NCBI RefSeq assembly: GCF_013394795.1
Contig: NZ_JABXYU010000001.1
Coordinates: 1,488,001-1,552,000, forward strand
Reading direction: 5' to 3'
DNA: 64,000 nucleotides
From: Leptotrichia sp. oral taxon 223
Lineage (GTDB): Bacteria; Fusobacteriota; Fusobacteriia; Fusobacteriales; Leptotrichiaceae
The notes under the pieces are model-generated. The model was given only the letters and a program-made list of their open reading frames with translations. It made no database searches and was not told the origin of the DNA. The position numbers were made by a program, and so were the translations under genes. Positions 1-64,000 of this stretch are shown piece by piece; within the stretch, counting starts at the first letter, position 1; every line of letters begins with the position of its first letter.

Positions 1-13
1 AAATAAATCCAGC

Positions 14-2506
14 ATGTTAAATGATAATGCTGGGGAAAATATTTTTTCGCTTATATTGAGTGGAATTACGCTGTTTTTTGGGAAAATGACGTGGTTTATA
101 GCGATAGCTTCAATGCTGTACGGAATAATAATATTTTTTTATGAAAAAATTGGAATTCATGTTACACAAGGAAAAATAGCCGCACTCATCGGATTATTTT
201 TAAGCTGGTCAGTGATTTTGATAAGAGGTTCCGTTGTTAAGGGAACTCCACTGGCAAACACTTTTACTGAAGCGGGGAGAAAACTGCTGGAAATAGGATT
301 TAACCGTGAAAGTGGCGGAATACCTGGAGCGCTGCTGTCAATGCCGTTTTACAGCGTTTTGCATTTGCAGGCTATGCTGATAGGATTAACAGTTTTAGTA
401 ATAGTTTTCTTAGGCCTGCTAGTCAAGGATGTGATTGAGCTGGGATATGAACTTTTAAAGGAAGTTATAAAATATTATAAGAGCGATGAATATAAAGAGA
501 AAAAGAGAAAACTGGCAGCCAAAAAATATGCAGAAAACTTAAAAAAAACAGATTATAAGCGTTATCAGCGGGAAATGTTAAAGGCAAAAATCATACAGTC
601 AAGAAATGAAAAATTAAGTTTTGAAATTGCTAAAAAACCGAAGGACAATTTTTTGCAAAAAACGGAAGTTTATTCAAAGGAAGAGCTTGCTGAAAAGGAA
701 AAGGAATGGATTGAACTTTTTGAAGAAAAGGAAAGGGAAAAACAGAAAAATTTACAAAATTCAAATCCTAAAAAAAATTCAGATGAACAGAAAGATGATG
801 CAAAAGAACTAGAAATTAAATCGGAAAATATAAAAAATCCTGAAAATTCAGAAAATCAAAAGGTAAAATCATCAGATTCTGAAAAAGCTGAAGATGAAAA
901 AGCAAGAACAGAAGAAGTGGACAAAGAAAATAAAGAAGGCAAGAGGGAACCTAAATTGGAAATCGTGACACCGTTAAGACGGGAAGCGACCGCTAATTCT
1001 GCACATATGGATCCGAACTTTCAGGAGTTTCCAAAACTTGAGGCATTTGAGAATACGGAGGCTGTAGAAAAGGGATTTGAGGAAGAGCTGAAAAAAGTGA
1101 ATGCTATGTTTGACAATAATCAAGGATATGATGATGTTGTGAAAAAATCAATTTCTGAAATTTTTAAATCAAAACCGATGGATTTGAAAAAGAAGGAGCA
1201 GATTGAAAAAAGTATAAGGGAAAATGTGAGTCATCTGGAAAATGTGCTAAAGGAATTTGGAGTGGAAGCGAAGGTTGTGAATTATGAATACGGGCCTACC
1301 ATTACGAGATATGAAATTATTATTCCAAAAGGTGTGAAGGTAAGTAAAGTTACTGGACTTTCAGATGACATAGCAATGAATCTGGCGGCGGAAAGCATTC
1401 GTATAGAAGCACCGATTCCAGGGAAAAATACTATTGGGATTGAAACTCCAAATAAAATAAAGGAGCCTGTTCATTTTTCAAATATTATAAAGAATAAGGA
1501 ACTGGACAGCGGAGAATTAAAGGTAATATTAGGAAAAGATATTGTTGGACGGGATAAATTTATAGATATTGCGAAAATGCCGCATTTACTGATTGCAGGA
1601 CAGACAGGTTCGGGGAAGTCGGTTGCTGTAAATACACTGATTTCAACATTGATTTCTAAAAAGTCTGAAAATGAAGTAAAATTTATAATGGTGGATCCGA
1701 AAATGGTGGAACTTATGCCATATAACGACATTCCACATTTGCTTGTACCTGTAATTATAGATCCTCATCAAGCTGCAATAGCATTGAAATGGGCAGTGAA
1801 TGAGATGGAAAACAGATACAAGAAACTTATGGAAAATGGCGTGAGAAATATAAAAGGTTACAATAATCTGAGTTATGTAGAAAAAATGCCATATATTGTC
1901 ATAATAATTGATGAATTGGCAGATCTTATGATGGTTGCGTCTGGAAGCGTGGAAGAATCCATAGCGAGAATTGCGCAAAAGGCAAGAGCCGTTGGAATAC
2001 ATCTGGTTGTAGCGACACAGCGTCCATCCACCGATGTTATCACAGGAATGATAAAGGCCAACCTGCCAAGCAGAATTTCATTTGCCTTAAGATCGCAAGT
2101 TGACTCAAGAACAATACTTGACACCGCAGGAGCTGAAAAGCTGCTAGGACAGGGAGATATGCTGCTTCTTGCTAACGGTTCATCAAAATTGCAGAGAATA
2201 CAGGGGGCATATATTTCAGATGAGGAAGTTAAAAATTTGACGGATACGCTAAAATCTGCTAAAAAGGTGAAATATAGAAATGAAATTCTGGAAGAAGTTG
2301 AAGATGAAACAATTGATATTGATCCATTTTTTGAAAATGCAGTAAATATTGTGAAACAGGAGGAGAAAGTATCTATTTCAATGTTACAGCGTAAATTGAA
2401 GATAGGATTTAACAGGGCTTCACGAATTTACGACCAGTTGAAGGAACATGGGATTATCAATTATGACAATCAGTTAATAGGAGATAATATTGATGAACTT
2501 GATTAA
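14..2506 (+). CDS. ftsK: DNA translocase FtsK/SpoIIIE family (left edge may truncate it)
   Basis: Septal DNA pump that moves chromosome ends across the division site. The N terminus has about three hydrophobic segments in the first 150 residues. A long charged Lys/Glu-rich linker follows (about 150-340), then the motor. Walker A GQTGSGKS lies near residue 530 and Walker B IIIDELAD near 628. A C-terminal winged-helix gamma domain (about 775-830, ISMLQRKLKIGFNRAS) is the part that reads polar sequence motifs in this family. The frame is open to base 2, so the ATG at 14 may be internal and a first membrane segment may lie outside the window. No clear terminator follows; mreB starts about 160 bases later behind its own promoter. 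Confidence 0.95.
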   Translation: MLNDNAGENIFSLILSGITLFFGKMTWFIAIASMLYGIIIFFYEKIGIHVTQGKIAALIGLFLSWSVILIRGSVVKGTPLANTFTEAGRKLLEIGFNRESGGIPGALLSMPFYSVLHLQAMLIGLTVLVIVFLGLLVKDVIELGYELLKEVIKYYKSDEYKEKKRKLAAKKYAENLKKTDYKRYQREMLKAKIIQSRNEKLSFEIAKKPKDNFLQKTEVYSKEELAEKEKEWIELFEEKEREKQKNLQNSNPKKNSDEQKDDAKELEIKSENIKNPENSENQKVKSSDSEKAEDEKARTEEVDKENKEGKREPKLEIVTPLRREATANSAHMDPNFQEFPKLEAFENTEAVEKGFEEELKKVNAMFDNNQGYDDVVKKSISEIFKSKPMDLKKKEQIEKSIRENVSHLENVLKEFGVEAKVVNYEYGPTITRYEIIIPKGVKVSKVTGLSDDIAMNLAAESIRIEAPIPGKNTIGIETPNKIKEPVHFSNIIKNKELDSGELKVILGKDIVGRDKFIDIAKMPHLLIAGQTGSGKSVAVNTLISTLISKKSENEVKFIMVDPKMVELMPYNDIPHLLVPVIIDPHQAAIALKWAVNEMENRYKKLMENGVRNIKGYNNLSYVEKMPYIVIIIDELADLMMVASGSVEESIARIAQKARAVGIHLVVATQRPSTDVITGMIKANLPSRISFALRSQVDSRTILDTAGAEKLLGQGDMLLLANGSSKLQRIQGAYISDEEVKNLTDTLKSAKKVKYRNEILEEVEDETIDIDPFFENAVNIVKQEEKVSISMLQRKLKIGFNRASRIYDQLKEHGIINYDNQLIGDNIDELD

Positions 2507-2564
2507 AAAATAAATAAATTTTACAATAATATTTGAGATTATAAAAATTCGATATTAAAGTTGC

Positions 2565-2593
2565 TTGAGTATATTTGAAAAAAATGGTAAAAT
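2565..2593 (+). promoter_or_regulatory. Promoter for mreB
   Basis: TTGAGT at 2565-2570, 17-base spacer, TAAAAT at 2588-2593; about 75 bases before the mreB start. The stretch 2555-2574 recurs almost unchanged before livH at 57559-57578. Confidence 0.55.
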
Positions 2594-2668
2594 AGATTTA
2601 ATAATGAAATTAAAATAATTCAATAAAGCTACTTTAAAGTAAAAAATAAAATGAAGGAGATAGAATAG

Positions 2669-3715
2669 ATGAAATTTTTTGATATTTTTAAGGCAAACAT
2701 AGCGCCAAAAGCTACACGAGATATAGCTATTGATCTGGGAACGGCAAATACGGTTGTATATGTAAAAGGTGAGGGAATCCAAGTAGATGAGCCAACTTAT
2801 GTTGCAATTAACAAAAAAACTGAAGAATTGGAGCATATTGGTGAAAAAGCTAAGGAAATCATTGGAAGAACTGCAAAACATACTGAAATTATCCGTCCGT
2901 TAAAAAATGGAGTAATTTCAAATTATGAAGTTACTGAAAGAATGCTTGAAGAATTTTTACATAGAATAAAAAAAGATAAGTTTCAAAGTTCAAGAGTTAT
3001 AATCTGTGTTCCAAGTGGAGTTACACAAGTGGAAAGAAGAGCTGTAATTGAAGTTGTAAAAGATGCAGGAGCAAAAGAGGTTTACTTGATTGAGGAACCG
3101 ATAGCGGCTGCAATTGGTGTTGGAATTGACTTGTTTGAACCGAAAGGGCATCTGATTGTCGATATAGGTGGAGGAACTACGGAAATTGCATTTATTGTAT
3201 CTGGCGGAGCGGCATTATCAAAATCAATTAAAATTGCTGGAGATCATTTGAATGAAGATATTATGGAATATGTAAAGGATGCACATAATCTGTTAATTGG
3301 TGAGAGAACAGCGGAAGAATTAAAAATGAATACGATAAGTCAGGATGATCCTGATTATGAGTATGAAATCAGAGGGCGTGAATTAGGTGTTGGATTACCG
3401 AAAAGTCTGAAAATAAAAGCATCTGAAATTGATGGAGCAATAAAAAGACATATTGATGCGATTATTGATGAAGTAAGACTTACAATAGAGGAAATTGAGC
3501 CTGAAGTAGCAGCAGATATTTATGAAACAGGAATTTTTCTATCTGGTGGTGGAGCTGGAATAAGAATCTTGAAAGAGAGAATAGAGGAGGAGCTATTATT
3601 ACAGGTTACAGTTGGAGATGATGCGATTCATGCTGTAGTAACAGGAATTGCTGAAGTATTGACTGATTTTAACAAATATAAAAATATTATTATTTCACCA
3701 ACATACGAATATTAA
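2669..3715 (+). CDS. mreB: Rod-shape determining protein MreB
   Basis: Actin-like ATPase that polymerises under the inner membrane and guides lateral wall synthesis. The phosphate-1 motif DLGTANT is near residue 21, phosphate-2 DIGGGTTE near 165, and a C-terminal LSGGGAGIR adenosine motif near 290. At 348 residues it is full family length. The ATG follows a good AAGGAGATAG ribosome site. mreC/mreD do not follow, so this copy stands alone behind its own promoter and ahead of a hairpin. A rod-shaped cell is implied. Identification is by family motifs. Confidence 0.97.
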   Translation: MKFFDIFKANIAPKATRDIAIDLGTANTVVYVKGEGIQVDEPTYVAINKKTEELEHIGEKAKEIIGRTAKHTEIIRPLKNGVISNYEVTERMLEEFLHRIKKDKFQSSRVIICVPSGVTQVERRAVIEVVKDAGAKEVYLIEEPIAAAIGVGIDLFEPKGHLIVDIGGGTTEIAFIVSGGAALSKSIKIAGDHLNEDIMEYVKDAHNLLIGERTAEELKMNTISQDDPDYEYEIRGRELGVGLPKSLKIKASEIDGAIKRHIDAIIDEVRLTIEEIEPEVAADIYETGIFLSGGGAGIRILKERIEEELLLQVTVGDDAIHAVVTGIAEVLTDFNKYKNIIISPTYEY

Positions 3716-3733
3716 TTGAATAATATAGAAATT

Positions 3734-3776
3734 TAGGGGAATTTTCTGAAGTTACAGTTAAAGGAGAATTCCCCTA
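3734..3776 (+). terminator. Stem-loop after mreB
   Basis: A 13-base arm TAGGGGAATTTTC (3734-3746) pairs with GAGAATTCCCCTA (3764-3776) with one mismatch. There is no strong T tract after it, so it may be a terminator or an mRNA 3'-end hairpin. Confidence 0.5.
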
Positions 3777-3835
3777 TTAACGCAAAATAGCAAGTTTATT
3801 AATAAAAAGAAAATAATAAAGATAAATGGTAGAAT

Positions 3836-4462
3836 ATGGAAAAGTTTGAAAATAAAGAAATTGAAGAAAAAAAAAATAAGGAAGCTGTGCCTGAAGTAGG
3901 AAATAAAATTGCTGATATTGAAGAAAAGGTGGAAGCGATAATCTTTTTGTCAAAGGAAATGATAACAATTAAAGAACTGGCGCAGTTTTATGGGATGGAA
4001 AGCTTTGAGATGGAAGAAGTGCTGAATAATTTAAGGGAAAAAAGAAAAAATACTGGAATAAATTTAAAAATTGAAAATGGAATTGCATGTCTAGTGTCAA
4101 ATCCGCTTTTTGGCTTTGATGTAAAAAAATTTTTTAATCCAGAAATGAAATTAAAGAAACTATCCCGTTCAGCAATGGAAACATTGGCAATCATTGCATA
4201 CAAAGGGCCTATAACAAAAGCTGAAATAGAGCAAATCCGAAGTGTCGGTGTGGATACAACCATGTCAAACCTGCTGGAAAGAAAACTAATTTATATTTCT
4301 GGACGGAAAAAGACGGCTGGAACACCGAATTTATACGAAGTGACAGATGATTTTTACAGTTATCTGAATATTCATGGGAAACAGGAACTGCCAGGAAGTG
4401 AGCAGTTTCAAAAAATTGAGCTGCTTTACAGGGAAGATGAGAAGGCAGAAAATAAAGAGTAA
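3836..4462 (+). CDS. scpB: Segregation and condensation protein B (ScpB)
   Basis: Winged-helix partner of the SMC-ScpA condensin complex, needed for chromosome organisation. After a charged N-terminal tail (1-28) the core begins EKVEAIIFLSKEMITIKEL. It carries the family signature LSRSAMETLAIIAYKGPITKAEIEQIR around residues 110-135 and GRKKTAGTPNLYEVT around 160. At 208 residues it matches family length. scpA is not adjacent on this window. The neighbour rluB 138 bases downstream is the usual scpB partner in many bacteria. The ribosome site before the ATG is weak. Confidence 0.93.
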   Translation: MEKFENKEIEEKKNKEAVPEVGNKIADIEEKVEAIIFLSKEMITIKELAQFYGMESFEMEEVLNNLREKRKNTGINLKIENGIACLVSNPLFGFDVKKFFNPEMKLKKLSRSAMETLAIIAYKGPITKAEIEQIRSVGVDTTMSNLLERKLIYISGRKKTAGTPNLYEVTDDFYSYLNIHGKQELPGSEQFQKIELLYREDEKAENKE

Positions 4463-4498
4463 ATTTGGATTTAATTGTAATGGTTTTTTTGATAAAGA

Positions 4499-4532
4499 GT
4501 TATTAAGCAAAATTTCGTTAGAATAAAAACAA
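4499..4532. repeat. Partial copy of the intergenic double-hairpin repeat
   Basis: ATTAAGCAAAATTTCGTTA in the scpB-rluB gap matches one arm of the repeat at 61671-61690 nearly base for base; the rest of the repeat is absent. Probably a decayed fragment. Confidence 0.5.
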
Positions 4533-4600
4533 ATAAAAAAAGTAGTTAAATGAATAAATCTGAAATAAAAATTAAAAAATAAAGATATGAGGTAAATAGA

Positions 4601-5287
4601 ATGAGATTAAATAAATTTATAGCTGAAACGGGATTTTGTTCACGTAGGAAGGCTGATGAGCTGATAAATGAAGGAAGAGTTACAGTAAATAAGCACGAAG
4701 CAATTATCGGGATGGATGTGAAACCTGAGGATGTTGTCAGAATTGACGGAGAAAGAGTAAGACTTAACACAAGATATGAATACTATATTTTAAACAAGCC
4801 AAAAAGAGTGCTTTGTTCAAATGAGGACAAATTCGGACGTAAACTTGCAGTGGACTTTATAAAATCACGTGCCAGACTTTTTACTTATGGAAGGCTGGAC
4901 TTTATGACGGAAGGGTTAATCATAATCAGTAATGATGGGGATATATACAATCATGTAATGCACCCACGAAAAAAATTATACAAAAGCTATATTGCAAAAG
5001 TGAGTCGTGAACTTGAAGATAAGGATATTGAGGCACTACAGTATGGAGTTGTGATTGATGGAAAAAGGACTGCACCTGCGAAAGTTAAGAAAATTGATAA
5101 AAAGGAACTTAGAATTGCGATTTTTGAGGGAAGAAACAGACAGATAAGAAAAATGCTGGAAACATTAGGATACACGGTTAATTCATTGAAACGGATTAAA
5201 GTGGGAGAACTTACGCTTGGACATTTGCAAGTGGGAGAATATCGTGCCTTGAATGAAGATGAAATCAAATATCTGAAAAATTTATAA
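4601..5287 (+). CDS. rluB: RsuA/RluB-family rRNA pseudouridine synthase
   Basis: Isomerises a specific uridine to pseudouridine in ribosomal RNA. An S4 RNA-binding domain occupies residues 1-60 (MRLNKFIAETGFCSRRKADE). The catalytic motif GRLDFMTEGL is near 97-106, with Asp at about 100 as the expected nucleophile. The C-terminal EGRNRQIRKMLETLGY segment near 175-190 is typical of the RsuA/RluB/RluE/RluF branch. Linkage to scpB favours RluB (23S) over RsuA, but the exact target site cannot be told from sequence. The ATG is preceded by GAGGT. Confidence 0.88.
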   Translation: MRLNKFIAETGFCSRRKADELINEGRVTVNKHEAIIGMDVKPEDVVRIDGERVRLNTRYEYYILNKPKRVLCSNEDKFGRKLAVDFIKSRARLFTYGRLDFMTEGLIIISNDGDIYNHVMHPRKKLYKSYIAKVSRELEDKDIEALQYGVVIDGKRTAPAKVKKIDKKELRIAIFEGRNRQIRKMLETLGYTVNSLKRIKVGELTLGHLQVGEYRALNEDEIKYLKNL

Positions 5288-5311
5288 AATTTTCTGGCAG
5301 GAGGGAAAAAA

Positions 5312-5974
5312 TTGGAAAGTAATAAAAAATCAATATTTTTAATAGATTTTGACATAACAATCAGCAAAAAGGACTCAACAGACGTCTTACTTGAAACACA
5401 CCAGCCTGAATTTAAAAAAGAACTGCGAAAAAGATACAGAGCCGGAGAGTTTTCCATAAGAGAATTTATAAAAAATGGGCTAGGTTCCCTAAATATTACA
5501 AAAGAGCAGTATATTAAGACTTTGCAGGAAAATGTGCCAATCGACGAAACTTTTATAAATTTTGCAAAAAGTGGAATTAAATTTAAAATTGTGAGTGCAG
5601 GTGCAAGGCTGAATGTGCAGGGAACTCTGTCAAAATATGGAATAAACTTGCCAGACAGCGAAGTTATCTCGAATGATTTAAAATTTAACGGAGCTGATAA
5701 AAACGAAATTACTGTGGAAAATCCATTTTTAGACAGGGAAGGCTATTACGGTGTTGATAAGAAGGAAGCTGTGGAAAATTATCAGAAGCAGGGTTACATA
5801 ACTTATTTTGTGGGCGACGGTCCATCTGATTACAAGGCATTGGAAGTGGCTGATTTTGCTTTTGTGAGAAAAGGGACTAGGGCGATTAAGTTTTGTAAAG
5901 AGAATGGAATTGAGTTTTTTGAGTTTGAGAATTTTAATGAGATTTTGGAGTGGAGAAATAATACTTCTTATTAA
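5312..5974 (+). CDS. HAD-superfamily phosphatase (MtnX/SerB-like)
   Basis: Starts at TTG behind a strong GGCAGGAGG site, 24 bases after rluB, so probably co-transcribed. HAD motif I is DFDITISKKDST at residues 11-22, with the two catalytic Asp in DxD. A Ser in IVSAGARL near 95 serves as motif II. Motif IV GDGPSDYKALE is near 170. The short helical cap and the pattern resemble the HAD-IB group that includes phosphoserine phosphatase and the methionine-salvage phosphatase MtnX. No methionine-salvage neighbours are present, so the substrate is left open. Confidence 0.78.
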   Translation: MESNKKSIFLIDFDITISKKDSTDVLLETHQPEFKKELRKRYRAGEFSIREFIKNGLGSLNITKEQYIKTLQENVPIDETFINFAKSGIKFKIVSAGARLNVQGTLSKYGINLPDSEVISNDLKFNGADKNEITVENPFLDREGYYGVDKKEAVENYQKQGYITYFVGDGPSDYKALEVADFAFVRKGTRAIKFCKENGIEFFEFENFNEILEWRNNTSY

Positions 5975-6012
5975 AAAATATTAGAAATACCAAATACAGG
6001 TGGTTAAAATTT

Positions 6013-6591
6013 ATGAAAAAAATACTAATTTTATCAATAATAATTTTTAATTTAGGAATTGCTAAAAGTTTGGATAATAATTTAACTAAAAATATAACTG
6101 TGTCTGAAATTGAACAAAAAAATGATAGAAATTTAATAATGCAGGAAATAGAAAGTAAAAGGAAAAAATCTCTGGATGAATTAGGAGAAAAAATTATTGA
6201 TTTTTACGAAATGGAAAATAGTAAAAATAATTACTATACGGCTTTGTATATTTTTAGTAAAGAAGCCGCAATGGATTTTAAATATACGATTGAAAATGTA
6301 TCTTATATTACAAAAGATAAAATAGAAGTTACATTAAATTTAACCTTTTTAGATGAAGAAGAAAATGAAAAGGCATTTAATGAATTTGGAAAGATATTTG
6401 TAAAAGAATTTGGTGAGAATAGACTGGAAAGTAATCGTTTATTTACTAACAAAGAAAAAGACAGAGTAAAAGAAATATCAAAAATTTCTATATCAAAAAT
6501 ACCTAAAAAAAATATATCTAAAAATATTACAATGGTTAGAAAAGATAACAGGTGGGTCTCAGATATTGATTTTGAAGATTTGATATTTTAA
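6013..6591 (+). CDS. Exported protein of unknown function
   Basis: Not recognised. Residues 1-18 form a signal peptide (MKKILILSIIIFNLGIAKS) with likely cleavage after Ala or Ser near 17-18, so the mature protein is periplasmic or surface-associated. The rest is charged and rich in Lys, Glu, Asn and Ile, with a C-terminal part that looks like alternating beta strands (about 95-190). It is 192 residues. It starts 38 bases after the phosphatase behind a modest GGTGG site and ends 20 bases before the small ORF of the zeta-like pair. Confidence 0.7.
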   Translation: MKKILILSIIIFNLGIAKSLDNNLTKNITVSEIEQKNDRNLIMQEIESKRKKSLDELGEKIIDFYEMENSKNNYYTALYIFSKEAAMDFKYTIENVSYITKDKIEVTLNLTFLDEEENEKAFNEFGKIFVKEFGENRLESNRLFTNKEKDRVKEISKISISKIPKKNISKNITMVRKDNRWVSDIDFEDLIF

Positions 6592-6611
6592 AATTAGGAA
6601 ATGGTGTATTT

Positions 6612-6812
6612 ATGAAATTAAAAGAACTGTTTAAAAATCAAAATATTGACAATATGGAATTAAAAGAATTACTTGAATCACTAAATTATGAAGATTTTAA
6701 TAAATTGCTGAAAAACACTGAAAATTCTAAAAATATTGATTTTTATGTGAACTTGCAAGATTTTCTGATACAAGAAAAACAGAAAGAATTGATTGAAAAG
6801 GGTGTGTTTTGA
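6612..6812 (+). CDS. Small protein upstream of zeta-like kinase; candidate antitoxin
   Basis: A 66-residue acidic, helical protein (MKLKELFKNQNIDNMELKEL) with no recognised family. Its TGA stop overlaps the ATG of the next gene (TGATG at 6810-6814), a sign of translational coupling. Size, helical character and order (small gene first, P-loop kinase second) fit an antitoxin of the epsilon/zeta type. This is an inference from context, as the sequence does not visibly match epsilon. It could instead be an unrelated small regulator. Confidence 0.6.
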   Translation: MKLKELFKNQNIDNMELKELLESLNYEDFNKLLKNTENSKNIDFYVNLQDFLIQEKQKELIEKGVF

Positions 6813-7378
6813 TGGAGAATAAAAGTTTCTATTTGTTTGCAGGTGTGAATGGGGTGGGGAAAACTACGCTGTTTAACGCAATGAATGGAAATGTAAAAAA
6901 ATCATTCAGAATAAATAGTGATGAAATTGTAAGAGAAATTGGTAAATGGAATAGTGAAATTGATCAGGTAAAGGCGGCTAAAATTGCGGTTGGACTGAGA
7001 AATGAATGTATGGAAAAAGGAAATTCCTTTAATGAAGAAACTACTTTGACTGGTAAAACAATTTTAAAGTTGATTGATAAAGCAAGAGAAAAAAATTATA
7101 AGTTGCATTTATTTTATGTTGGTGTTGGAAGTCCTGATATTTCAAAAGAGAGAATAAAAAAGAGAGTGGCGGATGGCGGACATCATATTCCAAATGAAGT
7201 TGTTGATAAAAGATACGAGGAATCATTGAAGAATTTTGAGAAAATTCTGGAAAAATTTGATAATGTTGTAGTTTATGACAATAGTGTGAGATTTAGGACA
7301 TTATTGCGAATTATTGATAAAAAAGTGATAAAAATATCAGATGATTTGCCAGAATGGATGGAAAATACAATAAATTAA
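6812..7378 (+). CDS. Zeta-toxin-like P-loop kinase
   Basis: P-loop GVNGVGKTTLF lies near residues 12-22. It is followed by NSDEIVREIG (a zeta-like acidic substrate motif), NEETTLTGKT near 74 and a basic lid RIKKRVADGGH near 112-122. This layout is that of zeta toxins and related UDP-N-acetylglucosamine kinases and ATPases. At 188 residues it is shorter than classical zeta (about 280), as in many chromosomal YghR/zeta-like proteins. The ATG at 6812 is preferred over the in-frame TTG at 6809 because of the 1-base overlap with the upstream stop. Toxicity is not shown by sequence alone. Confidence 0.75.
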   Translation: MENKSFYLFAGVNGVGKTTLFNAMNGNVKKSFRINSDEIVREIGKWNSEIDQVKAAKIAVGLRNECMEKGNSFNEETTLTGKTILKLIDKAREKNYKLHLFYVGVGSPDISKERIKKRVADGGHHIPNEVVDKRYEESLKNFEKILEKFDNVVVYDNSVRFRTLLRIIDKKVIKISDDLPEWMENTIN

Positions 7379-7397
7379 GTTAAGATAAGGAGAAGAA

Positions 7398-7697
7398 ATG
7401 TTAAGTAAAGAAGATGTTTTAAAAATAGCAGCACTTTCTAAATTGGAATTTTCAGAAAGTGAAATTGAGAAATTTAGGGTGGATTTGAATAAAATATTTG
7501 AGCATATGGAAGAGTTGAATGGTGTTGATACGACTGATGTAGAGCCACTTTTTAATGTGTTGGACTTAAAAGATAAATTGAGAGAAGATAAAGTTAGGGA
7601 TGCTGGAATTAAGAAGGAAATTTTAGAAAATTCGCCTAGTAAGGATGAAGAATTTATAATTGTGCCAAAAGTTGTTGGAGAAAATGCGGATAATTAG
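7398..7697 (+). CDS. gatC: Asp/Glu-tRNA amidotransferase subunit C
   Basis: Small scaffold subunit of GatCAB, which converts misacylated Glu-tRNA(Gln) or Asp-tRNA(Asn) to the amidated form. The typical start is MLSKEDVLKIAALSKLEFSE, with the conserved DVEPLFNVLDLKDKLREDKV segment near residues 49-68 and a C-terminal FIIVPKVV. The 99 residues are normal length. The ribosome site AAGGAGAAG precedes the ATG. First gene of gatC-gatA-gatB, 21 bases before gatA. Confidence 0.95.
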   Translation: MLSKEDVLKIAALSKLEFSESEIEKFRVDLNKIFEHMEELNGVDTTDVEPLFNVLDLKDKLREDKVRDAGIKKEILENSPSKDEEFIIVPKVVGENADN

Positions 7698-7718
7698 AAA
7701 AATTGGAAAGGTGGAAAA

Positions 7719-9182
7719 ATGAATTTATACAAAAAAACGGCTAGTGAACTGGCTGAAATGATAAAAAATAAAGAGATTACTTCAGAAGAAGTTACAAGAA
7801 ATTTTTTAGATAGGATAAAATCGGTTGAAGATAAGATTGGGGCTTTTTCTAATATTTTTGAGGAGAAGGCATTGGAACAGGCTCGAAAAATTGATGAAGA
7901 AAATAATGAAGAAGGAAGAAAAAATTATGAAAATACAGGACTTTTTGGAGTGCCTGTGGCGTTGAAGGATAATATTGTTTCAAAAGGGGATTTGACAACG
8001 GCGGCTTCGCAAATTTTGAAAAATTATGTGGGAGTTTATGATGCAACTGTTGTGAAAAAGTTGAAGGAAGCTGGAGTAGTACTAGTTGGAAAGGCTAATA
8101 TGGATGAATTTGCGATGGGATCTTCAAATGAAAATTCGTCTATAAAGTCAGCATCTAATCCTTGGGATTTGGAAAGAGTGCCAGGAGGAAGCAGTGGAGG
8201 ATCGGCTGCTGCGGTTGCGGCTAGTGAAATACCTGTTGCTTTGGGAACAGATACTGGTGGAAGTATTAGACAGCCTGCGAGCTTGACTGGAACTGTGGGG
8301 ATAAAGCCAACTTATGGAAGAGTTTCAAGATACGGGCTTATGGCATTTGGTTCTTCGCTGGATCAGATTGGGGCTTTGGCAAAAAGTTCGCAAGATTTGG
8401 CAAGAGTTATGCAGATAATTTCAGGATATGATGAAAATGATCCGACAACTGCGGATGTGGAAGTGCCAGATTATTTATCTTTGCTTGAAAAAGATATAAA
8501 AGGATTAAAAATTGGGCTTCCAAAAGAATATTTTTCAGATGAACTGGATAAATCAATAAAGGAAGTTGTGGATAAAACTGTGGAAACATTGAAAAAACTT
8601 GGAGCAGAAGTGAAGGAAGTATCGTTGCCTTACACAAAATACGCAATTTCCACTTATTATATAATTTCATCGGCTGAGGCGGCTTCAAACTTGTCAAGAT
8701 ATGACGGAGTGAGATATGGAGTTAGAAAAAGTGATGAAAATATTGAAGAAATGTATGTAAAATCACGAACAGAAGGTTTTGGAGATGAAGTAAAACGTAG
8801 AATTATGATTGGAAATTACGTGTTAAGTTCTGGATTTTATGATGCTTATTATAAAAAGGCTTCGCAAGTTAGAAGATTAATAAGAGATGATTTTTTGCGA
8901 GTTCTTTCAGAAGTTGATTTAATTTTGACACCAGTTTCTCCAACAACAGCGTTTAAAAAAGGTGAAAAAGTTACTAATCCAGTTCAGATGTATTTGGGAG
9001 ATATTTTTACTGTATCAATAAATATGGCTGGATTACCTGCAATATCAGTGCCAGGCGGTTTTGTAGATGGACTTCCTGTGGGAATACAGCTGATTGGAAA
9101 TTACTTTAGGGAAGACTTGCTGTTCAATGTGGCGAATAAATTTGAGAAGGAACGTGGAGAGATAGAATATCCTGAGTTGTAA
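7719..9182 (+). CDS. gatA: Asp/Glu-tRNA amidotransferase subunit A (amidase)
   Basis: Amidase-signature subunit that releases ammonia from glutamine. The Ser-Ser-Lys triad is visible: Lys in VALKDNI near residue 84, Ser in the glycine-rich GGSSGGSAAAVAA near 158, and the nucleophilic Ser in DTGGSIRQPAS near 181. At 487 residues it is full length. The start ATG has GGAAAGGTGG ahead. Second gene of the gatCAB operon. Presence of the full set implies that Gln-tRNA (and possibly Asn-tRNA) is made by the indirect route. Confidence 0.97.
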   Translation: MNLYKKTASELAEMIKNKEITSEEVTRNFLDRIKSVEDKIGAFSNIFEEKALEQARKIDEENNEEGRKNYENTGLFGVPVALKDNIVSKGDLTTAASQILKNYVGVYDATVVKKLKEAGVVLVGKANMDEFAMGSSNENSSIKSASNPWDLERVPGGSSGGSAAAVAASEIPVALGTDTGGSIRQPASLTGTVGIKPTYGRVSRYGLMAFGSSLDQIGALAKSSQDLARVMQIISGYDENDPTTADVEVPDYLSLLEKDIKGLKIGLPKEYFSDELDKSIKEVVDKTVETLKKLGAEVKEVSLPYTKYAISTYYIISSAEAASNLSRYDGVRYGVRKSDENIEEMYVKSRTEGFGDEVKRRIMIGNYVLSSGFYDAYYKKASQVRRLIRDDFLRVLSEVDLILTPVSPTTAFKKGEKVTNPVQMYLGDIFTVSINMAGLPAISVPGGFVDGLPVGIQLIGNYFREDLLFNVANKFEKERGEIEYPEL

Positions 9183-9244
9183 AAAAGTCTTGAAAAGGAA
9201 TTTTGATAAAATAAATTTTATGAAAGAAAGGGAATAAATAAAAA

Positions 9245-10681
9245 ATGAGTATGGAATATGAAACAGTCATCGGACTGGAAGTGCATTGTCAATTGAAAAC
9301 GAATACGAAGGTATGGTGTTCTTGTGATGCGGATTATGATAATAAGGAGCCTAATACTGCGGTATGTCCTATTTGTACAGGGCAGCCTGGGGCTTTGCCG
9401 AAGTTGAATGAGAAAGTATTGGATTATGCAATAAAGGCGGCACTTGCACTTGGGTGTGAGATAAACAGGGAGAGTTATTTTGATAGAAAAAATTATTTTT
9501 ATCCTGATTCACCAAAAAATTATCAAATAACACAGTTTTTTAAGCCTTATGCTGAAAATGGAGTTTTGAAAATTACTACAAATAGTGGGAAGGAAGCAAG
9601 TGTCGGGATTGAAAGAATACAGATTGAGGAAGATACGGCGAAAAGTATTCATACGGCTTCTGAAACTTTACTGAATTATAACAGAGCCTCTGTGCCGTTA
9701 ATTGAGATTATTTCAAAGCCTGAGATAAAAAATGCTGAGGAAGCGTATGCTTATTTGAATACATTGAAGGATAGGCTGAAATATACGAAAGTCAGTGATG
9801 TAAGTATGGAACTTGGATCACTTAGATGCGATGCTAATGTTTCTGTTAGAAAAAAAGGCGAAACAAAACTTGGGACTAGAACCGAAACAAAGAATTTGAA
9901 CTCGTTTAAGGCGGTTGTGAAGGCGATTGAGTATGAAACAAACAGACAAATTGAAGTGCTTGAAAGTGGTGGGCGTGTAGTTCAGGAAACAAGACTCTGG
10001 GATGAGGAAAATGCAGTTACAAAGCCGATGAGAAGTAAAGAGGAAGCAATGGATTACAGATATTTTCCAGAGCCTGACTTGCCAGCGATTATCATTACTG
10101 AATCAAGACTTTCAAATGTAAAAGATGAAATGCCTGAATTTGCAGATGAGAAGGCAAAAAGATTTATTAATGAGTATAAATTGAATGAAATGGAAGCGGC
10201 GACTCTTTCATCAGAGCAGGAACTGGCTGAATATTATGAGCAAGTTGTAAAAGTGTCAGATGATGCAAGACTTGCGGCAAACTGGGTATTAACAGAAATT
10301 TTACGTGTGTTAAAAGAAAAAAATATCTCTATTGAGGAATTTTCTGTTGAGCCTGAAAATATTGGAAAATTAATTAAATTGATAAAAGCGAATACGATTA
10401 GTTCAAAAATAGCAAAAGATGTGTTTGAAATTTTGCTTTCAGAAAATAAAGATCCTGAAATTATCGTAAAGGAAAAAGGGCTTGTGCAAATTACAGACAA
10501 CAGCGAAATTGAAAAGATTGTAGAGCAGGTACTGGTTGAAAATCCTCAATCTGTGGAAGATTATAAGGCTGGAAAAAGCAATGCACTAAAATATCTTATG
10601 GGACAGTCAATGAGGCTTTCTAAAGGTAAGGCCAATCCGCAAATGATTAATGAAATGATTTTAGCAAGACTTGAAGGTTAA
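9245..10681 (+). CDS. gatB: Asp/Glu-tRNA amidotransferase subunit B
   Basis: Kinase and tRNA-binding subunit of GatCAB. It begins YETVIGLEVHCQLKTNTKVWC, with the zinc cluster Cys pairs CSCDAD and CPICTGQPG in the first 45 residues. The YFDRKNYFYPDSPKNYQITQ block is near 78-97 and a C-terminal YqeY-like helical tail ends in RLSKGKANPQMINEMI. At 478 residues it is full length. It lies 62 bases after gatA in the same direction. The ATG at 9245 has GAAAGAAAGGGA upstream; the second Met (residue 3) is an alternative start. Confidence 0.97.
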   Translation: MSMEYETVIGLEVHCQLKTNTKVWCSCDADYDNKEPNTAVCPICTGQPGALPKLNEKVLDYAIKAALALGCEINRESYFDRKNYFYPDSPKNYQITQFFKPYAENGVLKITTNSGKEASVGIERIQIEEDTAKSIHTASETLLNYNRASVPLIEIISKPEIKNAEEAYAYLNTLKDRLKYTKVSDVSMELGSLRCDANVSVRKKGETKLGTRTETKNLNSFKAVVKAIEYETNRQIEVLESGGRVVQETRLWDEENAVTKPMRSKEEAMDYRYFPEPDLPAIIITESRLSNVKDEMPEFADEKAKRFINEYKLNEMEAATLSSEQELAEYYEQVVKVSDDARLAANWVLTEILRVLKEKNISIEEFSVEPENIGKLIKLIKANTISSKIAKDVFEILLSENKDPEIIVKEKGLVQITDNSEIEKIVEQVLVENPQSVEDYKAGKSNALKYLMGQSMRLSKGKANPQMINEMILARLEG

Positions 10682-10703
10682 TATTGGTTAAATTAGGAGA
10701 AAA

Positions 10704-12812
10704 ATGAAAAAGGGTAATAAAAAAAGCAGTATTATTGACAGAGCAAAGTCAAATATGGAAAAAAATAGAAAAAAACAGAAGCTGAAAAAAATTTTAAAAA
10801 AGTTGTTTAAATATTTTAATACATTTAACGGGCGTTTTGTATTGATATTTCTTTTTACAGTTATAGGATTTGCAGCGTTAATCGGAAGAGTTTACTATCT
10901 TCAGACAAAAGGTGGAGAAAAAATAAGGGAAGATTCAGAAAAAAAATATTCCTACAAAACCTATAAAAAAGCTAAAAGAGGTAAAATTTCTACGAGCGAC
11001 GGGCAAGTTCTGGCATATGACAATGAAGACTATTTTGTTATACTTGATCCGACTTTGATTGATGAGGAAAATATTGATACACTGCTGGAAATGTTAAAAA
11101 GATATATTGAGTCCTTGGATATTCAAAAATATAAACTTGAATATCTGGAAAAAAAGAAGGCTGGCCGTCAATATTTAAAGATAGATAATAAAATTTCGTA
11201 TAGAACAAAAATTGAAATTGAGTCGGAAATTGATAATGATAAAAATGAGGCAATGAAGCGTAAAAAGGAAAAATATAAAAGACGGTTTAAAGGGATAGTC
11301 TTTGAAACGGTTTTTACAAGAAATTATGTGCAAAATGATGCTTTTCAGGAAACGCTTGGGTTTGTAAATAATGAAAATAAAGGTGTTTACGGGATTGAAA
11401 AATATTATGATAAACAGCTTGCAGGAGAAATGGGAGTTGAGCCACGGCTTAGAATACCAAAGCCATTTTTGGAAATTGTAAAAGTGAAAAATAAAAATGA
11501 AGCAAAAACTGCTGTTGAAGGAAATAATCTTGTACTTACACTTGACAGTGTTATGCAGTACAATCTTGATGAGGAGTTGCAGAAGGCGTTTGTAGATAAT
11601 AACGCAAGTTCGGCAATGGGAATTTTAATAGAAGTGGAAACCGGGAAAATATTGGCGATGTCATCGTATCCAAAGGCGGAAGACAAGGCAACCATAAAAA
11701 ACAGGCCAATTACTGATTTTTTTGAACCAGGGTCAATATTTAAGCCTATAACAGTTGCTATAGGTTTGGATTCAAAAGCAATTAATGAATATTCAAAAAT
11801 TTATTCATCAGGTTCAATCCGGGTATATGACAGAATAATAAGAGATCACGACAGCTCAACGACTGGAAGTTTAGGTTTAGCAGATATAGTCGCACATTCT
11901 GGAAATGTAGCGATGGTAAAGATACAGAATGATATTAACAAGAATACTTTTTATCGTTATTTAGTTGATGTTGGATTAAGCGGGAAAACAGGCATAGATA
12001 CGTATTTTGAATCAATGCAGAAGCTTCGTGAGTTTAAGACTTTGAAAGATGAAGTAAGAAGAGCCAACATAGCTTTTGGACAGGGAATTGCAATAACGCA
12101 GATTCAAATGATAATGGCATTAAATACAGTTATTAATGATGGTAAATTGATGAAGCCCTATCTGGTGGAAAGGATAGAAGACAGCAAGGGGAACATATTG
12201 AAACAGAATAAGCCTGTTATGGTAAAAAAAGTGTTTAGTGATGAAGCGTCAAGACTAAATAGAAGGTATATGGAAGCGAGCGTAAATCGTGGAACTGGTG
12301 AAGGGGCATACATACCTGGCTACCGTGTCGGCGGGAAAACAGGGACTGCTCAGAAAGCAGGAAAGGATGGATATAAAAATAGCTATGTCAGTTCATTTTT
12401 TGCATTTTTTCCAGCAGATAAGCCTAAATACGCTATACTGATAACTATTGGCGAACCTAAAGGCGGGAAATATTATGGAGCTCAAGTTGCCTTGCCATCA
12501 GTAAAAAGAGTATTGGAAAAATTAATTGAGTACAAGAGAATACAGCCAATTGGAAAGGTTAAAACTCCTGACAAGAACATTGGATTTGTGCAGGAAGAAA
12601 AGAAAAAGGACTTAGGAAAGATAAAGCAGGATTTTGATAAAAATATTATGCCTGATTTAACTGGAATCAGTCTGAGGGAGTTTTTGTCGATTTATCCGCA
12701 AGGGAAGTTTGCTCAGTATGAGATTACAGGAAGTGGAGCGGTTGTGTCGCAGTTTCCTGAAAAAGGGACTAAACTTGATAAGCATACAAAGATACAGATA
12801 ATGCTGGAATAA
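10704..12812 (+). CDS. Class B penicillin-binding protein with C-terminal PASTA domain (FtsI/PBP2 type)
   Basis: Transpeptidase that crosslinks peptidoglycan. A basic cytoplasmic tail (1-45) is followed by one membrane segment (about 46-66) and a dimerisation domain. The transpeptidase motifs are all present: SIFK near residues 344-347, SGN near 398 and KTGTAQ near 545. A single PASTA domain occupies about 650-702 (MPDLTGISLREFLSIYPQGK). The length of 702 and the PASTA tail resemble SpoVD/PBP2x. A division role (FtsI) is likely but no dcw neighbours are present to prove it. It lies 22 bases after gatB. Confidence 0.93.
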   Translation: MKKGNKKSSIIDRAKSNMEKNRKKQKLKKILKKLFKYFNTFNGRFVLIFLFTVIGFAALIGRVYYLQTKGGEKIREDSEKKYSYKTYKKAKRGKISTSDGQVLAYDNEDYFVILDPTLIDEENIDTLLEMLKRYIESLDIQKYKLEYLEKKKAGRQYLKIDNKISYRTKIEIESEIDNDKNEAMKRKKEKYKRRFKGIVFETVFTRNYVQNDAFQETLGFVNNENKGVYGIEKYYDKQLAGEMGVEPRLRIPKPFLEIVKVKNKNEAKTAVEGNNLVLTLDSVMQYNLDEELQKAFVDNNASSAMGILIEVETGKILAMSSYPKAEDKATIKNRPITDFFEPGSIFKPITVAIGLDSKAINEYSKIYSSGSIRVYDRIIRDHDSSTTGSLGLADIVAHSGNVAMVKIQNDINKNTFYRYLVDVGLSGKTGIDTYFESMQKLREFKTLKDEVRRANIAFGQGIAITQIQMIMALNTVINDGKLMKPYLVERIEDSKGNILKQNKPVMVKKVFSDEASRLNRRYMEASVNRGTGEGAYIPGYRVGGKTGTAQKAGKDGYKNSYVSSFFAFFPADKPKYAILITIGEPKGGKYYGAQVALPSVKRVLEKLIEYKRIQPIGKVKTPDKNIGFVQEEKKKDLGKIKQDFDKNIMPDLTGISLREFLSIYPQGKFAQYEITGSGAVVSQFPEKGTKLDKHTKIQIMLE

Positions 12813-12860
12813 AAGTATTTTTTATAAAATTAATTGAGGGAGCAATTTTAGGGGGTAAAA

Positions 12861-15143
12861 ATGTATTATTATGAAATTTATGTGGAGAATAATCAGGGAA
12901 TATACACGTATAAATCGGAAGAAAAATATGAAATTGGGCAATGGTGCATTGTTAATTTTATAAATAAGGATAAAATGGGGCTTATTGTAGCAATTACCAA
13001 TGAAAATCAGATTCAGTTTGATATTTCAAAAGTGAAGAAAATTAAGGATGTTGCCCCAGTTTTGTCCATTCCATCCGATATTATGCAGCTTATAAGATGG
13101 ATAAAAAATTATTACATAAGTGATTATTACAGCGTAATAAAGGCGGTTTATCCAGGAGCATTGAAGTTAAATTATTCCAAAAAAGCCATTTTCCAAAAAG
13201 AATTTTCTGAAAATGATGAAACTTTGGAAATGGAAAAAATTGAGGAAATGAAAAAATTTAATGAATATATGAAAAAACGGCAGGAAGTTACCGTCGCAAC
13301 TTTGAAAAAGAATTTTTCTAGCGAGATTGTGGAACAGGCGGTAAATGAAAAGGTTATTTCCATTGAAAAGAAAGTGATTTTAAATTCTAAAATTTCAAAA
13401 AGCGAAAAGGAAAAAAGTGAAATTGTAGAAAAGGAAATTATTTTGAATGATGAGCAGCAGAAGGCTGTGGATGCGATAAAAAATAGTGAAAAACAGATTT
13501 TTCTGTTAAAGGGGATAACTGGCTCAGGGAAAACGGAAATTTATATTAACTTGATAAAGGAAGCCTTAAAACAAGGGTTTGGGAGTATCTTTCTAGTGCC
13601 TGAAATTTCGCTTACAGTTCAGATGATACAAAGGCTTGAGGAGGAATTTTACAATGAAGTGGCTATTCTTCACAGCAAACTTACTGACAGGGAAAAGCGG
13701 GAAGAGTGGACTTTCATACGAAATGGCGAAAAGAAAATTGTGATTGGGGCAAGATCGGCGGTTTTTGCACCTGTTCAGAACTTGAAATATATTATTGTGG
13801 ATGAGGAGCACGAAAATACGTATAAGCAGGAGAATAACCCACGTTATCACGTAAAAAATGTGGCGATAAAAAGGGCATTTTTGCAAAATGAGAATTTAAA
13901 AAAAGATAAAAAAATTGAAAAAAATAGTGAATTAGAGAAAAACGATAATTTGGAAGAATCTGAAATTGTAAAAAGCGAAAAGATAAAAGTGATTCTAGGC
14001 TCGGCAACACCGTCTTTTGAAACGTATTATCAGGCACAGCAGGGCGATATTGAATTAATTGAGCTGACAAAACGGTATAAAAATGCTAAACTGCCAAAAT
14101 TTGAAATTGTGGATTTGAATGAAACAACGGAAAATTTTTCGGAAGAACTGCTGGATAAGATTTCGCAGACATTGCAAAAAAATGAGCAGGTTATCTTGAT
14201 TTTGAACAGAAAGGCATTTTCAAACTTGCTGAAATGCAAGGATTGTGGAAATATTCCAACTTGTCCTAATTGCAGCATTTCCTTAAACTATTACAAATAT
14301 GACAATCGCCTCAAATGCCATTACTGCGGCTATGAAAAACGTTTTGACAACACGTGTGATGAATGTGGCGGACATAAAATGAGGCAAATTGGGGCTGGAA
14401 CGGAAAAAATTGAAGAGGAACTGGCAATAGCATTTCCATCAGCGAGAATTGTGAGAGTGGACTCTGAAAGCATAAAGACAAAGCAAAATTATGAAAAAGC
14501 CTACAATGATTTTAAAAATCACAAATATGACATAATGCTCGGAACACAGATTATCGCAAAGGGACTGCATTTTTCAAACGTAACATTAGTTGGAATAATT
14601 AATGCTGATATAATCTTAAATTTTCCAGACTTTCGAGCCTCAGAAAAGACTTTTCAGTTGTTGACACAGGCTTCAGGGCGTGCAGGACGTGGAGAAAAGG
14701 ATGGAGAAGTAATTATTCAGACTTTTAATAGTGAAAATGATGTAATAAAAAAAACAATCGAAAGTGATTATGAAGGATATTACAAAAACGAGATGATTAT
14801 GCGAAAAATGTTAAATTATCCGCCTTTTGGACGAATTATAATTTTGGTAATTTCGGCAACTGAAGAAAATTTGGTAATGGAAAAAGCCAAAATTTTGCGT
14901 GAAGAAATTATAAGAAATGTAAATGCAGCTATGAATTTAACTCAAAATGATTTTATCTCAGATGCTTTTAAATCCCCAATTTACAAAATAAACGGAAGAT
15001 ACCGATACCAGATATTTTTTAAATTTGAAAGAGAAAATATCTTGAAAATTAAGAAAATTATAAAAAAATGTGCAGGCAAATTTCGGGAAAGGGAAAAGAA
15101 AGTTAGGGTAACGATTGATGTGGATCCTGTAAATATGATGTGA
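12861..15143 (+). CDS. priA: Primosomal replication-restart helicase PriA
   Basis: 3'-5' helicase that reloads the replisome at stalled forks. An N-terminal fork-binding domain (1-105) is followed by Walker A GITGSGKTE near residue 219 and DEEH near 314. A lysine/glutamate-rich insert sits near 345-375. Two zinc-binding clusters follow (CKDCGNIPTCPNC near 458 and CHYCGYEKRFDNTCDECGG), then helicase motifs LGTQIIAKGLHF and QASGRAGRG. At 760 residues it is normal length. It has a GGGGG-rich ribosome site and is 48 bases after the penicillin-binding protein. Confidence 0.97.
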   Translation: MYYYEIYVENNQGIYTYKSEEKYEIGQWCIVNFINKDKMGLIVAITNENQIQFDISKVKKIKDVAPVLSIPSDIMQLIRWIKNYYISDYYSVIKAVYPGALKLNYSKKAIFQKEFSENDETLEMEKIEEMKKFNEYMKKRQEVTVATLKKNFSSEIVEQAVNEKVISIEKKVILNSKISKSEKEKSEIVEKEIILNDEQQKAVDAIKNSEKQIFLLKGITGSGKTEIYINLIKEALKQGFGSIFLVPEISLTVQMIQRLEEEFYNEVAILHSKLTDREKREEWTFIRNGEKKIVIGARSAVFAPVQNLKYIIVDEEHENTYKQENNPRYHVKNVAIKRAFLQNENLKKDKKIEKNSELEKNDNLEESEIVKSEKIKVILGSATPSFETYYQAQQGDIELIELTKRYKNAKLPKFEIVDLNETTENFSEELLDKISQTLQKNEQVILILNRKAFSNLLKCKDCGNIPTCPNCSISLNYYKYDNRLKCHYCGYEKRFDNTCDECGGHKMRQIGAGTEKIEEELAIAFPSARIVRVDSESIKTKQNYEKAYNDFKNHKYDIMLGTQIIAKGLHFSNVTLVGIINADIILNFPDFRASEKTFQLLTQASGRAGRGEKDGEVIIQTFNSENDVIKKTIESDYEGYYKNEMIMRKMLNYPPFGRIIILVISATEENLVMEKAKILREEIIRNVNAAMNLTQNDFISDAFKSPIYKINGRYRYQIFFKFERENILKIKKIIKKCAGKFREREKKVRVTIDVDPVNMM

Positions 15144-15210
15144 TTTTTTTTAAAAAACTTAATGTATAGTAAAACTATTTTAAAACTGAACTCAAAAGTT
15201 ATGACTATTT

Positions 15211-15268
15211 TACTCAAACCATAAATTTATATAATTTTTAATAGTTTAATTTTAAATAGGTTTGAGTA
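15211..15268. repeat. 10-bp inverted repeat between priA and uppS
   Basis: TACTCAAACC (15211-15220) and GGTTTGAGTA (15259-15268) are exact complements 38 bases apart, in a 250-base gene-free gap. No T tract follows. It could be a long-loop hairpin or an operator. Confidence 0.4.
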
Positions 15269-15329
15269 TATTTTGAAGTGGGATTTTTTGGATTCTGCTT
15301 CTTTTTTATGTAATAATTTTACAAACACC

Positions 15330-15358
15330 TTGAAAAATAATGATTTGACTGTTATAAT
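15330..15358 (+). promoter_or_regulatory. Promoter for uppS-cdsA
   Basis: TTGAAA at 15330-15335, 17-base spacer, TATAAT at 15353-15358, 37 bases before the uppS ATG. Confidence 0.65.
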
Positions 15359-15394
15359 TAAAGCAATAATATTTTTATTCTTGAAAGGGATAAT

Positions 15395-16204
15395 ATGGAT
15401 AGAGATGAATTGGTGATTCCTGAGCACATTGCCATTATTATGGATGGGAACGGGCGCTGGGCTAAGGAGCGTGGAAAGATTCGGCTGGAAGGGCATAGGG
15501 CTGGAGCTAGCAGTCTTGAGAAGATATTAAAGTATGCCGGGAACATTGGCGTGAAATATTTAACTGTGTATGCGTTTTCGACTGAAAACTGGAAGAGGCC
15601 TGAAAAGGAAGTAAATGGGCTTATGGACTTGTTTGCGAAATATCTCGATAAAGAGAAGAAAAATTTGAAAAAACAGGGCGTTAGATTGCTTGTTACAGGG
15701 GCAAAGGAAAATATTTCACAAAAATTATTAAAGAAAATTGAAGAAACTGAAAATTATCTGGCAGATTGTGATAAGATTATTTTTAATATAGCATTTAATT
15801 ATGGCGGGCGCCGAGAAATTGTTGATGCCGTGAACAAGGTTTTGCAGACTAAGTTTATGGACAAATCAGGCAGAACAGCAGAAGGGCAGTTTGATAATGA
15901 AAATAACGGGCTGAATGTTACGGAAAAAGAGCTGAATGGATTTGTGGATAAAAATGAAAATTTGAGGATTACAGAAGAAGAGTTTTCTAAATTTATGTAC
16001 CGTCCAGAAATTCCAGATCCAGAGCTTGTAATTAGAACAAGCGGAGAATTTAGAATAAGTAATTTTCTGCTTTGGGAAGTTGCCTATTCAGAGTTTTACA
16101 TAACAGATGTTTACTGGCCCGATTTTGATGAAAAAGAATTAGATAAAGCTATTTTATCCTTTAATAAAAGAGATAGAAGATACGGAGGACTGAATGTTAA
16201 GTAG
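15395..16204 (+). CDS. uppS: Undecaprenyl diphosphate synthase (isoprenyl transferase)
   Basis: cis-Prenyltransferase making the C55 lipid carrier for peptidoglycan and LPS sugars. IAIIMDGNGRWAKERG near residues 9-24 holds the catalytic Asp and is followed by GHRAG. NIAFNYGGRREIVDAV is near 130, and the C-terminal RTSGEFRISNFLLWEVAYSEFYI is near 213-235. A roughly 35-residue polar insert (about 150-185) sits before the PDPELVIRTSG box and accounts for the slightly long 269 residues. It overlaps cdsA by 11 bases, the classic uppS-cdsA pair. It has its own promoter. Confidence 0.95.
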   Translation: MDRDELVIPEHIAIIMDGNGRWAKERGKIRLEGHRAGASSLEKILKYAGNIGVKYLTVYAFSTENWKRPEKEVNGLMDLFAKYLDKEKKNLKKQGVRLLVTGAKENISQKLLKKIEETENYLADCDKIIFNIAFNYGGRREIVDAVNKVLQTKFMDKSGRTAEGQFDNENNGLNVTEKELNGFVDKNENLRITEEEFSKFMYRPEIPDPELVIRTSGEFRISNFLLWEVAYSEFYITDVYWPDFDEKELDKAILSFNKRDRRYGGLNVK

Positions 16205-17120
16205 ATTATTTATTATTTTGTTATTTGTACCTTTCCTTTTGTGGATATTTTTAAAGGGAAATGTGATGTTTCTAGTATTTACGCTTGTAATAATTGGAAT
16301 GTCGCTGTTTGAATTTTATAAAATGTTAAAGGACAAGGGCTTTGAGGTGGCAAGCAGGATTGGAATGGGGCTTGGACTGTTTTTGCCAGTTGCAATATAT
16401 TTTCAGGAAAATTCAAAAAATATTTTTTCATATTTCAAATTTGCCCTTTTCAAGCAGATAAACTTTGATATGGGCGGATTTATCGTATTTGCAATAATTC
16501 TTCTGTCTCTAAGGCAGGTTTTAAAGGTAAAAATTCAAAATGCAATGGCAGAAATTTCCTACACATTGTTTGGAATAATCTATGTTTCATATTTATTTTC
16601 ACATATTTTGCTGATAAAATACGAATTTTTAAATGGGAATATTCTAGTTGTAATGACATTTATGTTAATCTGGGCATGCGACATTTCTGCCTACCTTGTC
16701 GGAATGGCCATCGGTGGAAAAGTATTCAAACATAGGCTTGCACCAAAAATCAGCCCTAAAAAATCAATTGAAGGTGCGATAGCAGGGATTTTGGGAGTAT
16801 TTTTAGTAATTTTATCATTTGACAAAATATATTTATTTATAGCAAATTTTGTATGCGGAATCTCATTTCTCTCAAAAAGCTGTTCCGTAAATTACGATTA
16901 CGTTGCCATTGGCGGCTTAAAAGCCTTTATCCTTGCACTTGCAATAGGCATTTTTGCCGAACTGGGAGATCTGGTAGAATCAAAAATAAAAAGAGAATTG
17001 GGAGTAAAGGATTCTGGGAATTTGCTTTTGGGACACGGTGGATTTTTGGATAGATTTGACAGTGCATTATTTGTATTGCCAATTGTGTATTATTTTATGA
17101 AATACGTAGCGTATTTATAA
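16194..17120 (+). CDS. cdsA: Phosphatidate cytidylyltransferase
   Basis: Integral membrane enzyme making CDP-diacylglycerol for phospholipid synthesis. There are about seven or eight hydrophobic segments. The family signature is at the C-terminal end: GDLVESKIKRELGVKDSG then LLGHGGFLDRFDS near residues 258-290, plus the earlier HRLAPKISPKKSIEG near 180. At 308 residues it is full length. The ATG lies inside the uppS 3' end (11-base overlap), so translation is probably coupled. Confidence 0.95.
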   Translation: MLSRLFIILLFVPFLLWIFLKGNVMFLVFTLVIIGMSLFEFYKMLKDKGFEVASRIGMGLGLFLPVAIYFQENSKNIFSYFKFALFKQINFDMGGFIVFAIILLSLRQVLKVKIQNAMAEISYTLFGIIYVSYLFSHILLIKYEFLNGNILVVMTFMLIWACDISAYLVGMAIGGKVFKHRLAPKISPKKSIEGAIAGILGVFLVILSFDKIYLFIANFVCGISFLSKSCSVNYDYVAIGGLKAFILALAIGIFAELGDLVESKIKRELGVKDSGNLLLGHGGFLDRFDSALFVLPIVYYFMKYVAYL

Positions 17121-17175
17121 AATCAAGTTATTGAATAGATAAAAAAATAAAACAGAAGAAGGAGAAAAAATAAAA

Positions 17176-18414
17176 ATGAGCATAGATAGAAATAATGAAA
17201 CAGAAGTAAAAAACGAAGTAGAAAGACAATTTAATATTTTGAGCCGTGGGTGCGATGAAATAATTAATGAGAATGAATTTAAGAAAAAGTTGGAAAAATC
17301 AATTTCAACTAATACTCCGCTACGGGTTAAATTGGGGATAGATCCGACAGGTTCGGAGCTGCATTTGGGACATGCTGTACCTTTAAGAAAATTGAAGCAA
17401 TTTCAAGATTTGGGACATGAGGTGCTGTTTTTGATTGGAACTTTTACAGGGAGAATTGGGGATCCAACTGGAAAATCTGAAACTAGGAAGATGTTGTCGG
17501 AGGAGCAAGTAAGTGAGAATATCAAAACATACTTGGATCAAGTAAAATTGATATTGGACTTGGATAAAATAAAAGTTGTCTATAATGCTGACTGGTTTGA
17601 AAAATTATCGCTTTCGGATGCTTTAAATTTACTATCGCAGTTTACTGTGTCGCAAATGATTTCTAGAGAGGATTTTTCAAAAAGACTGGCTGAAAACAAA
17701 CCAGTTTCGTTAATCGAGTTTATGTATCCAATTTTACAAGGGTATGATTCGGTTGAGCTGAGAGCTGATGTGGAATTGGGAGCAACAGAACAAAAATTTA
17801 ATTTACTAAGAGGAAGAGATTTACAGAAAAACTTTGGGCAGGAGCAGCAAGTCTGTATGATAATGCCAATTCTGGTAGGGCTTGACGGAGTGGAAAAGAT
17901 GTCTAAATCACTTGGAAACTACATTGGCGTAAAAGACACTCCAAATGATATGTTTGGTAAGGTTATGTCAATTTCAGATGAACTAATGGAAAATTACTAC
18001 ACAATGATAACAGAGGTTCCTTTTGAAAGAATTAACGAAATTAAAGCTCAAATCGCAAATGGAAGTTTACATCCGATGGAAGCCAAAAAACAATTAGGAG
18101 CAGAAGTTGTAAAAATTTATTACGGTGAAGAAGCAGCTAAGGAAGCAAGAAACTGGTTTGAAAACGTATTCAGTAAAAGAAATCTTGACGTAGATTTGCC
18201 AGAAGTGGAAGTTCCTTATGGAGAAATTAATGTAATTGACTTGCTTGTAAAAGAAGCAAAATTACTTGGAGGAACAAGTGAGGCAAGAAGGCTAATTTCA
18301 CAAGGTGGATTTAAAATAAATGATGAGGCGATAAAAGATATTAAGGCAAATGTAAATGTCGAAAGCGGAATGATTATTAGGGCTGGGAAAAAGAAAATTG
18401 TGAAAGTGAAATAG
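17176..18414 (+). CDS. tyrS: Tyrosyl-tRNA synthetase
   Basis: Class I synthetase. The HIGH-type motif is HLGHAVP near residue 63 and the KMSKS motif is near 241. An S4 domain ends the protein (about 350-412, SEARRLISQGGFKINDEAI). The HLGH/KMSKS form and the short 412-residue length fit the TyrZ-like branch. It has a GAAGGAGAAAA ribosome site and lies 56 bases after cdsA, likely read from the same transcript. No T-box leader is visible upstream. Confidence 0.96.
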   Translation: MSIDRNNETEVKNEVERQFNILSRGCDEIINENEFKKKLEKSISTNTPLRVKLGIDPTGSELHLGHAVPLRKLKQFQDLGHEVLFLIGTFTGRIGDPTGKSETRKMLSEEQVSENIKTYLDQVKLILDLDKIKVVYNADWFEKLSLSDALNLLSQFTVSQMISREDFSKRLAENKPVSLIEFMYPILQGYDSVELRADVELGATEQKFNLLRGRDLQKNFGQEQQVCMIMPILVGLDGVEKMSKSLGNYIGVKDTPNDMFGKVMSISDELMENYYTMITEVPFERINEIKAQIANGSLHPMEAKKQLGAEVVKIYYGEEAAKEARNWFENVFSKRNLDVDLPEVEVPYGEINVIDLLVKEAKLLGGTSEARRLISQGGFKINDEAIKDIKANVNVESGMIIRAGKKKIVKVK

Positions 18415-18427
18415 TAAATTTTAAAAT

Positions 18428-18478
18428 AAAAAATCTCTATTTAGGAATAGTTCTTTCTTATGTAGAGTTTTTTTTTAA
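18428..18478 (+). terminator. Weak terminator after tyrS
   Basis: AAAAATCTCTA and TAGAGTTTTTTTTT form a short A/U-flanked stem with a run of nine T, 20-60 bases after the tyrS stop. Confidence 0.5.
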
Positions 18479-18483
18479 TAAAT

Positions 18484-18746
18484 ATTAATACTAAACTCTG
18501 TTTAAATAACGAATTTATTATAAACTTTTATAGTAAAGGATAAAAACCTAATATTTCAAGTAATTTAAGATATAATTTTCATCTTTTAAAAAATAAAAAA
18601 GAAAAAATATAGTAATATGGAAAAATATTTATTAATCAAAATGAGCGAAAAATAATAAAAAACAATTTAGTTGAATAATTTTGAATTAGGTATCAAACAA
18701 TGCTATTATAAGAATTAATTTCTATTTTTAAATGAGTTTTATTATA
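18484..18746. repeat. MITE-like element with imperfect inverted ends
   Basis: The left end TACTAAACTCTGTTTAAATA (from 18489) and the right end TTTTTAAATGAGTTTTATTA (about 18725-18745) are related when one is reversed. The first 110 bases (18484-18595) reappear in opposite orientation at 28538-28632 with roughly 88 percent identity by eye. The element fills most of the gap after tyrS; no ORF is seen. Confidence 0.55.
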
Positions 18747-18750
18747 AATT

Positions 18751-18778
18751 TTGTATTTTTAAAAATTTGTAGTATAAT
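18751..18778 (+). promoter_or_regulatory. Possible promoter ahead of repeat and acpS
   Basis: TTGTAT (18751-18756), 16-base spacer, TATAAT (18773-18778). It points toward the hairpin repeat at 18843 and acpS further on. Confidence 0.35.
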
Positions 18779-18840
18779 CTAACAATAGCAAAACATAAAT
18801 TTTTTGTTATTAATAGTTAATTCTTTTATTTTTTTATAAA

Positions 18841-19040
18841 GCAAAGGGGAACAGTCGCCATCCCCTTTTATTTCGCAATATTAGTTATTTCAATTTCTTC
18901 AAATTATAACATCTGAAGATTTTGGCGAAAGTGCTACGCACTAATCCCCGCTTGTCTAAGCATTTTTTGAAAACAAAATCGAAACTCGCTACGTAAAACT
19001 TCGCTCAAACAGTCGATTTTATTTCCAAAAAATCACGACA
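18841..19040 (+). repeat. Intergenic double-hairpin repeat, copy A
   Basis: Hairpin 1 has stem AAAGGGGA/TCCCCTTT (18843-18850, 18861-18868) with loop ending CGCCA. Hairpin 2 runs from GTCTAAGC (18954) to ATCACGAC (19039) with inner stem AAAATCGA/TCGATTTT and conserved loop flanks AACTCGCT and CGCTCAAACAG. Relatives are at 28382, 61488 and 61671 with different but still pairing stems. Confidence 0.7.
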
Positions 19041-19158
19041 TTTTTATTTGATTATAACAAATAATTTTATTAAAAAGAAAGATAGCTATATAAATAAAAA
19101 AATAATTATTCATAAAATTAGTTTTTAAATAAATAGAAAATGAAGGAAGATGAGAAAT

Positions 19159-19527
19159 ATGGAAATATACGGTATCGGGACAGATATTATTGAAATATCC
19201 CGAATTGAAAAGGCAATTAATCAGACAAGCCTTTTTAAAAGGAAAGTTTATACTGAAAAAGAAATTGAGCATATTGAGAAAAAAAAGAATCCATATGCCA
19301 GCTTTGCGGGCAGATTTGCTGCGAAAGAGGCGGTTTCCAAGGCGTTTGGGACTGGGGTGCATGGGTTTTCGCTAAGTGATATTGAGATTTTGAATGATAA
19401 GCTGGGAAAGCCTTATGTGGTGTTTTATAATGCAATAAAGGAAAAGGTTCAGGGACTTACGATACAGATTAGCATTTCACATAGCAGGGAGTATGCGGTC
19501 AGTACGGTAATTATTTATAAAAAATAA
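19159..19527 (+). CDS. acpS: Holo-[acyl-carrier-protein] synthase
   Basis: Transfers the 4'-phosphopantetheine arm from CoA to acyl carrier protein. GIGTDIIEISRIEKAI at the N terminus holds the metal-binding Asp, and FAGRFAAKEAVSKAFGTG near residues 53-70 holds the second acidic site; the C terminus is ISISHSREYAVSTVI. It is 122 residues from the ATG at 19159. That start is chosen over the in-frame ATG at 19150 because the ribosome site GAAGGAAG ends directly against 19150 and is well spaced from 19159. It would activate the ACP domain of the fused ligase at 45.3 kb as well as free ACP. Confidence 0.94.
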   Translation: MEIYGIGTDIIEISRIEKAINQTSLFKRKVYTEKEIEHIEKKKNPYASFAGRFAAKEAVSKAFGTGVHGFSLSDIEILNDKLGKPYVVFYNAIKEKVQGLTIQISISHSREYAVSTVIIYKK

Positions 19528-19548
19528 AAAAAGAAAGGTGGAAAAAAG

Positions 19549-20838
19549 ATGTTTTGGAGAAAAGATTTTAAGGCTAGGTTAGATAAAAGTAGAGTGTTTG
19601 CATTGATAATTTTGATTTTTAGTATGTTTTTGGTGAATCAGATTAATTATTCTGCTGGAAATAGTCAGGGAAAGAAAGTAAAAATTGAATATTTCGGGAG
19701 AAAAGACTGTAAAAATTGTGCAAATCTGGAGAAATTTTTGAAGGAACTGTCGACTAAAAGGGATGATTTTGAATATGTGGAGCATAAAATTGATGAAAAT
19801 GAGGAAAACAAGGCATTTTTTGATGAAACTACATCAAAGTTAAAACTTGTGAAAGGGACTCCAATTATTTATATTGATGGACATATTATTCAAGGTTTTA
19901 ATACGGCAGATACAACTGGAAAAGAAATTGAAAGTTTGATAAATTCAGCAAAGGCTAAAGATAAAATTTTGACTTTGAAGGAATACGTGGAAAGTGGGCA
20001 GAACGGAAATGTAAGCAGTAATGGCGCAGTTTGTACAGGAGATACTGTATGTGAGGTGCCGGGACTTACGAAAGGCGTTAAAAATCAGGTGCTTGTAAAT
20101 ATTCCAATTATTAATAAAACGATTGACTTGACAAATTACTCTTTATTTACGATGTCAATAATTTTAGGAACAATTGACGGATTTAATCCTTGCGCTATGT
20201 GGGTTTTAGTTTTATTTCTGACAGCTCTGATTGCGGTTGGAAATAAAGTGAAAATGTTTAGAGTGGCAGGACTGTTTATTTTAGCCGAAGCTGTTATGTA
20301 TTTTTTGATTTTAAATGCGTGGATTTATACATGGGATTTTGTAGGGCTAGATAAATGGGTAACTCCAATTGTCGGGATTGTCGGAATTGCTGGCGGAATT
20401 TTCTTTATTAAAAATTATTTGAAAAAAGGTGACACACTAGAATGTGAAGTGACAGATTTGGAGCAAAGGGCAAAAATTTCAAGAAAAGTAAAAGATATAG
20501 CCAATAAACCATTTACATTGCTGACAGCGCTTGGAATAATTGGTTTGGCACTTTCAGTAAATGTGATAGAGTTTGCCTGCTCAATTGGAATACCACAAAC
20601 ATATACAAAAATTCTTCAAATAAATGAAGTTCCTTTCTGGATAAGACAATTTTATACATTTATTTATATAATTGGATATATGGTAGACGACATAATAGTT
20701 TTCGGTTTTGCCCTAATGAGCATAAATAAACTGCAATTAACTACAAAATATTCAAAATGGGTAAATTTGTTTGGTGGAATTTTAATGATAATTTTAGGAT
20801 TAATAATGTTGATCAAGCCTAGTTTGCTTATAATGTAA
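19549..20838 (+). CDS. Thioredoxin-like domain fused to a CcdA/DsbD-like membrane domain
   Basis: A signal-anchor segment (about 17-34) is followed by a thioredoxin/glutaredoxin-fold domain whose redox motif is CKNC near residue 54-57 and cis-Pro region GTPIIYIDG near 104. After a short linker with two further Cys (CTGDTVCEV near 164-170), six or so membrane segments follow. Their buried Cys in FNPCAMW and EFACSIG are the pair expected for electron transfer in DsbD/CcdA proteins. At 429 residues it looks like a compact DsbD with the domains in reverse order, passing electrons across the membrane. The partner substrate is unknown. It lies 22 bases after acpS. Confidence 0.85.
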   Translation: MFWRKDFKARLDKSRVFALIILIFSMFLVNQINYSAGNSQGKKVKIEYFGRKDCKNCANLEKFLKELSTKRDDFEYVEHKIDENEENKAFFDETTSKLKLVKGTPIIYIDGHIIQGFNTADTTGKEIESLINSAKAKDKILTLKEYVESGQNGNVSSNGAVCTGDTVCEVPGLTKGVKNQVLVNIPIINKTIDLTNYSLFTMSIILGTIDGFNPCAMWVLVLFLTALIAVGNKVKMFRVAGLFILAEAVMYFLILNAWIYTWDFVGLDKWVTPIVGIVGIAGGIFFIKNYLKKGDTLECEVTDLEQRAKISRKVKDIANKPFTLLTALGIIGLALSVNVIEFACSIGIPQTYTKILQINEVPFWIRQFYTFIYIIGYMVDDIIVFGFALMSINKLQLTTKYSKWVNLFGGILMIILGLIMLIKPSLLIM

Positions 20839-20886
20839 ATTGGAACGAGAAAAATCAATAATTTAGTTTAAAAAATGAGAAAAATT

Positions 20887-20895
20887 TGTTATAAT
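20887..20895 (+). promoter_or_regulatory. Extended -10 promoter for MORN-like gene
   Basis: TGTTATAAT at 20887-20895 is a TGn-TATAAT extended -10; the -35 is weak. It lies 62 bases before the downstream ATG. Confidence 0.45.
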
Positions 20896-20956
20896 GTAAA
20901 AAGGTGAATTGATAAAATAAAAAAACAAACTTTATAAAATAATAGGAGATGAGAAA

Positions 20957-21772
20957 ATGAAAAGAAATAATAGTAAAAAAATATTTTTTATCGCTGGAAT
21001 GATGATATTATCAGCAGTTGCATACGGAAAAGATGTGTTTGCAAATTATGGAACAAATTTTGGGAAGGTTAGGTTGTCGAAACTTAGTTCTTCGAGTATG
21101 GATGATGTAAAAAGAATTGATTCTAATACTTATGAATTGACAGGAAGTGGAGAGTACAGAATTATGGAAGAAGGCGGAAGACGGCTTGTTGTTAATTTGA
21201 GCAATGGGACGCTTAATGGGAAATATGATGAATTTTATGCAAACGGAAATAGATTTACAATAGGAAATTATAAAAATGGTAAAAAGGAAGGAGAATGGAC
21301 GGTTTATACTGAAAATGGAAAAGTCTGGAAAAAATATCAATATAAAGATGATCAGTTAAATGGACGTTATTCTTCGTATTATGGAAAAACAGGGGCTCAG
21401 GAAACAGTTGGGAACTATGAAAATGGAAAAATGACAGGAACTTGGACTGAATATTATGAAAATGGCTCAAGAAAATCACAAGGAAACTATTCAAATGGAC
21501 AGAAAAATGGATTATTTAGTGAATGGAACACTAACGGAGGTAAAAAATCTGAAATTAATTATGTAAATGATGAAATAAACGGGAAAATGAATGTTTACTA
21601 CGAAAGTGGAAGACCTTTGTATGAAGCAAATATGAATGGGGAAACTGGAACTGTAAGAGGATATCATACAGATGGAAGCCTAGGATTTGAGGGAAGTATT
21701 AGAGGCAGAAGAAGAACAGGAACTTGGACTTATTATGATAAATCAGGAAATCCTAGAAAAGTAAATTATTAG
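20957..21772 (+). CDS. Exported MORN-like repeat protein (YwqK family)
   Basis: A signal peptide covers about residues 1-23 (ending SAVAYGKD). The rest is a ladder of about seven repeats of roughly 22-24 residues built on the pattern YxNGxxxxxGNYKNGKxxGxW. Examples are FYANGNRFTIGNYKNGKKEG and YYENGSRKSQGNYSNGQKNG. These are MORN-variant repeats of the YwqK/toxin-antitoxin-associated group, often surface or periplasmic in Fusobacteria. No enzymatic motif is seen. It starts behind an AGGAGATGAG site and is followed 32 bases later by whiA. Confidence 0.8.
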   Translation: MKRNNSKKIFFIAGMMILSAVAYGKDVFANYGTNFGKVRLSKLSSSSMDDVKRIDSNTYELTGSGEYRIMEEGGRRLVVNLSNGTLNGKYDEFYANGNRFTIGNYKNGKKEGEWTVYTENGKVWKKYQYKDDQLNGRYSSYYGKTGAQETVGNYENGKMTGTWTEYYENGSRKSQGNYSNGQKNGLFSEWNTNGGKKSEINYVNDEINGKMNVYYESGRPLYEANMNGETGTVRGYHTDGSLGFEGSIRGRRRTGTWTYYDKSGNPRKVNY

Positions 21773-21803
21773 AAGTTTATTGTAGTGAAAAAGGAGGGGG
21801 AAA

Positions 21804-22706
21804 ATGTCGTATTCAGCAAATGTAAAAAGAGAGATTTTCAATTTGGAAAATTCAGATAAGGATACTGTTTATGCAGAGCTTTTCGGAATTTTTATTGCAA
21901 AGAATGTAATTACAGAACATGGAATTTATTTCAGCACTGAAAATGTCTCGCTTGCTAAAAGAATTTATTCAAATTTACGGGCAGTAACAAATATCCCAAT
22001 TCAGCTAAAATACGTTATTAGTAAACGCCTTGGAACACACAAAATGTATGAAGTGATACTTTTTCCCACTCAGCACAACCAGCAGGAATACAAATCATTT
22101 TTAAAAAAAATATATTTTCACAAAAATTTTTCAGTTGTGGAAGATGAAAAACAGCTAGCTGGCATAATTAGAGGTTTTTTTCTTAGCTGCGGATATATAA
22201 AGTCTCCAGAAAAAGCTTATGCGATGGATTTTTTTGTGGATACTGAAGATTCTGCCACTTATTTGTATTACTTGTTTAAACAGATGGGGAAAAAGGTTTT
22301 TCAGACGGAGAAAAAAAATAAGAGCCTTGTTTATTTACGAAATTCAGAAGACATTTTGGATATAATTTTTTTGATTGGCGGAATAAATTCGTTTTTTGAA
22401 TTTGAGGAAGTTACGATAAATAAGGAAATTCGGAATAAAATTAATAGAAACATGAACTGGGAAATAGCAAATGAAACTAAAAAACTGTCCGCTTCTGAAA
22501 AGCAGATTCACATGATAAAAGTAATTGATGAAAAAATGGGGCTTTCAGAATTGACAGACGTATTAAGTGAAACAGCAAGAGTCCGACTGGAAAATCAAGA
22601 AATGTCCCTACAGGAACTGGCAGACTTAATGGAAATTTCCAAATCTGGAATAAAAAACCGATTTAGACGGCTGGAAACAATTTATAAAGGACTGGTAGAA
22701 AACTAA
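21804..22706 (+). CDS. whiA: WhiA-type DNA-binding regulator
   Basis: Two-domain protein: an N-terminal degenerate LAGLIDADG-like fold (about 1-205, with the typical GIIRGFFLSCGYIKSPEKAY segment near 112-131) and a C-terminal helix-turn-helix (SLQELADLMEISKSGIKNR near 268-286). At 300 residues it is normal length. In Actinobacteria and Firmicutes WhiA affects division and envelope genes; the role in Fusobacteria is not established. It sits 29 bases before lpxK. The ribosome site AAGGAGGGGG is very strong. Confidence 0.92.
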   Translation: MSYSANVKREIFNLENSDKDTVYAELFGIFIAKNVITEHGIYFSTENVSLAKRIYSNLRAVTNIPIQLKYVISKRLGTHKMYEVILFPTQHNQQEYKSFLKKIYFHKNFSVVEDEKQLAGIIRGFFLSCGYIKSPEKAYAMDFFVDTEDSATYLYYLFKQMGKKVFQTEKKNKSLVYLRNSEDILDIIFLIGGINSFFEFEEVTINKEIRNKINRNMNWEIANETKKLSASEKQIHMIKVIDEKMGLSELTDVLSETARVRLENQEMSLQELADLMEISKSGIKNRFRRLETIYKGLVEN

Positions 22707-22734
22707 TTAAGAAAGTTAAGCTGAGGAAAAATTA

Positions 22735-23754
22735 ATGAAATTATTGTCGATTATATATGGATTTATCGTATTTTTACGAAATAAACTTTATGATTTGAAT
22801 ATTTTTAAAGAAAAAAAGGTTGATGGAGTGGAAATAATTTGCATTGGAAATATTGTGGCAGGTGGAACAGGGAAAACACCAGCTGTGCAGTATTTTGTGC
22901 AAAAATATTTAGAAAGAAATAAGAAAGTTGGAATTCTGAGTCGAGGCTACAAGGGAAAACGGGAAACTGATTTACTGCTTGTACGAGATGAAAAAAAGAT
23001 TTATGCCACTTCAAAGGAATCAGGAGATGAAGCCTATTTGCATGCCTTAAATTTTCAAATTCCTGTCGTAGTTTGTAAAAATCGTTACGAAGGTGCAACT
23101 TTTCTAAAGGAAAAATGCGATGTGGAAACAATTATTATGGATGATGGCTTTCAGCATAGAAAACTGAAAAAAGATAAAAATATAATTCTAATTGATGCAA
23201 CAAATCCTTTTGGAATGGACGATTACTTGCCAAAGGGACGATTGCGGGAATCACTTGACGCTTTGAAACGGGCTGATGAAATTATTATTACAAAAAGTAA
23301 CTATGCTTCGGAAGAAGAAATTGCGAAAATTAAGGAAAGACTGGAAAAATATGAAAAGCCGATTTCTGTCGCTATTTTTGAGGAAAGTTATTTTTACAAA
23401 TTAAATTTTGAAAATGGGAAAAAGTTTGGTAAAATAAATAATGAAAACAAAATAGGGAATGAAAAATTTCCATTGGAAACTATTAAAAATAAAAATGTAC
23501 TAATTTTTTCTTCAATAGCAAATCCAGCTGTATTTTATCAGACAATAAAAAAATTAAATCCAAGTAATATTGATGAAATAAAATTTACAGATCATCACGT
23601 TTACGCAAATGAAGAAATTTTGGAAATAAAGGAAAAAGCAAAAAGTTATGATTATGTTTTGACAACGGAAAAGGATATTGTGAAAATTGATGAAAATATA
23701 GAAAATTTAATGATTTTGAAAATGGAATTTAAAATTATTGAGAAAATGAAATAG
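22735..23754 (+). CDS. lpxK: Tetraacyldisaccharide 4'-kinase (lipid A)
   Basis: Adds the 4'-phosphate to lipid A precursor at the inner membrane. A membrane-associated N-terminal helix (1-18) is followed by the variant P-loop GNIVAGGTGKTPAV near residues 38-51. DDGFQHRKLKKD near 137-148 is the family signature with the catalytic Asp-His, then ILIDATNPFGMDDYLPKGRLRE. At 339 residues it is normal. It marks the organism as an LPS producer. A ribosome site GAGGAAAAA precedes the ATG. Confidence 0.95.
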   Translation: MKLLSIIYGFIVFLRNKLYDLNIFKEKKVDGVEIICIGNIVAGGTGKTPAVQYFVQKYLERNKKVGILSRGYKGKRETDLLLVRDEKKIYATSKESGDEAYLHALNFQIPVVVCKNRYEGATFLKEKCDVETIIMDDGFQHRKLKKDKNIILIDATNPFGMDDYLPKGRLRESLDALKRADEIIITKSNYASEEEIAKIKERLEKYEKPISVAIFEESYFYKLNFENGKKFGKINNENKIGNEKFPLETIKNKNVLIFSSIANPAVFYQTIKKLNPSNIDEIKFTDHHVYANEEILEIKEKAKSYDYVLTTEKDIVKIDENIENLMILKMEFKIIEKMK

Positions 23755-23809
23755 AGTTATATTTTTATAAAGTGCAAATAAAACTAAAGCAGGAGGGAGG
23801 AATTAAAGT

Positions 23810-24598
23810 TTGACTGAAAATAAAAAGCTGGAAAGTGAAAACGTATTTTTAAATACAGAAAATTTTTCACAATTTATTCTAAAATATAAAAATAATTTTG
23901 AAAAACGAAAATATTTCCAGCTTGACAAAAATTTTAAGATAACAGTTAAAGAACCATCATTTATACTAGAATTGGGATACATTTATTTTAGTGAAAACGA
24001 AAAAAATGAAAATATAAAACAAATCATAAATGAACAATTTTTGGAAACATTTAAAGAAAAAGACAAAAAAATAGAACGGTTAAGTAAGGTTGAACTTCCA
24101 AAATTAATAGACGGATTTAGAAGAAGCATTTTTAACAAAGAAAAAATTTATGCTGTAAAATTGGGAAATGAACTGCTGTATCGGGATAAAAATAAATTTT
24201 TTGAAATTTTATACAACTATTCATTAATTTCAGCAGATACAAATAAACTTGTAAAAACTTTTTTTGCAGAAAAAATGATAGAAAAAATTGAAACTGAAAA
24301 CGGTTCGAAATTTAGCGAAATTCGTGATAAAATAGACGAGATAATAAAAAATATAATAAATTACTTCACAAAATCTGATTCAACTTTCCTAAATTTTGAA
24401 AATGCGGAAAACTTAAACTATTTTGTGGAAAACCAAGCTGATGAACTTTATAAAAAAATTTATGTGGAAAATTACGATAAAATTGTGGAAAAGTATAATA
24501 TTCAAAATGTGAAAAAAATAGAATTTAGTAAAAATTATGATTTTAAAAATTTAAGTGGAAGTAAAAAAGTATTGTATAAATATCTTGAAAATATTTAA
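23810..24598 (+). CDS. Protein of unknown function following lpxK
   Basis: Not recognised. It starts at TTG directly behind a strong AGGAGGGAGG site, 55 bases after lpxK. 262 residues, very rich in Lys, Asn, Glu and Phe, with no signal peptide or membrane segment. Predicted character is mixed alpha/beta at the N terminus (about 30-70) then mostly helical. An FxExLYNYSLIS-like hydrophobic helix near 125-140 is the only strongly non-polar stretch. Co-orientation with lpxK suggests an envelope-related or merely lineage-specific cytosolic role; no function is proposed. Confidence 0.7.
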   Translation: MTENKKLESENVFLNTENFSQFILKYKNNFEKRKYFQLDKNFKITVKEPSFILELGYIYFSENEKNENIKQIINEQFLETFKEKDKKIERLSKVELPKLIDGFRRSIFNKEKIYAVKLGNELLYRDKNKFFEILYNYSLISADTNKLVKTFFAEKMIEKIETENGSKFSEIRDKIDEIIKNIINYFTKSDSTFLNFENAENLNYFVENQADELYKKIYVENYDKIVEKYNIQNVKKIEFSKNYDFKNLSGSKKVLYKYLENI

Positions 24599-24655
24599 TT
24601 TTTATTTTAACTTATTTTAGTTAATAATTGTTTTTTCTCTTTTTTTATGTTTTTT

Positions 24656-24690
24656 GTTTTAGTTAAATTAATTGTTATAACTAAAAAAAA
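24656..24690 (+). terminator. AT-rich hairpin before serS
   Basis: TTTTAGTTA pairs with TAACTAAAA around an 11-12-base loop within the 195-base gap before serS. It may end the lpxK transcript; there is no clear T tract after it. Confidence 0.3.
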
Positions 24691-24793
24691 GAAAAAATAT
24701 TCATTAATATTACAATTTATGATAAATTAAAACACTTTAATAATTCAATAAATTTAGATAAAAAATATATATAGGAAAGGAAATAAAAAAATT

Positions 24794-26065
24794 ATGTTGG
24801 AAATGAGATACATAAGGGAAAATGCTGATAAAGTCAGAGAATATTTAAAAAATAGAAATAGTGACTTTGATTTGAATTCATTGCTGAAATTTGATGAGGA
24901 TAGAAGAAATTTACTTCAGGAAGTGGAAATGCTGAAGAAAGAAAGAAATGAGTCAAGTGCATTGATAGGAAAATATAAACAGGAAGGAAAAGATCCTGCT
25001 GAATTGCTTGCGAGAATGCAGACTGTCAGTGCAAAGATTAAGGAACTTGATCAAAAGGTAGCAGAAATTGATGAAAAGCAGCTGGAACTTGCTTATACGA
25101 TTCCAAACAAATTAAGTGATACGACTCCAGTTGGAAAAGATGAAGATGATAATGTGGAAGTTAGAAAATGGGGAACTCCAAGAGAATTCGACTTTGAAAT
25201 AAAATCACATGATGAACTGGGAGTGGAACTTGGGATTTTGGACTTTGAAAGAGGGGCAAAACTTAGTGGTTCGAGGTTTACAGTTTATAAAAATGCAGCG
25301 GCAAGACTGGAAAGAGCATTGATTGCGTTTATGATTGATGTTCATACTGGGGAACATGGATTTGAGGAGATTTTTACACCGCAGTTGGTAAAAAGAGAAA
25401 TGATGGTGGGAACAGGGCAGCTTCCAAAATTTGCCGATGACGCCTATAAAATCGATGGTGAAGAGATGTACTTGATTCCAACGGCAGAAGTTACACTTAC
25501 AAATTTACATAATAGCGAAATTCTGGATGAAGAGGAACTGCCTAAATATTACTGCGGATATACAGCTTGTTTCAGAAAGGAAGCGGGTTCTGGAGGACGT
25601 GACTTAAAAGGGCTTATAAGACAGCACCAGTTTAATAAAGTGGAAATGGTAAAAATTGTAAAACCCGAAACTTCTTATGATGAACTTGAAAAAATGGTAA
25701 ACTGTGCGGAGAAAATATTGCAGAAATTAGAGCTGCCATATAGAGTTTTGGCACTTTGCAGCGGAGATTTAGGATTTAGTGCGGCAAAAACTTATGATCT
25801 AGAAGTCTGGGTGCCAAGTCAAGGGAAATACAGGGAAATTTCTTCCTGCTCAAATACAGAGGACTTTCAGGCTAGACGTGCAATGATTAAATACAGGGAA
25901 AAAGAAACAGGAAAGAGCCATTTTGTACATACTCTGAATGGATCAGGGCTGGCAGTGGGAAGAACATTGCTTGCCATTATGGAAAATTATCAGCAGGATG
26001 ACGGAACTATAAAAGTTCCAGAAGTATTAGTGCCTTATATGGGCGGAATGACAGTTATAAAATAA
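24794..26065 (+). CDS. serS: Seryl-tRNA synthetase
   Basis: Class II synthetase. An N-terminal antiparallel coiled coil (about 28-105) binds the long tRNA-Ser variable arm. Class II motif 2 is [21 protein letters not shown] near residues 258-278 and motif 3 is [11 protein letters not shown] near 383-393; [15 protein letters not shown] lies between. At 423 residues it is full length. A GGAAAGGAAAT site precedes the ATG. tRNA-Ser(TGA), its substrate, lies in the array at 48.5 kb. No T-box leader is visible. Confidence 0.97.
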
Positions 26066-26215
26066 CAATCGCTGTAACCTTAATTATCATATTACTGATT
26101 TTTCTAAACTGTCAAAAGCTGCTCAAAAATTAAGTTCAATAAAAAATAAGTTATTTAAAAAATTTTAAGTATTTTGAAAATAATTTTGTTATTAAATAAA
26201 CTGAATGGAGAGGAT

Positions 26216-26935
26216 ATGGAAAAATTTGTAAAATTTTTTATAATTATGATAATTATTGCAGGTATAGCGGGAGTTCTTGAATTTAGCGGATATTTGTACC
26301 ATAATGATATTTTGGCACAGCTGGCAGGCTACAAGACTCAGGGACTTGATATTTCACATCATCAGGAAAAAGTGAACTGGACTCTTGTGGATAAAAAATA
26401 TAAATTTATTATTTTGAAGGCGACAGAAGGGCAGAATTTTCTTGATACAGATTTTTTATATAACTGGAATAACGCCAGATTAAATGGCTTTGTAGTCGGA
26501 GCATATCATTTTTTCACAATGACTAGCAGTGGGGAAGCACAAGCTGACTTTTACATAAGTAAAGTCCCTGATTCCGACAAGACATTGCCGCCAATGATTG
26601 ATCTGGAAATATCTACAAAAAAATATAAAAAGACGGAAGTAATAAAGCATTTGAAAGATATGGTTGACAAGCTGGAAAAACATTACAGAAAAAGAGTAAT
26701 TTTCTATGTGAACTATAAAACTTATAATGCATATATAAAAGGTGAATTTCCTGAAAATAGAATTTGGATTACAGACTACAAATATTTTCCCAAAATAGAA
26801 GAAGATGACAGATGGGCAATTTGGCAAGTGTCAAAACGTGGCAGAATAGAGGGAATTCCAGGATTCACGGATAAAAATGTGCTTAGAAAAGGAATGACGG
26901 TGGAAGAGCTGATAAATCAAAGTAAAATAAATTAA
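26216..26935 (+). CDS. GH25-family lysozyme-like muramidase, membrane anchored
   Basis: Cleaves MurNAc-GlcNAc bonds in peptidoglycan by family inference. A single hydrophobic segment (about 4-24) serves as signal or anchor. The GH25 core starts GLDISHHQEKVNW, with the catalytic pair expected from DISHHQ and IDLEIS (near residues 47 and 127), and ends RWAIWQVSKRGRIEG. It is 239 residues from the ATG at 26216. That start is chosen because GGAGAGG lies just before it, whereas the frame-extending TTG at 26174 has no ribosome site. Probably exported for wall remodelling. Confidence 0.87.
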   Translation: MEKFVKFFIIMIIIAGIAGVLEFSGYLYHNDILAQLAGYKTQGLDISHHQEKVNWTLVDKKYKFIILKATEGQNFLDTDFLYNWNNARLNGFVVGAYHFFTMTSSGEAQADFYISKVPDSDKTLPPMIDLEISTKKYKKTEVIKHLKDMVDKLEKHYRKRVIFYVNYKTYNAYIKGEFPENRIWITDYKYFPKIEEDDRWAIWQVSKRGRIEGIPGFTDKNVLRKGMTVEELINQSKIN

Positions 26936-27052
26936 ATAAATATACTTAAAAACAAAAATACGGCTATTTAGTTGAATGCTAATTAAAAGGCTTTAAGATA
27001 TATTTAAAAAAATATTTTATTTTTAACTATTATTTTTTGTTTTCTATTGATT

Positions 27053-27080
27053 TTTATACAAAAATTTGGTAACATATAAT
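27053..27080 (+). promoter_or_regulatory. Likely promoter for fba
   Basis: TATAAT at 27075-27080 with an imperfect -35 (TTTATA 27053-27058, 16-base spacer), 42 bases before the ATG and its AGGAGG site. TTGATT at 27047 with TAACAT at 27070 is an alternative reading. Confidence 0.4.
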
Positions 27081-27121
27081 TAAAGAAGTTAATCTAATTA
27101 ATAAATATTAGGAGGCGTAAA

Positions 27122-28108
27122 ATGAAATATCATTACAAAGATTTAGGATTAGTAAACACTAAAGAAATGTTTGCTAAAGCAAACAAAGAAGGTTATGCAG
27201 TACCTGCCTTTAACTTTAACAACATGGAACAATTACAAGGAATTATTGAAGCATGTGTTGAAGAAGGTTCACCAGTAATTCTTCAAGTTTCAACAGGTGC
27301 AAGAAAGTATATCGGTAAGGAAATGCTGCCTTGGCTTGCAAAAGCTGCAACAGCTTATGTAGAAGCATCTGGATCTGACATTCCAGTAGCATTGCACTTG
27401 GATCATGGTCCAAATTTTGCTGAAGCAAAAGACTGTATCGAATATGGATTCTCTTCAGTAATGTATGACGGATCTCACAACCCTTATGATGAAAATGTTG
27501 CAGAAGCAAAACAAGTTGCTGATTTCGCTCATCAGCACGATGTTACAGTTGAAGCTGAACTAGGAGTTTTAGCTGGAATTGAAGACGATGTGGAAGCAGC
27601 AGAACATGTTTACACTCAACCTGATGAAGTTGAAGACTTCGTATCAAAAACAGGAGTTGATTCATTGGCAATCGCAATCGGAACATCTCACGGAGCTCAT
27701 AAATTCAAACCAGGGGATGATCCTAAATTAAGATTGGACATTTTGGCAGAAATTGAAAAAAGAATACCTGGATTCCCAATTGTATTACACGGTTCATCAG
27801 CTGTACCAAAACAATTTGTAGAAATGATTAACCAATACGGCGGAAAAATTGCAGATGCAATCGGTATCCCTGATTCAGAATTAAGAAAAGCCGCTAAATC
27901 AGCAGTAGCTAAAATTAACGTAGATACTGACGGAAGATTAGCTTTCACAGCAGGAATCAGAGAAGTATTCGCTAAAAAACCAGGAGAATTTGATCCTAGA
28001 AAATATGTAGGTCCTGCAAAAGACTACATGAAAGAATACTACAAAGATAAAATCAGAAACGTATTCGGATCAAATGGAGCTTACAAAGCTGGAGCTGCAA
28101 GAAAATAA
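27122..28108 (+). CDS. fba: Class II fructose-1,6-bisphosphate aldolase
   Basis: Zinc-dependent glycolytic aldolase. VPAFNFNNMEQLQ is near the N terminus, LHLDHGPN near residues 91-98 carries the catalytic Asp and a zinc His, EAELGVLAG is near 143, and the remaining zinc His residues are in GTSHGAHK and LHGSSAVP. At 328 residues it is normal length. Codon use is noticeably cleaner (more C-ending codons) than the neighbours, in line with high expression. It stands alone between a promoter and a strong terminator. Confidence 0.96.
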   Translation: MKYHYKDLGLVNTKEMFAKANKEGYAVPAFNFNNMEQLQGIIEACVEEGSPVILQVSTGARKYIGKEMLPWLAKAATAYVEASGSDIPVALHLDHGPNFAEAKDCIEYGFSSVMYDGSHNPYDENVAEAKQVADFAHQHDVTVEAELGVLAGIEDDVEAAEHVYTQPDEVEDFVSKTGVDSLAIAIGTSHGAHKFKPGDDPKLRLDILAEIEKRIPGFPIVLHGSSAVPKQFVEMINQYGGKIADAIGIPDSELRKAAKSAVAKINVDTDGRLAFTAGIREVFAKKPGEFDPRKYVGPAKDYMKEYYKDKIRNVFGSNGAYKAGAARK

Positions 28109-28137
28109 CAAATAAAAAAGAAAATTAAATTTGGAAC

Positions 28138-28176
28138 TATCTCAAGTTTATTTTGAAACTTGGGATATTCCTTTTA
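28138..28176 (+). terminator. Terminator after fba
   Basis: A 12-bp stem TATCTCAAGTTT/AAACTTGGGATA (28138-28149 with 28156-28167, including G-U pairs) is followed by TTCCTTTT. Confidence 0.75.
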
Positions 28177-28202
28177 AGTTTTACATAAATAAAATTTGTT
28201 TG

Positions 28203-28236
28203 AAAGAGGTGAAAATTTTTTTTTTCCTCTTTTTTT
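28203..28236 (+). terminator. Second stem with T tract after fba
   Basis: AAAGAGG (28203-28209) pairs with CCTCTTT (28226-28232), followed by six T. A backup terminator. Confidence 0.5.
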
Positions 28237-28285
28237 GTGGAAAAAACAACATAATTATTTAAAAATATAAATAGAAAAATAGTTA

Positions 28286-28632
28286 TTATACTAAACCCCG
28301 TTTAAAAATGAGAGTAAATTTTTATAATAGGGTTGTTCAATAGCTAATTTATAATTATTCAAATTTTTTCTTTTTTATTTTCGTAGGATTGCTCATTGCC
28401 GCAAATCCTACAACCTATGACTAGTCTACGACATTTTTCTGCACTGACAAAAAACTCGCTATGCTCAGACAGTTTTGCCATCACAGAAAAATGCTCCGAC
28501 GGATTAGTTCATGCCAGATTCTGTTTAAAAAACGAAAATTATATCTTAAATTATTTGAAAATATTAGATTATATCCTTTACTAGAAAAGTTTATAATAAA
28601 TTCGTTATTTAAATGGGGATTAGTGTTAATCA
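28286..28632. repeat. MITE-like element with inverted ends, enclosing hairpin repeat
   Basis: The left end ACTAAACCCCGTTTAAAAA and the right end TATTTAAATGGGGATTAGTG are imperfect inverted repeats. Both are flanked outside by AGTTATTAT/ATAATAACT-type sequence. The right third (28538-28632) is an inverted copy of 18484-18595. The enclosed 28382-28500 segment is a copy of the double-hairpin repeat. Two short ORFs inside look non-coding. Confidence 0.55.
28382..28500 (+). repeat. Intergenic double-hairpin repeat, copy D
   Basis: Hairpin 1 is GTAGGATT/AATCCTAC (28383-28390, 28404-28411). Hairpin 2 runs from GTCTACGACATTTTTCTG (28424) to CAGAAAAATGCTCCGAC (28500) with loop flanks AACTCGCT and GCTCAGACAG. 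The stems differ from copies A, B and C yet still pair. Confidence 0.65.
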
Positions 28633-28761
28633 TAATAACTAAAACAGAAAAAAAGATTTGATTGAATAGTTAAAGAAATAATCTATTAAATTAAGTGATA
28701 TTTTATAAATTTGCCAAAATATTTAAAATTGAATAAATAGGAATAGAAAATAGGAGGAAAA

Positions 28762-30375
28762 ATGAATATACATAATAATTCAACAAAATATATATTTGTT
28801 ACAGGTGGAGTTGTTTCATCGCTTGGAAAAGGAATTGTTGCTTCTTCACTGGGAAGATTGCTAAAAGAGAGAGGTTATAAAGTTACAATTCAGAAGTTTG
28901 ATCCGTATATAAATGTGGATCCAGGAACTATGAGCCCTTATCAGCATGGAGAAGTTTTTGTTACAGAGGATGGAGCAGAAACTGACTTGGATTTAGGGCA
29001 TTATGAGAGATTTATCAATGAGAATCTGACAAAGTATAATAATTTGACAACTGGGAAAATTATGTCAAAAATTATTGCGAAAGAGCGTCGAGGGGAATTT
29101 TTAGGAGGAACTGTGCAAACTGTGCCTCACATGACAGATGAAATTAAGTACAATGTTATAAAAGCGGCTGAGGAAAATAATTCGGATATTGTAATTACTG
29201 AGATTGGCGGGACAATTGGGGATATTGAAAGTGATCCGTTTATCGAGGCGATTCGTCAGTTGAAAAGAGAAGTTGGCAGAGAGAACATTGCCTATATTCA
29301 CGTAACGTTATTGCCGTATTTGAAAGCTGCAGGAGAGCTTAAGACTAAACCTACACAGCACAGTGTAAAAATGCTTCAGGGGCTTGGAATCTCGCCAGAT
29401 GTTATTGTAGTGAGAAGTGAACATCCTGTTGATGAAAATATTAAGAAAAAAATCTCGCTTTTCTGCGATATTGATGAAGAGGCAGTTATTGAATCGCTTG
29501 ATGCAAAAAGTCTTTATGAAATTCCGTTAACTATGGAAAAATTAGGACTTGCCGATGTAATTTGCAAGCATTTTAAAATAAAAAATGAAAAGCCGTTACT
29601 GACAGAATGGACTAAAATGGTGGAAAAATTCAAAAATCCTAAAAAACTTGTAAAAGTGGCAATTGTCGGGAAATATGTTGAATTAAAAGATGCCTATATC
29701 AGTATTCACGAATCGATAGAACATGCAGGTTTTAATCTTGATACAAAAGTTGAGATTGACTATTTTAAAGCTGGGGAATTTGATGTGAGAAAACTGGCTG
29801 ATTATGATGGAATTTTAGTGCCAGGCGGATTTGGTGACAGAGGAGTGGATGGAAAAGTTGAAGCGATTAAATTTGCAAGGGAAAATAACATCCCATTTTT
29901 TGGAATTTGCCTTGGAATGCAAATGGCGTGTGTAGAGTTTGCAAGAAATGTACTAGGCTACAAAGATGCGACTTCAACAGAATTTGAAAAGGACACTCCA
30001 TATCCAATTATAAGCCTTATGGAAGAGCAAAAAGGGCTGAAAGATATGGGAGGAACGATGCGTCTTGGGGCATATCCATGTATATTAAAAGACGACAGTT
30101 TGGCTGCAAGAGTTTATGGAAGAACTCAAATTGCTGAAAGACACAGACATAGATACGAATTTAACAACGCTTTCAGAGAAGAATTTGAAAAAGCTGGAAT
30201 GGATATTGTAGGATTATCTCCAGACGGAAATTACGTGGAAGTAATCGAAATAAAAAATCACCCATACTTCATAGCCACACAATACCATCCAGAATTCAAA
30301 AGCCGTCCAAACCGTCCACATCCATTGTTCACAGGCTGGATAAAAGCGGCATTAAAGAAACGAAGCGAAAAGTAA
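28762..30375 (+). CDS. pyrG: CTP synthase
   Basis: Makes CTP from UTP with glutamine as nitrogen donor. The N-terminal synthetase half begins [25 protein letters not shown] with its P-loop. The C-terminal class I glutamine amidotransferase has the nucleophile Cys in [11 protein letters not shown] near residue 383 and the His-Glu pair in [10 protein letters not shown] near 511. At 537 residues it is full length. An AGGAGGAAAA site precedes the ATG and a strong terminator follows. The 650-base gap upstream is mostly repeat. Confidence 0.97.
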
Positions 30376-30399
30376 TAGAAATTAATTGAAAAATAATTT

Positions 30400-30443
30400 A
30401 AGCAGGAAAATGTTTATTAATTAGGAGTTTTTCTGCTTTTTTT
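30400..30443 (+). terminator. Terminator after pyrG
   Basis: AAGCAGGAAAA pairs with TTTTTCTGCTT (one bulge), followed by seven T ending near 30443. Confidence 0.8.
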
Positions 30444-30450
30444 GTAAATT

Positions 30451-30490
30451 AAAAAAAGACAATCTTAAAAATAAGAAAGTCTTTTTATTT
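30451..30490 (-). terminator. Terminator of ptsH (minus strand)
   Basis: AAAAAGAC (to 30460) pairs with GTCTTTTT (from 30479), with inner stem TCTTA/TAAGA. The A-rich left flank becomes the T tract for minus-strand transcripts; it can work in both directions. Confidence 0.65.
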
Positions 30491-30568
30491 TTTAGTTTAA
30501 TAAAACATATTTTCTATAACAAATCTATAAAAAACAACATTTTTATTTCACTTAATTACTACAATTTA

Positions 30569-30829
30569 TTAGTCTCTGATAGTTGCTAATAATTCTCCTA
30601 ATACTTCAACTGCTTGGTCAGCATCAGGCCCTTCAGCATGAACTGTAACTTTTGAACCGTTTTTAATTCCAATTGATAATAATTTCAATAAAGATTTTCC
30701 GTTTACTTTTTTCCCTTCATTTTCCACTTCTACTGAACTTTCAAATTCTTTTGCTTTAGCAACAAATACTCCACCTGGTCTTGTATGTAATCCTGTAGGA
30801 TTTGTCATAGTAATTGTTTTACTTGCCAT
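30569..30829 (-). CDS. ptsH: Phosphocarrier protein HPr
   Basis: General PTS phosphotransfer protein, passing phosphate from EI to sugar-specific EIIA/EIIB. GLHTRPGG near residues 13-20 carries the active-site His-15, and VNGKSLLKLLSIGI near 43-56 carries the Ser-46 equivalent used for HPr-kinase control in Firmicutes. 86 residues, normal length. It is alone on its transcript, with an AGGAGG site, its own near-consensus promoter and a terminator; ptsI is not adjacent. It would serve the EIIBC at 40 kb and the ascorbate PTS at the right edge. Confidence 0.94.
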   Translation of the reverse strand: MASKTITMTNPTGLHTRPGGVFVAKAKEFESSVEVENEGKKVNGKSLLKLLSIGIKNGSKVTVHAEGPDADQAVEVLGELLATIRD

Positions 30830-30862
30830 TTATTTATCCTCCTTAATTATATCTCTATCTTA

Positions 30863-30891
30863 ATTTTACAACAGTTTTTGATATTTGTCAA
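30863..30891 (-). promoter_or_regulatory. Promoter for ptsH
   Basis: On the minus strand TTGACA (30891-30886), 17-base spacer, TAAAAT (30868-30863), about 34 bases ahead of the ATG. Confidence 0.8.
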
Positions 30892-30953
30892 TAAGCGTGA
30901 AAAACATTTTTTCTGTTAGTCAATCAAATTATATTTTTTGTTTTTAAAAAGTT

Positions 30954-32585
30954 TTACTGAACTTCGATTAATAGGGAATGGAAATTTTTGTAAATCACGT
31001 TTCCCGGTTTACTATTTTTAATTTTTTTTACAAATTTTCTTTCACAGTAGTCAACGGTAACTTTATTGCCTTTTTTGGCTTTAGAGTATTCGCAGGCAAG
31101 GTTTGCGGCGTGTGTCAGAACGTCATCAGGCACTTCCTGATTATTTCGTAGAATAAGGACGTGGCTTCCAGGAATGTCTTTTACGTGCATCCAGATGTCG
31201 TTGGGCTGGCCTTTGGAAAAAGATATTTCCTCATTTTCCTTGTTGTTCCTTCCAACAAAGATTTGAAAGCCTTTATAGTCAAATGACAGCAGTTCACGTT
31301 TTTTTGACTTGTTCAATTTTATTTTATTTTTTATTTTATTTCCGTTATTTGATAAGTTCAGCTCGTTTTCAATTTCCTCGATTCTAATAAAATCATTTTC
31401 CTTTTCAATAAACATTTTTATTTCCTCAAAATATCTTATTTCATTCTGAATGTCTAAAAATCTGGAATTTAAGGCTGAAATTGTACGTTTTCCCTTGTTA
31501 TACCTATTGTAATAAAAATTCAAATTATCATTTGGAGATAAAAGCGGATCCAGATTTATCGTAATTTCCTGATTATTGTAAAAATCAAAAGCTGTAATTT
31601 TTTTCATTCCATATTTTATCTGATGCATATTTGCCGCCAGAATATCCCCGATATTTTTATATTTTTCAAAGTTTTCATTTTTCTTCAAGTCAACTTTTAT
31701 ATTTTTCTCAATTTTTTTGAATTTTTTTATTTGTGAATCAACATATTTTAATAAATTTTTCTTTTTTTCGCTAATAACGTTGGAAGTAATAGTTGCTTTA
31801 AAATAGGTATTTAAGCCATCGTTTAAGGTTTCAAAATATTTTCTTCCATTTTCTAAACGTTTGTTTTCCTTTTGACTAAATTCGGAAAATTCATTGTAAG
31901 TTAGCACTTTCTGGATTTTTCCACGATTTAAGATTTCATACATTACTGGCTTATAGCTGGATAAATATTTTTTGAAAGTATCATAATCTTGTGAACACTC
32001 CAGTGCAAAAGCACGCCCCACACCTTCGATTTTTTCTATAAAAGTTTCAGTTTTAAATGGAAAATTTTCGGATTCCAGATAAAGTGGCGAAATCTTTTTT
32101 TCCTCAAATGGCAAAGTATATCTTGCACCTGTCATAATAACACGGTTCCCAACATCAATCGAAGCAAAATAAAGTGCAGAGAGGATTTTATCTTTGCTAG
32201 TCAAGAAAATATTGCTCGCTTTTCCCATAATTTCAATAATTAACGTATATTTTTCCACATCCCCAAACTGATTTAACTTTTCAAAGTCAAAATATACAAT
32301 CCTGTCAAAACCTTCCTGCCTAATATTTATCAAAATTGAATTTTGCAGATGCTTTTTTAATGACAATAGAAATTTTGACTGAAAATCAGTATTCGGATCC
32401 TTTTCGTCCTTTAAGTAAAAAATCGTTGAGTTGTCCTTTACTTGAAAAATTAAGTTATTCTTTCCAAAAAAAAGTGAAAATGAAACTCTGTCATATTGAA
32501 AAATTTTTGTCAATTTATACCGTAATATTTTTTCTTTTATCTCTTTTATCAAAAATGAAATTCCAATTCCATCTAAATAAAGCAT
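30954..32585 (-). CDS. rqcH: RqcH/NFACT-family ribosome quality control protein
   Basis: In other bacteria RqcH binds stalled 50S-peptidyl-tRNA and directs alanine tailing. The N-terminal NFACT-N domain begins MLYLDGIGISFLIKEIKEKIL. A long coiled-coil middle spans about 260-400. The C-terminal NFACT-R domain (about 440-543) has DIWMHVKDIPGSHVLILRN near 475. At 543 residues it is typical. The family is often annotated as fibronectin-binding protein FbpA, but no signal peptide is present, so the cytosolic RQC role is preferred. A TAAGGAGGGAAT-like site precedes the ATG. Confidence 0.88.
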   Translation of the reverse strand: MLYLDGIGISFLIKEIKEKILRYKLTKIFQYDRVSFSLFFGKNNLIFQVKDNSTIFYLKDEKDPNTDFQSKFLLSLKKHLQNSILINIRQEGFDRIVYFDFEKLNQFGDVEKYTLIIEIMGKASNIFLTSKDKILSALYFASIDVGNRVIMTGARYTLPFEEKKISPLYLESENFPFKTETFIEKIEGVGRAFALECSQDYDTFKKYLSSYKPVMYEILNRGKIQKVLTYNEFSEFSQKENKRLENGRKYFETLNDGLNTYFKATITSNVISEKKKNLLKYVDSQIKKFKKIEKNIKVDLKKNENFEKYKNIGDILAANMHQIKYGMKKITAFDFYNNQEITINLDPLLSPNDNLNFYYNRYNKGKRTISALNSRFLDIQNEIRYFEEIKMFIEKENDFIRIEEIENELNLSNNGNKIKNKIKLNKSKKRELLSFDYKGFQIFVGRNNKENEEISFSKGQPNDIWMHVKDIPGSHVLILRNNQEVPDDVLTHAANLACEYSKAKKGNKVTVDYCERKFVKKIKNSKPGNVIYKNFHSLLIEVQ

Positions 32586-32610
32586 ATTCCCTCCTTGATA
32601 TATTTTATTT

Positions 32611-32648
32611 TTATCAAAAAAATCACAATTAAACTAATAACTGTGATT
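32611..32648 (-). terminator. Terminator of Abi gene (minus strand)
   Basis: Read on the minus strand, AATCACA (32648-32642) pairs with TGTGATT (32627-32621) and is followed by a run of T. It overlaps the end of the Abi reading frame. Confidence 0.65.
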
Positions 32649-33559
32649 ATATCTTTAAATTTTTAATTGTTTCAAAATCTTTAAAACCTAATTTTTGAGC
32701 GTCTTCATCTGTTCTGTTACGACACAACTTTTTTAAACTTTTTCTAATGGCTCCACCTGGATATTTTAAATTAATTACAAAAACTAAAGATTCTAATATT
32801 AAAACTGATACTGCTATCCTATCTGATATTTTACCATTAATAAAATATAATTTGTTTTTAAATTCATCTAATATCTTGGGCTTTGTGGAAAATTTTATAT
32901 CTACAATATTTGAGTTATGAGCTGACAAGTTTCTAATTAAATTGATATTTTCTAACCAAGATAAATATATAATTCCAGATAAATTATGTTCTTTAGCTAT
33001 TTTATTCTGATATTTTTTATATAGTAGTTTATTTATATAAATCCAGTATTTCCCCAAATGTCAAAATATCTGTTACTAGCCATATTGGTATTTTATTGTG
33101 ATTTTGTTTATACATTTCGAGCAATTCGTTTTTACTATTTCCCAAACTTCTATCTATTCTTTTTTTAAAATCTTTTTCTTTAAATGCTCTGAAATGTCTA
33201 CAATATTCTGTTTTATCTACCCACTTATAAAAATCAAGGTATCCATAAGCTCCAAATTTTTCACCTATTAAATAAGAAAATTTAGTTTTTAATGAAATTT
33301 CGACTTTTTCAGTTAATCTTAATAAATTAATTCTTAAATTCTTATTTTCATAAAATCTAGTTAATATTTCATCAAAAGTAATGTCTTGTATATATTGTCC
33401 ATTTTTAAAATAAGGTAACGAGCATTCTTTTAATTTATAGTAATTTATAAATTGCAATACTTTTTCAGCTTTTTCTTCATCAGTGATAATCATTCCCCTA
33501 TCTTTAAAGAGTTTTACTTGTTCTTTAAAAGTCAGAAATTCATCTCTTGCCATAATCAT
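32647..33559 (-). pseudogene. Abi_2 (AbiD/AbiF-like) abortive-infection protein, split by a frameshift
   Basis: Two overlapping frames together form one Abi_2 protein of about 300 residues. The first (33559-33029) has the N-terminal [13 protein letters not shown] part and ends [18 protein letters not shown]. The second (from about 33031 to 32647) continues [18 protein letters not shown] and holds the family RNxxAH signature (LIRNLSAHNS), which resembles HEPN-type RNase motifs. Dropping one A from the AAA at 33032-33034 restores a continuous frame. The gene may be truly inactivated, phase-variable or mis-sequenced. It starts with AGGAGA then ATG at 33559, directly after a promoter and a small hairpin RNA. 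Confidence 0.8.
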
Positions 33560-33572
33560 TTTAAATTCTCCT

Positions 33573-33636
33573 AAAAAAAAGCCCTGCGTAGGTATACTAA
33601 CCTTGTATTATTTAAAATACTGCAGGGGGTTTGATA
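33573..33636 (-). ncRNA. Small structured RNA ahead of the Abi gene (abiF-motif-like candidate)
   Basis: From a predicted start near 33636 the minus strand reads into CCCTGCAGTA (about 33627-33618). This pairs with TACGCAGGG (33590-33582), followed by C and eight T, the form of an intrinsic terminator. An inner stem GTATT/AATAC competes or stacks. The RNA is about 64 nt and ends just before the ribosome site of the Abi gene. I recall a published abiF RNA motif located upstream of Abi_2 genes; whether this matches its covariance model was not tested. Confidence 0.6.
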
Positions 33637-33642
33637 TAATTA

Positions 33643-33671
33643 ATTTTACTCTATTTTTATAAAATTGTCAA
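33643..33671 (-). promoter_or_regulatory. Consensus promoter for the Abi small RNA
   Basis: On the minus strand TTGACA (33671-33666), exactly 17 bases, TAAAAT (33648-33643). It is among the best promoters in the window. Confidence 0.8.
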
Positions 33672-33774
33672 TAAAAAATCAAAAAATTTTATTACAGTTA
33701 CTATATTTAGTTGCCATTGTTCTTATGTTGTTTTATTATTATCTTATTTAATGATTTTGTAATAGTGGATTTTC

Positions 33775-34437
33775 TTAAAGCGTATTTTTCCTCACCATAA
33801 TATTTTCCGCATCTTCAATATTCAACACTTTCTCATCCCCATCTACAAGCAAAGTTATCAAATATTTGTCAATATTCAGGATTTTTATAAGAGATTTTAT
33901 CATAACGCCTTTTTCATTTAAATATTTTCTGATCGCAACGCTTCCTTTTATTGAGGAAACCTGTACTAAATCATCTTTTTCAAAGTTTAGTATTGATTCA
34001 GGCTGAATGTCCTTTTTGACTTTATCCAGATTTTTTACGATTGTTTCAAAAACTTCGATGAATGTGTCCAGTTTTTTTTGTGGAATATTATCTGTAATTT
34101 TTTCAAGAATATTTGAGTGAAAATTTCCATGATAGTTTAATGCGACTTTTCCTTTTGGAGTCAGTTTTACAAAAACTTTACGTCTGTCAATATCCGACCG
34201 GGAGCGTTCCAGAAATTGCTTGTCAGTCAGCTTGTTTACGGCGACTGAGGCGGTTCCCATTGTAATGCCCAGTTTGTCAGATAGTTCATTCATTGTGATT
34301 TCATTTTCCCCAATCGCTTCAATAATATGAAGTTCAGATGTAGTCAGACATTTAATTACCTGATTTAAATTTATTTCTTCAATTTTATAATATGTTTTAT
34401 AGAATTTGTCTAATAGAGTTTCTATTTTTTCATACAT
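33775..34437 (-). CDS. MarR-type regulator with C-terminal FeoA-like domain
   Basis: A winged-helix DNA-binding domain covers about 10-140, with recognition region MNELSDKLGITMGTASVAVNKL and wing RSDIDRRKVFVKLTPKGK. A separate beta-rich C-terminal segment (about 150-220, DDLVQVSSIKGSVAIRKYLNEKG) looks like the FeoA/SH3 domain usually attached to DtxR-type metal regulators. 220 residues. The combination suggests metal-responsive control, but no iron-transport gene is adjacent. It is last in the PASTA-rsgA-rpe gene run, 66 bases after rpe. Confidence 0.78.
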   Translation of the reverse strand: MYEKIETLLDKFYKTYYKIEEINLNQVIKCLTTSELHIIEAIGENEITMNELSDKLGITMGTASVAVNKLTDKQFLERSRSDIDRRKVFVKLTPKGKVALNYHGNFHSNILEKITDNIPQKKLDTFIEVFETIVKNLDKVKKDIQPESILNFEKDDLVQVSSIKGSVAIRKYLNEKGVMIKSLIKILNIDKYLITLLVDGDEKVLNIEDAENIMVRKNTL

Positions 34438-34502
34438 TTTAACTGTTCCTTTCTCGCTTTATTTCAGACTTTTTCATAACTTTGCTTATTTTTCAAAATG
34501 TA

Positions 34503-35141
34503 TTATTTTAAAGATTCAATTTTTTCTTTATAGTTTCCGCTGAAAATATATGAACCCGCAACTAGCACATTTGCTCCGGCTTCTTTTACCAGTTTCGCAG
34601 TTTCAGCGTTGATTCCGCCGTCCACTTCAATATCAATATTTTCATTAATTTTTCGCAAGTCTTTTATTTTCTGAAGCATTTCAGGAATGAATTTCTGTCC
34701 CCCAAACCCTGGATTTACTGTCATAATTAACACCATATCAATGTTATTCAGATCATATTTTATGACATCCAGTGGAGTAGAAGGGTTTAATGCCACTCCT
34801 GCTTTTTTTCCAAAAGATTTTATTAGCTGGATTGTTCTGTTCAAGTGCTTTGTAGCTTCAGCATGGACTGTGATTATGTCTGAAAATTGTGCAAAATCTT
34901 CTATTAAGTAATCTGGTTCGTTTACCATAAGATGTACATCAAATACAAGGCTGCTATGTTTTCGTAAAGATGCAATAACAGGAGCTCCAAAGCTGATGTT
35001 TGGTACAAAGTTTCCATCCATGACGTCTAAATGCAGATATTCCGCTCCCAGTTTTTCCACTTTCGTAATTTCTTCCTTTAATTTGCTGAAATCTGCAGCT
35101 AGAAGTGAAGGAGCAATTATTATTTTTTTTTCTTTAGTCAT
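34503..35141 (-). CDS. rpe: Ribulose-phosphate 3-epimerase
   Basis: Interconverts ribulose-5-phosphate and xylulose-5-phosphate. TIM barrel beginning IIIAPSLLAADFSKLKEEI, metal-binding LHLDVMDGNFVPNISFG near residues 36-52, VLIMTVNPGFGGQKF near 130-145 and DGGINAET near 172. It is 212 residues from the ATG at 35141. An in-frame TTG three codons earlier (35150) is also possible. It follows rsgA by about 20-30 bases, as in the Firmicute order prkC-rsgA-rpe. Confidence 0.95.
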   Translation of the reverse strand: MTKEKKIIIAPSLLAADFSKLKEEITKVEKLGAEYLHLDVMDGNFVPNISFGAPVIASLRKHSSLVFDVHLMVNEPDYLIEDFAQFSDIITVHAEATKHLNRTIQLIKSFGKKAGVALNPSTPLDVIKYDLNNIDMVLIMTVNPGFGGQKFIPEMLQKIKDLRKINENIDIEVDGGINAETAKLVKEAGANVLVAGSYIFSGNYKEKIESLK

Positions 35142-35170
35142 AAAAATCAACTCTTTTCTTTATTTTTAAA

Positions 35171-36097
35171 TTATTTATTAAATTTTATATTTTGTAATGA
35201 ATATAGATAAAAATCATATCGTTCTTGTGAAATATTATTATTTTCCACGTTTTCCTTTATTGCACAGTTTGGCTCGTTCACGTGAATGCAGTCTCGAAAT
35301 TTGCAGGTGGGAATAAATTCCAGAAATTCTGGAAATAATTTTTCCAGTTCCTTTTTTTCTTCCAGCTTCGGAAAATCAAGCGTTGAAAATCCTGGAGTGT
35401 CTATTATGTATGAATGTGGCGCTGACATAAAAAATCGGCTTTCTATTGTTGTATGCCGTCCTTTTTTTGTTTTTTGGCTGACATCATTTGTGGCTAATAC
35501 TTCTTCGCCAATTAGAGTGTTAATAAGCGTGGATTTTCCAGTTCCTGATGGCCCTGAAACTACAACGGACTTTTCGTTTATGTATTGCTTTAATTTGGTA
35601 AGTCCAGTATTTGTCTGCGTAGAAATTGGAAAAACGGAAATTGTATCTTTAAAAATTTGTTTAAATTTATTAAAAAATTCTGATAACTCTTCTTTTGAAA
35701 CTAAGTCAATTTTTGATAATATCAGTACAACTGGAATATTTTGAGAATTTGCATTTAACAGCATTTTCTGGAAATTTGTAAAATCAAAATTTGGACTTTT
35801 TATTGCAAATAGAATACCGATAAAATCGATGTTTGCAATAAGTGGACGATATAAAAAGTTTTTTCTTTTTTCAATTTTTTCAATAATTTTTTCCTTTTCG
35901 TCAAATTCTACAATATCCCCGATAATACAGTTCATTTTATCATTTTTTACTTTTAATGTTCCACGTAGTTTACATTCATAAATATTTTCTTCATTTAAAG
36001 TTTTGGAATTTTCATCCAAAACATAGTAAAATCCTTTTATTTTTCTAATAACTTTTCCTTTGATAAAAATATTTGGGAGAAATTTTAAAATAAAAAT
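35171..36097 (-). CDS. rsgA: Ribosome small-subunit GTPase RsgA (unusual or missing start codon)
   Basis: Circularly permuted GTPase that tests 30S maturation. G4 is SKID, G1 is GPSGTGKSTLIN, the switch region is KGRHTT, G3 is DTPGF, and a C-terminal zinc knuckle is CKFRDCIHVNEPNC. The first standard codon is a TTG at 36019, but conserved N-terminal OB-fold sequence (IKGKVIRKIKGFYYVLDE) continues in frame upstream to about 36070 and the frame stays open to 36097, where a TGA precedes it. No ATG, GTG or TTG lies in that stretch. A strong AGAAAGGAGATGGGAG site sits at about 36107-36122. The real start is therefore ATT/ATC, or the sequence has a one-base shift from the ATG at 36113. Confidence 0.85.
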   Translation of the reverse strand: MFILKFLPNIFIKGKVIRKIKGFYYVLDENSKTLNEENIYECKLRGTLKVKNDKMNCIIGDIVEFDEKEKIIEKIEKRKNFLYRPLIANIDFIGILFAIKSPNFDFTNFQKMLLNANSQNIPVVLILSKIDLVSKEELSEFFNKFKQIFKDTISVFPISTQTNTGLTKLKQYINEKSVVVSGPSGTGKSTLINTLIGEEVLATNDVSQKTKKGRHTTIESRFFMSAPHSYIIDTPGFSTLDFPKLEEKKELEKLFPEFLEFIPTCKFRDCIHVNEPNCAIKENVENNNISQERYDFYLYSLQNIKFNK

Positions 36098-36141
36098 TCA
36101 AAATAACTCCCATCTCCTTTCTAAATTTTTTCCTATTTTAG

Positions 36142-37098
36142 CTATTCACCATCATTATCTCCGCCGCTGGAATCATTATTATTTCCGCCACCGCCTTGTG
36201 TGTTGTTACGTGGAGGAGATTGTGTGTTTCCGTTATTCTTCTGCTCGTTACCTTGCTGATCCATTTTGTTGATAGTGTTGTCAATGATCTTTTCAATTTC
36301 CTGATTATCTATCTCTTCCTGAGATTTATTAATAATTTCCTCAGTCGATCTTTCACGTTTCTTCGGAGCGGCTCCAGTATTTAATACAATTGATACCTTC
36401 TGTCCTCTCTGAATTTTCGTTCCAGCTGCAGGATTTGTTGAAATAATTGTATTTACAGGCAATGTTGGATCGCTTGTACGTGAAATATTTCCAATATCAA
36501 GCCCAATCTGTTTTAGCAATTCTCTCGCATCATTCAAGTCAAGCCCTGTTATATTAGGCATAACTGATGGATCTACCATTTGCTGTGAAGAAACCAGTAT
36601 TGAAATTTTCTGGTTAATCTCAAGTTTTGTACCTGGTTTTGGATAAACTCCCAAAATCGTGTTATATTTCTGATTGGATGGGTAATAGTCAATCGTTTCA
36701 ATCTGAATATTTTGTCCTTTCAGCCGGGATCTTGCTTCAAGCAGTTCCAGTCCAATAATATTAGGTACTTTTACATCTTCCCCATTATTTACCCAGATTC
36801 TTATAACTCTGTTTACCTTGACTTCCTTTCCTGGACGTGGATCTTGATTGTAAACTGTATCCAGTGGTACTTTTTCTGTCTTGGAATTAATAACTTTGAC
36901 TTTTAACCCGGCTTTTTTCAAATATTTTACAGCATCCTTCTTGTCAAGATTCATAACATCAGGAATAACTGTAAGCCTAGTGTTAAAAAAGTGACGTTCA
37001 AAAACATCTTTCCCAAATCTTATTAATGCCACTAAACAAAGCAGTACAATAATAGTTCTAAAAAACTTACCATAATTAAATTTATATTTTGTGGCCAT
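36142..37098 (-). CDS. Membrane protein with three PASTA domains, no kinase
   Basis: A short cytoplasmic tail and one membrane segment (about 14-26) precede three PASTA repeats. The repeats run about 43-109 (IPDVMNLDKKDAVKYLKKAG), 110-178 (VPNIIGLELLEARSRLKGQN) and 184-250 (MPNITGLDLNDARELLKQIG). The C terminus is a charged then Gln/Asn/Gly-rich low-complexity tail. PASTA domains bind peptidoglycan fragments. The gene order PASTA-rsgA-rpe copies the Firmicute prkC-rsgA-rpe block, but here the Ser/Thr kinase domain is absent. It is the first gene of a minus-strand run; an AGGTGAAAA-type site precedes the ATG. A role in wall sensing is inference. Confidence 0.85.
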   Translation of the reverse strand: MATKYKFNYGKFFRTIIVLLCLVALIRFGKDVFERHFFNTRLTVIPDVMNLDKKDAVKYLKKAGLKVKVINSKTEKVPLDTVYNQDPRPGKEVKVNRVIRIWVNNGEDVKVPNIIGLELLEARSRLKGQNIQIETIDYYPSNQKYNTILGVYPKPGTKLEINQKISILVSSQQMVDPSVMPNITGLDLNDARELLKQIGLDIGNISRTSDPTLPVNTIISTNPAAGTKIQRGQKVSIVLNTGAAPKKRERSTEEIINKSQEEIDNQEIEKIIDNTINKMDQQGNEQKNNGNTQSPPRNNTQGGGGNNNDSSGGDNDGE

Positions 37099-37253
37099 TT
37101 TTCACCTCGTTATTTTTATTGTTAATTCTTTACTTTATATAATATCATAAATATTGAAAAAATGATATAAATTTATTTTTAAACACACGGTAGATATTTT
37201 ATTTAATTCCTACTTTAAGTTATTCTGATTAATAGTTATTATTTTGTAAATTG

Positions 37254-37285
37254 ACGGCAATGAGCAATCCTGCGAAAATAAATAA
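37254..37285. repeat. Partial copy of the hairpin repeat
   Basis: GGCAATGAGCAATCCTGCGAAAATAAA is the reverse complement (one difference) of 28375-28400, the first-hairpin left arm of copy D. Only this arm is present in the 384-base gap between the divergent PASTA and SIMPL genes. Confidence 0.5.
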
Positions 37286-37401
37286 GAAATTTAAAAATTA
37301 CAGAGAAATATTTATTAACAGGAATTATCTAATAAATTTTTCATAATATATCCGATAATCTGCAAATTAAAAGAATTTTAAAATAAAAATAAAAACCCTC
37401 A

Positions 37402-37429
37402 TTTACTTTTAATATACGTATGTTATACT
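37402..37429 (+). promoter_or_regulatory. Promoter for first SIMPL gene
   Basis: TTTACT (37402-37407), 16-base spacer, extended -10 TGTTATACT (37421-37429), 54 bases before the ATG. Confidence 0.6.
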
Positions 37430-37482
37430 TATATAAAAGATAGAAAATTTTAAAAATAATAAATAAAAAATGGAGGAAAAAG

Positions 37483-38616
37483 ATGAAAAAGATAGCGATT
37501 GCACTATTTTCCTTGATGAGCATACTTTCATTTGGTGCGAATGAGAATATTGTGAGAAAGATAAGTGTTACGGGGAATGCAGAAAGGGAAGTTATGCCTG
37601 ATTTGGCGAAGATTAATTTTAAGATTGAGGAAAAGGGGAGTAATTTAAGCCAGACGACTAATGAGGTTACCAAGAAGATTGAGAAGTTTAAAAGTGAATT
37701 GAGAGCTAGGAAAATATCGCTTGAGAATTTGGAAACAAAAGCGTTTTACAATAGGAAAGGGACCGAATATCAGAATGATGAAGATATTCTGGATGTGAAA
37801 ACTGTTCCAAATAAAACTGTCAAAAAGACTGATAAAAAGCCAACTTCTTATGATGTAAAAATGTCAATGCTAGTAAAAAATACAGATTTTAACAAAATTT
37901 CAGCATTGATTGACTTGGAAGATGGGAATAATTTACAAAGCATTCAGAAAAATTTTGATGAAAATACATTTGCTTTTAATATAAATGAAAACGGAACAAC
38001 TGTTGATCAAGCTTTAAATAAAGTATTTAACAAACTTAATACTTCAAGAAGAAAGTTGATTTCGGCTGGAATCCCTGAAAATGATATTATTTTGAGTGAT
38101 TATACGATAAAAGAAAATTATACAACAGATAATAAAAATTCGAGAAAAGATGTCTACTATGTTACAAATGAGTTTGTGCTTACGACAAAAAATATAAAGG
38201 AACTTAATACTATAATTTCAATTGCTGATAATAACGGAATAAATATAAACGGATCAATTAACTTTGACTTGTCAGACAAAGACAGAATCGAGTCAGAAAT
38301 GTATAAAGATGCCTACAATCAGACAAAACAGAAGGCAGAAAGCATTTTACGTTCTAGTAAGATGAAATTGGGAACACCAATTATTGTGAGTGAAGATGTG
38401 GAATTTCAGCAAAAGATGATTGACAGGATTGATCAGGATTGGGAAGTGACATATGAAGCAGCACCAGCACCGATGGCAGAATATTCAAATGCTAAAGTTT
38501 CAGCTTATTCAGTATCAACGTCTTCACGAATGGATAGCAAAAAGCCAAGAGTTGACTATACTCCAAAACCATTAAAACTTGTACAAAATATATCAGTTAT
38601 GTATGAAATGAAATAA
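37483..38616 (+). CDS. Exported SIMPL-domain (YggE-like) protein 1
   Basis: A signal peptide covers about 1-19 (ending LSFGANE). The rest is a SIMPL/DUF541 domain: ISVTGNAEREVMPDLAKINF at the N terminus and repeated strands such as YYVTNEFVLTTKNIKELNTIIS, ending KLVQNISVMYEMK. 377 residues. Members are periplasmic or outer-membrane-associated; E. coli YggE is linked to oxidative-stress tolerance but the biochemical role is unknown. It has its own promoter and is followed 102 bases later by a paralogue. Confidence 0.85.
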   Translation: MKKIAIALFSLMSILSFGANENIVRKISVTGNAEREVMPDLAKINFKIEEKGSNLSQTTNEVTKKIEKFKSELRARKISLENLETKAFYNRKGTEYQNDEDILDVKTVPNKTVKKTDKKPTSYDVKMSMLVKNTDFNKISALIDLEDGNNLQSIQKNFDENTFAFNINENGTTVDQALNKVFNKLNTSRRKLISAGIPENDIILSDYTIKENYTTDNKNSRKDVYYVTNEFVLTTKNIKELNTIISIADNNGININGSINFDLSDKDRIESEMYKDAYNQTKQKAESILRSSKMKLGTPIIVSEDVEFQQKMIDRIDQDWEVTYEAAPAPMAEYSNAKVSAYSVSTSSRMDSKKPRVDYTPKPLKLVQNISVMYEMK

Positions 38617-38635
38617 TTTAAGGTAAAAATGTTCA

Positions 38636-38661
38636 GCTTTATATGTGAATAATTATAAAGC
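38636..38661 (+). other. Hairpin between the two SIMPL genes
   Basis: GCTTTATA (38636-38643) and TATAAAGC (38654-38661) pair perfectly. No T tract follows; it could be an attenuator or an mRNA processing site. Confidence 0.4.
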
Positions 38662-38718
38662 CAGTAAAAGTAATATTTTAATTTTTATAAAAATTGAAAT
38701 TGAGAAAGGAATTTTAAA

Positions 38719-39780
38719 ATGAAAAAAATAATAGCGTTACTTATAATGATTTTTTCGGTAATATCATTTGCAGATGGTGAAGTTACTGGAAAAAGAATAC
38801 AGGTTAGAGGAGTTTCAAAAAAAGAAATTATGCCAAATTCGGCAAAAATTGCTCTTACGATTCAAACTGAGAATGAAAGTCTGGATAAGGCAAGTGCGGA
38901 AAATTCACAAATTTTAGAAAGATATAAAAGATTGCTTGCTCAGACTGGGACAAAATATAATAAGATTAATTCGACAGGATATTCCACTTATGAAACATAT
39001 AACTGGGATACGGTAATTGAAAACAAAGGAAAAAAGGAATATAAAACAAAACTTTCAGTAGAAGTTGACAGAATTTCTCTTGATACATTAAAAAACTTTA
39101 TGAGCGTGCTTGCGGTGGAAAAAATTTATTCGTTGAACAGAAGCAAAAACGGTACATATATTTTTACTATTGAATCCCAAAATGCGACAAATAAACAGGC
39201 ATACCAGAATGCAATGTCAAAATTTAATGATATTCAGCAAAAATTGAGCAAAGCAGGAATTCCCGCAAGTACAGTAAAAATTTCAGGATACGACAATAAG
39301 GAAGTGAGCCTTGAAAAAAGAACAAGCAACAAAAAAAATATCCAAGTCGTTTCACATCAAATAGAAGTTGAAACAAGAGATTTAAAAAATCTTGGAAACA
39401 TCATAAATGTAGCAAGCGCATTAGGAATCGGTACAACTGGACAAATCGAATACGACATTGACAATAAGCAGCAGCTGGAAAATGAACTTTACGAAAATGC
39501 CTACAAGGAAGCCTTGAAAAAAGCGCAAGTTATTCTTGGAAAAACTGATTTAAACCTAAAAAATCCTGTTACAATAACAGATAAATCATATGGAGTTATC
39601 CAACCATACTACGATTACAACTACAATTATTACAACGAAGCCAGTTACGCAACTAACTTAGTGCAAGTGAAAAAAAGCGACAGGGAGCTTCTTGATGAAT
39701 CCGCAAGAAGAAACATCGTAATTTCTCCAAAAAAATTAAATATTTCAAAAACTGTCTACATCGAATTTGAAATGAACTAA
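38719..39780 (+). CDS. Exported SIMPL-domain protein 2
   Basis: Paralogue of the preceding gene: signal peptide about 1-17 (ISFADGEV), then VRGVSKKEIMPNSAKIALTI and the same strand pattern, ending SKTVYIEFEMN. A Tyr/Asn-rich segment near residues 295-315 (YYDYNYNYYNEASY) is distinctive. 353 residues. Identity with protein 1 looks low outside the core motifs, so the duplication is old. A GAAAGGAATT site precedes the ATG and a strong terminator follows. Confidence 0.85.
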   Translation: MKKIIALLIMIFSVISFADGEVTGKRIQVRGVSKKEIMPNSAKIALTIQTENESLDKASAENSQILERYKRLLAQTGTKYNKINSTGYSTYETYNWDTVIENKGKKEYKTKLSVEVDRISLDTLKNFMSVLAVEKIYSLNRSKNGTYIFTIESQNATNKQAYQNAMSKFNDIQQKLSKAGIPASTVKISGYDNKEVSLEKRTSNKKNIQVVSHQIEVETRDLKNLGNIINVASALGIGTTGQIEYDIDNKQQLENELYENAYKEALKKAQVILGKTDLNLKNPVTITDKSYGVIQPYYDYNYNYYNEASYATNLVQVKKSDRELLDESARRNIVISPKKLNISKTVYIEFEMN

Positions 39781-39794
39781 AAATATAATTTAAG

Positions 39795-39838
39795 AAAACT
39801 GCCGTATTTATATAATATGGTAGTTTTTATTTTCTTAA
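39795..39838 (+). terminator. Terminator after SIMPL genes
   Basis: AAAACTGCCGTATTTA pairs with TATAATATGGTAGTTTT (with wobbles), followed by T-rich sequence. Confidence 0.75.
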
Positions 39839-39925
39839 AAATCAACGAAAAATTAAAAAGAAATAATTTTTAAATTAATATACAGTTGTAAATCAAATAA
39901 GGTTATAGTTTTTTTCAAATCGGTA

Positions 39926-39953
39926 TTGACTTTAAAAAAAAATACTGTATAAT
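39926..39953 (+). promoter_or_regulatory. Promoter for PTS EIIBC
   Basis: TTGACT (39926-39931), 16-base spacer, TATAAT (39948-39953), 56 bases before the ATG with its AGGAGG site. Confidence 0.75.
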
Positions 39954-40009
39954 TAACATTATTGTTTAAAAAATTGTGAATTGTAATTTGTTTTAGGAGG
40001 AATTTTTTT

Positions 40010-41509
40010 ATGAAAAAGTATCATGATGATGCTGTTAAGTTATTAGAACTTGTTGGTGGAAAAGAAAATGTTGTGGCGGTTACTCACTGTGCGACTAGAA
40101 TGAGATTTTCTCTTGCAGATGAGAAAAAAGCAAATCCAAAAGAGATAGGACAGCTTGACTCTGTTAAAGGAACATTTACTAATGCGGGACAGTTCCAAGT
40201 AATCGTAGGAAATGATGTTGCAGATTTTTATAAGGAATTTATAAATGTATCGGGCATTCAGACAGCTTCAAAAGAAGATGTAAAAAAAGCCGCTATGCAA
40301 AAACAGCCATTATTACAAAGAATGGTCGCACATCTGGCAGAAATTTTTGTACCATTAATTCCAGCATTGGTAGCTGGAGGGCTTATGCTTGGGTTAACAA
40401 ATTTCTTAGGGGCAGAGTTGCCGTTTTTACATAATAAGTCATTAAATCAACTATATCCTTTAGCAGCTAATTTATCTAAATTTATAAATTGGATAGGGGT
40501 AGCTGTATTTGGAATGTTGCCAGTTTTAGTTTCGTGGTCAACAGTTCGTAAATTTAAAGGTAACGAAGCACTAGGAATTGTATTGGGGCTTATGCTAGTT
40601 TTAGCAGGAACAATGTTAAATGCTTATACTTATGGGGATATTGTAGCAAAAGGGCATAATATAAGAGAAATGTTGATTAACGGATCTGCAGAATATGGAA
40701 TAAAAGCAGGAGAATATGTTATTGATTTAGGATTTTATAAGATTTTAATGATAGGATATCAAGCACAGGTATTACCAGCAATGTTTGCAGGAATTGCAAT
40801 GTGTTATATAGAGAAATTCTTTAATAAACGAACTCCAGAAGTTTTAAAATTAGTTTGGGTGCCATTTATAACATTAGTTGTAACTGGTTTCTTGACTATA
40901 TTATTTATAGGTCCTTTTGCAAGAATGATTGGAGAAGGATTAACTGGATTGTTTAAATTCTTATTCCAAACACCAGGATTAAAATATTTTGGAGCAATAA
41001 TATTTGGAGCAACTTATGCACCTCTTGTTATTACAGGATTACATCATACATTCATGGCAATAGATTTTCAGTTGCAGGCAACTTTGGGAGGAACATTTAT
41101 TTGGCCATTAATTGCCCTATCTAATATTGCTCAGTCAGGAGCAGTATTTGCAACTTACTTTATTTATAAAAAAGATAAGAAACAAGAATCAGTTTCATTA
41201 TCTTCAACAGTATCAGCTTGTTTTGGAATTACTGAACCAGCATTATTTGGAGCAAACTTGAAATTCATGTATCCATTTTATGCAGCATTGTGTGGTTCAG
41301 TTCTAGCGGCTTTAATTTCAACAGGATTTGGAGTATTATCAAATGGAATTGGTGTAGGAGGACTAGCATTAGCATTTCTATCAATTAAATTTACTAATGG
41401 AGGAATTTATCAGTTAGGTTTTTGGATTGCTTCGATTGTAGCGTTTGTAGTTCCATTTGTTTTAACATTCGTATTTTCAAAAACAAAATTGAATAAGGAA
41501 AACAAATAA
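40010..41509 (+). CDS. PTS sugar transporter EIIBC, glucose-superfamily (trehalose/beta-glucoside-like)
   Basis: Inner-membrane sugar permease that phosphorylates its substrate. The EIIB domain is at the N terminus with the phosphorylated Cys at about residue 27 in VTHCATRMRF. A linker follows (about 85-105), then the EIIC domain with roughly ten membrane segments and the signature GLHHTF near 345 and ITEPALFG near 407. There is no EIIA domain. 499 residues. Overall pattern is closest to trehalose-type (TreB/TreP) enzymes, but no phosphotrehalase or regulator is adjacent, so the sugar is not assigned. Phosphate would come from HPr (30.6 kb) through an EIIA encoded elsewhere. Confidence 0.87.
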   Translation: MKKYHDDAVKLLELVGGKENVVAVTHCATRMRFSLADEKKANPKEIGQLDSVKGTFTNAGQFQVIVGNDVADFYKEFINVSGIQTASKEDVKKAAMQKQPLLQRMVAHLAEIFVPLIPALVAGGLMLGLTNFLGAELPFLHNKSLNQLYPLAANLSKFINWIGVAVFGMLPVLVSWSTVRKFKGNEALGIVLGLMLVLAGTMLNAYTYGDIVAKGHNIREMLINGSAEYGIKAGEYVIDLGFYKILMIGYQAQVLPAMFAGIAMCYIEKFFNKRTPEVLKLVWVPFITLVVTGFLTILFIGPFARMIGEGLTGLFKFLFQTPGLKYFGAIIFGATYAPLVITGLHHTFMAIDFQLQATLGGTFIWPLIALSNIAQSGAVFATYFIYKKDKKQESVSLSSTVSACFGITEPALFGANLKFMYPFYAALCGSVLAALISTGFGVLSNGIGVGGLALAFLSIKFTNGGIYQLGFWIASIVAFVVPFVLTFVFSKTKLNKENK

Positions 41510-41532
41510 GTGTATTTATAAATTATAAAAAT

Positions 41533-41561
41533 AGCAGGTTTTTTTAACTCCTGCTTTTTTT
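41533..41561 (+). terminator. Terminator after EIIBC
   Basis: AGCAGG (41533-41538) and CCTGCT (41550-41555) with an 11-base loop, followed by six T. Confidence 0.8.
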
Positions 41562-41593
41562 GAAGAATAAAAAAATAAGGAGAGTGACGGATT

Positions 41594-43192
41594 ATGAAAA
41601 AAAATATAGTAATGATTTTGTTTATTATGCTAATTGCTGGAGTAATTGTAAATGGAGCAGTACGTAAAAATAGGAAGAAACCAGACAGGACGAGAAATGA
41701 TGAAGAGAAGGTGAGTGAGAAAGCTGTGAGTTTATCGAATTATGATGGAGTAAAGAAAATTAGTATTTTTGTACAAGGTTTTGAGAGCGGGCCTGCTGTG
41801 AGCAAAGTTATTTTGCAAATGGATGACTATCGAATTACAGGACTTGATAAAAATAACTGGAAGGTAAAGACTAATGGAATTGAGAGAAAAGTAACTAATG
41901 TGTATATTTCAGATAATAAGGGGGAAAAAGCCTTTGACACGGGTATTATTACGATTGAATTAGAAAATGTATTTAATCAGAAAACTTTGAAATATGAAGG
42001 AACTCCATTTTCGTATAACATTAAAAAGTTTTTTAATGAATGGGTAAAAGAATATGTTGTGGAAATTGAGGGGAAAGTTACAGTTAATGGGAAAGATTAT
42101 TTGGTTAGTAAAAAAGAAGATGTGATTAATAATAGAGTTTCGCCAGATACAGAATTGTTTAATTATAGAAACTCATTTAGTGGAAATTATAAAAACCCAA
42201 TTACTAAAAAAATAGAAAATTTAAAACTGGAAATGGCGGCGTATGAGCCTGAAAATTTGAAAAAAGGTGAGAAAAAACCGTTAATCGTTTGGCTTCACGG
42301 ACAAGGGGAAGGTGGAACGGATCCTGATATTGATATTTTGGGAACAGAAACTTCGGCACTTGCGAAAGAGGAAATTCAGAAATATTTTATTGCAGGAGGA
42401 ACTGATACAAAAGGAGCATTTGTTCTAGCGGTTCAGTCACCAACTTACTGGATGGATGAGGGTGATGGAACTAATGGAAATGGAAGTGGAAATTCGAGAT
42501 ACACTCAAATTTTGATGGATACAATCAAGGAATATGTAAAACATAATCCGTATGTTGATACAAACAGAATTTACCTTGCTGGAGATTCAAACGGCGGATA
42601 CATGACTGTAAATATGATAATTACTTATCCAGATTACTTTGCGGCGGCAGTGCCAATTTGCGAGGCGTATGCTTATCACGAATATGCAAGAAATAGCGAT
42701 GGAACTTATAAGACAAATAATATTGAAGTTTCGGCAGGCGGTAAAAACAGTGCGGTTTCAAGATTTGTGGAAACTAAAAAACTGTGGGTAACAAAAGAAA
42801 AAATTCAGAAGATGAAAAAAACGCCAGTATGGTTTATTGCCGCAGCAGATGACGGGATTGTTACACCGAAAAAATTCTCGCTTCCAACGTATAGGGATTT
42901 ATTAAGGGCTGGAGCAGACAATGCGTGGTACTCATATTATGAAAATGTAGTTGGGACAGATGTGCCAAATTCAAGATTTCCTGGACATTTTTCGTGGATA
43001 TATTTTTTGAATAATCAAGTGGAAGGTGTGCAGAACAGGGATAAAATAAAAAATTCCAAAGACACCGAAACTTTCGGATTTGAGCCAAGTAACGCTGGAA
43101 AAGGCGGGAGTGAAAAGGCTAAAGTTAATGGAAAAACATTTGAAAATGTATTTCAATGGATGAATTTTCAGAAGAAAACGAATAAAAAATAA
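41594..43192 (+). CDS. Secreted alpha/beta-hydrolase (esterase/peptidase-like)
   Basis: A signal peptide covers about 1-22 (IVNGA). An N-terminal beta-sandwich-like domain (about 45-200) precedes a hydrolase core. The oxyanion region is WLHGQGEGG near residue 233. The nucleophile elbow GDSNGG (Ser near 332) is preceded by VDTNRIYLA. A candidate Asp is in AADDG near 419 and the His is in GHFSW near 464. This layout matches the prolyl-oligopeptidase/PHB-depolymerase-like secreted esterases found in Leptotrichia-type bacteria. 532 residues. Natural substrate unknown. It sits between a terminator and gdhA. Confidence 0.8.
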   Translation: MKKNIVMILFIMLIAGVIVNGAVRKNRKKPDRTRNDEEKVSEKAVSLSNYDGVKKISIFVQGFESGPAVSKVILQMDDYRITGLDKNNWKVKTNGIERKVTNVYISDNKGEKAFDTGIITIELENVFNQKTLKYEGTPFSYNIKKFFNEWVKEYVVEIEGKVTVNGKDYLVSKKEDVINNRVSPDTELFNYRNSFSGNYKNPITKKIENLKLEMAAYEPENLKKGEKKPLIVWLHGQGEGGTDPDIDILGTETSALAKEEIQKYFIAGGTDTKGAFVLAVQSPTYWMDEGDGTNGNGSGNSRYTQILMDTIKEYVKHNPYVDTNRIYLAGDSNGGYMTVNMIITYPDYFAAAVPICEAYAYHEYARNSDGTYKTNNIEVSAGGKNSAVSRFVETKKLWVTKEKIQKMKKTPVWFIAAADDGIVTPKKFSLPTYRDLLRAGADNAWYSYYENVVGTDVPNSRFPGHFSWIYFLNNQVEGVQNRDKIKNSKDTETFGFEPSNAGKGGSEKAKVNGKTFENVFQWMNFQKKTNKK

Positions 43193-43213
43193 CAGGTGTT
43201 CTGCAAAAAATGC

Positions 43214-43243
43214 TTGCAATTTTATATAAAATTGTAGTATGAT
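43214..43243 (+). promoter_or_regulatory. Promoter for gdhA
   Basis: TTGCAA (43214-43219), 18-base spacer, TATGAT (43238-43243), 72 bases before the ATG. Confidence 0.55.
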
Positions 43244-43315
43244 GTAACGGTAGAGAAGATTTTTAACAGGAAGTTTAAAAATCAGAACAGACTAGAGAAA
43301 AGTGAGGTAGAAACG

Positions 43316-44569
43316 ATGGCAAAAGAAACATTAAATCCATTTGAGATTGCTCAAAAACAAATCAAATCAGCTTGTGATAAATTAAACGCAGATCCGGCTG
43401 TTTATGAAATCCTAAAAAATCCTATGAGAGTGATGGAAGTATCGTTTCCGGTAAAACTGGACAACGGAACAGTTAAAACATTTACAGGATACAGATCTCA
43501 ACATAACAATGCAGTAGGGCCTTTTAAAGGTGGACTTAGATTCCATCCAGATGTAACAAGAGACGAAGTAAAAGCATTATCAACTTGGATGACATTCAAA
43601 TGTTCAGTAGCAGGAATCCCTTATGGTGGTGGAAAAGGTGGAATGGCAATTAACCCTAAAGATTATTCTAAAGCTGAATTAGAAAGAATCTCTAAAGGTT
43701 TTGCAAAAGCGATTTCACCAATTATTGGAGAAAAAGTTGACATACCAGCTCCAGATGTTAATACAAACGGACAAATCATGTCATGGATGGTTGACGCTTA
43801 TGAAGAAGTTGCAGGAAAATCAACAAAAGGTGTATTTACAGGAAAACCTTTAGAATTTGGAGGCTCTCTTGCAAGAACAGAAGCAACTGGATACGGAGTT
43901 AATTTAACAGCTAAAAAAGCATTGGCAAAATTAAACATTGATGTTAAAGGAGCAACATATGCTGTACAGGGATTTGGAAATGTTGGATTTTACACAGCAT
44001 ATTATGCACATAAAGACGGAGCAAAAATTATAGCTTTCTCAAATACAGATGTTGCAATTTACAATGAAAACGGAATTGACATGGAAGCTGTAATAAAAGA
44101 CTTTGAAGAAAATGGACGTATTACAGAAAACAAAGGTTACGGAAAAGACATTACAAATGCTGAATTATTGGAATTAGAAGTTGACGTTCTGGCTCCATGT
44201 GCCTTGGAAAACCAAATTACTTCTGAAAATGCTGACAGAATTAAAGCAAAAGTAGTTGCAGAAGGAGCAAACGGGCCAACTACTCCAGAAGCTGATGAAA
44301 TCTTATTCAAAAAAGGAATCGTAGTTATCCCTGACATTCTGGCAAATTCAGGTGGAGTTGTAGTTTCATACTTTGAATGGGTACAAAACCTGCAAAGTTA
44401 CTACTGGTCATTTGAAGAAGTTCAACAAAAAGAAGATGCGCTGTTGTCAGGAGCATTTGAAGATGTATGGGCTTTAGCAGACGAATACAAAGTGGATTTA
44501 AGAAATGCCGCTTACATGAAGAGTATAGAAAGAATTTCAAAAGCAATGAAATTAAGAGGATGGTATTAA
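43316..44569 (+). CDS. gdhA: Glutamate dehydrogenase
   Basis: Oxidative deamination or synthesis of glutamate. GPFKGGLRFHP near residues 69-79 and IPYGGGKGGM near 102-111 hold the substrate-binding and catalytic Lys. PAPDVNTNGQIMSWM lies near 144. The Rossmann domain has VQGFGNVGFYTA near 219. 417 residues, the short hexameric type used in amino-acid-fermenting anaerobes. Cofactor preference cannot be read safely. Codon use is cleaner than the surroundings, as expected for a highly expressed gene. Single-gene unit between a promoter and a strong terminator. Confidence 0.96.
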   Translation: MAKETLNPFEIAQKQIKSACDKLNADPAVYEILKNPMRVMEVSFPVKLDNGTVKTFTGYRSQHNNAVGPFKGGLRFHPDVTRDEVKALSTWMTFKCSVAGIPYGGGKGGMAINPKDYSKAELERISKGFAKAISPIIGEKVDIPAPDVNTNGQIMSWMVDAYEEVAGKSTKGVFTGKPLEFGGSLARTEATGYGVNLTAKKALAKLNIDVKGATYAVQGFGNVGFYTAYYAHKDGAKIIAFSNTDVAIYNENGIDMEAVIKDFEENGRITENKGYGKDITNAELLELEVDVLAPCALENQITSENADRIKAKVVAEGANGPTTPEADEILFKKGIVVIPDILANSGGVVVSYFEWVQNLQSYYWSFEEVQQKEDALLSGAFEDVWALADEYKVDLRNAAYMKSIERISKAMKLRGWY

Positions 44570-44605
44570 TTTTTTAAATTCTTGATTTAAGTTAAATATA
44601 AAAAG

Positions 44606-44660
44606 AAAGAACCTGTTTCTATTTTTTACTAAATAATTGTAGAGCAGGTTCTTTTTTTTA
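44606..44660 (+). terminator. Terminator after gdhA
   Basis: AAAGAACCTG (44606-44615) and CAGGTTCTTT (44645-44654) are fully complementary, followed by further T. Confidence 0.85.
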
Positions 44661-44715
44661 TTAAATTAATGTATTTAGATAATTTAAATTCTATGATTGA
44701 CTATCTAAATAATAA

Positions 44716-45015
44716 TTATTTTTCTTGTAATTTTTTAAAATCCTTATCAAGCAGTGCAGGTGTAAATTCAGTTATTACAGTTTCTATCAGATTATTTTTA
44801 TAATAAGGATCATCTTTTAATATTTCCTCAAGTTCTGCTTTTGTTACGCTATATGCCAAAATAAGTCCGCCAGTTGGAGGATTTTGCCGTCCTCCTGCGA
44901 TAAATTTTCCAGCATCAATATTTTTTTGAATAAACTTAAAATGTTCCTGTCTAAATTTCCCTACTTCTTCTAACGATTTTGTATAAGTTGTAGATACAAT
45001 AAAAATTGAGTTCAT
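44716..45015 (-). CDS. YciI-family protein
   Basis: Small ferredoxin-like-fold protein. The YCII pattern is visible: FIVSTTYTKSLEEVGKFRQEHFKFIQ, then GKFIAGGRQNPPTGGLILA and DPYYKNNLIETVITEFTPAL. The family His-Asp catalytic pair of chlorinating or hydrolytic members corresponds to the His in QEHFKF and the Asp in KDDPYY. It is 99 residues from the ATG at 45015, chosen because AAAGGAAAA lies well spaced before it; the longer frame starts at a TTG (45036) without a ribosome site. Function is unknown. It is convergent with gdhA. Confidence 0.82.
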   Translation of the reverse strand: MNSIFIVSTTYTKSLEEVGKFRQEHFKFIQKNIDAGKFIAGGRQNPPTGGLILAYSVTKAELEEILKDDPYYKNNLIETVITEFTPALLDKDFKKLQEK

Positions 45016-45205
45016 AAATTTATTTTCCTTTCCCAAATTATTTTTTTCACGCTATACTAGTATTGTACAATATATTTTAGAATAATCAATAAAAAGATTT
45101 AATTTGTTAATAAAACTATAATAAAAATAATTTTATTATTCTAAAATTCTATTTTGCAATGAAAATTTTTAATACACAAAATAAGACGAGCAAAATATTG
45201 TAAAA

Positions 45206-45234
45206 TTGAATTTTGTCTGTGATTATGATATACT
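45206..45234 (+). promoter_or_regulatory. Promoter for the ligase-acyltransferase gene
   Basis: TTGAAT (45206-45211), 17-base spacer, TATACT (45229-45234), 41 bases before the ATG at 45275. Confidence 0.7.
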
Positions 45235-45274
45235 TAATTAAATTTGGGATATGCAAAAAAAAGGAGGCAAAAAT

Positions 45275-47755
45275 ATGTTTTTAGAGAGAACGGAGCGGCT
45301 GGCATTAGTTGACTTTGAGAATAAGCATATTAATTATATTGATTTGATAAATAATATAAAGTATTTTTCTGAGTATGTACTTGAAATGGAAAAAGAGAAG
45401 TTTGGGCTGATTGTTATGGAAAATCGTCCAGAGTGGATTTACAGTTTTTTTTCTGTATGGGATAAAAGATCGGCTGTGATTGCCATTGACGCCAACAGTA
45501 ATTCTGGCGAGATTTTATACGTGCTGGAAGATTCTCATCCAAATGTAATTTTCTGCTCAAATGAAACAGAAGGAACTATTTTGGAAGCAGTTGAAAAATA
45601 TAGTTCAAAAAATACTGTAAAAGTAATAAATGTGGATAAAATTACAGTTGAACAGGGAAAAATGAATGTTATAAAAAATATGCAGTTTGAGCTTGAAAAT
45701 CCAACTGGAGATGAAACAGCGGCTATGCTTTATACTTCAGGAACAACTGGCAGTCCAAAAGGTGTAATGCTGTCTTTCAATAATTTAAATACTGAAATGG
45801 AAGGACTTTACGAAAAAGGGATATTCGATTACAGGGATGAGATTTTGGCGATACTGCCATTTCATCATGTTCTACCTTTGACGGCGAGCGTTCTTTTGAT
45901 GTTAAAATATCAGACTTCAATTGTATTTGTAAAAAAAATTGCAAGCAAGGAAATATTTGACGCACTTGAAAAAAATAGAGTAACTGCAATAATAGGAGTT
46001 CCAAGAGTATTCAAACTATTTTATGATGGAATAAAGCAGCAAATTGACGCAAAATTCATTACACGGTTTATTTACAAAATGATGAGCAATGTCAAATCAC
46101 TGAAAATAAAAAGAAAAGTCTTTGCAAAAGTTCATAAAAAATTTGGTGGGCACCTTGACTTTATTGTTGTCGGTGGAGCAAAAATGGATCCTGAAATTTC
46201 AAAGTTCTATGAAACATTGGGATTTTACGCCCTTGAAGGTTATGGGCTTACCGAAACTGCGCCAGTTATCGCTGTAAATTCAAAAAAAGAAAGAAAAATC
46301 GGAACAGTTGGGAAAAAGCTTCATAACATTGAAATAAAGATTGTGGATGAAGAATTATGGGTTAAAGGTCCAATTGTTATGAAAGGCTATTACAATAAGC
46401 CTGATAAGACGGCGGAAGTAATTACTGAGGACGGATGGTTCAAGACAGGGGATTTGGCGACAATTGATGAAGAAGGCTATGTTACAATTCGTGGAAGAAA
46501 AAATACAATGATAGTTCTTTCAAATGGTAAGAATATTGATCCAGAAACGCTTGAAAATAGAATAATTGCCCAAAGTGGCGGATTAGTCAAGGAAATTGGA
46601 ATTTTTAATTACAAGAATAAGTTAGCTGCAATAATTGTCCCTGAATTACTGGAATTTAGAAAACGTGGAATTACAAATATAAAGGCTTATATCAGAAATA
46701 TTGTGGAAGATTATAACCTGAAGGCGCATAACTATGAAAAAGTGCTTGATTACAAGCTGTTTGAAGAAGAGCTGCCAAAAACTCGGGTTGGAAAAATCCG
46801 TAGATTTATGTTGCCGGACTTATATGAAAAAAATGAAATCGTAAAAAAAGAAAAAACACCCGAGCCAACAGACGAAGCATATAAAATATTAAAGGAATAT
46901 GTCAAGAAAAATAAAGGAATTGAGCCACAGCCAGAAGAAAATCTGGAACTTGAAATTGGAATGGATTCACTTGATATTGTGGAATTTTTTGCATTTATAG
47001 AAAACAGCTTTGGAATTCATCTAGATGAAGAAAAATTTGCTGAAATGCCAAACCTGAAACTGCTATCAGAATATATCAATCAAAAAGCTACAAAATTTGA
47101 AGACAGCGATGTGGACTGGAAACAGATTATTAGTGAAACAAAACCTATACAAGATAATAAGAACCGATGGGTAACAAAATTGCTAAAAGTATTCCAGCCG
47201 ATAGTTGACTTATATTTCAGAGTAAAAAAAGTTGACAGGAAAAAATTAACAGATAACCCGCAAATCTTTGTGTCAAACCATCAAAGTTTTGCAGATTCAT
47301 TAATTTTAGGCTCATTATTTCCAAGAAAAATTATTTTTAATACATTATTTCTGGCAATTGACTGGTATTTTAAAAAAGGTGTAATGAAACTGTTTGTTTC
47401 AAATGGAAATGTTGTGTTAATTGACATTAATAAAAATATCAGAAAAAGCGTCGAGGAAATCGTTGGATACCTAAAAGGCGGAAAAAGTATAGTAATTTTC
47501 CCAGAAGGAGCGAGAACAAAGGATGGAAAGGTTGCCCAGTTTAAAAAAGTGTTTGCCATAATCGCAAAGGAACTAAACGTAGATGTTCAATGTCTTGGAA
47601 TAAAAGGAGGTTTTGAAGCGTATTCGAGATACATGAAGTTTCCAAAGCCGAAAAAAATCGAAGTGGCAGTGCTGGAAAAATTCTCGCCAGAAGGAAGCTA
47701 CGATGAAATTGCACAAAAAGCAGAAAACATTATAAGAAAATATGTTGAAAATTAA
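45275..47755 (+). CDS. Fused AMP-binding acyl ligase, acyl-carrier domain and PlsC-type acyltransferase
   Basis: Three domains in order. An adenylating fatty-acid ligase (about 1-530) has the P-loop YTSGTTGSPKG near residue 152, GYGLTETAP near 325 and the hinge TGDLATIDEEGY near 390. A carrier domain (about 535-620) has the phosphopantetheine Ser in GMDSLDIVEF near 563. An LPLAT/PlsC domain (about 660-826) has NHQSFAD (NHx4D) near 667 and FPEGAR near 743. The likely task is to activate a free fatty acid, hold it on the built-in carrier and transfer it to a lysophospholipid. The gene starts at ATG 45275 after AAGGAGG; the upstream ATG at 45251 lacks a site. E. coli Aas has acyltransferase and ligase in the opposite order and no carrier. 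Confidence 0.88.
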   Translation: MFLERTERLALVDFENKHINYIDLINNIKYFSEYVLEMEKEKFGLIVMENRPEWIYSFFSVWDKRSAVIAIDANSNSGEILYVLEDSHPNVIFCSNETEGTILEAVEKYSSKNTVKVINVDKITVEQGKMNVIKNMQFELENPTGDETAAMLYTSGTTGSPKGVMLSFNNLNTEMEGLYEKGIFDYRDEILAILPFHHVLPLTASVLLMLKYQTSIVFVKKIASKEIFDALEKNRVTAIIGVPRVFKLFYDGIKQQIDAKFITRFIYKMMSNVKSLKIKRKVFAKVHKKFGGHLDFIVVGGAKMDPEISKFYETLGFYALEGYGLTETAPVIAVNSKKERKIGTVGKKLHNIEIKIVDEELWVKGPIVMKGYYNKPDKTAEVITEDGWFKTGDLATIDEEGYVTIRGRKNTMIVLSNGKNIDPETLENRIIAQSGGLVKEIGIFNYKNKLAAIIVPELLEFRKRGITNIKAYIRNIVEDYNLKAHNYEKVLDYKLFEEELPKTRVGKIRRFMLPDLYEKNEIVKKEKTPEPTDEAYKILKEYVKKNKGIEPQPEENLELEIGMDSLDIVEFFAFIENSFGIHLDEEKFAEMPNLKLLSEYINQKATKFEDSDVDWKQIISETKPIQDNKNRWVTKLLKVFQPIVDLYFRVKKVDRKKLTDNPQIFVSNHQSFADSLILGSLFPRKIIFNTLFLAIDWYFKKGVMKLFVSNGNVVLIDINKNIRKSVEEIVGYLKGGKSIVIFPEGARTKDGKVAQFKKVFAIIAKELNVDVQCLGIKGGFEAYSRYMKFPKPKKIEVAVLEKFSPEGSYDEIAQKAENIIRKYVEN

Positions 47756-47765
47756 TAACTGAACT

Positions 47766-47796
47766 GTAAGGGCATAACATTTATAAATGCCCTTGC
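47766..47796 (+). other. Stem-loop after the ligase gene
   Basis: GTAAGGGCAT (47766-47775) pairs with ATGCCCTTGC (47787-47796) with one wobble. The arm is the same as in hairpin 1 of repeat copy C (61773-61782) but the loop differs. No T tract. Confidence 0.5.
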
Positions 47797-47863
47797 ATCA
47801 ATAGATATAAAAAGTGACATTTACACTTGCAATTTACTACTGAGAAAATTTTCAAAAAAAGTG

Positions 47864-47892
47864 TTGACAATGAAAATTAATTATGATATACT
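47864..47892 (+). promoter_or_regulatory. tRNA array promoter
   Basis: TTGACA (47864-47869), 17-base spacer, TATACT (47887-47892), 41 bases before tRNA-Leu. Near-consensus, as expected for a stable-RNA operon. Confidence 0.85.
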
Positions 47893-47933
47893 GATTGGGT
47901 AGTTGTGAATTGAGAAAATGAACATTTACAAAT

Positions 47934-48022
47934 GCCTTGGTGGCGAAATCGGTAGACGCACAGGACTTAAAATCCTGTGGGAAATTTATCCCGTGCCGGT
48001 TCAAGTCCGGCCCGAGGCACCA
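47934..48022 (+). tRNA. tRNA-Leu (TAA)
   Basis: Acceptor stem GCCTTGG/CCGAGGC plus A and encoded CCA. Anticodon stem CAGGA/TCCTG with loop CTTAAAA gives TAA. The long variable arm (GTGGGAAATTTATCCCGT) fits a class II leucine tRNA. Confidence 0.95.
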
Positions 48023-48038
48023 TAAAAAATCATATTAT

Positions 48039-48114
48039 GCGGGAGTAGCTCAGTTGGTAGAGCGTCAGCCTTCCAAGCTGAATGTCGCGAGTTCGACCCT
48101 CGTCTCCCGCTCCA
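48039..48114 (+). tRNA. tRNA-Gly (TCC)
   Basis: Acceptor GCGGGAG/CTCCCGC, discriminator T, encoded CCA. Anticodon loop CTTCCAA gives TCC. 76 nt. Confidence 0.95.
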
Positions 48115-48120
48115 AAATAT

Positions 48121-48196
48121 GAGCCATTAGCTCAGTCGGTAGAGCACTTGACTTTTAATCAAGGTGTCACTGGTTCGATTCCAGTATGGCTCACCA
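48121..48196 (+). tRNA. tRNA-Lys (TTT)
   Basis: Acceptor GAGCCAT/ATGGCTC, discriminator A, encoded CCA. Anticodon stem CTTGA/TCAAG with loop CTTTTAA gives TTT. Confidence 0.95.
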
Positions 48197-48212
48197 TTCA
48201 ATATAACCATAT

Positions 48213-48289
48213 GTGCCTGTAGCTCAGTTGGATAGAGCAACGGCCTTCTAAGCCGTGGGCCAGGAGTTCGAATCTCTTCAGGCACGCCA
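48213..48289 (+). tRNA. tRNA-Arg (TCT)
   Basis: Acceptor GTGCCTG/CAGGCAC, discriminator G, encoded CCA. Anticodon stem ACGGC/GCCGT with loop CTTCTAA gives TCT. Confidence 0.95.
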
Positions 48290-48292
48290 TAT

Positions 48293-48369
48293 GGATCCAT
48301 AGCTCAGCTGGTTAGAGCACTCGGCTCATAACCGAGCGGTCGCTGGTTCAAGTCCAGCTGGATCCACCA
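48293..48369 (+). tRNA. tRNA with CAT anticodon (Ile2 or elongator Met)
   Basis: Acceptor GGATCCA/TGGATCC, discriminator A, encoded CCA. Anticodon loop CTCATAA gives CAT. The initiator features (unpaired first base, three G-C pairs next to the anticodon loop) are absent. The T-arm and variable region GGTCGCTGGTTCAAGTCC look like isoleucine tRNA read with lysidine, but an elongator methionine tRNA cannot be excluded. Confidence 0.9.
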
Positions 48370-48382
48370 TTGAAAAACTTGT

Positions 48383-48457
48383 GCGGCCTTCGTCTAGTGG
48401 TTAGGACCTCGGGTTTTCATCCCGGTAACAGGGGTTCGATCCCCCTAGGCCGTACCA
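48383..48457 (+). tRNA. tRNA-Glu (TTC)
   Basis: Loop TTTTCAT in stem TCGGG/CCCGG gives TTC. D-arm TCGTCTAGTGG and GTAACAGGGG are typical of glutamate tRNA. Acceptor GCGGCCT/AGGCCGT begins with a G-U pair. Encoded CCA. Confidence 0.93.
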
Positions 48458-48538
48458 TTTATTTTTTTAGGACCATAATTTGAAATTGTGGTATTTTTTT
48501 TAAAAAATTTATAGTATTTAATATTTTAGTAAAGTTAT

Positions 48539-48625
48539 GGGTGGATGTCCGAACGGCTAAGGGACCGGTCTTGAAAACCGGCGAAATCGCAAGATGTCTG
48601 GGTTCGAATCCCAGTTCACCCGCCA
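48539..48625 (+). tRNA. tRNA-Ser (TGA)
   Basis: Acceptor GGGTGGA/TTCACCC, discriminator G, encoded CCA. Anticodon stem CCGGT/ACCGG with loop CTTGAAA gives TGA. Long class II variable arm. Confidence 0.95.
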
Positions 48626-48635
48626 TATATAGTAT

Positions 48636-48711
48636 GCCCAGATAGCTCAGTCGGTAGAGCAAGGGACTGAAAATCCCTGTGTCCGTGGTTCGATTCCGCG
48701 TCTGGGCACCA
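48636..48711 (+). tRNA. tRNA-Phe (GAA)
   Basis: Acceptor GCCCAGA/TCTGGGC, discriminator A, encoded CCA. Loop CTGAAAA in stem AGGGA/TCCCT gives GAA. Last of the array; a phage-integrase remnant lies downstream, so its 3' end is a plausible old attachment site. Confidence 0.95.
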
Positions 48712-48737
48712 TTAGAATAGCTAAAAATGTGATATAT

Positions 48738-48776
48738 AGTGCAAGTCAGTGTTTATGCTGAAATGCACTTTTTTCT
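48738..48776 (+). terminator. Terminator of the tRNA array
   Basis: AGTGCA with TGCACT, inner TCAG with CTGA, followed by six T from about 48769. Confidence 0.8.
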
Positions 48777-48847
48777 TTTATTTATGGTACTTTGCGGTTT
48801 TATCCTGTCTTAATCTGTTTCTATTTATTTCAATATATTAAAAATTT

Positions 48848-48880
48848 ATTGGCAACTTACTGGCAACTTATTGACAACTA
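48848..48880. repeat. Three 11-bp tandem iterons
   Basis: ATTGGCAACTT, ACTGGCAACTT and ATTGACAACTA follow each other without gaps. They sit between the tRNA array and the integrase end, where integrase arm-type binding sites are commonly found. Confidence 0.6.
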
Positions 48881-48952
48881 TTTTAACAAAAAGACAGCAA
48901 GAAGTCTCCGACTTCTACAAGTAGGAGATGAATTGCTTTTTTTGTAAAAAAA

Positions 48953-48981
48953 TTGAAAAAAGGATACGTCTATGATACAAT
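48953..48981 (+). promoter_or_regulatory. Promoter for tnpB
   Basis: TTGAAA (48953-48958), 17-base spacer, TACAAT (48976-48981), inside the left end of the element. Confidence 0.5.
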
Positions 48982-49073
48982 TTTTGTATAAAATATTGAA
49001 GAGAAATCTTAATGATAAATTTCTAAAGGAATAATTAAAAATAATACTCAAAATCAAAAGTAGGTGTAATTTT

Positions 49074-50171
49074 ATGAAATATAATTTAGCATTCAAATAC
49101 AGAATTTATCCAAATAAAGATCAAGAATTATTGATAAACAAGACTTTTGGATGTGTTCGTTTTGTTTACAATACAATTTTGTACACTGCGAATAAAATTT
49201 ATGAAGAAACTGGAAAAAATAAAATAATTACACCTGCCAGTTTGAAAAGTGAAAATCAATTTTTGAAAGAAGTAGATAGTTTGGCACTTTCAAATGCTCA
49301 ATTAAATGTAAAACGCTCGTTTACGAATTTTTTCCAGAAGAGAGCAAAGTTTCCAAGGTTCAAATCTAAAAAGAATAATGTTAAAAGTTATACGACAAAT
49401 TGTGTGAACAATTCGATACGAATAGAGGAAAACAAATATTTGGTTTTGCCAAAATTGAAAAGAGTAAAATTGAAATATCATAGAGAAATACCAAAGGATT
49501 ATAAAATAAAGTCAGTAACATTGACAAACAGTAATGGAAATTACTATGTTTCTGTTTTGACAGAATTTGAAAAAGAAATTCAAAAAATACCAAGTAATGA
49601 TAAAGTGATTGGACTTGATTTTTCAATGTCTGAATTATTTGTCAGTTCTGAAAACCAAAGAGCTGATTATCCAAGATATTTTAGGATGTTGGAGAAAAAA
49701 TTGAAAAAATTACAAAAGTCATTGTCGAGAAAAGTGAAATTTTCTAAAAATTGGTATAAACAAAAAGAAAAAATATCAAAATTACATGAGTATATTAAAA
49801 ATTGTCGAAGAGATTTTTTACATAAATTATCAAAAAAATTATCTGAAATGTATAATGCTGTGATTATCGAGGATTTGAATATGAAAGGGATGAGCCAGGC
49901 ATTAAATTTTGGGAAAAGTGTAGGAGATAATGGATGGGGAATGTTTTTGAGAATGCTTGAGTATAAACTGATATTTTTAGGGAAACAATTTTTGAAGATA
50001 GATAAGTGGTTTCCATCGTCGAAAACTTGTAGTAAATGTGGAAACATTAAAGAGGAGCTGAAATTATCAGAAAGAAGTTATAAATGTGAGTGCTGTGGAA
50101 TTGAAATTGATAGAGATTACAATGCGGCATTGAATATAAAAAACATTGGAAAAGCAATGTTGGAATATTAA
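49074..50171 (+). CDS. tnpB: TnpB RNA-guided endonuclease
   Basis: RuvC-like nuclease of IS200/IS605 elements, ancestor-like to Cas12. The N-terminal helix-turn-helix start is MKYNLAFKYRIYPNKDQELL. RuvC-I has Asp in IGLDFSMSE near residue 181, RuvC-II has Glu in VIIEDLNMKGM near 266, the zinc finger is CSKCGN with CECCG (near 318 and 337), and RuvC-III has Asp in DRDYNAALNI near 347. All catalytic residues are present, so the protein looks active. At 365 residues it is normal length. It would use an RNA made from its own 3' end and the right end of the element. Confidence 0.94.
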   Translation: MKYNLAFKYRIYPNKDQELLINKTFGCVRFVYNTILYTANKIYEETGKNKIITPASLKSENQFLKEVDSLALSNAQLNVKRSFTNFFQKRAKFPRFKSKKNNVKSYTTNCVNNSIRIEENKYLVLPKLKRVKLKYHREIPKDYKIKSVTLTNSNGNYYVSVLTEFEKEIQKIPSNDKVIGLDFSMSELFVSSENQRADYPRYFRMLEKKLKKLQKSLSRKVKFSKNWYKQKEKISKLHEYIKNCRRDFLHKLSKKLSEMYNAVIIEDLNMKGMSQALNFGKSVGDNGWGMFLRMLEYKLIFLGKQFLKIDKWFPSSKTCSKCGNIKEELKLSERSYKCECCGIEIDRDYNAALNIKNIGKAMLEY

Positions 50172-50302
50172 GAAAATAAAAGAAGACAGGGTAGGAACTA
50201 CCCGAAGAGCTTGGTAAATATATTTGGCTAGTCATACGCAGATACTTCCCAAGAAGCTCCCGCTTCTAAAAGCGGGAGTAGTTCACTAGACTAATTTATT
50301 TA
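50100..50302 (+). ncRNA. Predicted reRNA/omegaRNA scaffold and guide
   Basis: By analogy with studied TnpB systems, the guide RNA comes from the tnpB 3' end through the right end. Stem GGGTA/TACCC (50189-50203) and the terminal stem (50257-50278) are visible. The guide would be about the first 16 bases after the element, from 50287 (TAGACTAATTTATTTA), part of the integrase remnant. Boundaries are estimates. Confidence 0.5.
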
Positions 50303-50453
50303 TAACATCTCTTAATTCTTTGATAGTCCAATGAGTGTATACACCGTCTGTAATGTCTTTTTCCCTATGTCCAACAATTTTTTTTGTTTTTGAAGCTGAT
50401 TCATTTTTTAAACGTCGCATTTTAGTTATGAATGTATGTCTAATTGAATGTAA
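50286..50453 (-). pseudogene. C-terminal fragment of a phage-type tyrosine integrase
   Basis: The minus strand reads 55 codons and a stop: HSIRHTFITKMRRL carries the box II His-x-x-Arg, KKIVGHREKDITD the second His, and GVYTHWTIKELRD the Tyr nucleophile context, ending NKLV. A stop codon lies directly upstream, and no further integrase sequence follows toward 50.6 kb. This is therefore the last sixth of a lost integrase. The TnpB element abuts its stop codon. It is the clearest sign that this locus once held a prophage or genomic island next to tRNA-Phe. Confidence 0.85.
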
Positions 50454-50519
50454 TTAAAAATATTTAAATTTATATTTTTAGAGTAAGAGTAGCACAGAAA
50501 ATGATTCATTTTTCAGATG

Positions 50520-50548
50520 TTGCCCTTTTCTTTTTTTTGTTGTATACT
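50520..50548 (+). promoter_or_regulatory. Promoter for the truncated ATPase-like gene
   Basis: TTGCCC (50520-50525), 17-base spacer, TATACT (50543-50548), 84 bases before the ATG. Confidence 0.45.
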
Positions 50549-50631
50549 ATATTACAATATTCTTTATTAATTATCTTTTTTTATTTAATCATATCATTAA
50601 AGTTTTTGTTTGTAAGAAAGGAAGGAATTTT

Positions 50632-50931
50632 ATGGATGAAAAAGCAATTACTGTAGGGATTGAAAATTTTGAAAAAATAATAAAAGATGGACATTATTAT
50701 GTGGATAAATCGTTATTAATAGAAGAAATACTTGAAAACCAGACACCTGTAACATTTTTTACAAGACCAAGAAGATTTGGAAAAACACTTAATATGTCAA
50801 TGATTAAATATTTTTTTGATGTTGAAAATAAAAATAAAGGCCATAAAATGAGCAAAGACTTTAACAAGATATGTGAAGAAATAGAGATTATAGATAAACT
50901 GCTTGTAAGACCAGAGGGGTGGAATAAGTAA
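50632..50931 (+). CDS. Truncated AAA-ATPase-like (PF09820-type) protein
   Basis: The first 75 or so residues are the N terminus of the AAA-ATPase-like/DUF1703 family common in Fusobacteria and Bacteroidetes: GIENFEKIIKDGHYYVDKSLLI, then the P-loop-region motif TRPRRFGKTLNMSMIKYFFD. Whole members are about 500-560 residues; here the frame ends at 99 after an unrelated-looking tail (EIEIIDKLLVRPEGWNK). It looks like a remnant fused by deletion to the end of another gene. Its TAA overlaps the next ATG by one base, so it may still drive translation of that gene. A GGAAGGAATTTT site precedes the ATG. Confidence 0.75.
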   Translation: MDEKAITVGIENFEKIIKDGHYYVDKSLLIEEILENQTPVTFFTRPRRFGKTLNMSMIKYFFDVENKNKGHKMSKDFNKICEEIEIIDKLLVRPEGWNK

Positions 50932-51767
50932 TGAAGACAGTAAAAATATTAGTTATATCAATATCTACGTTTTTTGTTTTAATTATAGGTTTGTTTTTAG
51001 GATATAGCATTATAAGCCAAATGGAAGAAGCCGAAGAAGGAAAGAAAAAGTTTATAAGTTTAATAAAGGAAGCAAAAACTAAGTACAATTTCACTATGAA
51101 TAAGAATGATTATGAAATTGAAGTAATAGGACATCAAGGTGGTTATGTATTTAAATCCCCTCCTCCTATTTATGGCGTAAAGAAAAAAGGAATAAGTTAT
51201 AAATCAGAGTATTTTAAAGAATTGGAAGATAGGTATTATGAAATAACAGGTTATGGTACATTAATAGGTTTTGATCGTGGAAGATGGCTATTGAAAATAG
51301 TAGCTGATTTTGGATTACAACCATATATATTAAATACTCTGATATATGATAAGACGAAAGGAAATAATTTTGAAAAAATAGAGCAGATATTTAAAAAATA
51401 TGAGGGGAAAATTACTTATCAAATAAAAAGTAACATTTGGGAATGTGGAGGTATAGAAAGCCAGTTTGAACAATTTTATAATCTAAACTATGTAAATAAT
51501 ATAAACTGTAGAGAAAAGTATGGAGGTTCTGAGTATTACAATGCTTATAATTCAGAAGTGATGGAAGAATACGGGAAAAGATATGAAAAATATTTTAGTA
51601 CTCCGAGAAGTCTTGAAACAATAAACTGGGAAGAATATATGAAAATACATGAAATATATCCGATAATAGAGTTTTATTTTGATGGAACAAAAGAAGAAAG
51701 GGAAAAGCTGCGAAAAGAGATAGAACCTTATTATAATAAGAAAATACTGGATATAATAATTTATTAA
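50931..51767 (+). CDS. Membrane-anchored protein of unknown function
   Basis: Not recognised. One hydrophobic segment (about 5-27, VKILVISISTFFVLIIGLFLG) then a polar, Tyr/Glu/Lys-rich extracytoplasmic part of about 250 residues. Notable patches are NDYEIEVIGHQGGYVFKSPPP near 60-80 and two Cys in NIWECGG and NINCREK near 178 and 197. The ATG overlaps the stop of the preceding remnant (TAATG), behind AGAGGGG. Such proteins in decayed islands are often immunity or surface proteins; that is only a guess from context. Confidence 0.65.
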   Translation: MKTVKILVISISTFFVLIIGLFLGYSIISQMEEAEEGKKKFISLIKEAKTKYNFTMNKNDYEIEVIGHQGGYVFKSPPPIYGVKKKGISYKSEYFKELEDRYYEITGYGTLIGFDRGRWLLKIVADFGLQPYILNTLIYDKTKGNNFEKIEQIFKKYEGKITYQIKSNIWECGGIESQFEQFYNLNYVNNINCREKYGGSEYYNAYNSEVMEEYGKRYEKYFSTPRSLETINWEEYMKIHEIYPIIEFYFDGTKEEREKLRKEIEPYYNKKILDIIIY

Positions 51768-51818
51768 ATCATATAAGAAAATAACTTTTGATAATTTAAG
51801 ATTTAAAGTTAAAGATTG

Positions 51819-51860
51819 ACTCAAATTTCTTGTACTAACCTATGAGAAATTTGAGTTTTC
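51819..51860 (+). terminator. Terminator after the 278-residue protein
   Basis: ACTCAAATTTCT (51819-51830) and AGAAATTTGAGT (51845-51856) are perfect complements, followed by TTTC. Confidence 0.75.
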
Positions 51861-51862
51861 TG

Positions 51863-51923
51863 CAATATTTCATAGCAAAGCAGCTTTACTAATAACCTAA
51901 GGCTGCTTTATCATAAAATATTG
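51863..51923. other. Long two-tier hairpin
   Basis: The outer stem CAATATTT/AAATATTG and inner stem AAAGCAGC/GCTGCTTT form one extended hairpin directly after the terminator. Purpose unknown. Confidence 0.5.
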
Positions 51924-51980
51924 AAAAATGTGTTTCGACTGCGGTTGAAATGAACTTAATATAATTTGGAGGAAAAAGTG

Positions 51981-52415
51981 ATGTTAAGAAAATATTTCAG
52001 TGAAAATCTGGCAAAAAAATATGTTGGTTCACATTTAAATCTTCAAGTGATAGCAGTAGATTATGTTCTTGCAAGCAATCTAGCCCCATATATAAACAAT
52101 AACAGGATATTCGTAGTTCCGTATGGATGTGGGTTATTGAATCAAAATATTCTAGTAGATGGCAAAGAAGCATATAGATTTTCTCCAGGAACAGATTTTA
52201 TTAAAAATTTACCAATAAAAAATAATCAAAAAGAATTCCTATCATCTATTGTTCCTAATATTGTAGGAGTTGGAAAAGGAGCAAATGGTAAACTTGCAGT
52301 ATACGATAATATAGGTGCTGAACCTGGTTCATTTGGTCATGAGCCAAATTATAATGAATTGAAACGGAAAAATGATAAAGAAATGGATTCATTCATGATG
52401 TCAAAGGAGCAGTGA
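51981..52415 (+). CDS. Protein of unknown function in the accessory island
   Basis: Not recognised. 144 residues from the ATG at 51981, chosen because TTGGAGGAAAAAG (site GGAGG) precedes it. There is no signal peptide or membrane segment. Core text such as YVLASNLAPYINNNRIFVVP and PNIVGVGKGANGKLAVYDN suggests a small globular alpha/beta fold. The tail (FGHEPNYNELKRKNDKEMD) is polar. The beginning looks like the middle of a larger protein (LRKYFSENLAKKYVGSHLNL), so it may be a surviving domain of a longer toxin- or lipase-like gene. It is followed closely by a small membrane protein. Confidence 0.6.
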   Translation: MLRKYFSENLAKKYVGSHLNLQVIAVDYVLASNLAPYINNNRIFVVPYGCGLLNQNILVDGKEAYRFSPGTDFIKNLPIKNNQKEFLSSIVPNIVGVGKGANGKLAVYDNIGAEPGSFGHEPNYNELKRKNDKEMDSFMMSKEQ

Positions 52416-52421
52416 AATAAA

Positions 52422-52589
52422 ATGAAAAAAATAGGTTTTATTTTATTACTTTTTATAGGTTTTAACTTAATTTTGTTGTCTCCACTGATTTTTTTAGGAA
52501 TATTCAGTGCAATACATGAACATAGAGAAGCAAATTCAGGAGAAATAAGGGAGAAATTGTACAGCAATGACTATAGTTTCATTAAATGA
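52422..52589 (+). CDS. Small membrane protein (55 residues)
   Basis: MKKIGFILLLFIGFNLILLS then PLIFLGIFSAIHEHREANSG and a polar tail ending NDYSFIK. One long or two short membrane segments. AGGAGC lies about 15 bases before the ATG, and the gene begins 6 bases after the preceding stop, so the two are probably co-translated. Function unknown; the pairing resembles a soluble effector with a small membrane partner. Confidence 0.55.
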   Translation: MKKIGFILLLFIGFNLILLSPLIFLGIFSAIHEHREANSGEIREKLYSNDYSFIK

Positions 52590-52762
52590 TTCAGCTAAAA
52601 ATATACATATTCCTTATGGTATCTCCAGCTGAATTGAGAAGTTATCTTAATACAAGATATGATGCTGAAAAGAGTAATAAAAATACAACTAGAAACATAG
52701 TATAGCCATACATCAGAAAAATTATTAAAACTCATAAAAAGAAAAAATAAATAGAGGTAATT
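52590..52762 (+). other. Coding relic without a complete gene
   Basis: A 29-codon frame (about 52620-52706, beginning MVSPAELRSYLNTRYDAEKS) is open but lacks a ribosome site and family match; it looks like debris of a larger gene. Confidence 0.3.
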
Positions 52763-53728
52763 ATGAAAAAATTATTATTAATATTTTGCATAATATTTTT
52801 ATCATTAATAGGAATATTAAAAATTCAAAAATTTTTACAAAAACAGTATTTTCTTTCAAAATTAGATAAAAAATATTTTATCACAATAGTAGACGAAAAA
52901 ATTAAAGATCCTGATAAAAGAAAAAATAAAATAATTGGTTACGATGGAAAAGAGAAAAAAGTTTATGCAAACACAGAAAAAATAGATTCGATCTTATCGT
53001 TTGAAGATAAAAAAATCTTTTATTATAAAGAATTTGGAACTTCAAAAAGAGAGATTGTTGAATATGATTTAAAAAATAAAAAAATAATTAATAGTTTTCC
53101 TTTTCATAATACTGATTATAGCTTAAAAAATATGATTAAAGTAGATGATAATCTATATTTTTCAAAAGATTTTTACTTTATAGGAAGTGAAATAGAAAAT
53201 GAGTTATATGAATATAATTTAAAAACTAAAAATATAAGAAAAATATTAAACTATAATGGAGAAGGATTACCTTTAATAATGAAAGAAAGAATATATTATT
53301 CTAAAGACGCTAAAATATATATTTTTGATAAAAATACAAAAGAAATAAAATATTTATGTGAGGGAATAAAACCTTTTGCCTATGATAATAATTACCTTTA
53401 TTATATGGATAAACAAAACAATTTAATTAAAATATCAGAAAAAAATAATCAAAAAGAGAAACTTTATACTCTTGGAAGTGATATAAAAATAGGAGGAAAA
53501 CCAGAAAAAATAACTGATGATTTATATTTGTTTGTGAAACTAGTTCCTAAATTTATAAAAATTGAATTTGATGTAGATGATACAGAGCTGGAATTGGTTG
53601 ATATAAAGAAAAATAAGAAAATAAATTTAAAAGATTTATATTATAGAAATAATTTTTTTGAAAAAGAACAAATAGAAGAAAATATACTTTTTACAAATAC
53701 AACTTTTATGTTCATTGATAAAAAATAA
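52763..53728 (+). CDS. Exported protein with repeated beta-strand blades, unknown function
   Basis: A hydrophobic N-terminal segment (about 3-21) is a signal or anchor. The remainder is built of recurring strand pairs such as DDNLYFSKDFYFIG, MKERIYYSKDAKIYIFDKNTK and YDNNYLYYMDKQNNLIKIS, the look of a beta-propeller like the DUF5050 or KWG-like periplasmic proteins. 321 residues, extremely rich in Lys, Ile and Asn (lower GC than neighbours). A GAGGTAATT site precedes the ATG. It is followed by a short hairpin (53732-53749). No function assigned. Confidence 0.65.
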   Translation: MKKLLLIFCIIFLSLIGILKIQKFLQKQYFLSKLDKKYFITIVDEKIKDPDKRKNKIIGYDGKEKKVYANTEKIDSILSFEDKKIFYYKEFGTSKREIVEYDLKNKKIINSFPFHNTDYSLKNMIKVDDNLYFSKDFYFIGSEIENELYEYNLKTKNIRKILNYNGEGLPLIMKERIYYSKDAKIYIFDKNTKEIKYLCEGIKPFAYDNNYLYYMDKQNNLIKISEKNNQKEKLYTLGSDIKIGGKPEKITDDLYLFVKLVPKFIKIEFDVDDTELELVDIKKNKKINLKDLYYRNNFFEKEQIEENILFTNTTFMFIDKK

Positions 53729-53761
53729 GAAATCTAAAAAAGTTTAGATATAAGTCTAAAT

Positions 53762-54006
53762 AAGATGAATCTGGAAACAAAGTATACCTATATGTTAGAA
53801 TAAAAAGTGGAGAAGCAGGAAGTACAGGCATTTACTTAAAAAGTTCATATTATGATAAGCAGGCAAGAAAAGGGGAACTGTGATGAAATTGATAGTGAAA
53901 TTTTTTGGAAGCGCTGAGAGGAATAAAAAAACAAGATTGCAGTAAATGTAGGATATGATGCAGCAGGAAAAGATTTTAGAAACAAAATTGGATTTAAAAT
54001 TATTTT
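53762..54006 (+). pseudogene. Decayed coding fragments
   Basis: Two disconnected open stretches, about 53766-53884 (VYLYVRIKSGEAGSTGIYLK) and about 53930-54020 (KIAVNVGYDAAGKDFRNK), lie in different frames with stops between and no start signals. They read like pieces of a larger surface or toxin protein. The rest of the 420-base gap (53729-54149) shows nothing clear except the short stem at 53732-53749. Confidence 0.4.
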
Positions 54007-54155
54007 CATTCAAAGGTAAATATAAATTTATAAAAATCGATTTATAAGAACTATGAGGTATAATTGATTAACATCAGAAATGAAAGTATTTTTTGGTGTA
54101 AAAACAAAAAAATAAAAATCGAAGGAGATTTCTGAAAAAAGAAAGGTGATTGATT

Positions 54156-54752
54156 ATGAAAAAAACATTAATTGGTTTATTTTTAGTTTTGGGTGCAGCT
54201 TCATTTGCAGATGCTGGAAAAATTGAAGCCAAAGGTGGAATAGATTTTGGTGGAAAATATCACTATGGAAAAAATTATAAAAATCAAAAAGTTAAAAACA
54301 GTTCAGGAGAAATTGGTGCTGAATACAGATACGAAGTAACACCTGGATTAGAATTAGGTGGAGGTACAGCTTTCCAATTCCATAAAGACTTAAAAGATAA
54401 AGTTTCTGGACAAAATTTGAAAAATTATAATTCATTCCCTGTGTATGGAACTGCAAAATATACTTTTGACACACAAACAGTTGTTAAACCTTATGTTAAA
54501 GGTGATTTAGGATATTCATTCAATAATGGAAATCATGATTACGGTACTTTAGGAAAATATAAAGCTAAAGGTGGAGCATACTACGCTGTAGGTGGAGGAG
54601 TTAACTTCAACAACGTAAACGTAGAACTTATGTACAAAGAAAACAAAGGTAAATATGACTATGAAGGACCTTTAGGTGTTAAATCTAAATATAATGCTAA
54701 CTACAAAAGAGTATCTCTTGGTGTAGGTTATGACTTCAATTTAGGATACTAA
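54156..54752 (+). CDS. Small outer-membrane beta-barrel protein
   Basis: A signal peptide (about 1-20, LGAASFADA) is followed by alternating strands rich in Gly and aromatic residues: IEAKGGIDFGGKYHYGKNY, GEIGAEYRYEVTPGLELGGG, KPYVKGDLGYSFNNG, ending VSLGVGYDFNLGY with the aromatic C terminus typical of outer-membrane barrels. 198 residues, probably eight strands, OmpA/OmpW-like size. The ATG at 54156 is chosen for its spacing from GAAAGGTGA; an in-frame TTG two codons earlier is unlikely. It marks the end of the accessory island. Confidence 0.85.
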   Translation: MKKTLIGLFLVLGAASFADAGKIEAKGGIDFGGKYHYGKNYKNQKVKNSSGEIGAEYRYEVTPGLELGGGTAFQFHKDLKDKVSGQNLKNYNSFPVYGTAKYTFDTQTVVKPYVKGDLGYSFNNGNHDYGTLGKYKAKGGAYYAVGGGVNFNNVNVELMYKENKGKYDYEGPLGVKSKYNANYKRVSLGVGYDFNLGY

Positions 54753-54812
54753 TATTAAGTTGATTTTTAATCGGATATAAAAAAATAAATATTTATAATT
54801 AAAATATTTTTT

Positions 54813-54840
54813 ACTATCACATTTGTGGTAGTTTTTTTTT
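54813..54840 (+). terminator. Terminator after the barrel gene
   Basis: ACTATCAC (54813-54820), loop ATTT, GTGGTAGT (54825-54832), followed by nine T. Confidence 0.85.
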
Positions 54841-55105
54841 GGAAGTTTTTTAAAAATAATTTCATTTCTTTAGCCTTTTATGGTATAATAATAAACATAT
54901 AATAAAGTTATAGCCTATATTTAATCAATAAAAAATTATGAGATATAATAATGAGATTATTTTAAAACCAAACTTAAAAGTTTAGGATATTTCAATTAAA
55001 TTTTGTTTTATTTTGTTCCTATAAATCTGATTTTTGAGAAGTTTGAGCATGTTTTGGTTTTGGTTATGCTTTGATATTTAAAAATAGGGAAAGGATGTTA
55101 ACGAG

Positions 55106-56218
55106 ATGAGAAAATTATTTATGATGATGTTGCTAGTCACCGTTTTTATTATTAGCTGCGGGAAAAAAGCTGCCAACAGCAATGTTATAAAAATAGGTGT
55201 TATTGCACCGCTTACAGGAAATTATGCACAGTACGGGACTGCTGTAAAAGAAGGCGTTGAACTGAAAGTTGAAGCTATTAACAATGCAGGCGGGATTAAT
55301 GGGAAAAAAATCGAGCTTGTCATTGCGGATAGTAAAGGTGATGTGCAGGAGTCAGTGAATGCGTTTAAGAAAATGGTTTCGCAAGATAAGGTGAATGTTG
55401 TAATTGGAGAAGTTATGTCTTCTACTTCACAGGCTATTTCAGGGCTTGCTCAAAGTGCAAAAGTTCCTTTAATTTCAGCGACTGCTACAAGCCTTGATGT
55501 TACAAAAGGAAAAGATTTTGTATTCAGAACGACATTTACAGATCCTTATCAAGGGACTTCCACTGCAAAATATGCAAAATCTAAAGGTGTAAAGTCAATT
55601 GCAATCTTGACTAATTCTTCGAATGATTATTCTGTAGGAATTGCAAATGCGTTTAAGGAGCAGGCTAAAAAAGATGGAATAATTATTACTGAAGAAAAGT
55701 ATACAAATGACGACAAAGATTTTAAAGCGATTTTGACAAAAGTGAAAGGACAAAATCCACAGGCTATTTTTATACCTGATTATTACAATACAATCGGATT
55801 GATTATTTCTCAGGCAAAAGATCTGGGAATCAATGCTCAGTATTTTGGCGGAGATGGATGGGATGGAATTCAGACTAACTTTGGAGCAGTTGCAGAAGGT
55901 GCAATTTTCGCAAGCCAATTTTCTCCAGAGGATAAGGCTGAAAATGTTCAGAAATTTATGAAGGCTTATCAAGCTAAATTTAATAAGGAACCAATAATGT
56001 TTGCTGCGCTTGGATATGACACAGTGGAAATTATAGAAGCTGCGCTAAAATCTGCAAAAGATTTGTCAGGGACATCTATAAAGGAAGCTATGAATGGAGT
56101 TAGCGGTATTGATTTAATTACTGGAAAATTAAAATTTGATGCTGATAGAAACCCTGAAAAAGCGGTTACATTTATTGAAGTAAAAGGCGGAAAGCTTACA
56201 TTGAAAGAAAAATTTTAA
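55106..56218 (+). CDS. Branched-chain amino-acid ABC transporter binding lipoprotein 1
   Basis: LivJ/LivK-type periplasmic binding protein. Lipoprotein signal with lipobox FIISC near residue 18. The type I binding fold starts KIGVIAPLTGNYAQYGTAVKEG, with GKKIELVIADSKGD near 70, VIGEVMSSTSQA near 100 and FGGDGWDG near 250. 370 residues. First gene of a complete liv locus; the next gene is a close paralogue. An AAGGATG-type site is weak. Substrate within the branched-chain/aliphatic amino-acid group cannot be told. Confidence 0.9.
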   Translation: MRKLFMMMLLVTVFIISCGKKAANSNVIKIGVIAPLTGNYAQYGTAVKEGVELKVEAINNAGGINGKKIELVIADSKGDVQESVNAFKKMVSQDKVNVVIGEVMSSTSQAISGLAQSAKVPLISATATSLDVTKGKDFVFRTTFTDPYQGTSTAKYAKSKGVKSIAILTNSSNDYSVGIANAFKEQAKKDGIIITEEKYTNDDKDFKAILTKVKGQNPQAIFIPDYYNTIGLIISQAKDLGINAQYFGGDGWDGIQTNFGAVAEGAIFASQFSPEDKAENVQKFMKAYQAKFNKEPIMFAALGYDTVEIIEAALKSAKDLSGTSIKEAMNGVSGIDLITGKLKFDADRNPEKAVTFIEVKGGKLTLKEKF

Positions 56219-56268
56219 TAAAAAAAATATCTACAAAAAAAATAAACATAGTGAGGGAGAAAATAACA

Positions 56269-57384
56269 ATGAAAAAAATATTATTTTTAGTTTCATTATT
56301 GGCATTGTTCGTATTAAGCTGCGGAGCAAAGGCATCTAAGGACAAAAATGTTATAAAAGTTGGTGTTATAGGAGCATTGACTGGAAACGTGGCACAATAT
56401 GGAACAAGTACAATAAACGGATTTAAATTGAAAGTAAAGGAAATAAACGCTGCTGGTGGGATTAACGGTAAAAAAATTGAAATTGTGGAAGCGGACAGTA
56501 AAGGTGATGTGCAGGAAGCTATTAATGCCTTTAAAAAAATGGTTTCACAGGATAAAATTGACATTTTTGTAGGAGAAGTAACATCTGGGCCATCTCTTGC
56601 AATTGCACCGCTTGCACAGCAGGCTAAAATTCCTATGATTACAGCGACTGGAACTGCATTTGACATCACAAAGGGAAAAGATTTTGTTTATAGAACTACA
56701 TTTACAGATCCTTATCAAGGTGTCGTTGTTGCAAAGTATTCAAAAGCAAAAGGCTATAAAAATATTACAGTTTTAACTAATACAGGAAGCGACTATTCTG
56801 TCGGGCTTGCCAACGCATTTAAGGAACAGGCTAAAAAAGAAGGGATTCAAGTGAAAGAAGGGCAGTATACTGCTGATGACAAGGACTTTAGAGCATTGCT
56901 TACAAAAGTAAAAGGATACAATTCTGACGTAATTTTCGTACCAGATTACTACAATACAATTGGACTTATTTTGACACAGGCAAAAGAACTTGGAATAAAC
57001 GCTCAATTTATGGGTGGAGATGGATGGGATGGAATCCAGACTAACTTTGGACAAGTTGCAAATGGAGCAGTTTTTGCAAGCCAGTTTGCACCAGACGATC
57101 CTGATCCAAATGTTCAGAAATTCATTGCCGCATACAGAAATGAATATAAAATAGATCCAATCATCTTTGCCGCTTTAGGATATGACACAGGAACTATTTT
57201 GGAAACAGCATTAAAAAATGTTTCTGATTTATCTTCAAAAGATGCAATAAAAGAAGCAATCAAAAACTTTAACGGGACTTTGGTTACAGGTTCGTTAAAA
57301 TACGACGCAGAAAGAAATCCTGAGAAAAAAGTTACGTTTATTGAAGTAAAAGATGGAAAACTTGCATTGAAGGAAAAATTCTAA
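56269..57384 (+). CDS. Branched-chain amino-acid ABC transporter binding lipoprotein 2
   Basis: Paralogue of the preceding gene, about two-thirds identical by eye. The lipobox is FVLSC near residue 17, followed by KVGVIGALTGNVAQYGTSTING and the shared FGGDGWDG-like block (FMGGDGWDGIQTNFGQVANG). 371 residues from the ATG at 56269; the in-frame GTG at 56251 overlaps the ribosome site GAGGGAG and is rejected. Ligand-facing residues differ (VGEVMSSTS against VGEVTSGPS), so the two may bind different amino acids for one permease. Confidence 0.9.
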   Translation: MKKILFLVSLLALFVLSCGAKASKDKNVIKVGVIGALTGNVAQYGTSTINGFKLKVKEINAAGGINGKKIEIVEADSKGDVQEAINAFKKMVSQDKIDIFVGEVTSGPSLAIAPLAQQAKIPMITATGTAFDITKGKDFVYRTTFTDPYQGVVVAKYSKAKGYKNITVLTNTGSDYSVGLANAFKEQAKKEGIQVKEGQYTADDKDFRALLTKVKGYNSDVIFVPDYYNTIGLILTQAKELGINAQFMGGDGWDGIQTNFGQVANGAVFASQFAPDDPDPNVQKFIAAYRNEYKIDPIIFAALGYDTGTILETALKNVSDLSSKDAIKEAIKNFNGTLVTGSLKYDAERNPEKKVTFIEVKDGKLALKEKF

Positions 57385-57558
57385 AAATAAATAAACAAAT
57401 AATTTAAGATAATTATTTAATAAAGTTCGGTTGTTAGGAGAAAGTTTTTTTCTTCTAACAGTCTGAAACTTTTTTTGTCTAGAAATAAGAAATTGATTTG
57501 GGTAAATATATGTAAGCAGCTTTAAGATTATATTTAATTATATGGAAAAAGTATGATT

Positions 57559-57578
57559 TTAAAGTTGCTTAAGTATAT
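57559..57578 (+). repeat. 20-base motif shared with the mreB promoter region
   Basis: TTAAAGTTGCTTAAGTATAT here and TTAAAGTTGCTTGAGTATAT at 2555-2574 differ at one base. Both lie 50-115 bases before a gene start. Confidence 0.4.
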
Positions 57579-57628
57579 GAATGAAAAATAGAGCGTATTA
57601 AGTAAAAAAGTATGAGGAGTTTTTAAAT

Positions 57629-58525
57629 ATGTTAAAGAGTTTTATTGAACAGACTATTAACGGACTGCAGACTGGAAGTATTTATGCCTTGATTGCGTTG
57701 GGATATACAATGGTTTACGGTATCGTTAAGCTTATAAATTTTGCACATGGGGATATACTTATGGTGGGGGCTTATGCAACTTTAATTGCCGTGTCACACG
57801 GGATGCCGCTAATTGTGGCTATTATTTTGTCAATTGTTTTGTGTGCCATTCTGGGAGTTGTAATCGACTTTTTTGCATACCGTCCGATTAGGAATGCACC
57901 TAAAATTTCGGCACTTATAACAGCTATTGGAATGAGCTTTTTATTGGAAAGTCTAGCGCTTATAATATTTGGCGCAAATCCAAAAGTTATTGATCAGAAG
58001 TACATACCGGCATTTTTATCAAATAATAATAAAATCAGTCTAGGATTTTTGCATATCAGCATGCTTACAATATTTGTAATAGCGGTTACATCAATTTGCA
58101 TGATTGCTTTAAACCTGTTTATTAAAAATACAAAACTAGGAAAAGCGACAAGGGCGGTTTCTCAGGATACGGGGGCGGCACAGCTTATGGGAATTAATGT
58201 GAACAGGACTATTGCTATAACATTTGCAATTGGATCTGGACTTGGTGCATTAGGTGGAGCATTATATGCAATTGTTTATCCGCAAATTGAGCCGTACATG
58301 GGAATGCTGCCAGGATTAAAGGCGTTTATTGCGGCTGTATTTGGAGGAATTGGAAGTATTCCGGGAGCTATGGTTGGAGGATATGTCTTAGGGCTTCTTG
58401 AAGCGTATGTAAAAGGTTCATCGCTTACAACTTGGGCAAATCCTATTGTGTTTGGCGTGTTAATATTGATATTGATTTTTAAACCAAATGGACTATTTGG
58501 AAAGAATATGAAGGAAAAAGTATAA
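57629..58525 (+). CDS. livH: Branched-chain amino-acid ABC permease LivH
   Basis: Membrane subunit with about eight segments. QTINGLQTGSIYALIALGYTMVYGIVKLINFAHGD is the family opening (residues 8-42), GKATRAVSQDTGAAQLMGIN near 172-191 is the EAA-like loop that contacts the ATPases, and FGGIGSIPGAMVGGYVLGLLEA is near 238. 298 residues. An ATGAGGAGTTTT site precedes the ATG. It has a 244-base gap before it, so it may have a separate promoter from the binding proteins. Confidence 0.96.
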   Translation: MLKSFIEQTINGLQTGSIYALIALGYTMVYGIVKLINFAHGDILMVGAYATLIAVSHGMPLIVAIILSIVLCAILGVVIDFFAYRPIRNAPKISALITAIGMSFLLESLALIIFGANPKVIDQKYIPAFLSNNNKISLGFLHISMLTIFVIAVTSICMIALNLFIKNTKLGKATRAVSQDTGAAQLMGINVNRTIAITFAIGSGLGALGGALYAIVYPQIEPYMGMLPGLKAFIAAVFGGIGSIPGAMVGGYVLGLLEAYVKGSSLTTWANPIVFGVLILILIFKPNGLFGKNMKEKV

Positions 58526-58548
58526 TTGGAAAGGAGGAAATGGGAAAT

Positions 58549-59670
58549 ATGGAAAAAGATAATAAAGATATAAAAATAAAAAATGTAAACAGTACGGAAA
58601 AAAAGCAAAATGAACAGAATAACAATAATAAAGAAACAAAAGAATATAAATGGCAGAGCTTAAATTACTTTAACAGGCTGAATGTAAAAAATTATGTAGT
58701 CACATTTATTTCAATAATTGCGCTTTATATTATTTTGAGTTTTACCTTTGATCCAAATGATGCTTTCAGCTATACAAAAGGAATTTATATAAACGTATTA
58801 ATTTATGTATTATTTGCAGTAAGCCTGAATATAACAGTAGGGCTTATGGGGCAGCTTAATCTGGGGCAGGCTGGATTTATAGCGATAGGTGGATATTCAG
58901 CGGCATTTATTTCAAAAATACTGGCAAATTACAATTTGCCTCCAATTATACAATTAGTTTTAGTATCATTATTTGGAGGGCTTGTTGCGGCTGTATTCGG
59001 ATTTTTAGTTGGCGGAAGCACGCTTAGGCTAAGAGGAGACTATCTTGCGATTATTACGCTTGCCTTTGGGGAAATCATAAAATACATCATTCAGAATCTG
59101 GATTTTTTAGGCGGAGCAACTGGACTTAACAATATTCCGACAATTCTAGATTTTTCAAATACGTATTTTATTGTAATTATTTCTATTGTTATAATTACAA
59201 TGGCAATGACTTCACGAAAAGGAAAAGAAATTTTGTCAATAAGGGAAGATGAAATTGCGGCAGAAAATATTGGAATCGGGTTAAATCGTGTAAAGCTTTA
59301 TGGATTTGCTTTTTCAGCATTTTTTGCTGGAGTGGGCGGATCATTATTTGCACATAATGTAGGAATTTTAACACCTGATAAATTTGGCTTTTTGTTCTCG
59401 ATAGAAATACTTGTTATGGTGGTGCTTGGAGGGCTTGGAAGTATCACAGGAGCGATTGTTGCTGCGATGATTTTGACTTTACTAAATGAAAGGTTAAGAG
59501 ATGTTTCGCAGTTCAGATATCTAATTTATGCAATTATATTGATTTCGTTAATGATTTTCCGTCCAAAAGGGATTTTTGGAACAAAGGAATTTACATTTGC
59601 AGGAACAAAGAGAAGAATTAATCGGATTAGAAATTATAGAAATAGCAAGAATGAAAAAAAAGAGGATTAA
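58549..59670 (+). CDS. livM: Branched-chain amino-acid ABC permease LivM
   Basis: Second permease subunit. An unusually long hydrophilic Lys/Asn/Glu-rich cytoplasmic N terminus (about 45 residues) precedes the membrane part. LFAVSLNITVGLMGQLNLGQAGFIAIGGYSA and LRLRGDYLAIITLAFGEI are the LivM signatures, and the loop REDEIAAENIGIGLNRVKL is the ATPase contact. 373 residues. The ATG at 58549 is preferred over 58540, which sits only two bases after AAGGAGG. It lies 23 bases after livH. Confidence 0.95.
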   Translation: MEKDNKDIKIKNVNSTEKKQNEQNNNNKETKEYKWQSLNYFNRLNVKNYVVTFISIIALYIILSFTFDPNDAFSYTKGIYINVLIYVLFAVSLNITVGLMGQLNLGQAGFIAIGGYSAAFISKILANYNLPPIIQLVLVSLFGGLVAAVFGFLVGGSTLRLRGDYLAIITLAFGEIIKYIIQNLDFLGGATGLNNIPTILDFSNTYFIVIISIVIITMAMTSRKGKEILSIREDEIAAENIGIGLNRVKLYGFAFSAFFAGVGGSLFAHNVGILTPDKFGFLFSIEILVMVVLGGLGSITGAIVAAMILTLLNERLRDVSQFRYLIYAIILISLMIFRPKGIFGTKEFTFAGTKRRINRIRNYRNSKNEKKED

Positions 59671-59719
59671 AAACAAATTTTTAATAAAATATAAAAAAGA
59701 AGTAAAATAGGAGAAAAAT

Positions 59720-60478
59720 ATGTCACTATTAAAAACGACAGATTTAGGAATATCTTTTGGCGGGCTAAGAGCCGTTGACGATGTAAATATTGAAATAAAG
59801 GAAGGTGAACTGGTTGGGCTAATTGGACCAAATGGAGCTGGGAAAACGACAATATTTAATTTGCTGACAGGTGTTTACAAGCCTACTGACGGAGATATTT
59901 CTATAAATCAGATTAGTATAAATAAAAAAACTACTCCACAGATAGTTGCTTTAGGAGTTGCCAGAACATTTCAGAATATAAGGCTGTTTAAGGAACTGAC
60001 GGTGCTTGACAATGTAAAGATGGCACTTAACAGTAGCATGAGCTACAACACTTTTGAAGCAATTTTCAGGCTTCCCAGATTTTGGAAGGAAGAAAAGGAA
60101 ATAACAGATAAGGCACTTGATTTACTTGATATTTTTGATATGGCTGAAATGGCAAATATTACAGCTGGAAACTTGTCTTACGGGCAGCAGAGAAAACTGG
60201 AGATAGCAAGGGCTTTGGCTACAAATCCGAAATTATTGCTGCTGGATGAGCCTGCGGCGGGAATGAACCCGAATGAAACTAAGGAATTAATGAACACAAT
60301 CAGTTTTATAAGAAATAAATTTAAAATTGCAATCCTGCTAATCGAGCATGATATGGACTTGGTAATGGGAATTTGTGAAAGACTTTATGTGCTAAATTTT
60401 GGAAAAATTATTGCTTCAGGGCTGCCTGATGAGATTCAGAATAATAAGGAAGTTATTGCAGCTTATCTGGGAGAATAA
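59720..60478 (+). CDS. livG: Branched-chain amino-acid ABC ATPase LivG
   Basis: ATP-binding subunit. Walker A GPNGAGKTT near residues 35-43, Q-loop in ARTFQNIRLF, signature NLSYGQQRKLEIARAL near 153-168 and Walker B LLLLDEPAAGMNP near 174. The C terminus has the LivG-type ICERLYVLNFGKIIASGLP. 252 residues. An AGGAGAAAAAT site precedes the ATG. Confidence 0.96.
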   Translation: MSLLKTTDLGISFGGLRAVDDVNIEIKEGELVGLIGPNGAGKTTIFNLLTGVYKPTDGDISINQISINKKTTPQIVALGVARTFQNIRLFKELTVLDNVKMALNSSMSYNTFEAIFRLPRFWKEEKEITDKALDLLDIFDMAEMANITAGNLSYGQQRKLEIARALATNPKLLLLDEPAAGMNPNETKELMNTISFIRNKFKIAILLIEHDMDLVMGICERLYVLNFGKIIASGLPDEIQNNKEVIAAYLGE

Positions 60479-60521
60479 ATTTAACTTGGAAAATTAATAA
60501 AATTAGCAAAAAGGAGGAAAT

Positions 60522-61235
60522 GTGAATATTTTAAATGTAAATGATCTAAATGTGTATTACGGCGGGATTCACGCTATAAAAAGCATTTCATTTCAGATAA
60601 AAAAAGGTGAAATCGTTTCTCTAATTGGTGCAAATGGTGCGGGGAAAACATCCACACTTCACGCTATTTCAGGGCTTGTACCAATAAAATCGGGAGAAAT
60701 TTCCTTAAATGGAGAAAATGTAACCAATATTGATGCGTACAAGCTTGTCAGCCGTGGAATGGCACACGTGCCAGAAGGACGTAGAATCTTTACAGAACTG
60801 ACTGTACTGGAAAACCTGGAAATGGGAGCATTCACAAGAAATGATACAGAGCAAATAAAAAAAGACATGGAACATATGTTCTCGCTGTTCCCAAGACTTG
60901 CCGAACGTAAAAAACAACTGGCAGGAACAATGAGTGGAGGAGAACAGCAAATGCTGGCAATGGCAAGAGCCTTGATGTCAAGCCCTTCGTTGCTATTACT
61001 GGATGAGCCGTCAATGGGACTGGCACCATTATTAGTGCAGGAAATTTTCAACATTATTGTAAAAATTAATAAAGAAGAGAACGTAACTGTGCTGTTAGTA
61101 GAGCAAAATGCCAATATGGCGCTTTCAATTGCAGACAGGGGCTATGTTCTGGAAACTGGAAAAATTATTCTGGAAGGAACAGGAAAGGAACTGCTTACAA
61201 ATCCTGAGATTAAGAAGGCTTATCTAGGAGGATAA
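60522..61235 (+). CDS. livF: Branched-chain amino-acid ABC ATPase LivF
   Basis: Second ATPase. It starts at GTG behind AAGGAGG; the overlapping ATG reads straight into a stop. YGGIHAIKSISFQIKKGEI is followed by Walker A GANGAGKTST near residues 36-45, signature GTMSGGEQQMLAMARAL and Walker B LLLLDEPSMGLAP. The C-terminal EQNANMALSIADRGYVLETG is diagnostic of LivF. 237 residues. Last gene of the liv locus, with a terminator after it. Confidence 0.96.
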   Translation: MNILNVNDLNVYYGGIHAIKSISFQIKKGEIVSLIGANGAGKTSTLHAISGLVPIKSGEISLNGENVTNIDAYKLVSRGMAHVPEGRRIFTELTVLENLEMGAFTRNDTEQIKKDMEHMFSLFPRLAERKKQLAGTMSGGEQQMLAMARALMSSPSLLLLDEPSMGLAPLLVQEIFNIIVKINKEENVTVLLVEQNANMALSIADRGYVLETGKIILEGTGKELLTNPEIKKAYLGG

Positions 61236-61261
61236 AATTAAGAAATTAGAATATTTGTTTT

Positions 61262-61310
61262 TGAAAACTGTCTTGAAAAGTTTTTTTGGCTTTTTGAGAT
61301 GGTTTTTTAT
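61262..61310 (+). terminator. Terminator after livF
   Basis: AAAACTGTCTTGAAAAG (61264-61280) pairs imperfectly with CTTTTTGAGATGGTTTT (about 61290-61306), followed by T-rich sequence. Confidence 0.65.
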
Positions 61311-61487
61311 TTTTACCCAATTTTTAAGTGAACTGTCTATAAATTTTGAAACAGGCACTTCTAGTTATAGCTATTAAAATATCCTTTAATTAAATTTAAT
61401 CGTTTAGTATCCATATAAGGGATTTTTGTTTAAAAAAACTGCTTATAATAAATATCTTTCCTATAGTTTTTATGTTTTTTTTATAAA

Positions 61488-61605
61488 GCAAGGGAAATCA
61501 ATCGCCATTTCCCTTGCAACCCTGGCTTGTCTAAGCATTTTTTTAAAATAAAAACGAAACTCGCTAACGCTCAAACAGTCGTTTTCATTCCAAAAAAATC
61601 ACGAC
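61488..61605 (+). repeat. Intergenic double-hairpin repeat, copy B
   Basis: Hairpin 1: GCAAGGGAAAT/ATTTCCCTTGC (61488-61498, 61507-61517), loop CAATCGCC. Hairpin 2: from GTCTAAGCATTTTTTTAAAA (61529) to CCAAAAAAATCACGAC (61605), inner stem AAAACGA/TCGTTTT, loop flanks AACTCGCT and CGCTCAAACAG. Confidence 0.7.
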
Positions 61606-61670
61606 ATTATATATTAAATTATAAAGATTATTATATTTAAGTTTTAGGCTTTTACATTTTAAAAATATTA

Positions 61671-61806
61671 AATAAGCAAAATTTCGTTAAAGGAAAAATA
61701 ACTGTCTGAGCGTAGTTTTTACGAAGCGAGTTTTATTTTTTCTTTATAAGAAAGTTTTGCGTAAGCGGGGTTGTAAGGGCATGGCGTCTGATGCCCTTAC
61801 GTTATA
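61671..61806 (-). repeat. Intergenic double-hairpin repeat, copy C (reverse orientation)
   Basis: On the minus strand hairpin 1 is GTAAGGGCAT/ATGCCCTTAC (61800-61791, 61782-61773), loop CAGACGCC. Hairpin 2 uses arms GCTTACGCAAAACTTTC and GTTAAAGGAAAAATAA-type sequence with loop flanks AACTCGCT and CGCTCAGACAG. It lies 65 bases from copy B in opposite orientation, so the pair could form one large cruciform. Confidence 0.7.
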
Positions 61807-61904
61807 AAAAAATAGATAAAACTATTATTAATCATAATATTTATAAATAAAATTATAAAAGTCTTTAAGATGGATACTTAAGAATTAAATTTGATTTTTT
61901 TAAC

Positions 61905-61968
61905 AAAGTTATCAAATTAATTATTATAGAACTTTACTTCTATTTTTTAAATGGGATTTAGTATAAAG
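61905..61968. repeat. MITE-like end sequence before ulaG
   Basis: Reversed, this reads TATACTAAATCCCATTTAAAAAAT and onward, close to the left end of the 28.3-kb element (TATACTAAACCCCGTTTAAAAATG). The 795-base gap 61236-62030 otherwise holds the livF terminator and repeat copies B and C. Confidence 0.5.
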
Positions 61969-62000
61969 GAGCTTTTGACAAAAAAACTTTTTTTATGCTA

Positions 62001-62028
62001 TTGACTTTTTAAAAAAACAAGGTATACT
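62001..62028 (+). promoter_or_regulatory. Promoter for ulaG
   Basis: TTGACT (62001-62006), 16-base spacer, TATACT (62023-62028), 64 bases before the ATG. Confidence 0.75.
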
Positions 62029-62092
62029 ATTGTTAGCAAAAAGAAAACACTTTAAACAATTTAATAACAAAATAATTTTAGGAGGGACAATT

Positions 62093-63154
62093 ATGTCAAA
62101 AGTAGATGAAGTTACAAGAGAATCTTGGATTTTGGGAACATTCCCTGAATGGGGAACTTGGTTAAATGAGGAAATAGCTGAAACAGTAGTAAAACCAAAT
62201 ACTGTAGCAATGTGGTGGCTTGGAAACATGGGACTTTGGATAAAGACAGAAGGAAATGCAAATATTGCAATGGATATCTGGGTAGCAACAGGTAAAAGAA
62301 GTCAAAAGAATAAACTTATGAAGCCTAAACATCAACATCAAAGAGCAGTTGGATGTGTAGCTTTGCAGCCTAATTTAAGACTTACTCCTTGTGTTATAGA
62401 TCCTTTTGCGATAGAAGGGCTGGATGCATTGCTTGCAACACATTCCCACAGTGATCATATAGATGTAAATGTTGCGGCGGCAGTTGTAAAAAATTGTCCA
62501 GAAGCAAAATTCATAGGGCCAAAAACATGTATTGAAATTTGGAGAAAATGGGGAGTGCCTGAAGACAGACTTGTACAAATGAAACCAGGAGATGAAATAG
62601 TAATCAAAGATGCGAAAATAAAAGCATTGGAATCATTTGACAGAACTATGCTTTTAACAGTTGCTGAAGATGTAACATTAAAAGGAAATTTACCGCCTGA
62701 AATGGATGAAATGGCAGTAAACTATCTAGTTGAAACAACTGGCGGAAATATTTACAATGCAGGAGATTCGCACCATTCAAACTATTTTGTAAAACATGGA
62801 AATGAAAACAAAGTGGACGTGGCATTTGTAGGGTATGGAGAAAACCCTAGAGGAATGACAGATAAATTGACTTCTTCAGATGTGCTAAGAGTGGCAGAAG
62901 AATTAAAGACACAAGTAGTTATTCCATTACACCATGACATCTGGTCTAATTTTATGGCTGATCCGAAAGAAATCACTTTATTGTGGAATTACAGAAAAGA
63001 CAGAATGAAATATGAATTTAAGCCATACATATGGCAGCCTGGAGGGAAATTTGTATTCCCTGATAATAAAGACGATATGGAATATATGTACAGAAGAGGA
63101 TTTGAAGACGCATTCACAATAGAGCCTGATTTGCCATTTAAATCATTCTTATAA
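62093..63154 (+). CDS. ulaG: L-ascorbate-6-phosphate lactonase UlaG
   Basis: Metallo-beta-lactamase-fold enzyme opening the lactone of ascorbate-6-phosphate. The metal-binding cluster is THSHSDHID near residues 115-123, with further His in NAGDSHHSN near 222 and PLHHD near 280. The opening [23 protein letters not shown] is typical of UlaG. 353 residues from the ATG at 62093, which has TTAGGAGGGAC ahead; the frame-extending TTG at 62030 overlaps the promoter and is rejected. It lies directly before ulaA, so ascorbate uptake and first-step catabolism are linked. Confidence 0.94.
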
Positions 63155-63230
63155 TAATGATATAAAAATCATATCACATAAAAACTAATATTTAAATATA
63201 GAAATTACAATTTAGAAGGAGAAGGAAATC

Positions 63231-64000
63231 ATGGAGTTCTTAATGTTAATTGGAAAGTGGTTTGCACAAAATATTTTGACAAAGCCTGAGTTTTTTGTAG
63301 GTTTGTTAGTTTTCTTCGGATACTTGTTCATGGGGAAAAAAATCTATGAAGCAATCGGAGGATTTATTAAAGCGACAGTTGGATATATGATATTAAATGT
63401 AGGGGCTAAAGGGCTAGTTGTAACTTTTAGACCTATACTGGAAGCGCTGGGAAAAGAATTTCAGTTAAAAGCGGCGGTTATTGATCCATATTTTGGATTG
63501 CAGGCAGTAGAAGCGGCGTTAAAAACAATAGGGCAGACAACAGCTTCGGTTATGACGGCTTTATTAATAGGGTTTATTTTAAATATACTGCTAGTATTGT
63601 TTAGAAAAATAACTAAAATCAGAACATTATTCATAACAGGGCATATTATGCAGCAGCAAGCACAAACAGCTACTTGGATGTTATTCTTTTTATTCCCGCA
63701 GTTCAGAAATGTTACGGGAGTAGTGTTAATCGGTATATTTGTTGGAATTTACTGGGCTGTAGGATCTAACTTGTCAGTAGAGCCTACTCAAAGATTGACT
63801 GAAAATGCAGGATTTGCGATAGGGCATCAGCAAATGTTCGCAGTATGGGCAGCTGATAAATTGGCGCCAAAATTGGGAAATCCTAAAAAACGTTTAGATG
63901 ATTTGAAATTGCCAAATTGGCTTTCAATGCTGCATGACGATATTATTTCAACAGGGTTAATAATGATGATATTCTTTGGCGGAATAATGCTAGTTTTAGG
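63231..64000 (+). CDS. ulaA: PTS ascorbate transporter EIIC (UlaA), cut by right edge
   Basis: The frame opens at ATG 63231 behind GAAGGAGAAGG and runs off the window after 256 codons without a stop. MLIGKWFAQNILTKPEFFVGLLVFFGYLF, IKATVGYMILNVGAKGLV and ITGHIMQQQAQTATW match the ascorbate-specific EIIC (SgaT/UlaA) family, about 450-460 residues when whole. Several membrane segments are visible. It lies 76 bases after ulaG, likely in the same operon; EIIB and EIIA (ulaB, ulaC) would be expected just beyond the edge. Confidence 0.92.
   Translation, partial: MEFLMLIGKWFAQNILTKPEFFVGLLVFFGYLFMGKKIYEAIGGFIKATVGYMILNVGAKGLVVTFRPILEALGKEFQLKAAVIDPYFGLQAVEAALKTIGQTTASVMTALLIGFILNILLVLFRKITKIRTLFITGHIMQQQAQTATWMLFFLFPQFRNVTGVVLIGIFVGIYWAVGSNLSVEPTQRLTENAGFAIGHQQMFAVWAADKLAPKLGNPKKRLDDLKLPNWLSMLHDDIISTGLIMMIFFGGIMLVL

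Follow-up and report, generated by a model that had tools for sequence, protein, structure and literature searches.

A covarying three-way-junction RNA upstream of an AbiF-like gene in Leptotrichia: a candidate antitoxin RNA class distinct from the Rfam abiF family

Among the closest described systems is RCd22/AbiF of C. difficile prophages (phi027 and phiC2), a proven toxin with an RNA antitoxin that acts both in cis, where it represses by termination, and in trans, where it neutralizes by binding (PMC12373285). In the complex formed by PbAbiF and AbiFr (PDB 8vz6), an RNA is bound to each protomer of the HEPN dimer (PMC12737573). The type III systems ToxIN, AbiQ, CptIN and TenpIN likewise carry an RNA antitoxin and a terminator in front of the toxin gene and share the logic of RNA excess, but their toxins have a different fold and their RNAs consist of tandem repeats (PMC12373285).

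The window (the whole stretch of 64,000 nucleotides analysed here) comes from the chromosome of a Leptotrichia strain (G000). It contains a locus which resembles RCd22/AbiF in its succession of (i) a SigA-type promoter, (ii) a short structured RNA, (iii) a Rho-independent terminator, (iv) a Shine-Dalgarno (SD) sequence and (v) an Abi_2/AbiF HEPN gene (Table 1). The RNA gene and the terminator lie between the promoter and the toxin gene, which is also the layout of type III systems. The RNA of this locus matches none of the known antitoxin RNA families. It is a single unit, without the tandem repeats of the type III RNAs, and its outer stem serves as the predicted terminator, whereas in RCd22 the abiF (RF03085) motif occurs twice and the terminator is a separate element. 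A preliminary description of this DNA had recognized the arrangement of an RNA-antitoxin module; the order of the elements is indeed that of RCd22/AbiF, but the gene is broken, and a working pair is not present in this strain.

The promoter named in that description is present, and it agrees with the consensus in 11 of 12 letters, which makes it the joint best among 15 promoter-like sites located between positions 32500 and 34500. As 14.1 such sites are expected by chance, the number of sites alone is at chance level. Promoters recur, at a similar distance, 5′ of homologous genes: over 40 related loci the mean score is 10.35 of 12, compared with 7.6 in shuffled sequences, and most of these promoters are near consensus. 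The transcript is predicted to start near position 33636 and to end with the T run at 33573, which gives a length of approximately 64 nt. The ribosome site was found, as proposed, directly after this run of eight T, with the ATG of the Abi_2 ORF (33559) on its 3′ side.

Table 1. Features of the RNA-abiF locus and its borders (positions within the window)
Feature	Position	Strand	Basis or remark
-35 element TTGACA	33666..33671	-	most of 40 related loci have a near-consensus promoter at a comparable distance
-10 element TAAAAT	33643..33648	-	spacer to -35 of 17 nt
Small structured RNA (leader AUAUCAA, three-way junction, U tract)	33573..33638	-	fold, covariance model, covariation
P1 5′ strand CCCTGC (outer stem, doubles as terminator stem)	33622..33627	-	fold, covariation
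Inner hairpin 1, GTATT..AATAC	33605..33620	-	fold; compensatory changes in close relatives
Inner hairpin 2, AGGT..ACCT (CAGAUACGUUCUG-type in phage relatives)	33590..33603	-	fold; double changes in 4/4 pairs
P1 3′ strand GCAGGG	33582..33587	-	fold, covariation
Terminator U tract, eight T	33573..33580	-	sequence
Ribosome site AGGAG, first base adjoins U tract	33568..33572	-	sequence
abiF-like (Abi_2) gene, 5′ part, 176 codons up to frameshift	33029..33559	-	PF07751, 83.1 bits
abiF-like gene, 3′ part, other frame, carries RNLSAH	32647..33057	-	PF07751, 26.6 bits
MarR-like regulator (name from sequence), upstream, left cassette border	33775..34437	-	empty site in two sister genomes
NFACT/fibronectin-binding-like gene (name from sequence), downstream, right cassette border	30954..32585	-	empty site in two sister genomes

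The proposed pairing of CCCTGC with GCAGGG was found in the sequence, and this outer stem encloses two further hairpins, so that the RNA is predicted to form a three-way junction, the outer stem of which is at the same time the predicted terminator. The fold has an energy of -15.9 kcal/mol (z = -3.1), and 1 of 200 shuffled sequences folded as well. A simple terminator scan of the window gave no match at the 3′ end of the RNA, because the scan accepts plain loops only and this RNA is a three-way junction.

Relatives of the RNA were read 5′ of AbiF homologs (approximately 35% identity and above) in Fusobacteriota, in Lactococcus and Streptococcus phages and in Bacillota plasmids. They share a common plan, comprised of a leader ending in CAA, the outer stem, hairpin 1, hairpin 2 (CAGAUACGUUCUG in phages) and a T run. 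In an alignment of 21 distinct RNAs, made by sequence only, 11 pairs of the outer stem and hairpin 2 were tested. All 11 show changes on both sides, and 95.5% of the cells are paired; the covariation score is 0.607, compared with 0.247 for shuffled alignments (0 of 500 reach the observed value) and at most 0.182 for slid alignments. The covariance model built from this alignment, designated R1, assigns 64 bits to the window RNA, which belongs to the training set. In viral contigs, where the test loci were fetched by protein similarity only and some repeat training sequences, R1 matched directly 5′ of 63 of the 63 AbiF genes of the clade (at least 35% identity), while it gave no match at the same position 5′ of six distant AbiF loci. 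The hairpin, whose absence upstream of homologous Abi genes had been named in the preliminary description as evidence to the contrary, is therefore found before each of the 63. The covariation was also seen in 24 distinct held-out RNAs (0.468 versus 0.231; 10 of the 11 pairs), and the close relatives of the window RNA, orphan copies included, keep all three helices (99% paired). Because promoter and RNA recur 5′ of homologous genes with compensatory changes, the initial observation goes beyond chance, and these comparisons make it well supported that the element is a real structured RNA.

The Abi_2 gene with an RNxxAH motif was identified as described, except that it is not intact: a frame change in the region 33029-33057 divides it into two ORFs, each scoring above the cut-off of PF07751 (25.6), the second of which carries the motif. 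With its gene broken, the window copy retains an intact RNA gene beside what is only a relic of the toxin, and is not a working pair. Intact orthologs of 301 aa are encoded in two sister genomes, and in two other genomes the gene is broken differently. An intact ortholog is recognized by PADLOC as AbiD (171 bits), and the residues R210, N211, A214 and H215 of the motif are invariant in the protein alignment (A3). The AF2 model of the intact ortholog L011 has a pLDDT of 91.3; it is alignment-based and was used in place of a single-sequence prediction with a pLDDT of 38.8. Its only significant match in the PDB is 8vz6, the PbAbiF dimer with ncRNA (TM 0.76, E 1.8e-12), to which the protein is also related in sequence (E=5e-21). 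According to this model, the protein of the clade has the AbiF fold. A search for PbAbiF relatives in viral contigs yielded weak fragments only.

When 65 Abi_2 proteins are placed on a tree, those with an R1-positive RNA require 2 label changes, compared with 19.6 for shuffled labels; the two changes stem from a weak outlier, L048 (counted weakly as a member of the RNA class, at 20.8 bits), and from a lineage lacking the RNA. The AbiF of phage phiC2, which is nearly identical to the C. difficile protein studied by experiment (PMC12373285), belongs to another clade (32% identity over 221 aa) and is placed outside the R1 clade, its nearest rows including the fusobacterial protein L047. A parallel within the R1 clade itself is orf57 of the lactococcal prophage TP712, which is directly preceded by an RNA of the same class (L081); orf57 is intact and lies after the holin-lysin genes of a prophage, whereas the window locus is a chromosomal cassette with a broken gene. 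The lineage lacking the RNA (L042-L045, L050 and L057, in genomes G029-G032, G013 and G019) is a sister AbiF lineage with no promoter-RNA-terminator arrangement upstream. Its genes overlap an upstream nitroreductase-like gene or, immediately downstream of an ABC-F gene, encode AbiF with a GAF-like domain fused to its N-terminal side, and their RNxxAH motif is intact. This lineage looks like AbiF freed from the antitoxin RNA.

The RNA and abiF form an insert between the MarR-like and NFACT-like genes, a site at which two sister genomes have only approximately 25 nt. In five orthologous cassettes the RNA is 98.5-100% identical and the gene 93-99%. The window gene has a 98% identical counterpart in L. 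hongkongensis. Genomes that share approximately 93-99% identity in the cassette are 88-90% identical in the marR ends next to it, which speaks for horizontal exchange of the cassette. Selection on the RNA is not demonstrable within the five cassettes, because their divergence is too low. The window also carries a cluster of eight tRNA genes (47934-48708, plus strand).

A search of 98 Fusobacteriota genomes with R1 (E≤0.01) gave 22 matches. One of them (L122, E 0.007) was judged to be false, and 21 are credible. Nineteen of the credible matches precede an abiF gene, a broken copy or a stub: 11 stand before intact genes, six before broken ones (in the window genome, G002, G003, G011, G012 and G018) and two before short N-terminal stubs (G020 and G004). 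The other two, L125 (G001:C1:317342) and L119 (G070), have no abiF gene downstream. Orphan L119 retains a promoter-like sequence and an SD; in L125 the promoter has seemingly been lost. The RNA is thus kept in 10 of the 21 fusobacterial copies while the toxin is broken, reduced to a stub or absent; leaving aside the sister lineage that lacks the RNA, every intact abiF gene seen in the clade was accompanied by it. An RNA that survives its toxin, but not the converse, fits what a toxin-antitoxin pair predicts, although the RNAs retained beside broken genes could also be neutral relics. Degenerate variants with one hairpin (L058-L061) were observed before truncated or decayed abiF genes, some of them at loci other than that of the window.

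The preliminary description had suggested that the RNA may be a fusobacterial member of the abiF RNA motif, i.e. an ordinary, if divergent, representative of RF03085 (membership threshold: covariance model score of at least 37 bits). Its position before the same protein family and its outer stem around an inner hairpin are features shared with that motif, and L047, a fusobacterial AbiF with another RNA, gives the one subthreshold match of the abiF model (29.9 bits). The scan proposed in the description nevertheless argues strongly against membership: the abiF model does not hit the window, even at E≤10, nor does it hit any of the further three-way-junction loci that were searched or any of 33 genomes of the family (0/33). 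As a positive control, the same model recovers the two abiF repeats of phage phiC2 with 37.6 and 19.5 bits, a region in which R1 gives no hit. RF03085 has one 3-bp inner hairpin, a 6-nt bulge and 37 positions, whereas the window RNA has two inner hairpins, a short closing junction, a conserved hairpin 2 and leader, and a terminator merged with the motif; moreover, it accompanies a different protein clade. Membership in RF03085 was rejected on these grounds, and we consider it most improbable. Further Rfam matches near the RNA (snoRNA, CRISPR repeat and S15 leader, E 3-8) are attributable to chance. Since the abiF model finds the phiC2 repeats and R1 does not, two RNA classes appear to pair with two groups of AbiF proteins. 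In comparison with RF03085, the window RNA represents a distinct class with an AbiF clade of its own.

The RNA might also be a cis-acting leader only, that is, a constitutive or regulated terminator (attenuator) which keeps the expression of a toxic gene low and has no function in trans. Directly in front of the SD, the outer stem and U tract form a predicted intrinsic terminator; termination is also how RCd22 exerts its repression in cis (PMC12373285), and control of transcription in cis alone would likewise conserve promoter and terminator. A plain terminator, however, needs neither a conserved leader of the AUCAA type, nor two inner hairpins with compensatory changes, nor the near-invariant CAGAUACGUUCUG hairpin, and the RNA class tracks the protein clade rather than the host. 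Leader-peptide attenuation was rejected, as the 66-nt sequence contains no ATG, GTG or TTG. We therefore regard a role confined to cis as unlikely. There is an appreciable possibility that the window RNA is a decaying leftover which, with its toxin dead, no longer serves a function in this strain: the gene is frameshifted, orphan and stub copies exist elsewhere (L119, L125, L114 and L123), and so do the degenerate one-hairpin variants. Against this, neither the RNA nor its promoter, terminator or SD is damaged in the window locus, and all four are nearly identical with their counterparts in intact modules. Such a loss of function concerns the present use of the RNA and not its identity, and is compatible with its explanation as an antitoxin.

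The element is likely to be the gene for the RNA component of an AbiF-type module (an RNA antitoxin with a HEPN-RNase toxin), in a form that represents a distinct RNA class, and by analogy with the described systems it probably works like the AbiF RNA antitoxin. The strong promoter would drive the synthesis of the three-way-junction RNA, the outer stem of which would act at once as the RNA scaffold and as the intrinsic terminator. Most transcripts would end at this terminator and build up as antitoxin RNA, while readthrough by a minority would allow the AbiF toxin to be made; the excess of RNA would then bind and silence AbiF, in the way that RCd22 silences the C. difficile AbiF. Transcription, the ratio of termination to readthrough, RNA-protein binding and neutralization are what we infer for this class from that analogy. 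The cassette has been acquired between two chromosomal genes, and in this strain a frameshift has broken the toxin gene, leaving an intact antitoxin-like RNA gene before a toxin relic. As the toxin is dead, the window RNA would be either a remnant or an anti-addiction element. A more speculative form of the antitoxin reading, which we put forward with considerable reserve, is that one helix is both toxin ligand and terminator, that AbiF autoregulates the readthrough, and that the RNA gene, once the toxin is lost, is kept as an anti-addiction element directed against incoming AbiF-bearing phages and plasmids. With ligand and terminator in a single helix, free AbiF could target its own RNA during transcription and so set the level of readthrough.

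The window strain encodes three more Abi_2 proteins: L001 and L002, whose genes start approximately 2 kb apart on a 26-kb contig (C2), and L003 on the chromosome. Each of the three genes has a promoter of its own and is accompanied by a structured RNA of a different kind, and L002 contains an in-frame TGA. A recurrent RNA (GAUCGU...) with a separate terminator accompanies L003, L009, L014, L016-L018, L023, L091, L093 and L101, which belong to another Abi_2 clade; those of the GAUCGU... RNAs that were scanned had no match to an Rfam family. In addition, four fusobacterial Abi_2 genes (L049, L052, L053 and L054) are preceded by another compact RNA, CACACCUCU..GUGGCCCAUG, with a T run at its end. 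Leptotrichiaceae seem to contain several more AbiF-linked RNA types that are uncatalogued.

The genus Leptotrichia is a classic source of Cas13a. AbiF with its RNA has been proposed as the ancestor of CRISPR-Cas13 (PMC12165695, PMC12737573). Because its relatives precede one kind of toxin gene, the RNA described here is marked as an uncatalogued (non-Rfam) variety of antitoxin. To our knowledge, Rfam contains one AbiF RNA family only. A second, structurally distinct and strongly covarying class with its own protein clade would show that AbiF antitoxin RNAs have diversified together with their proteins. This class is common in streptococcal and lactococcal prophages; R1 provides a ready search model for it, and the lactococcal prophage TP712 is among the tractable systems. 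The RNAs retained beside dead toxins make the idea of an anti-addiction function testable.
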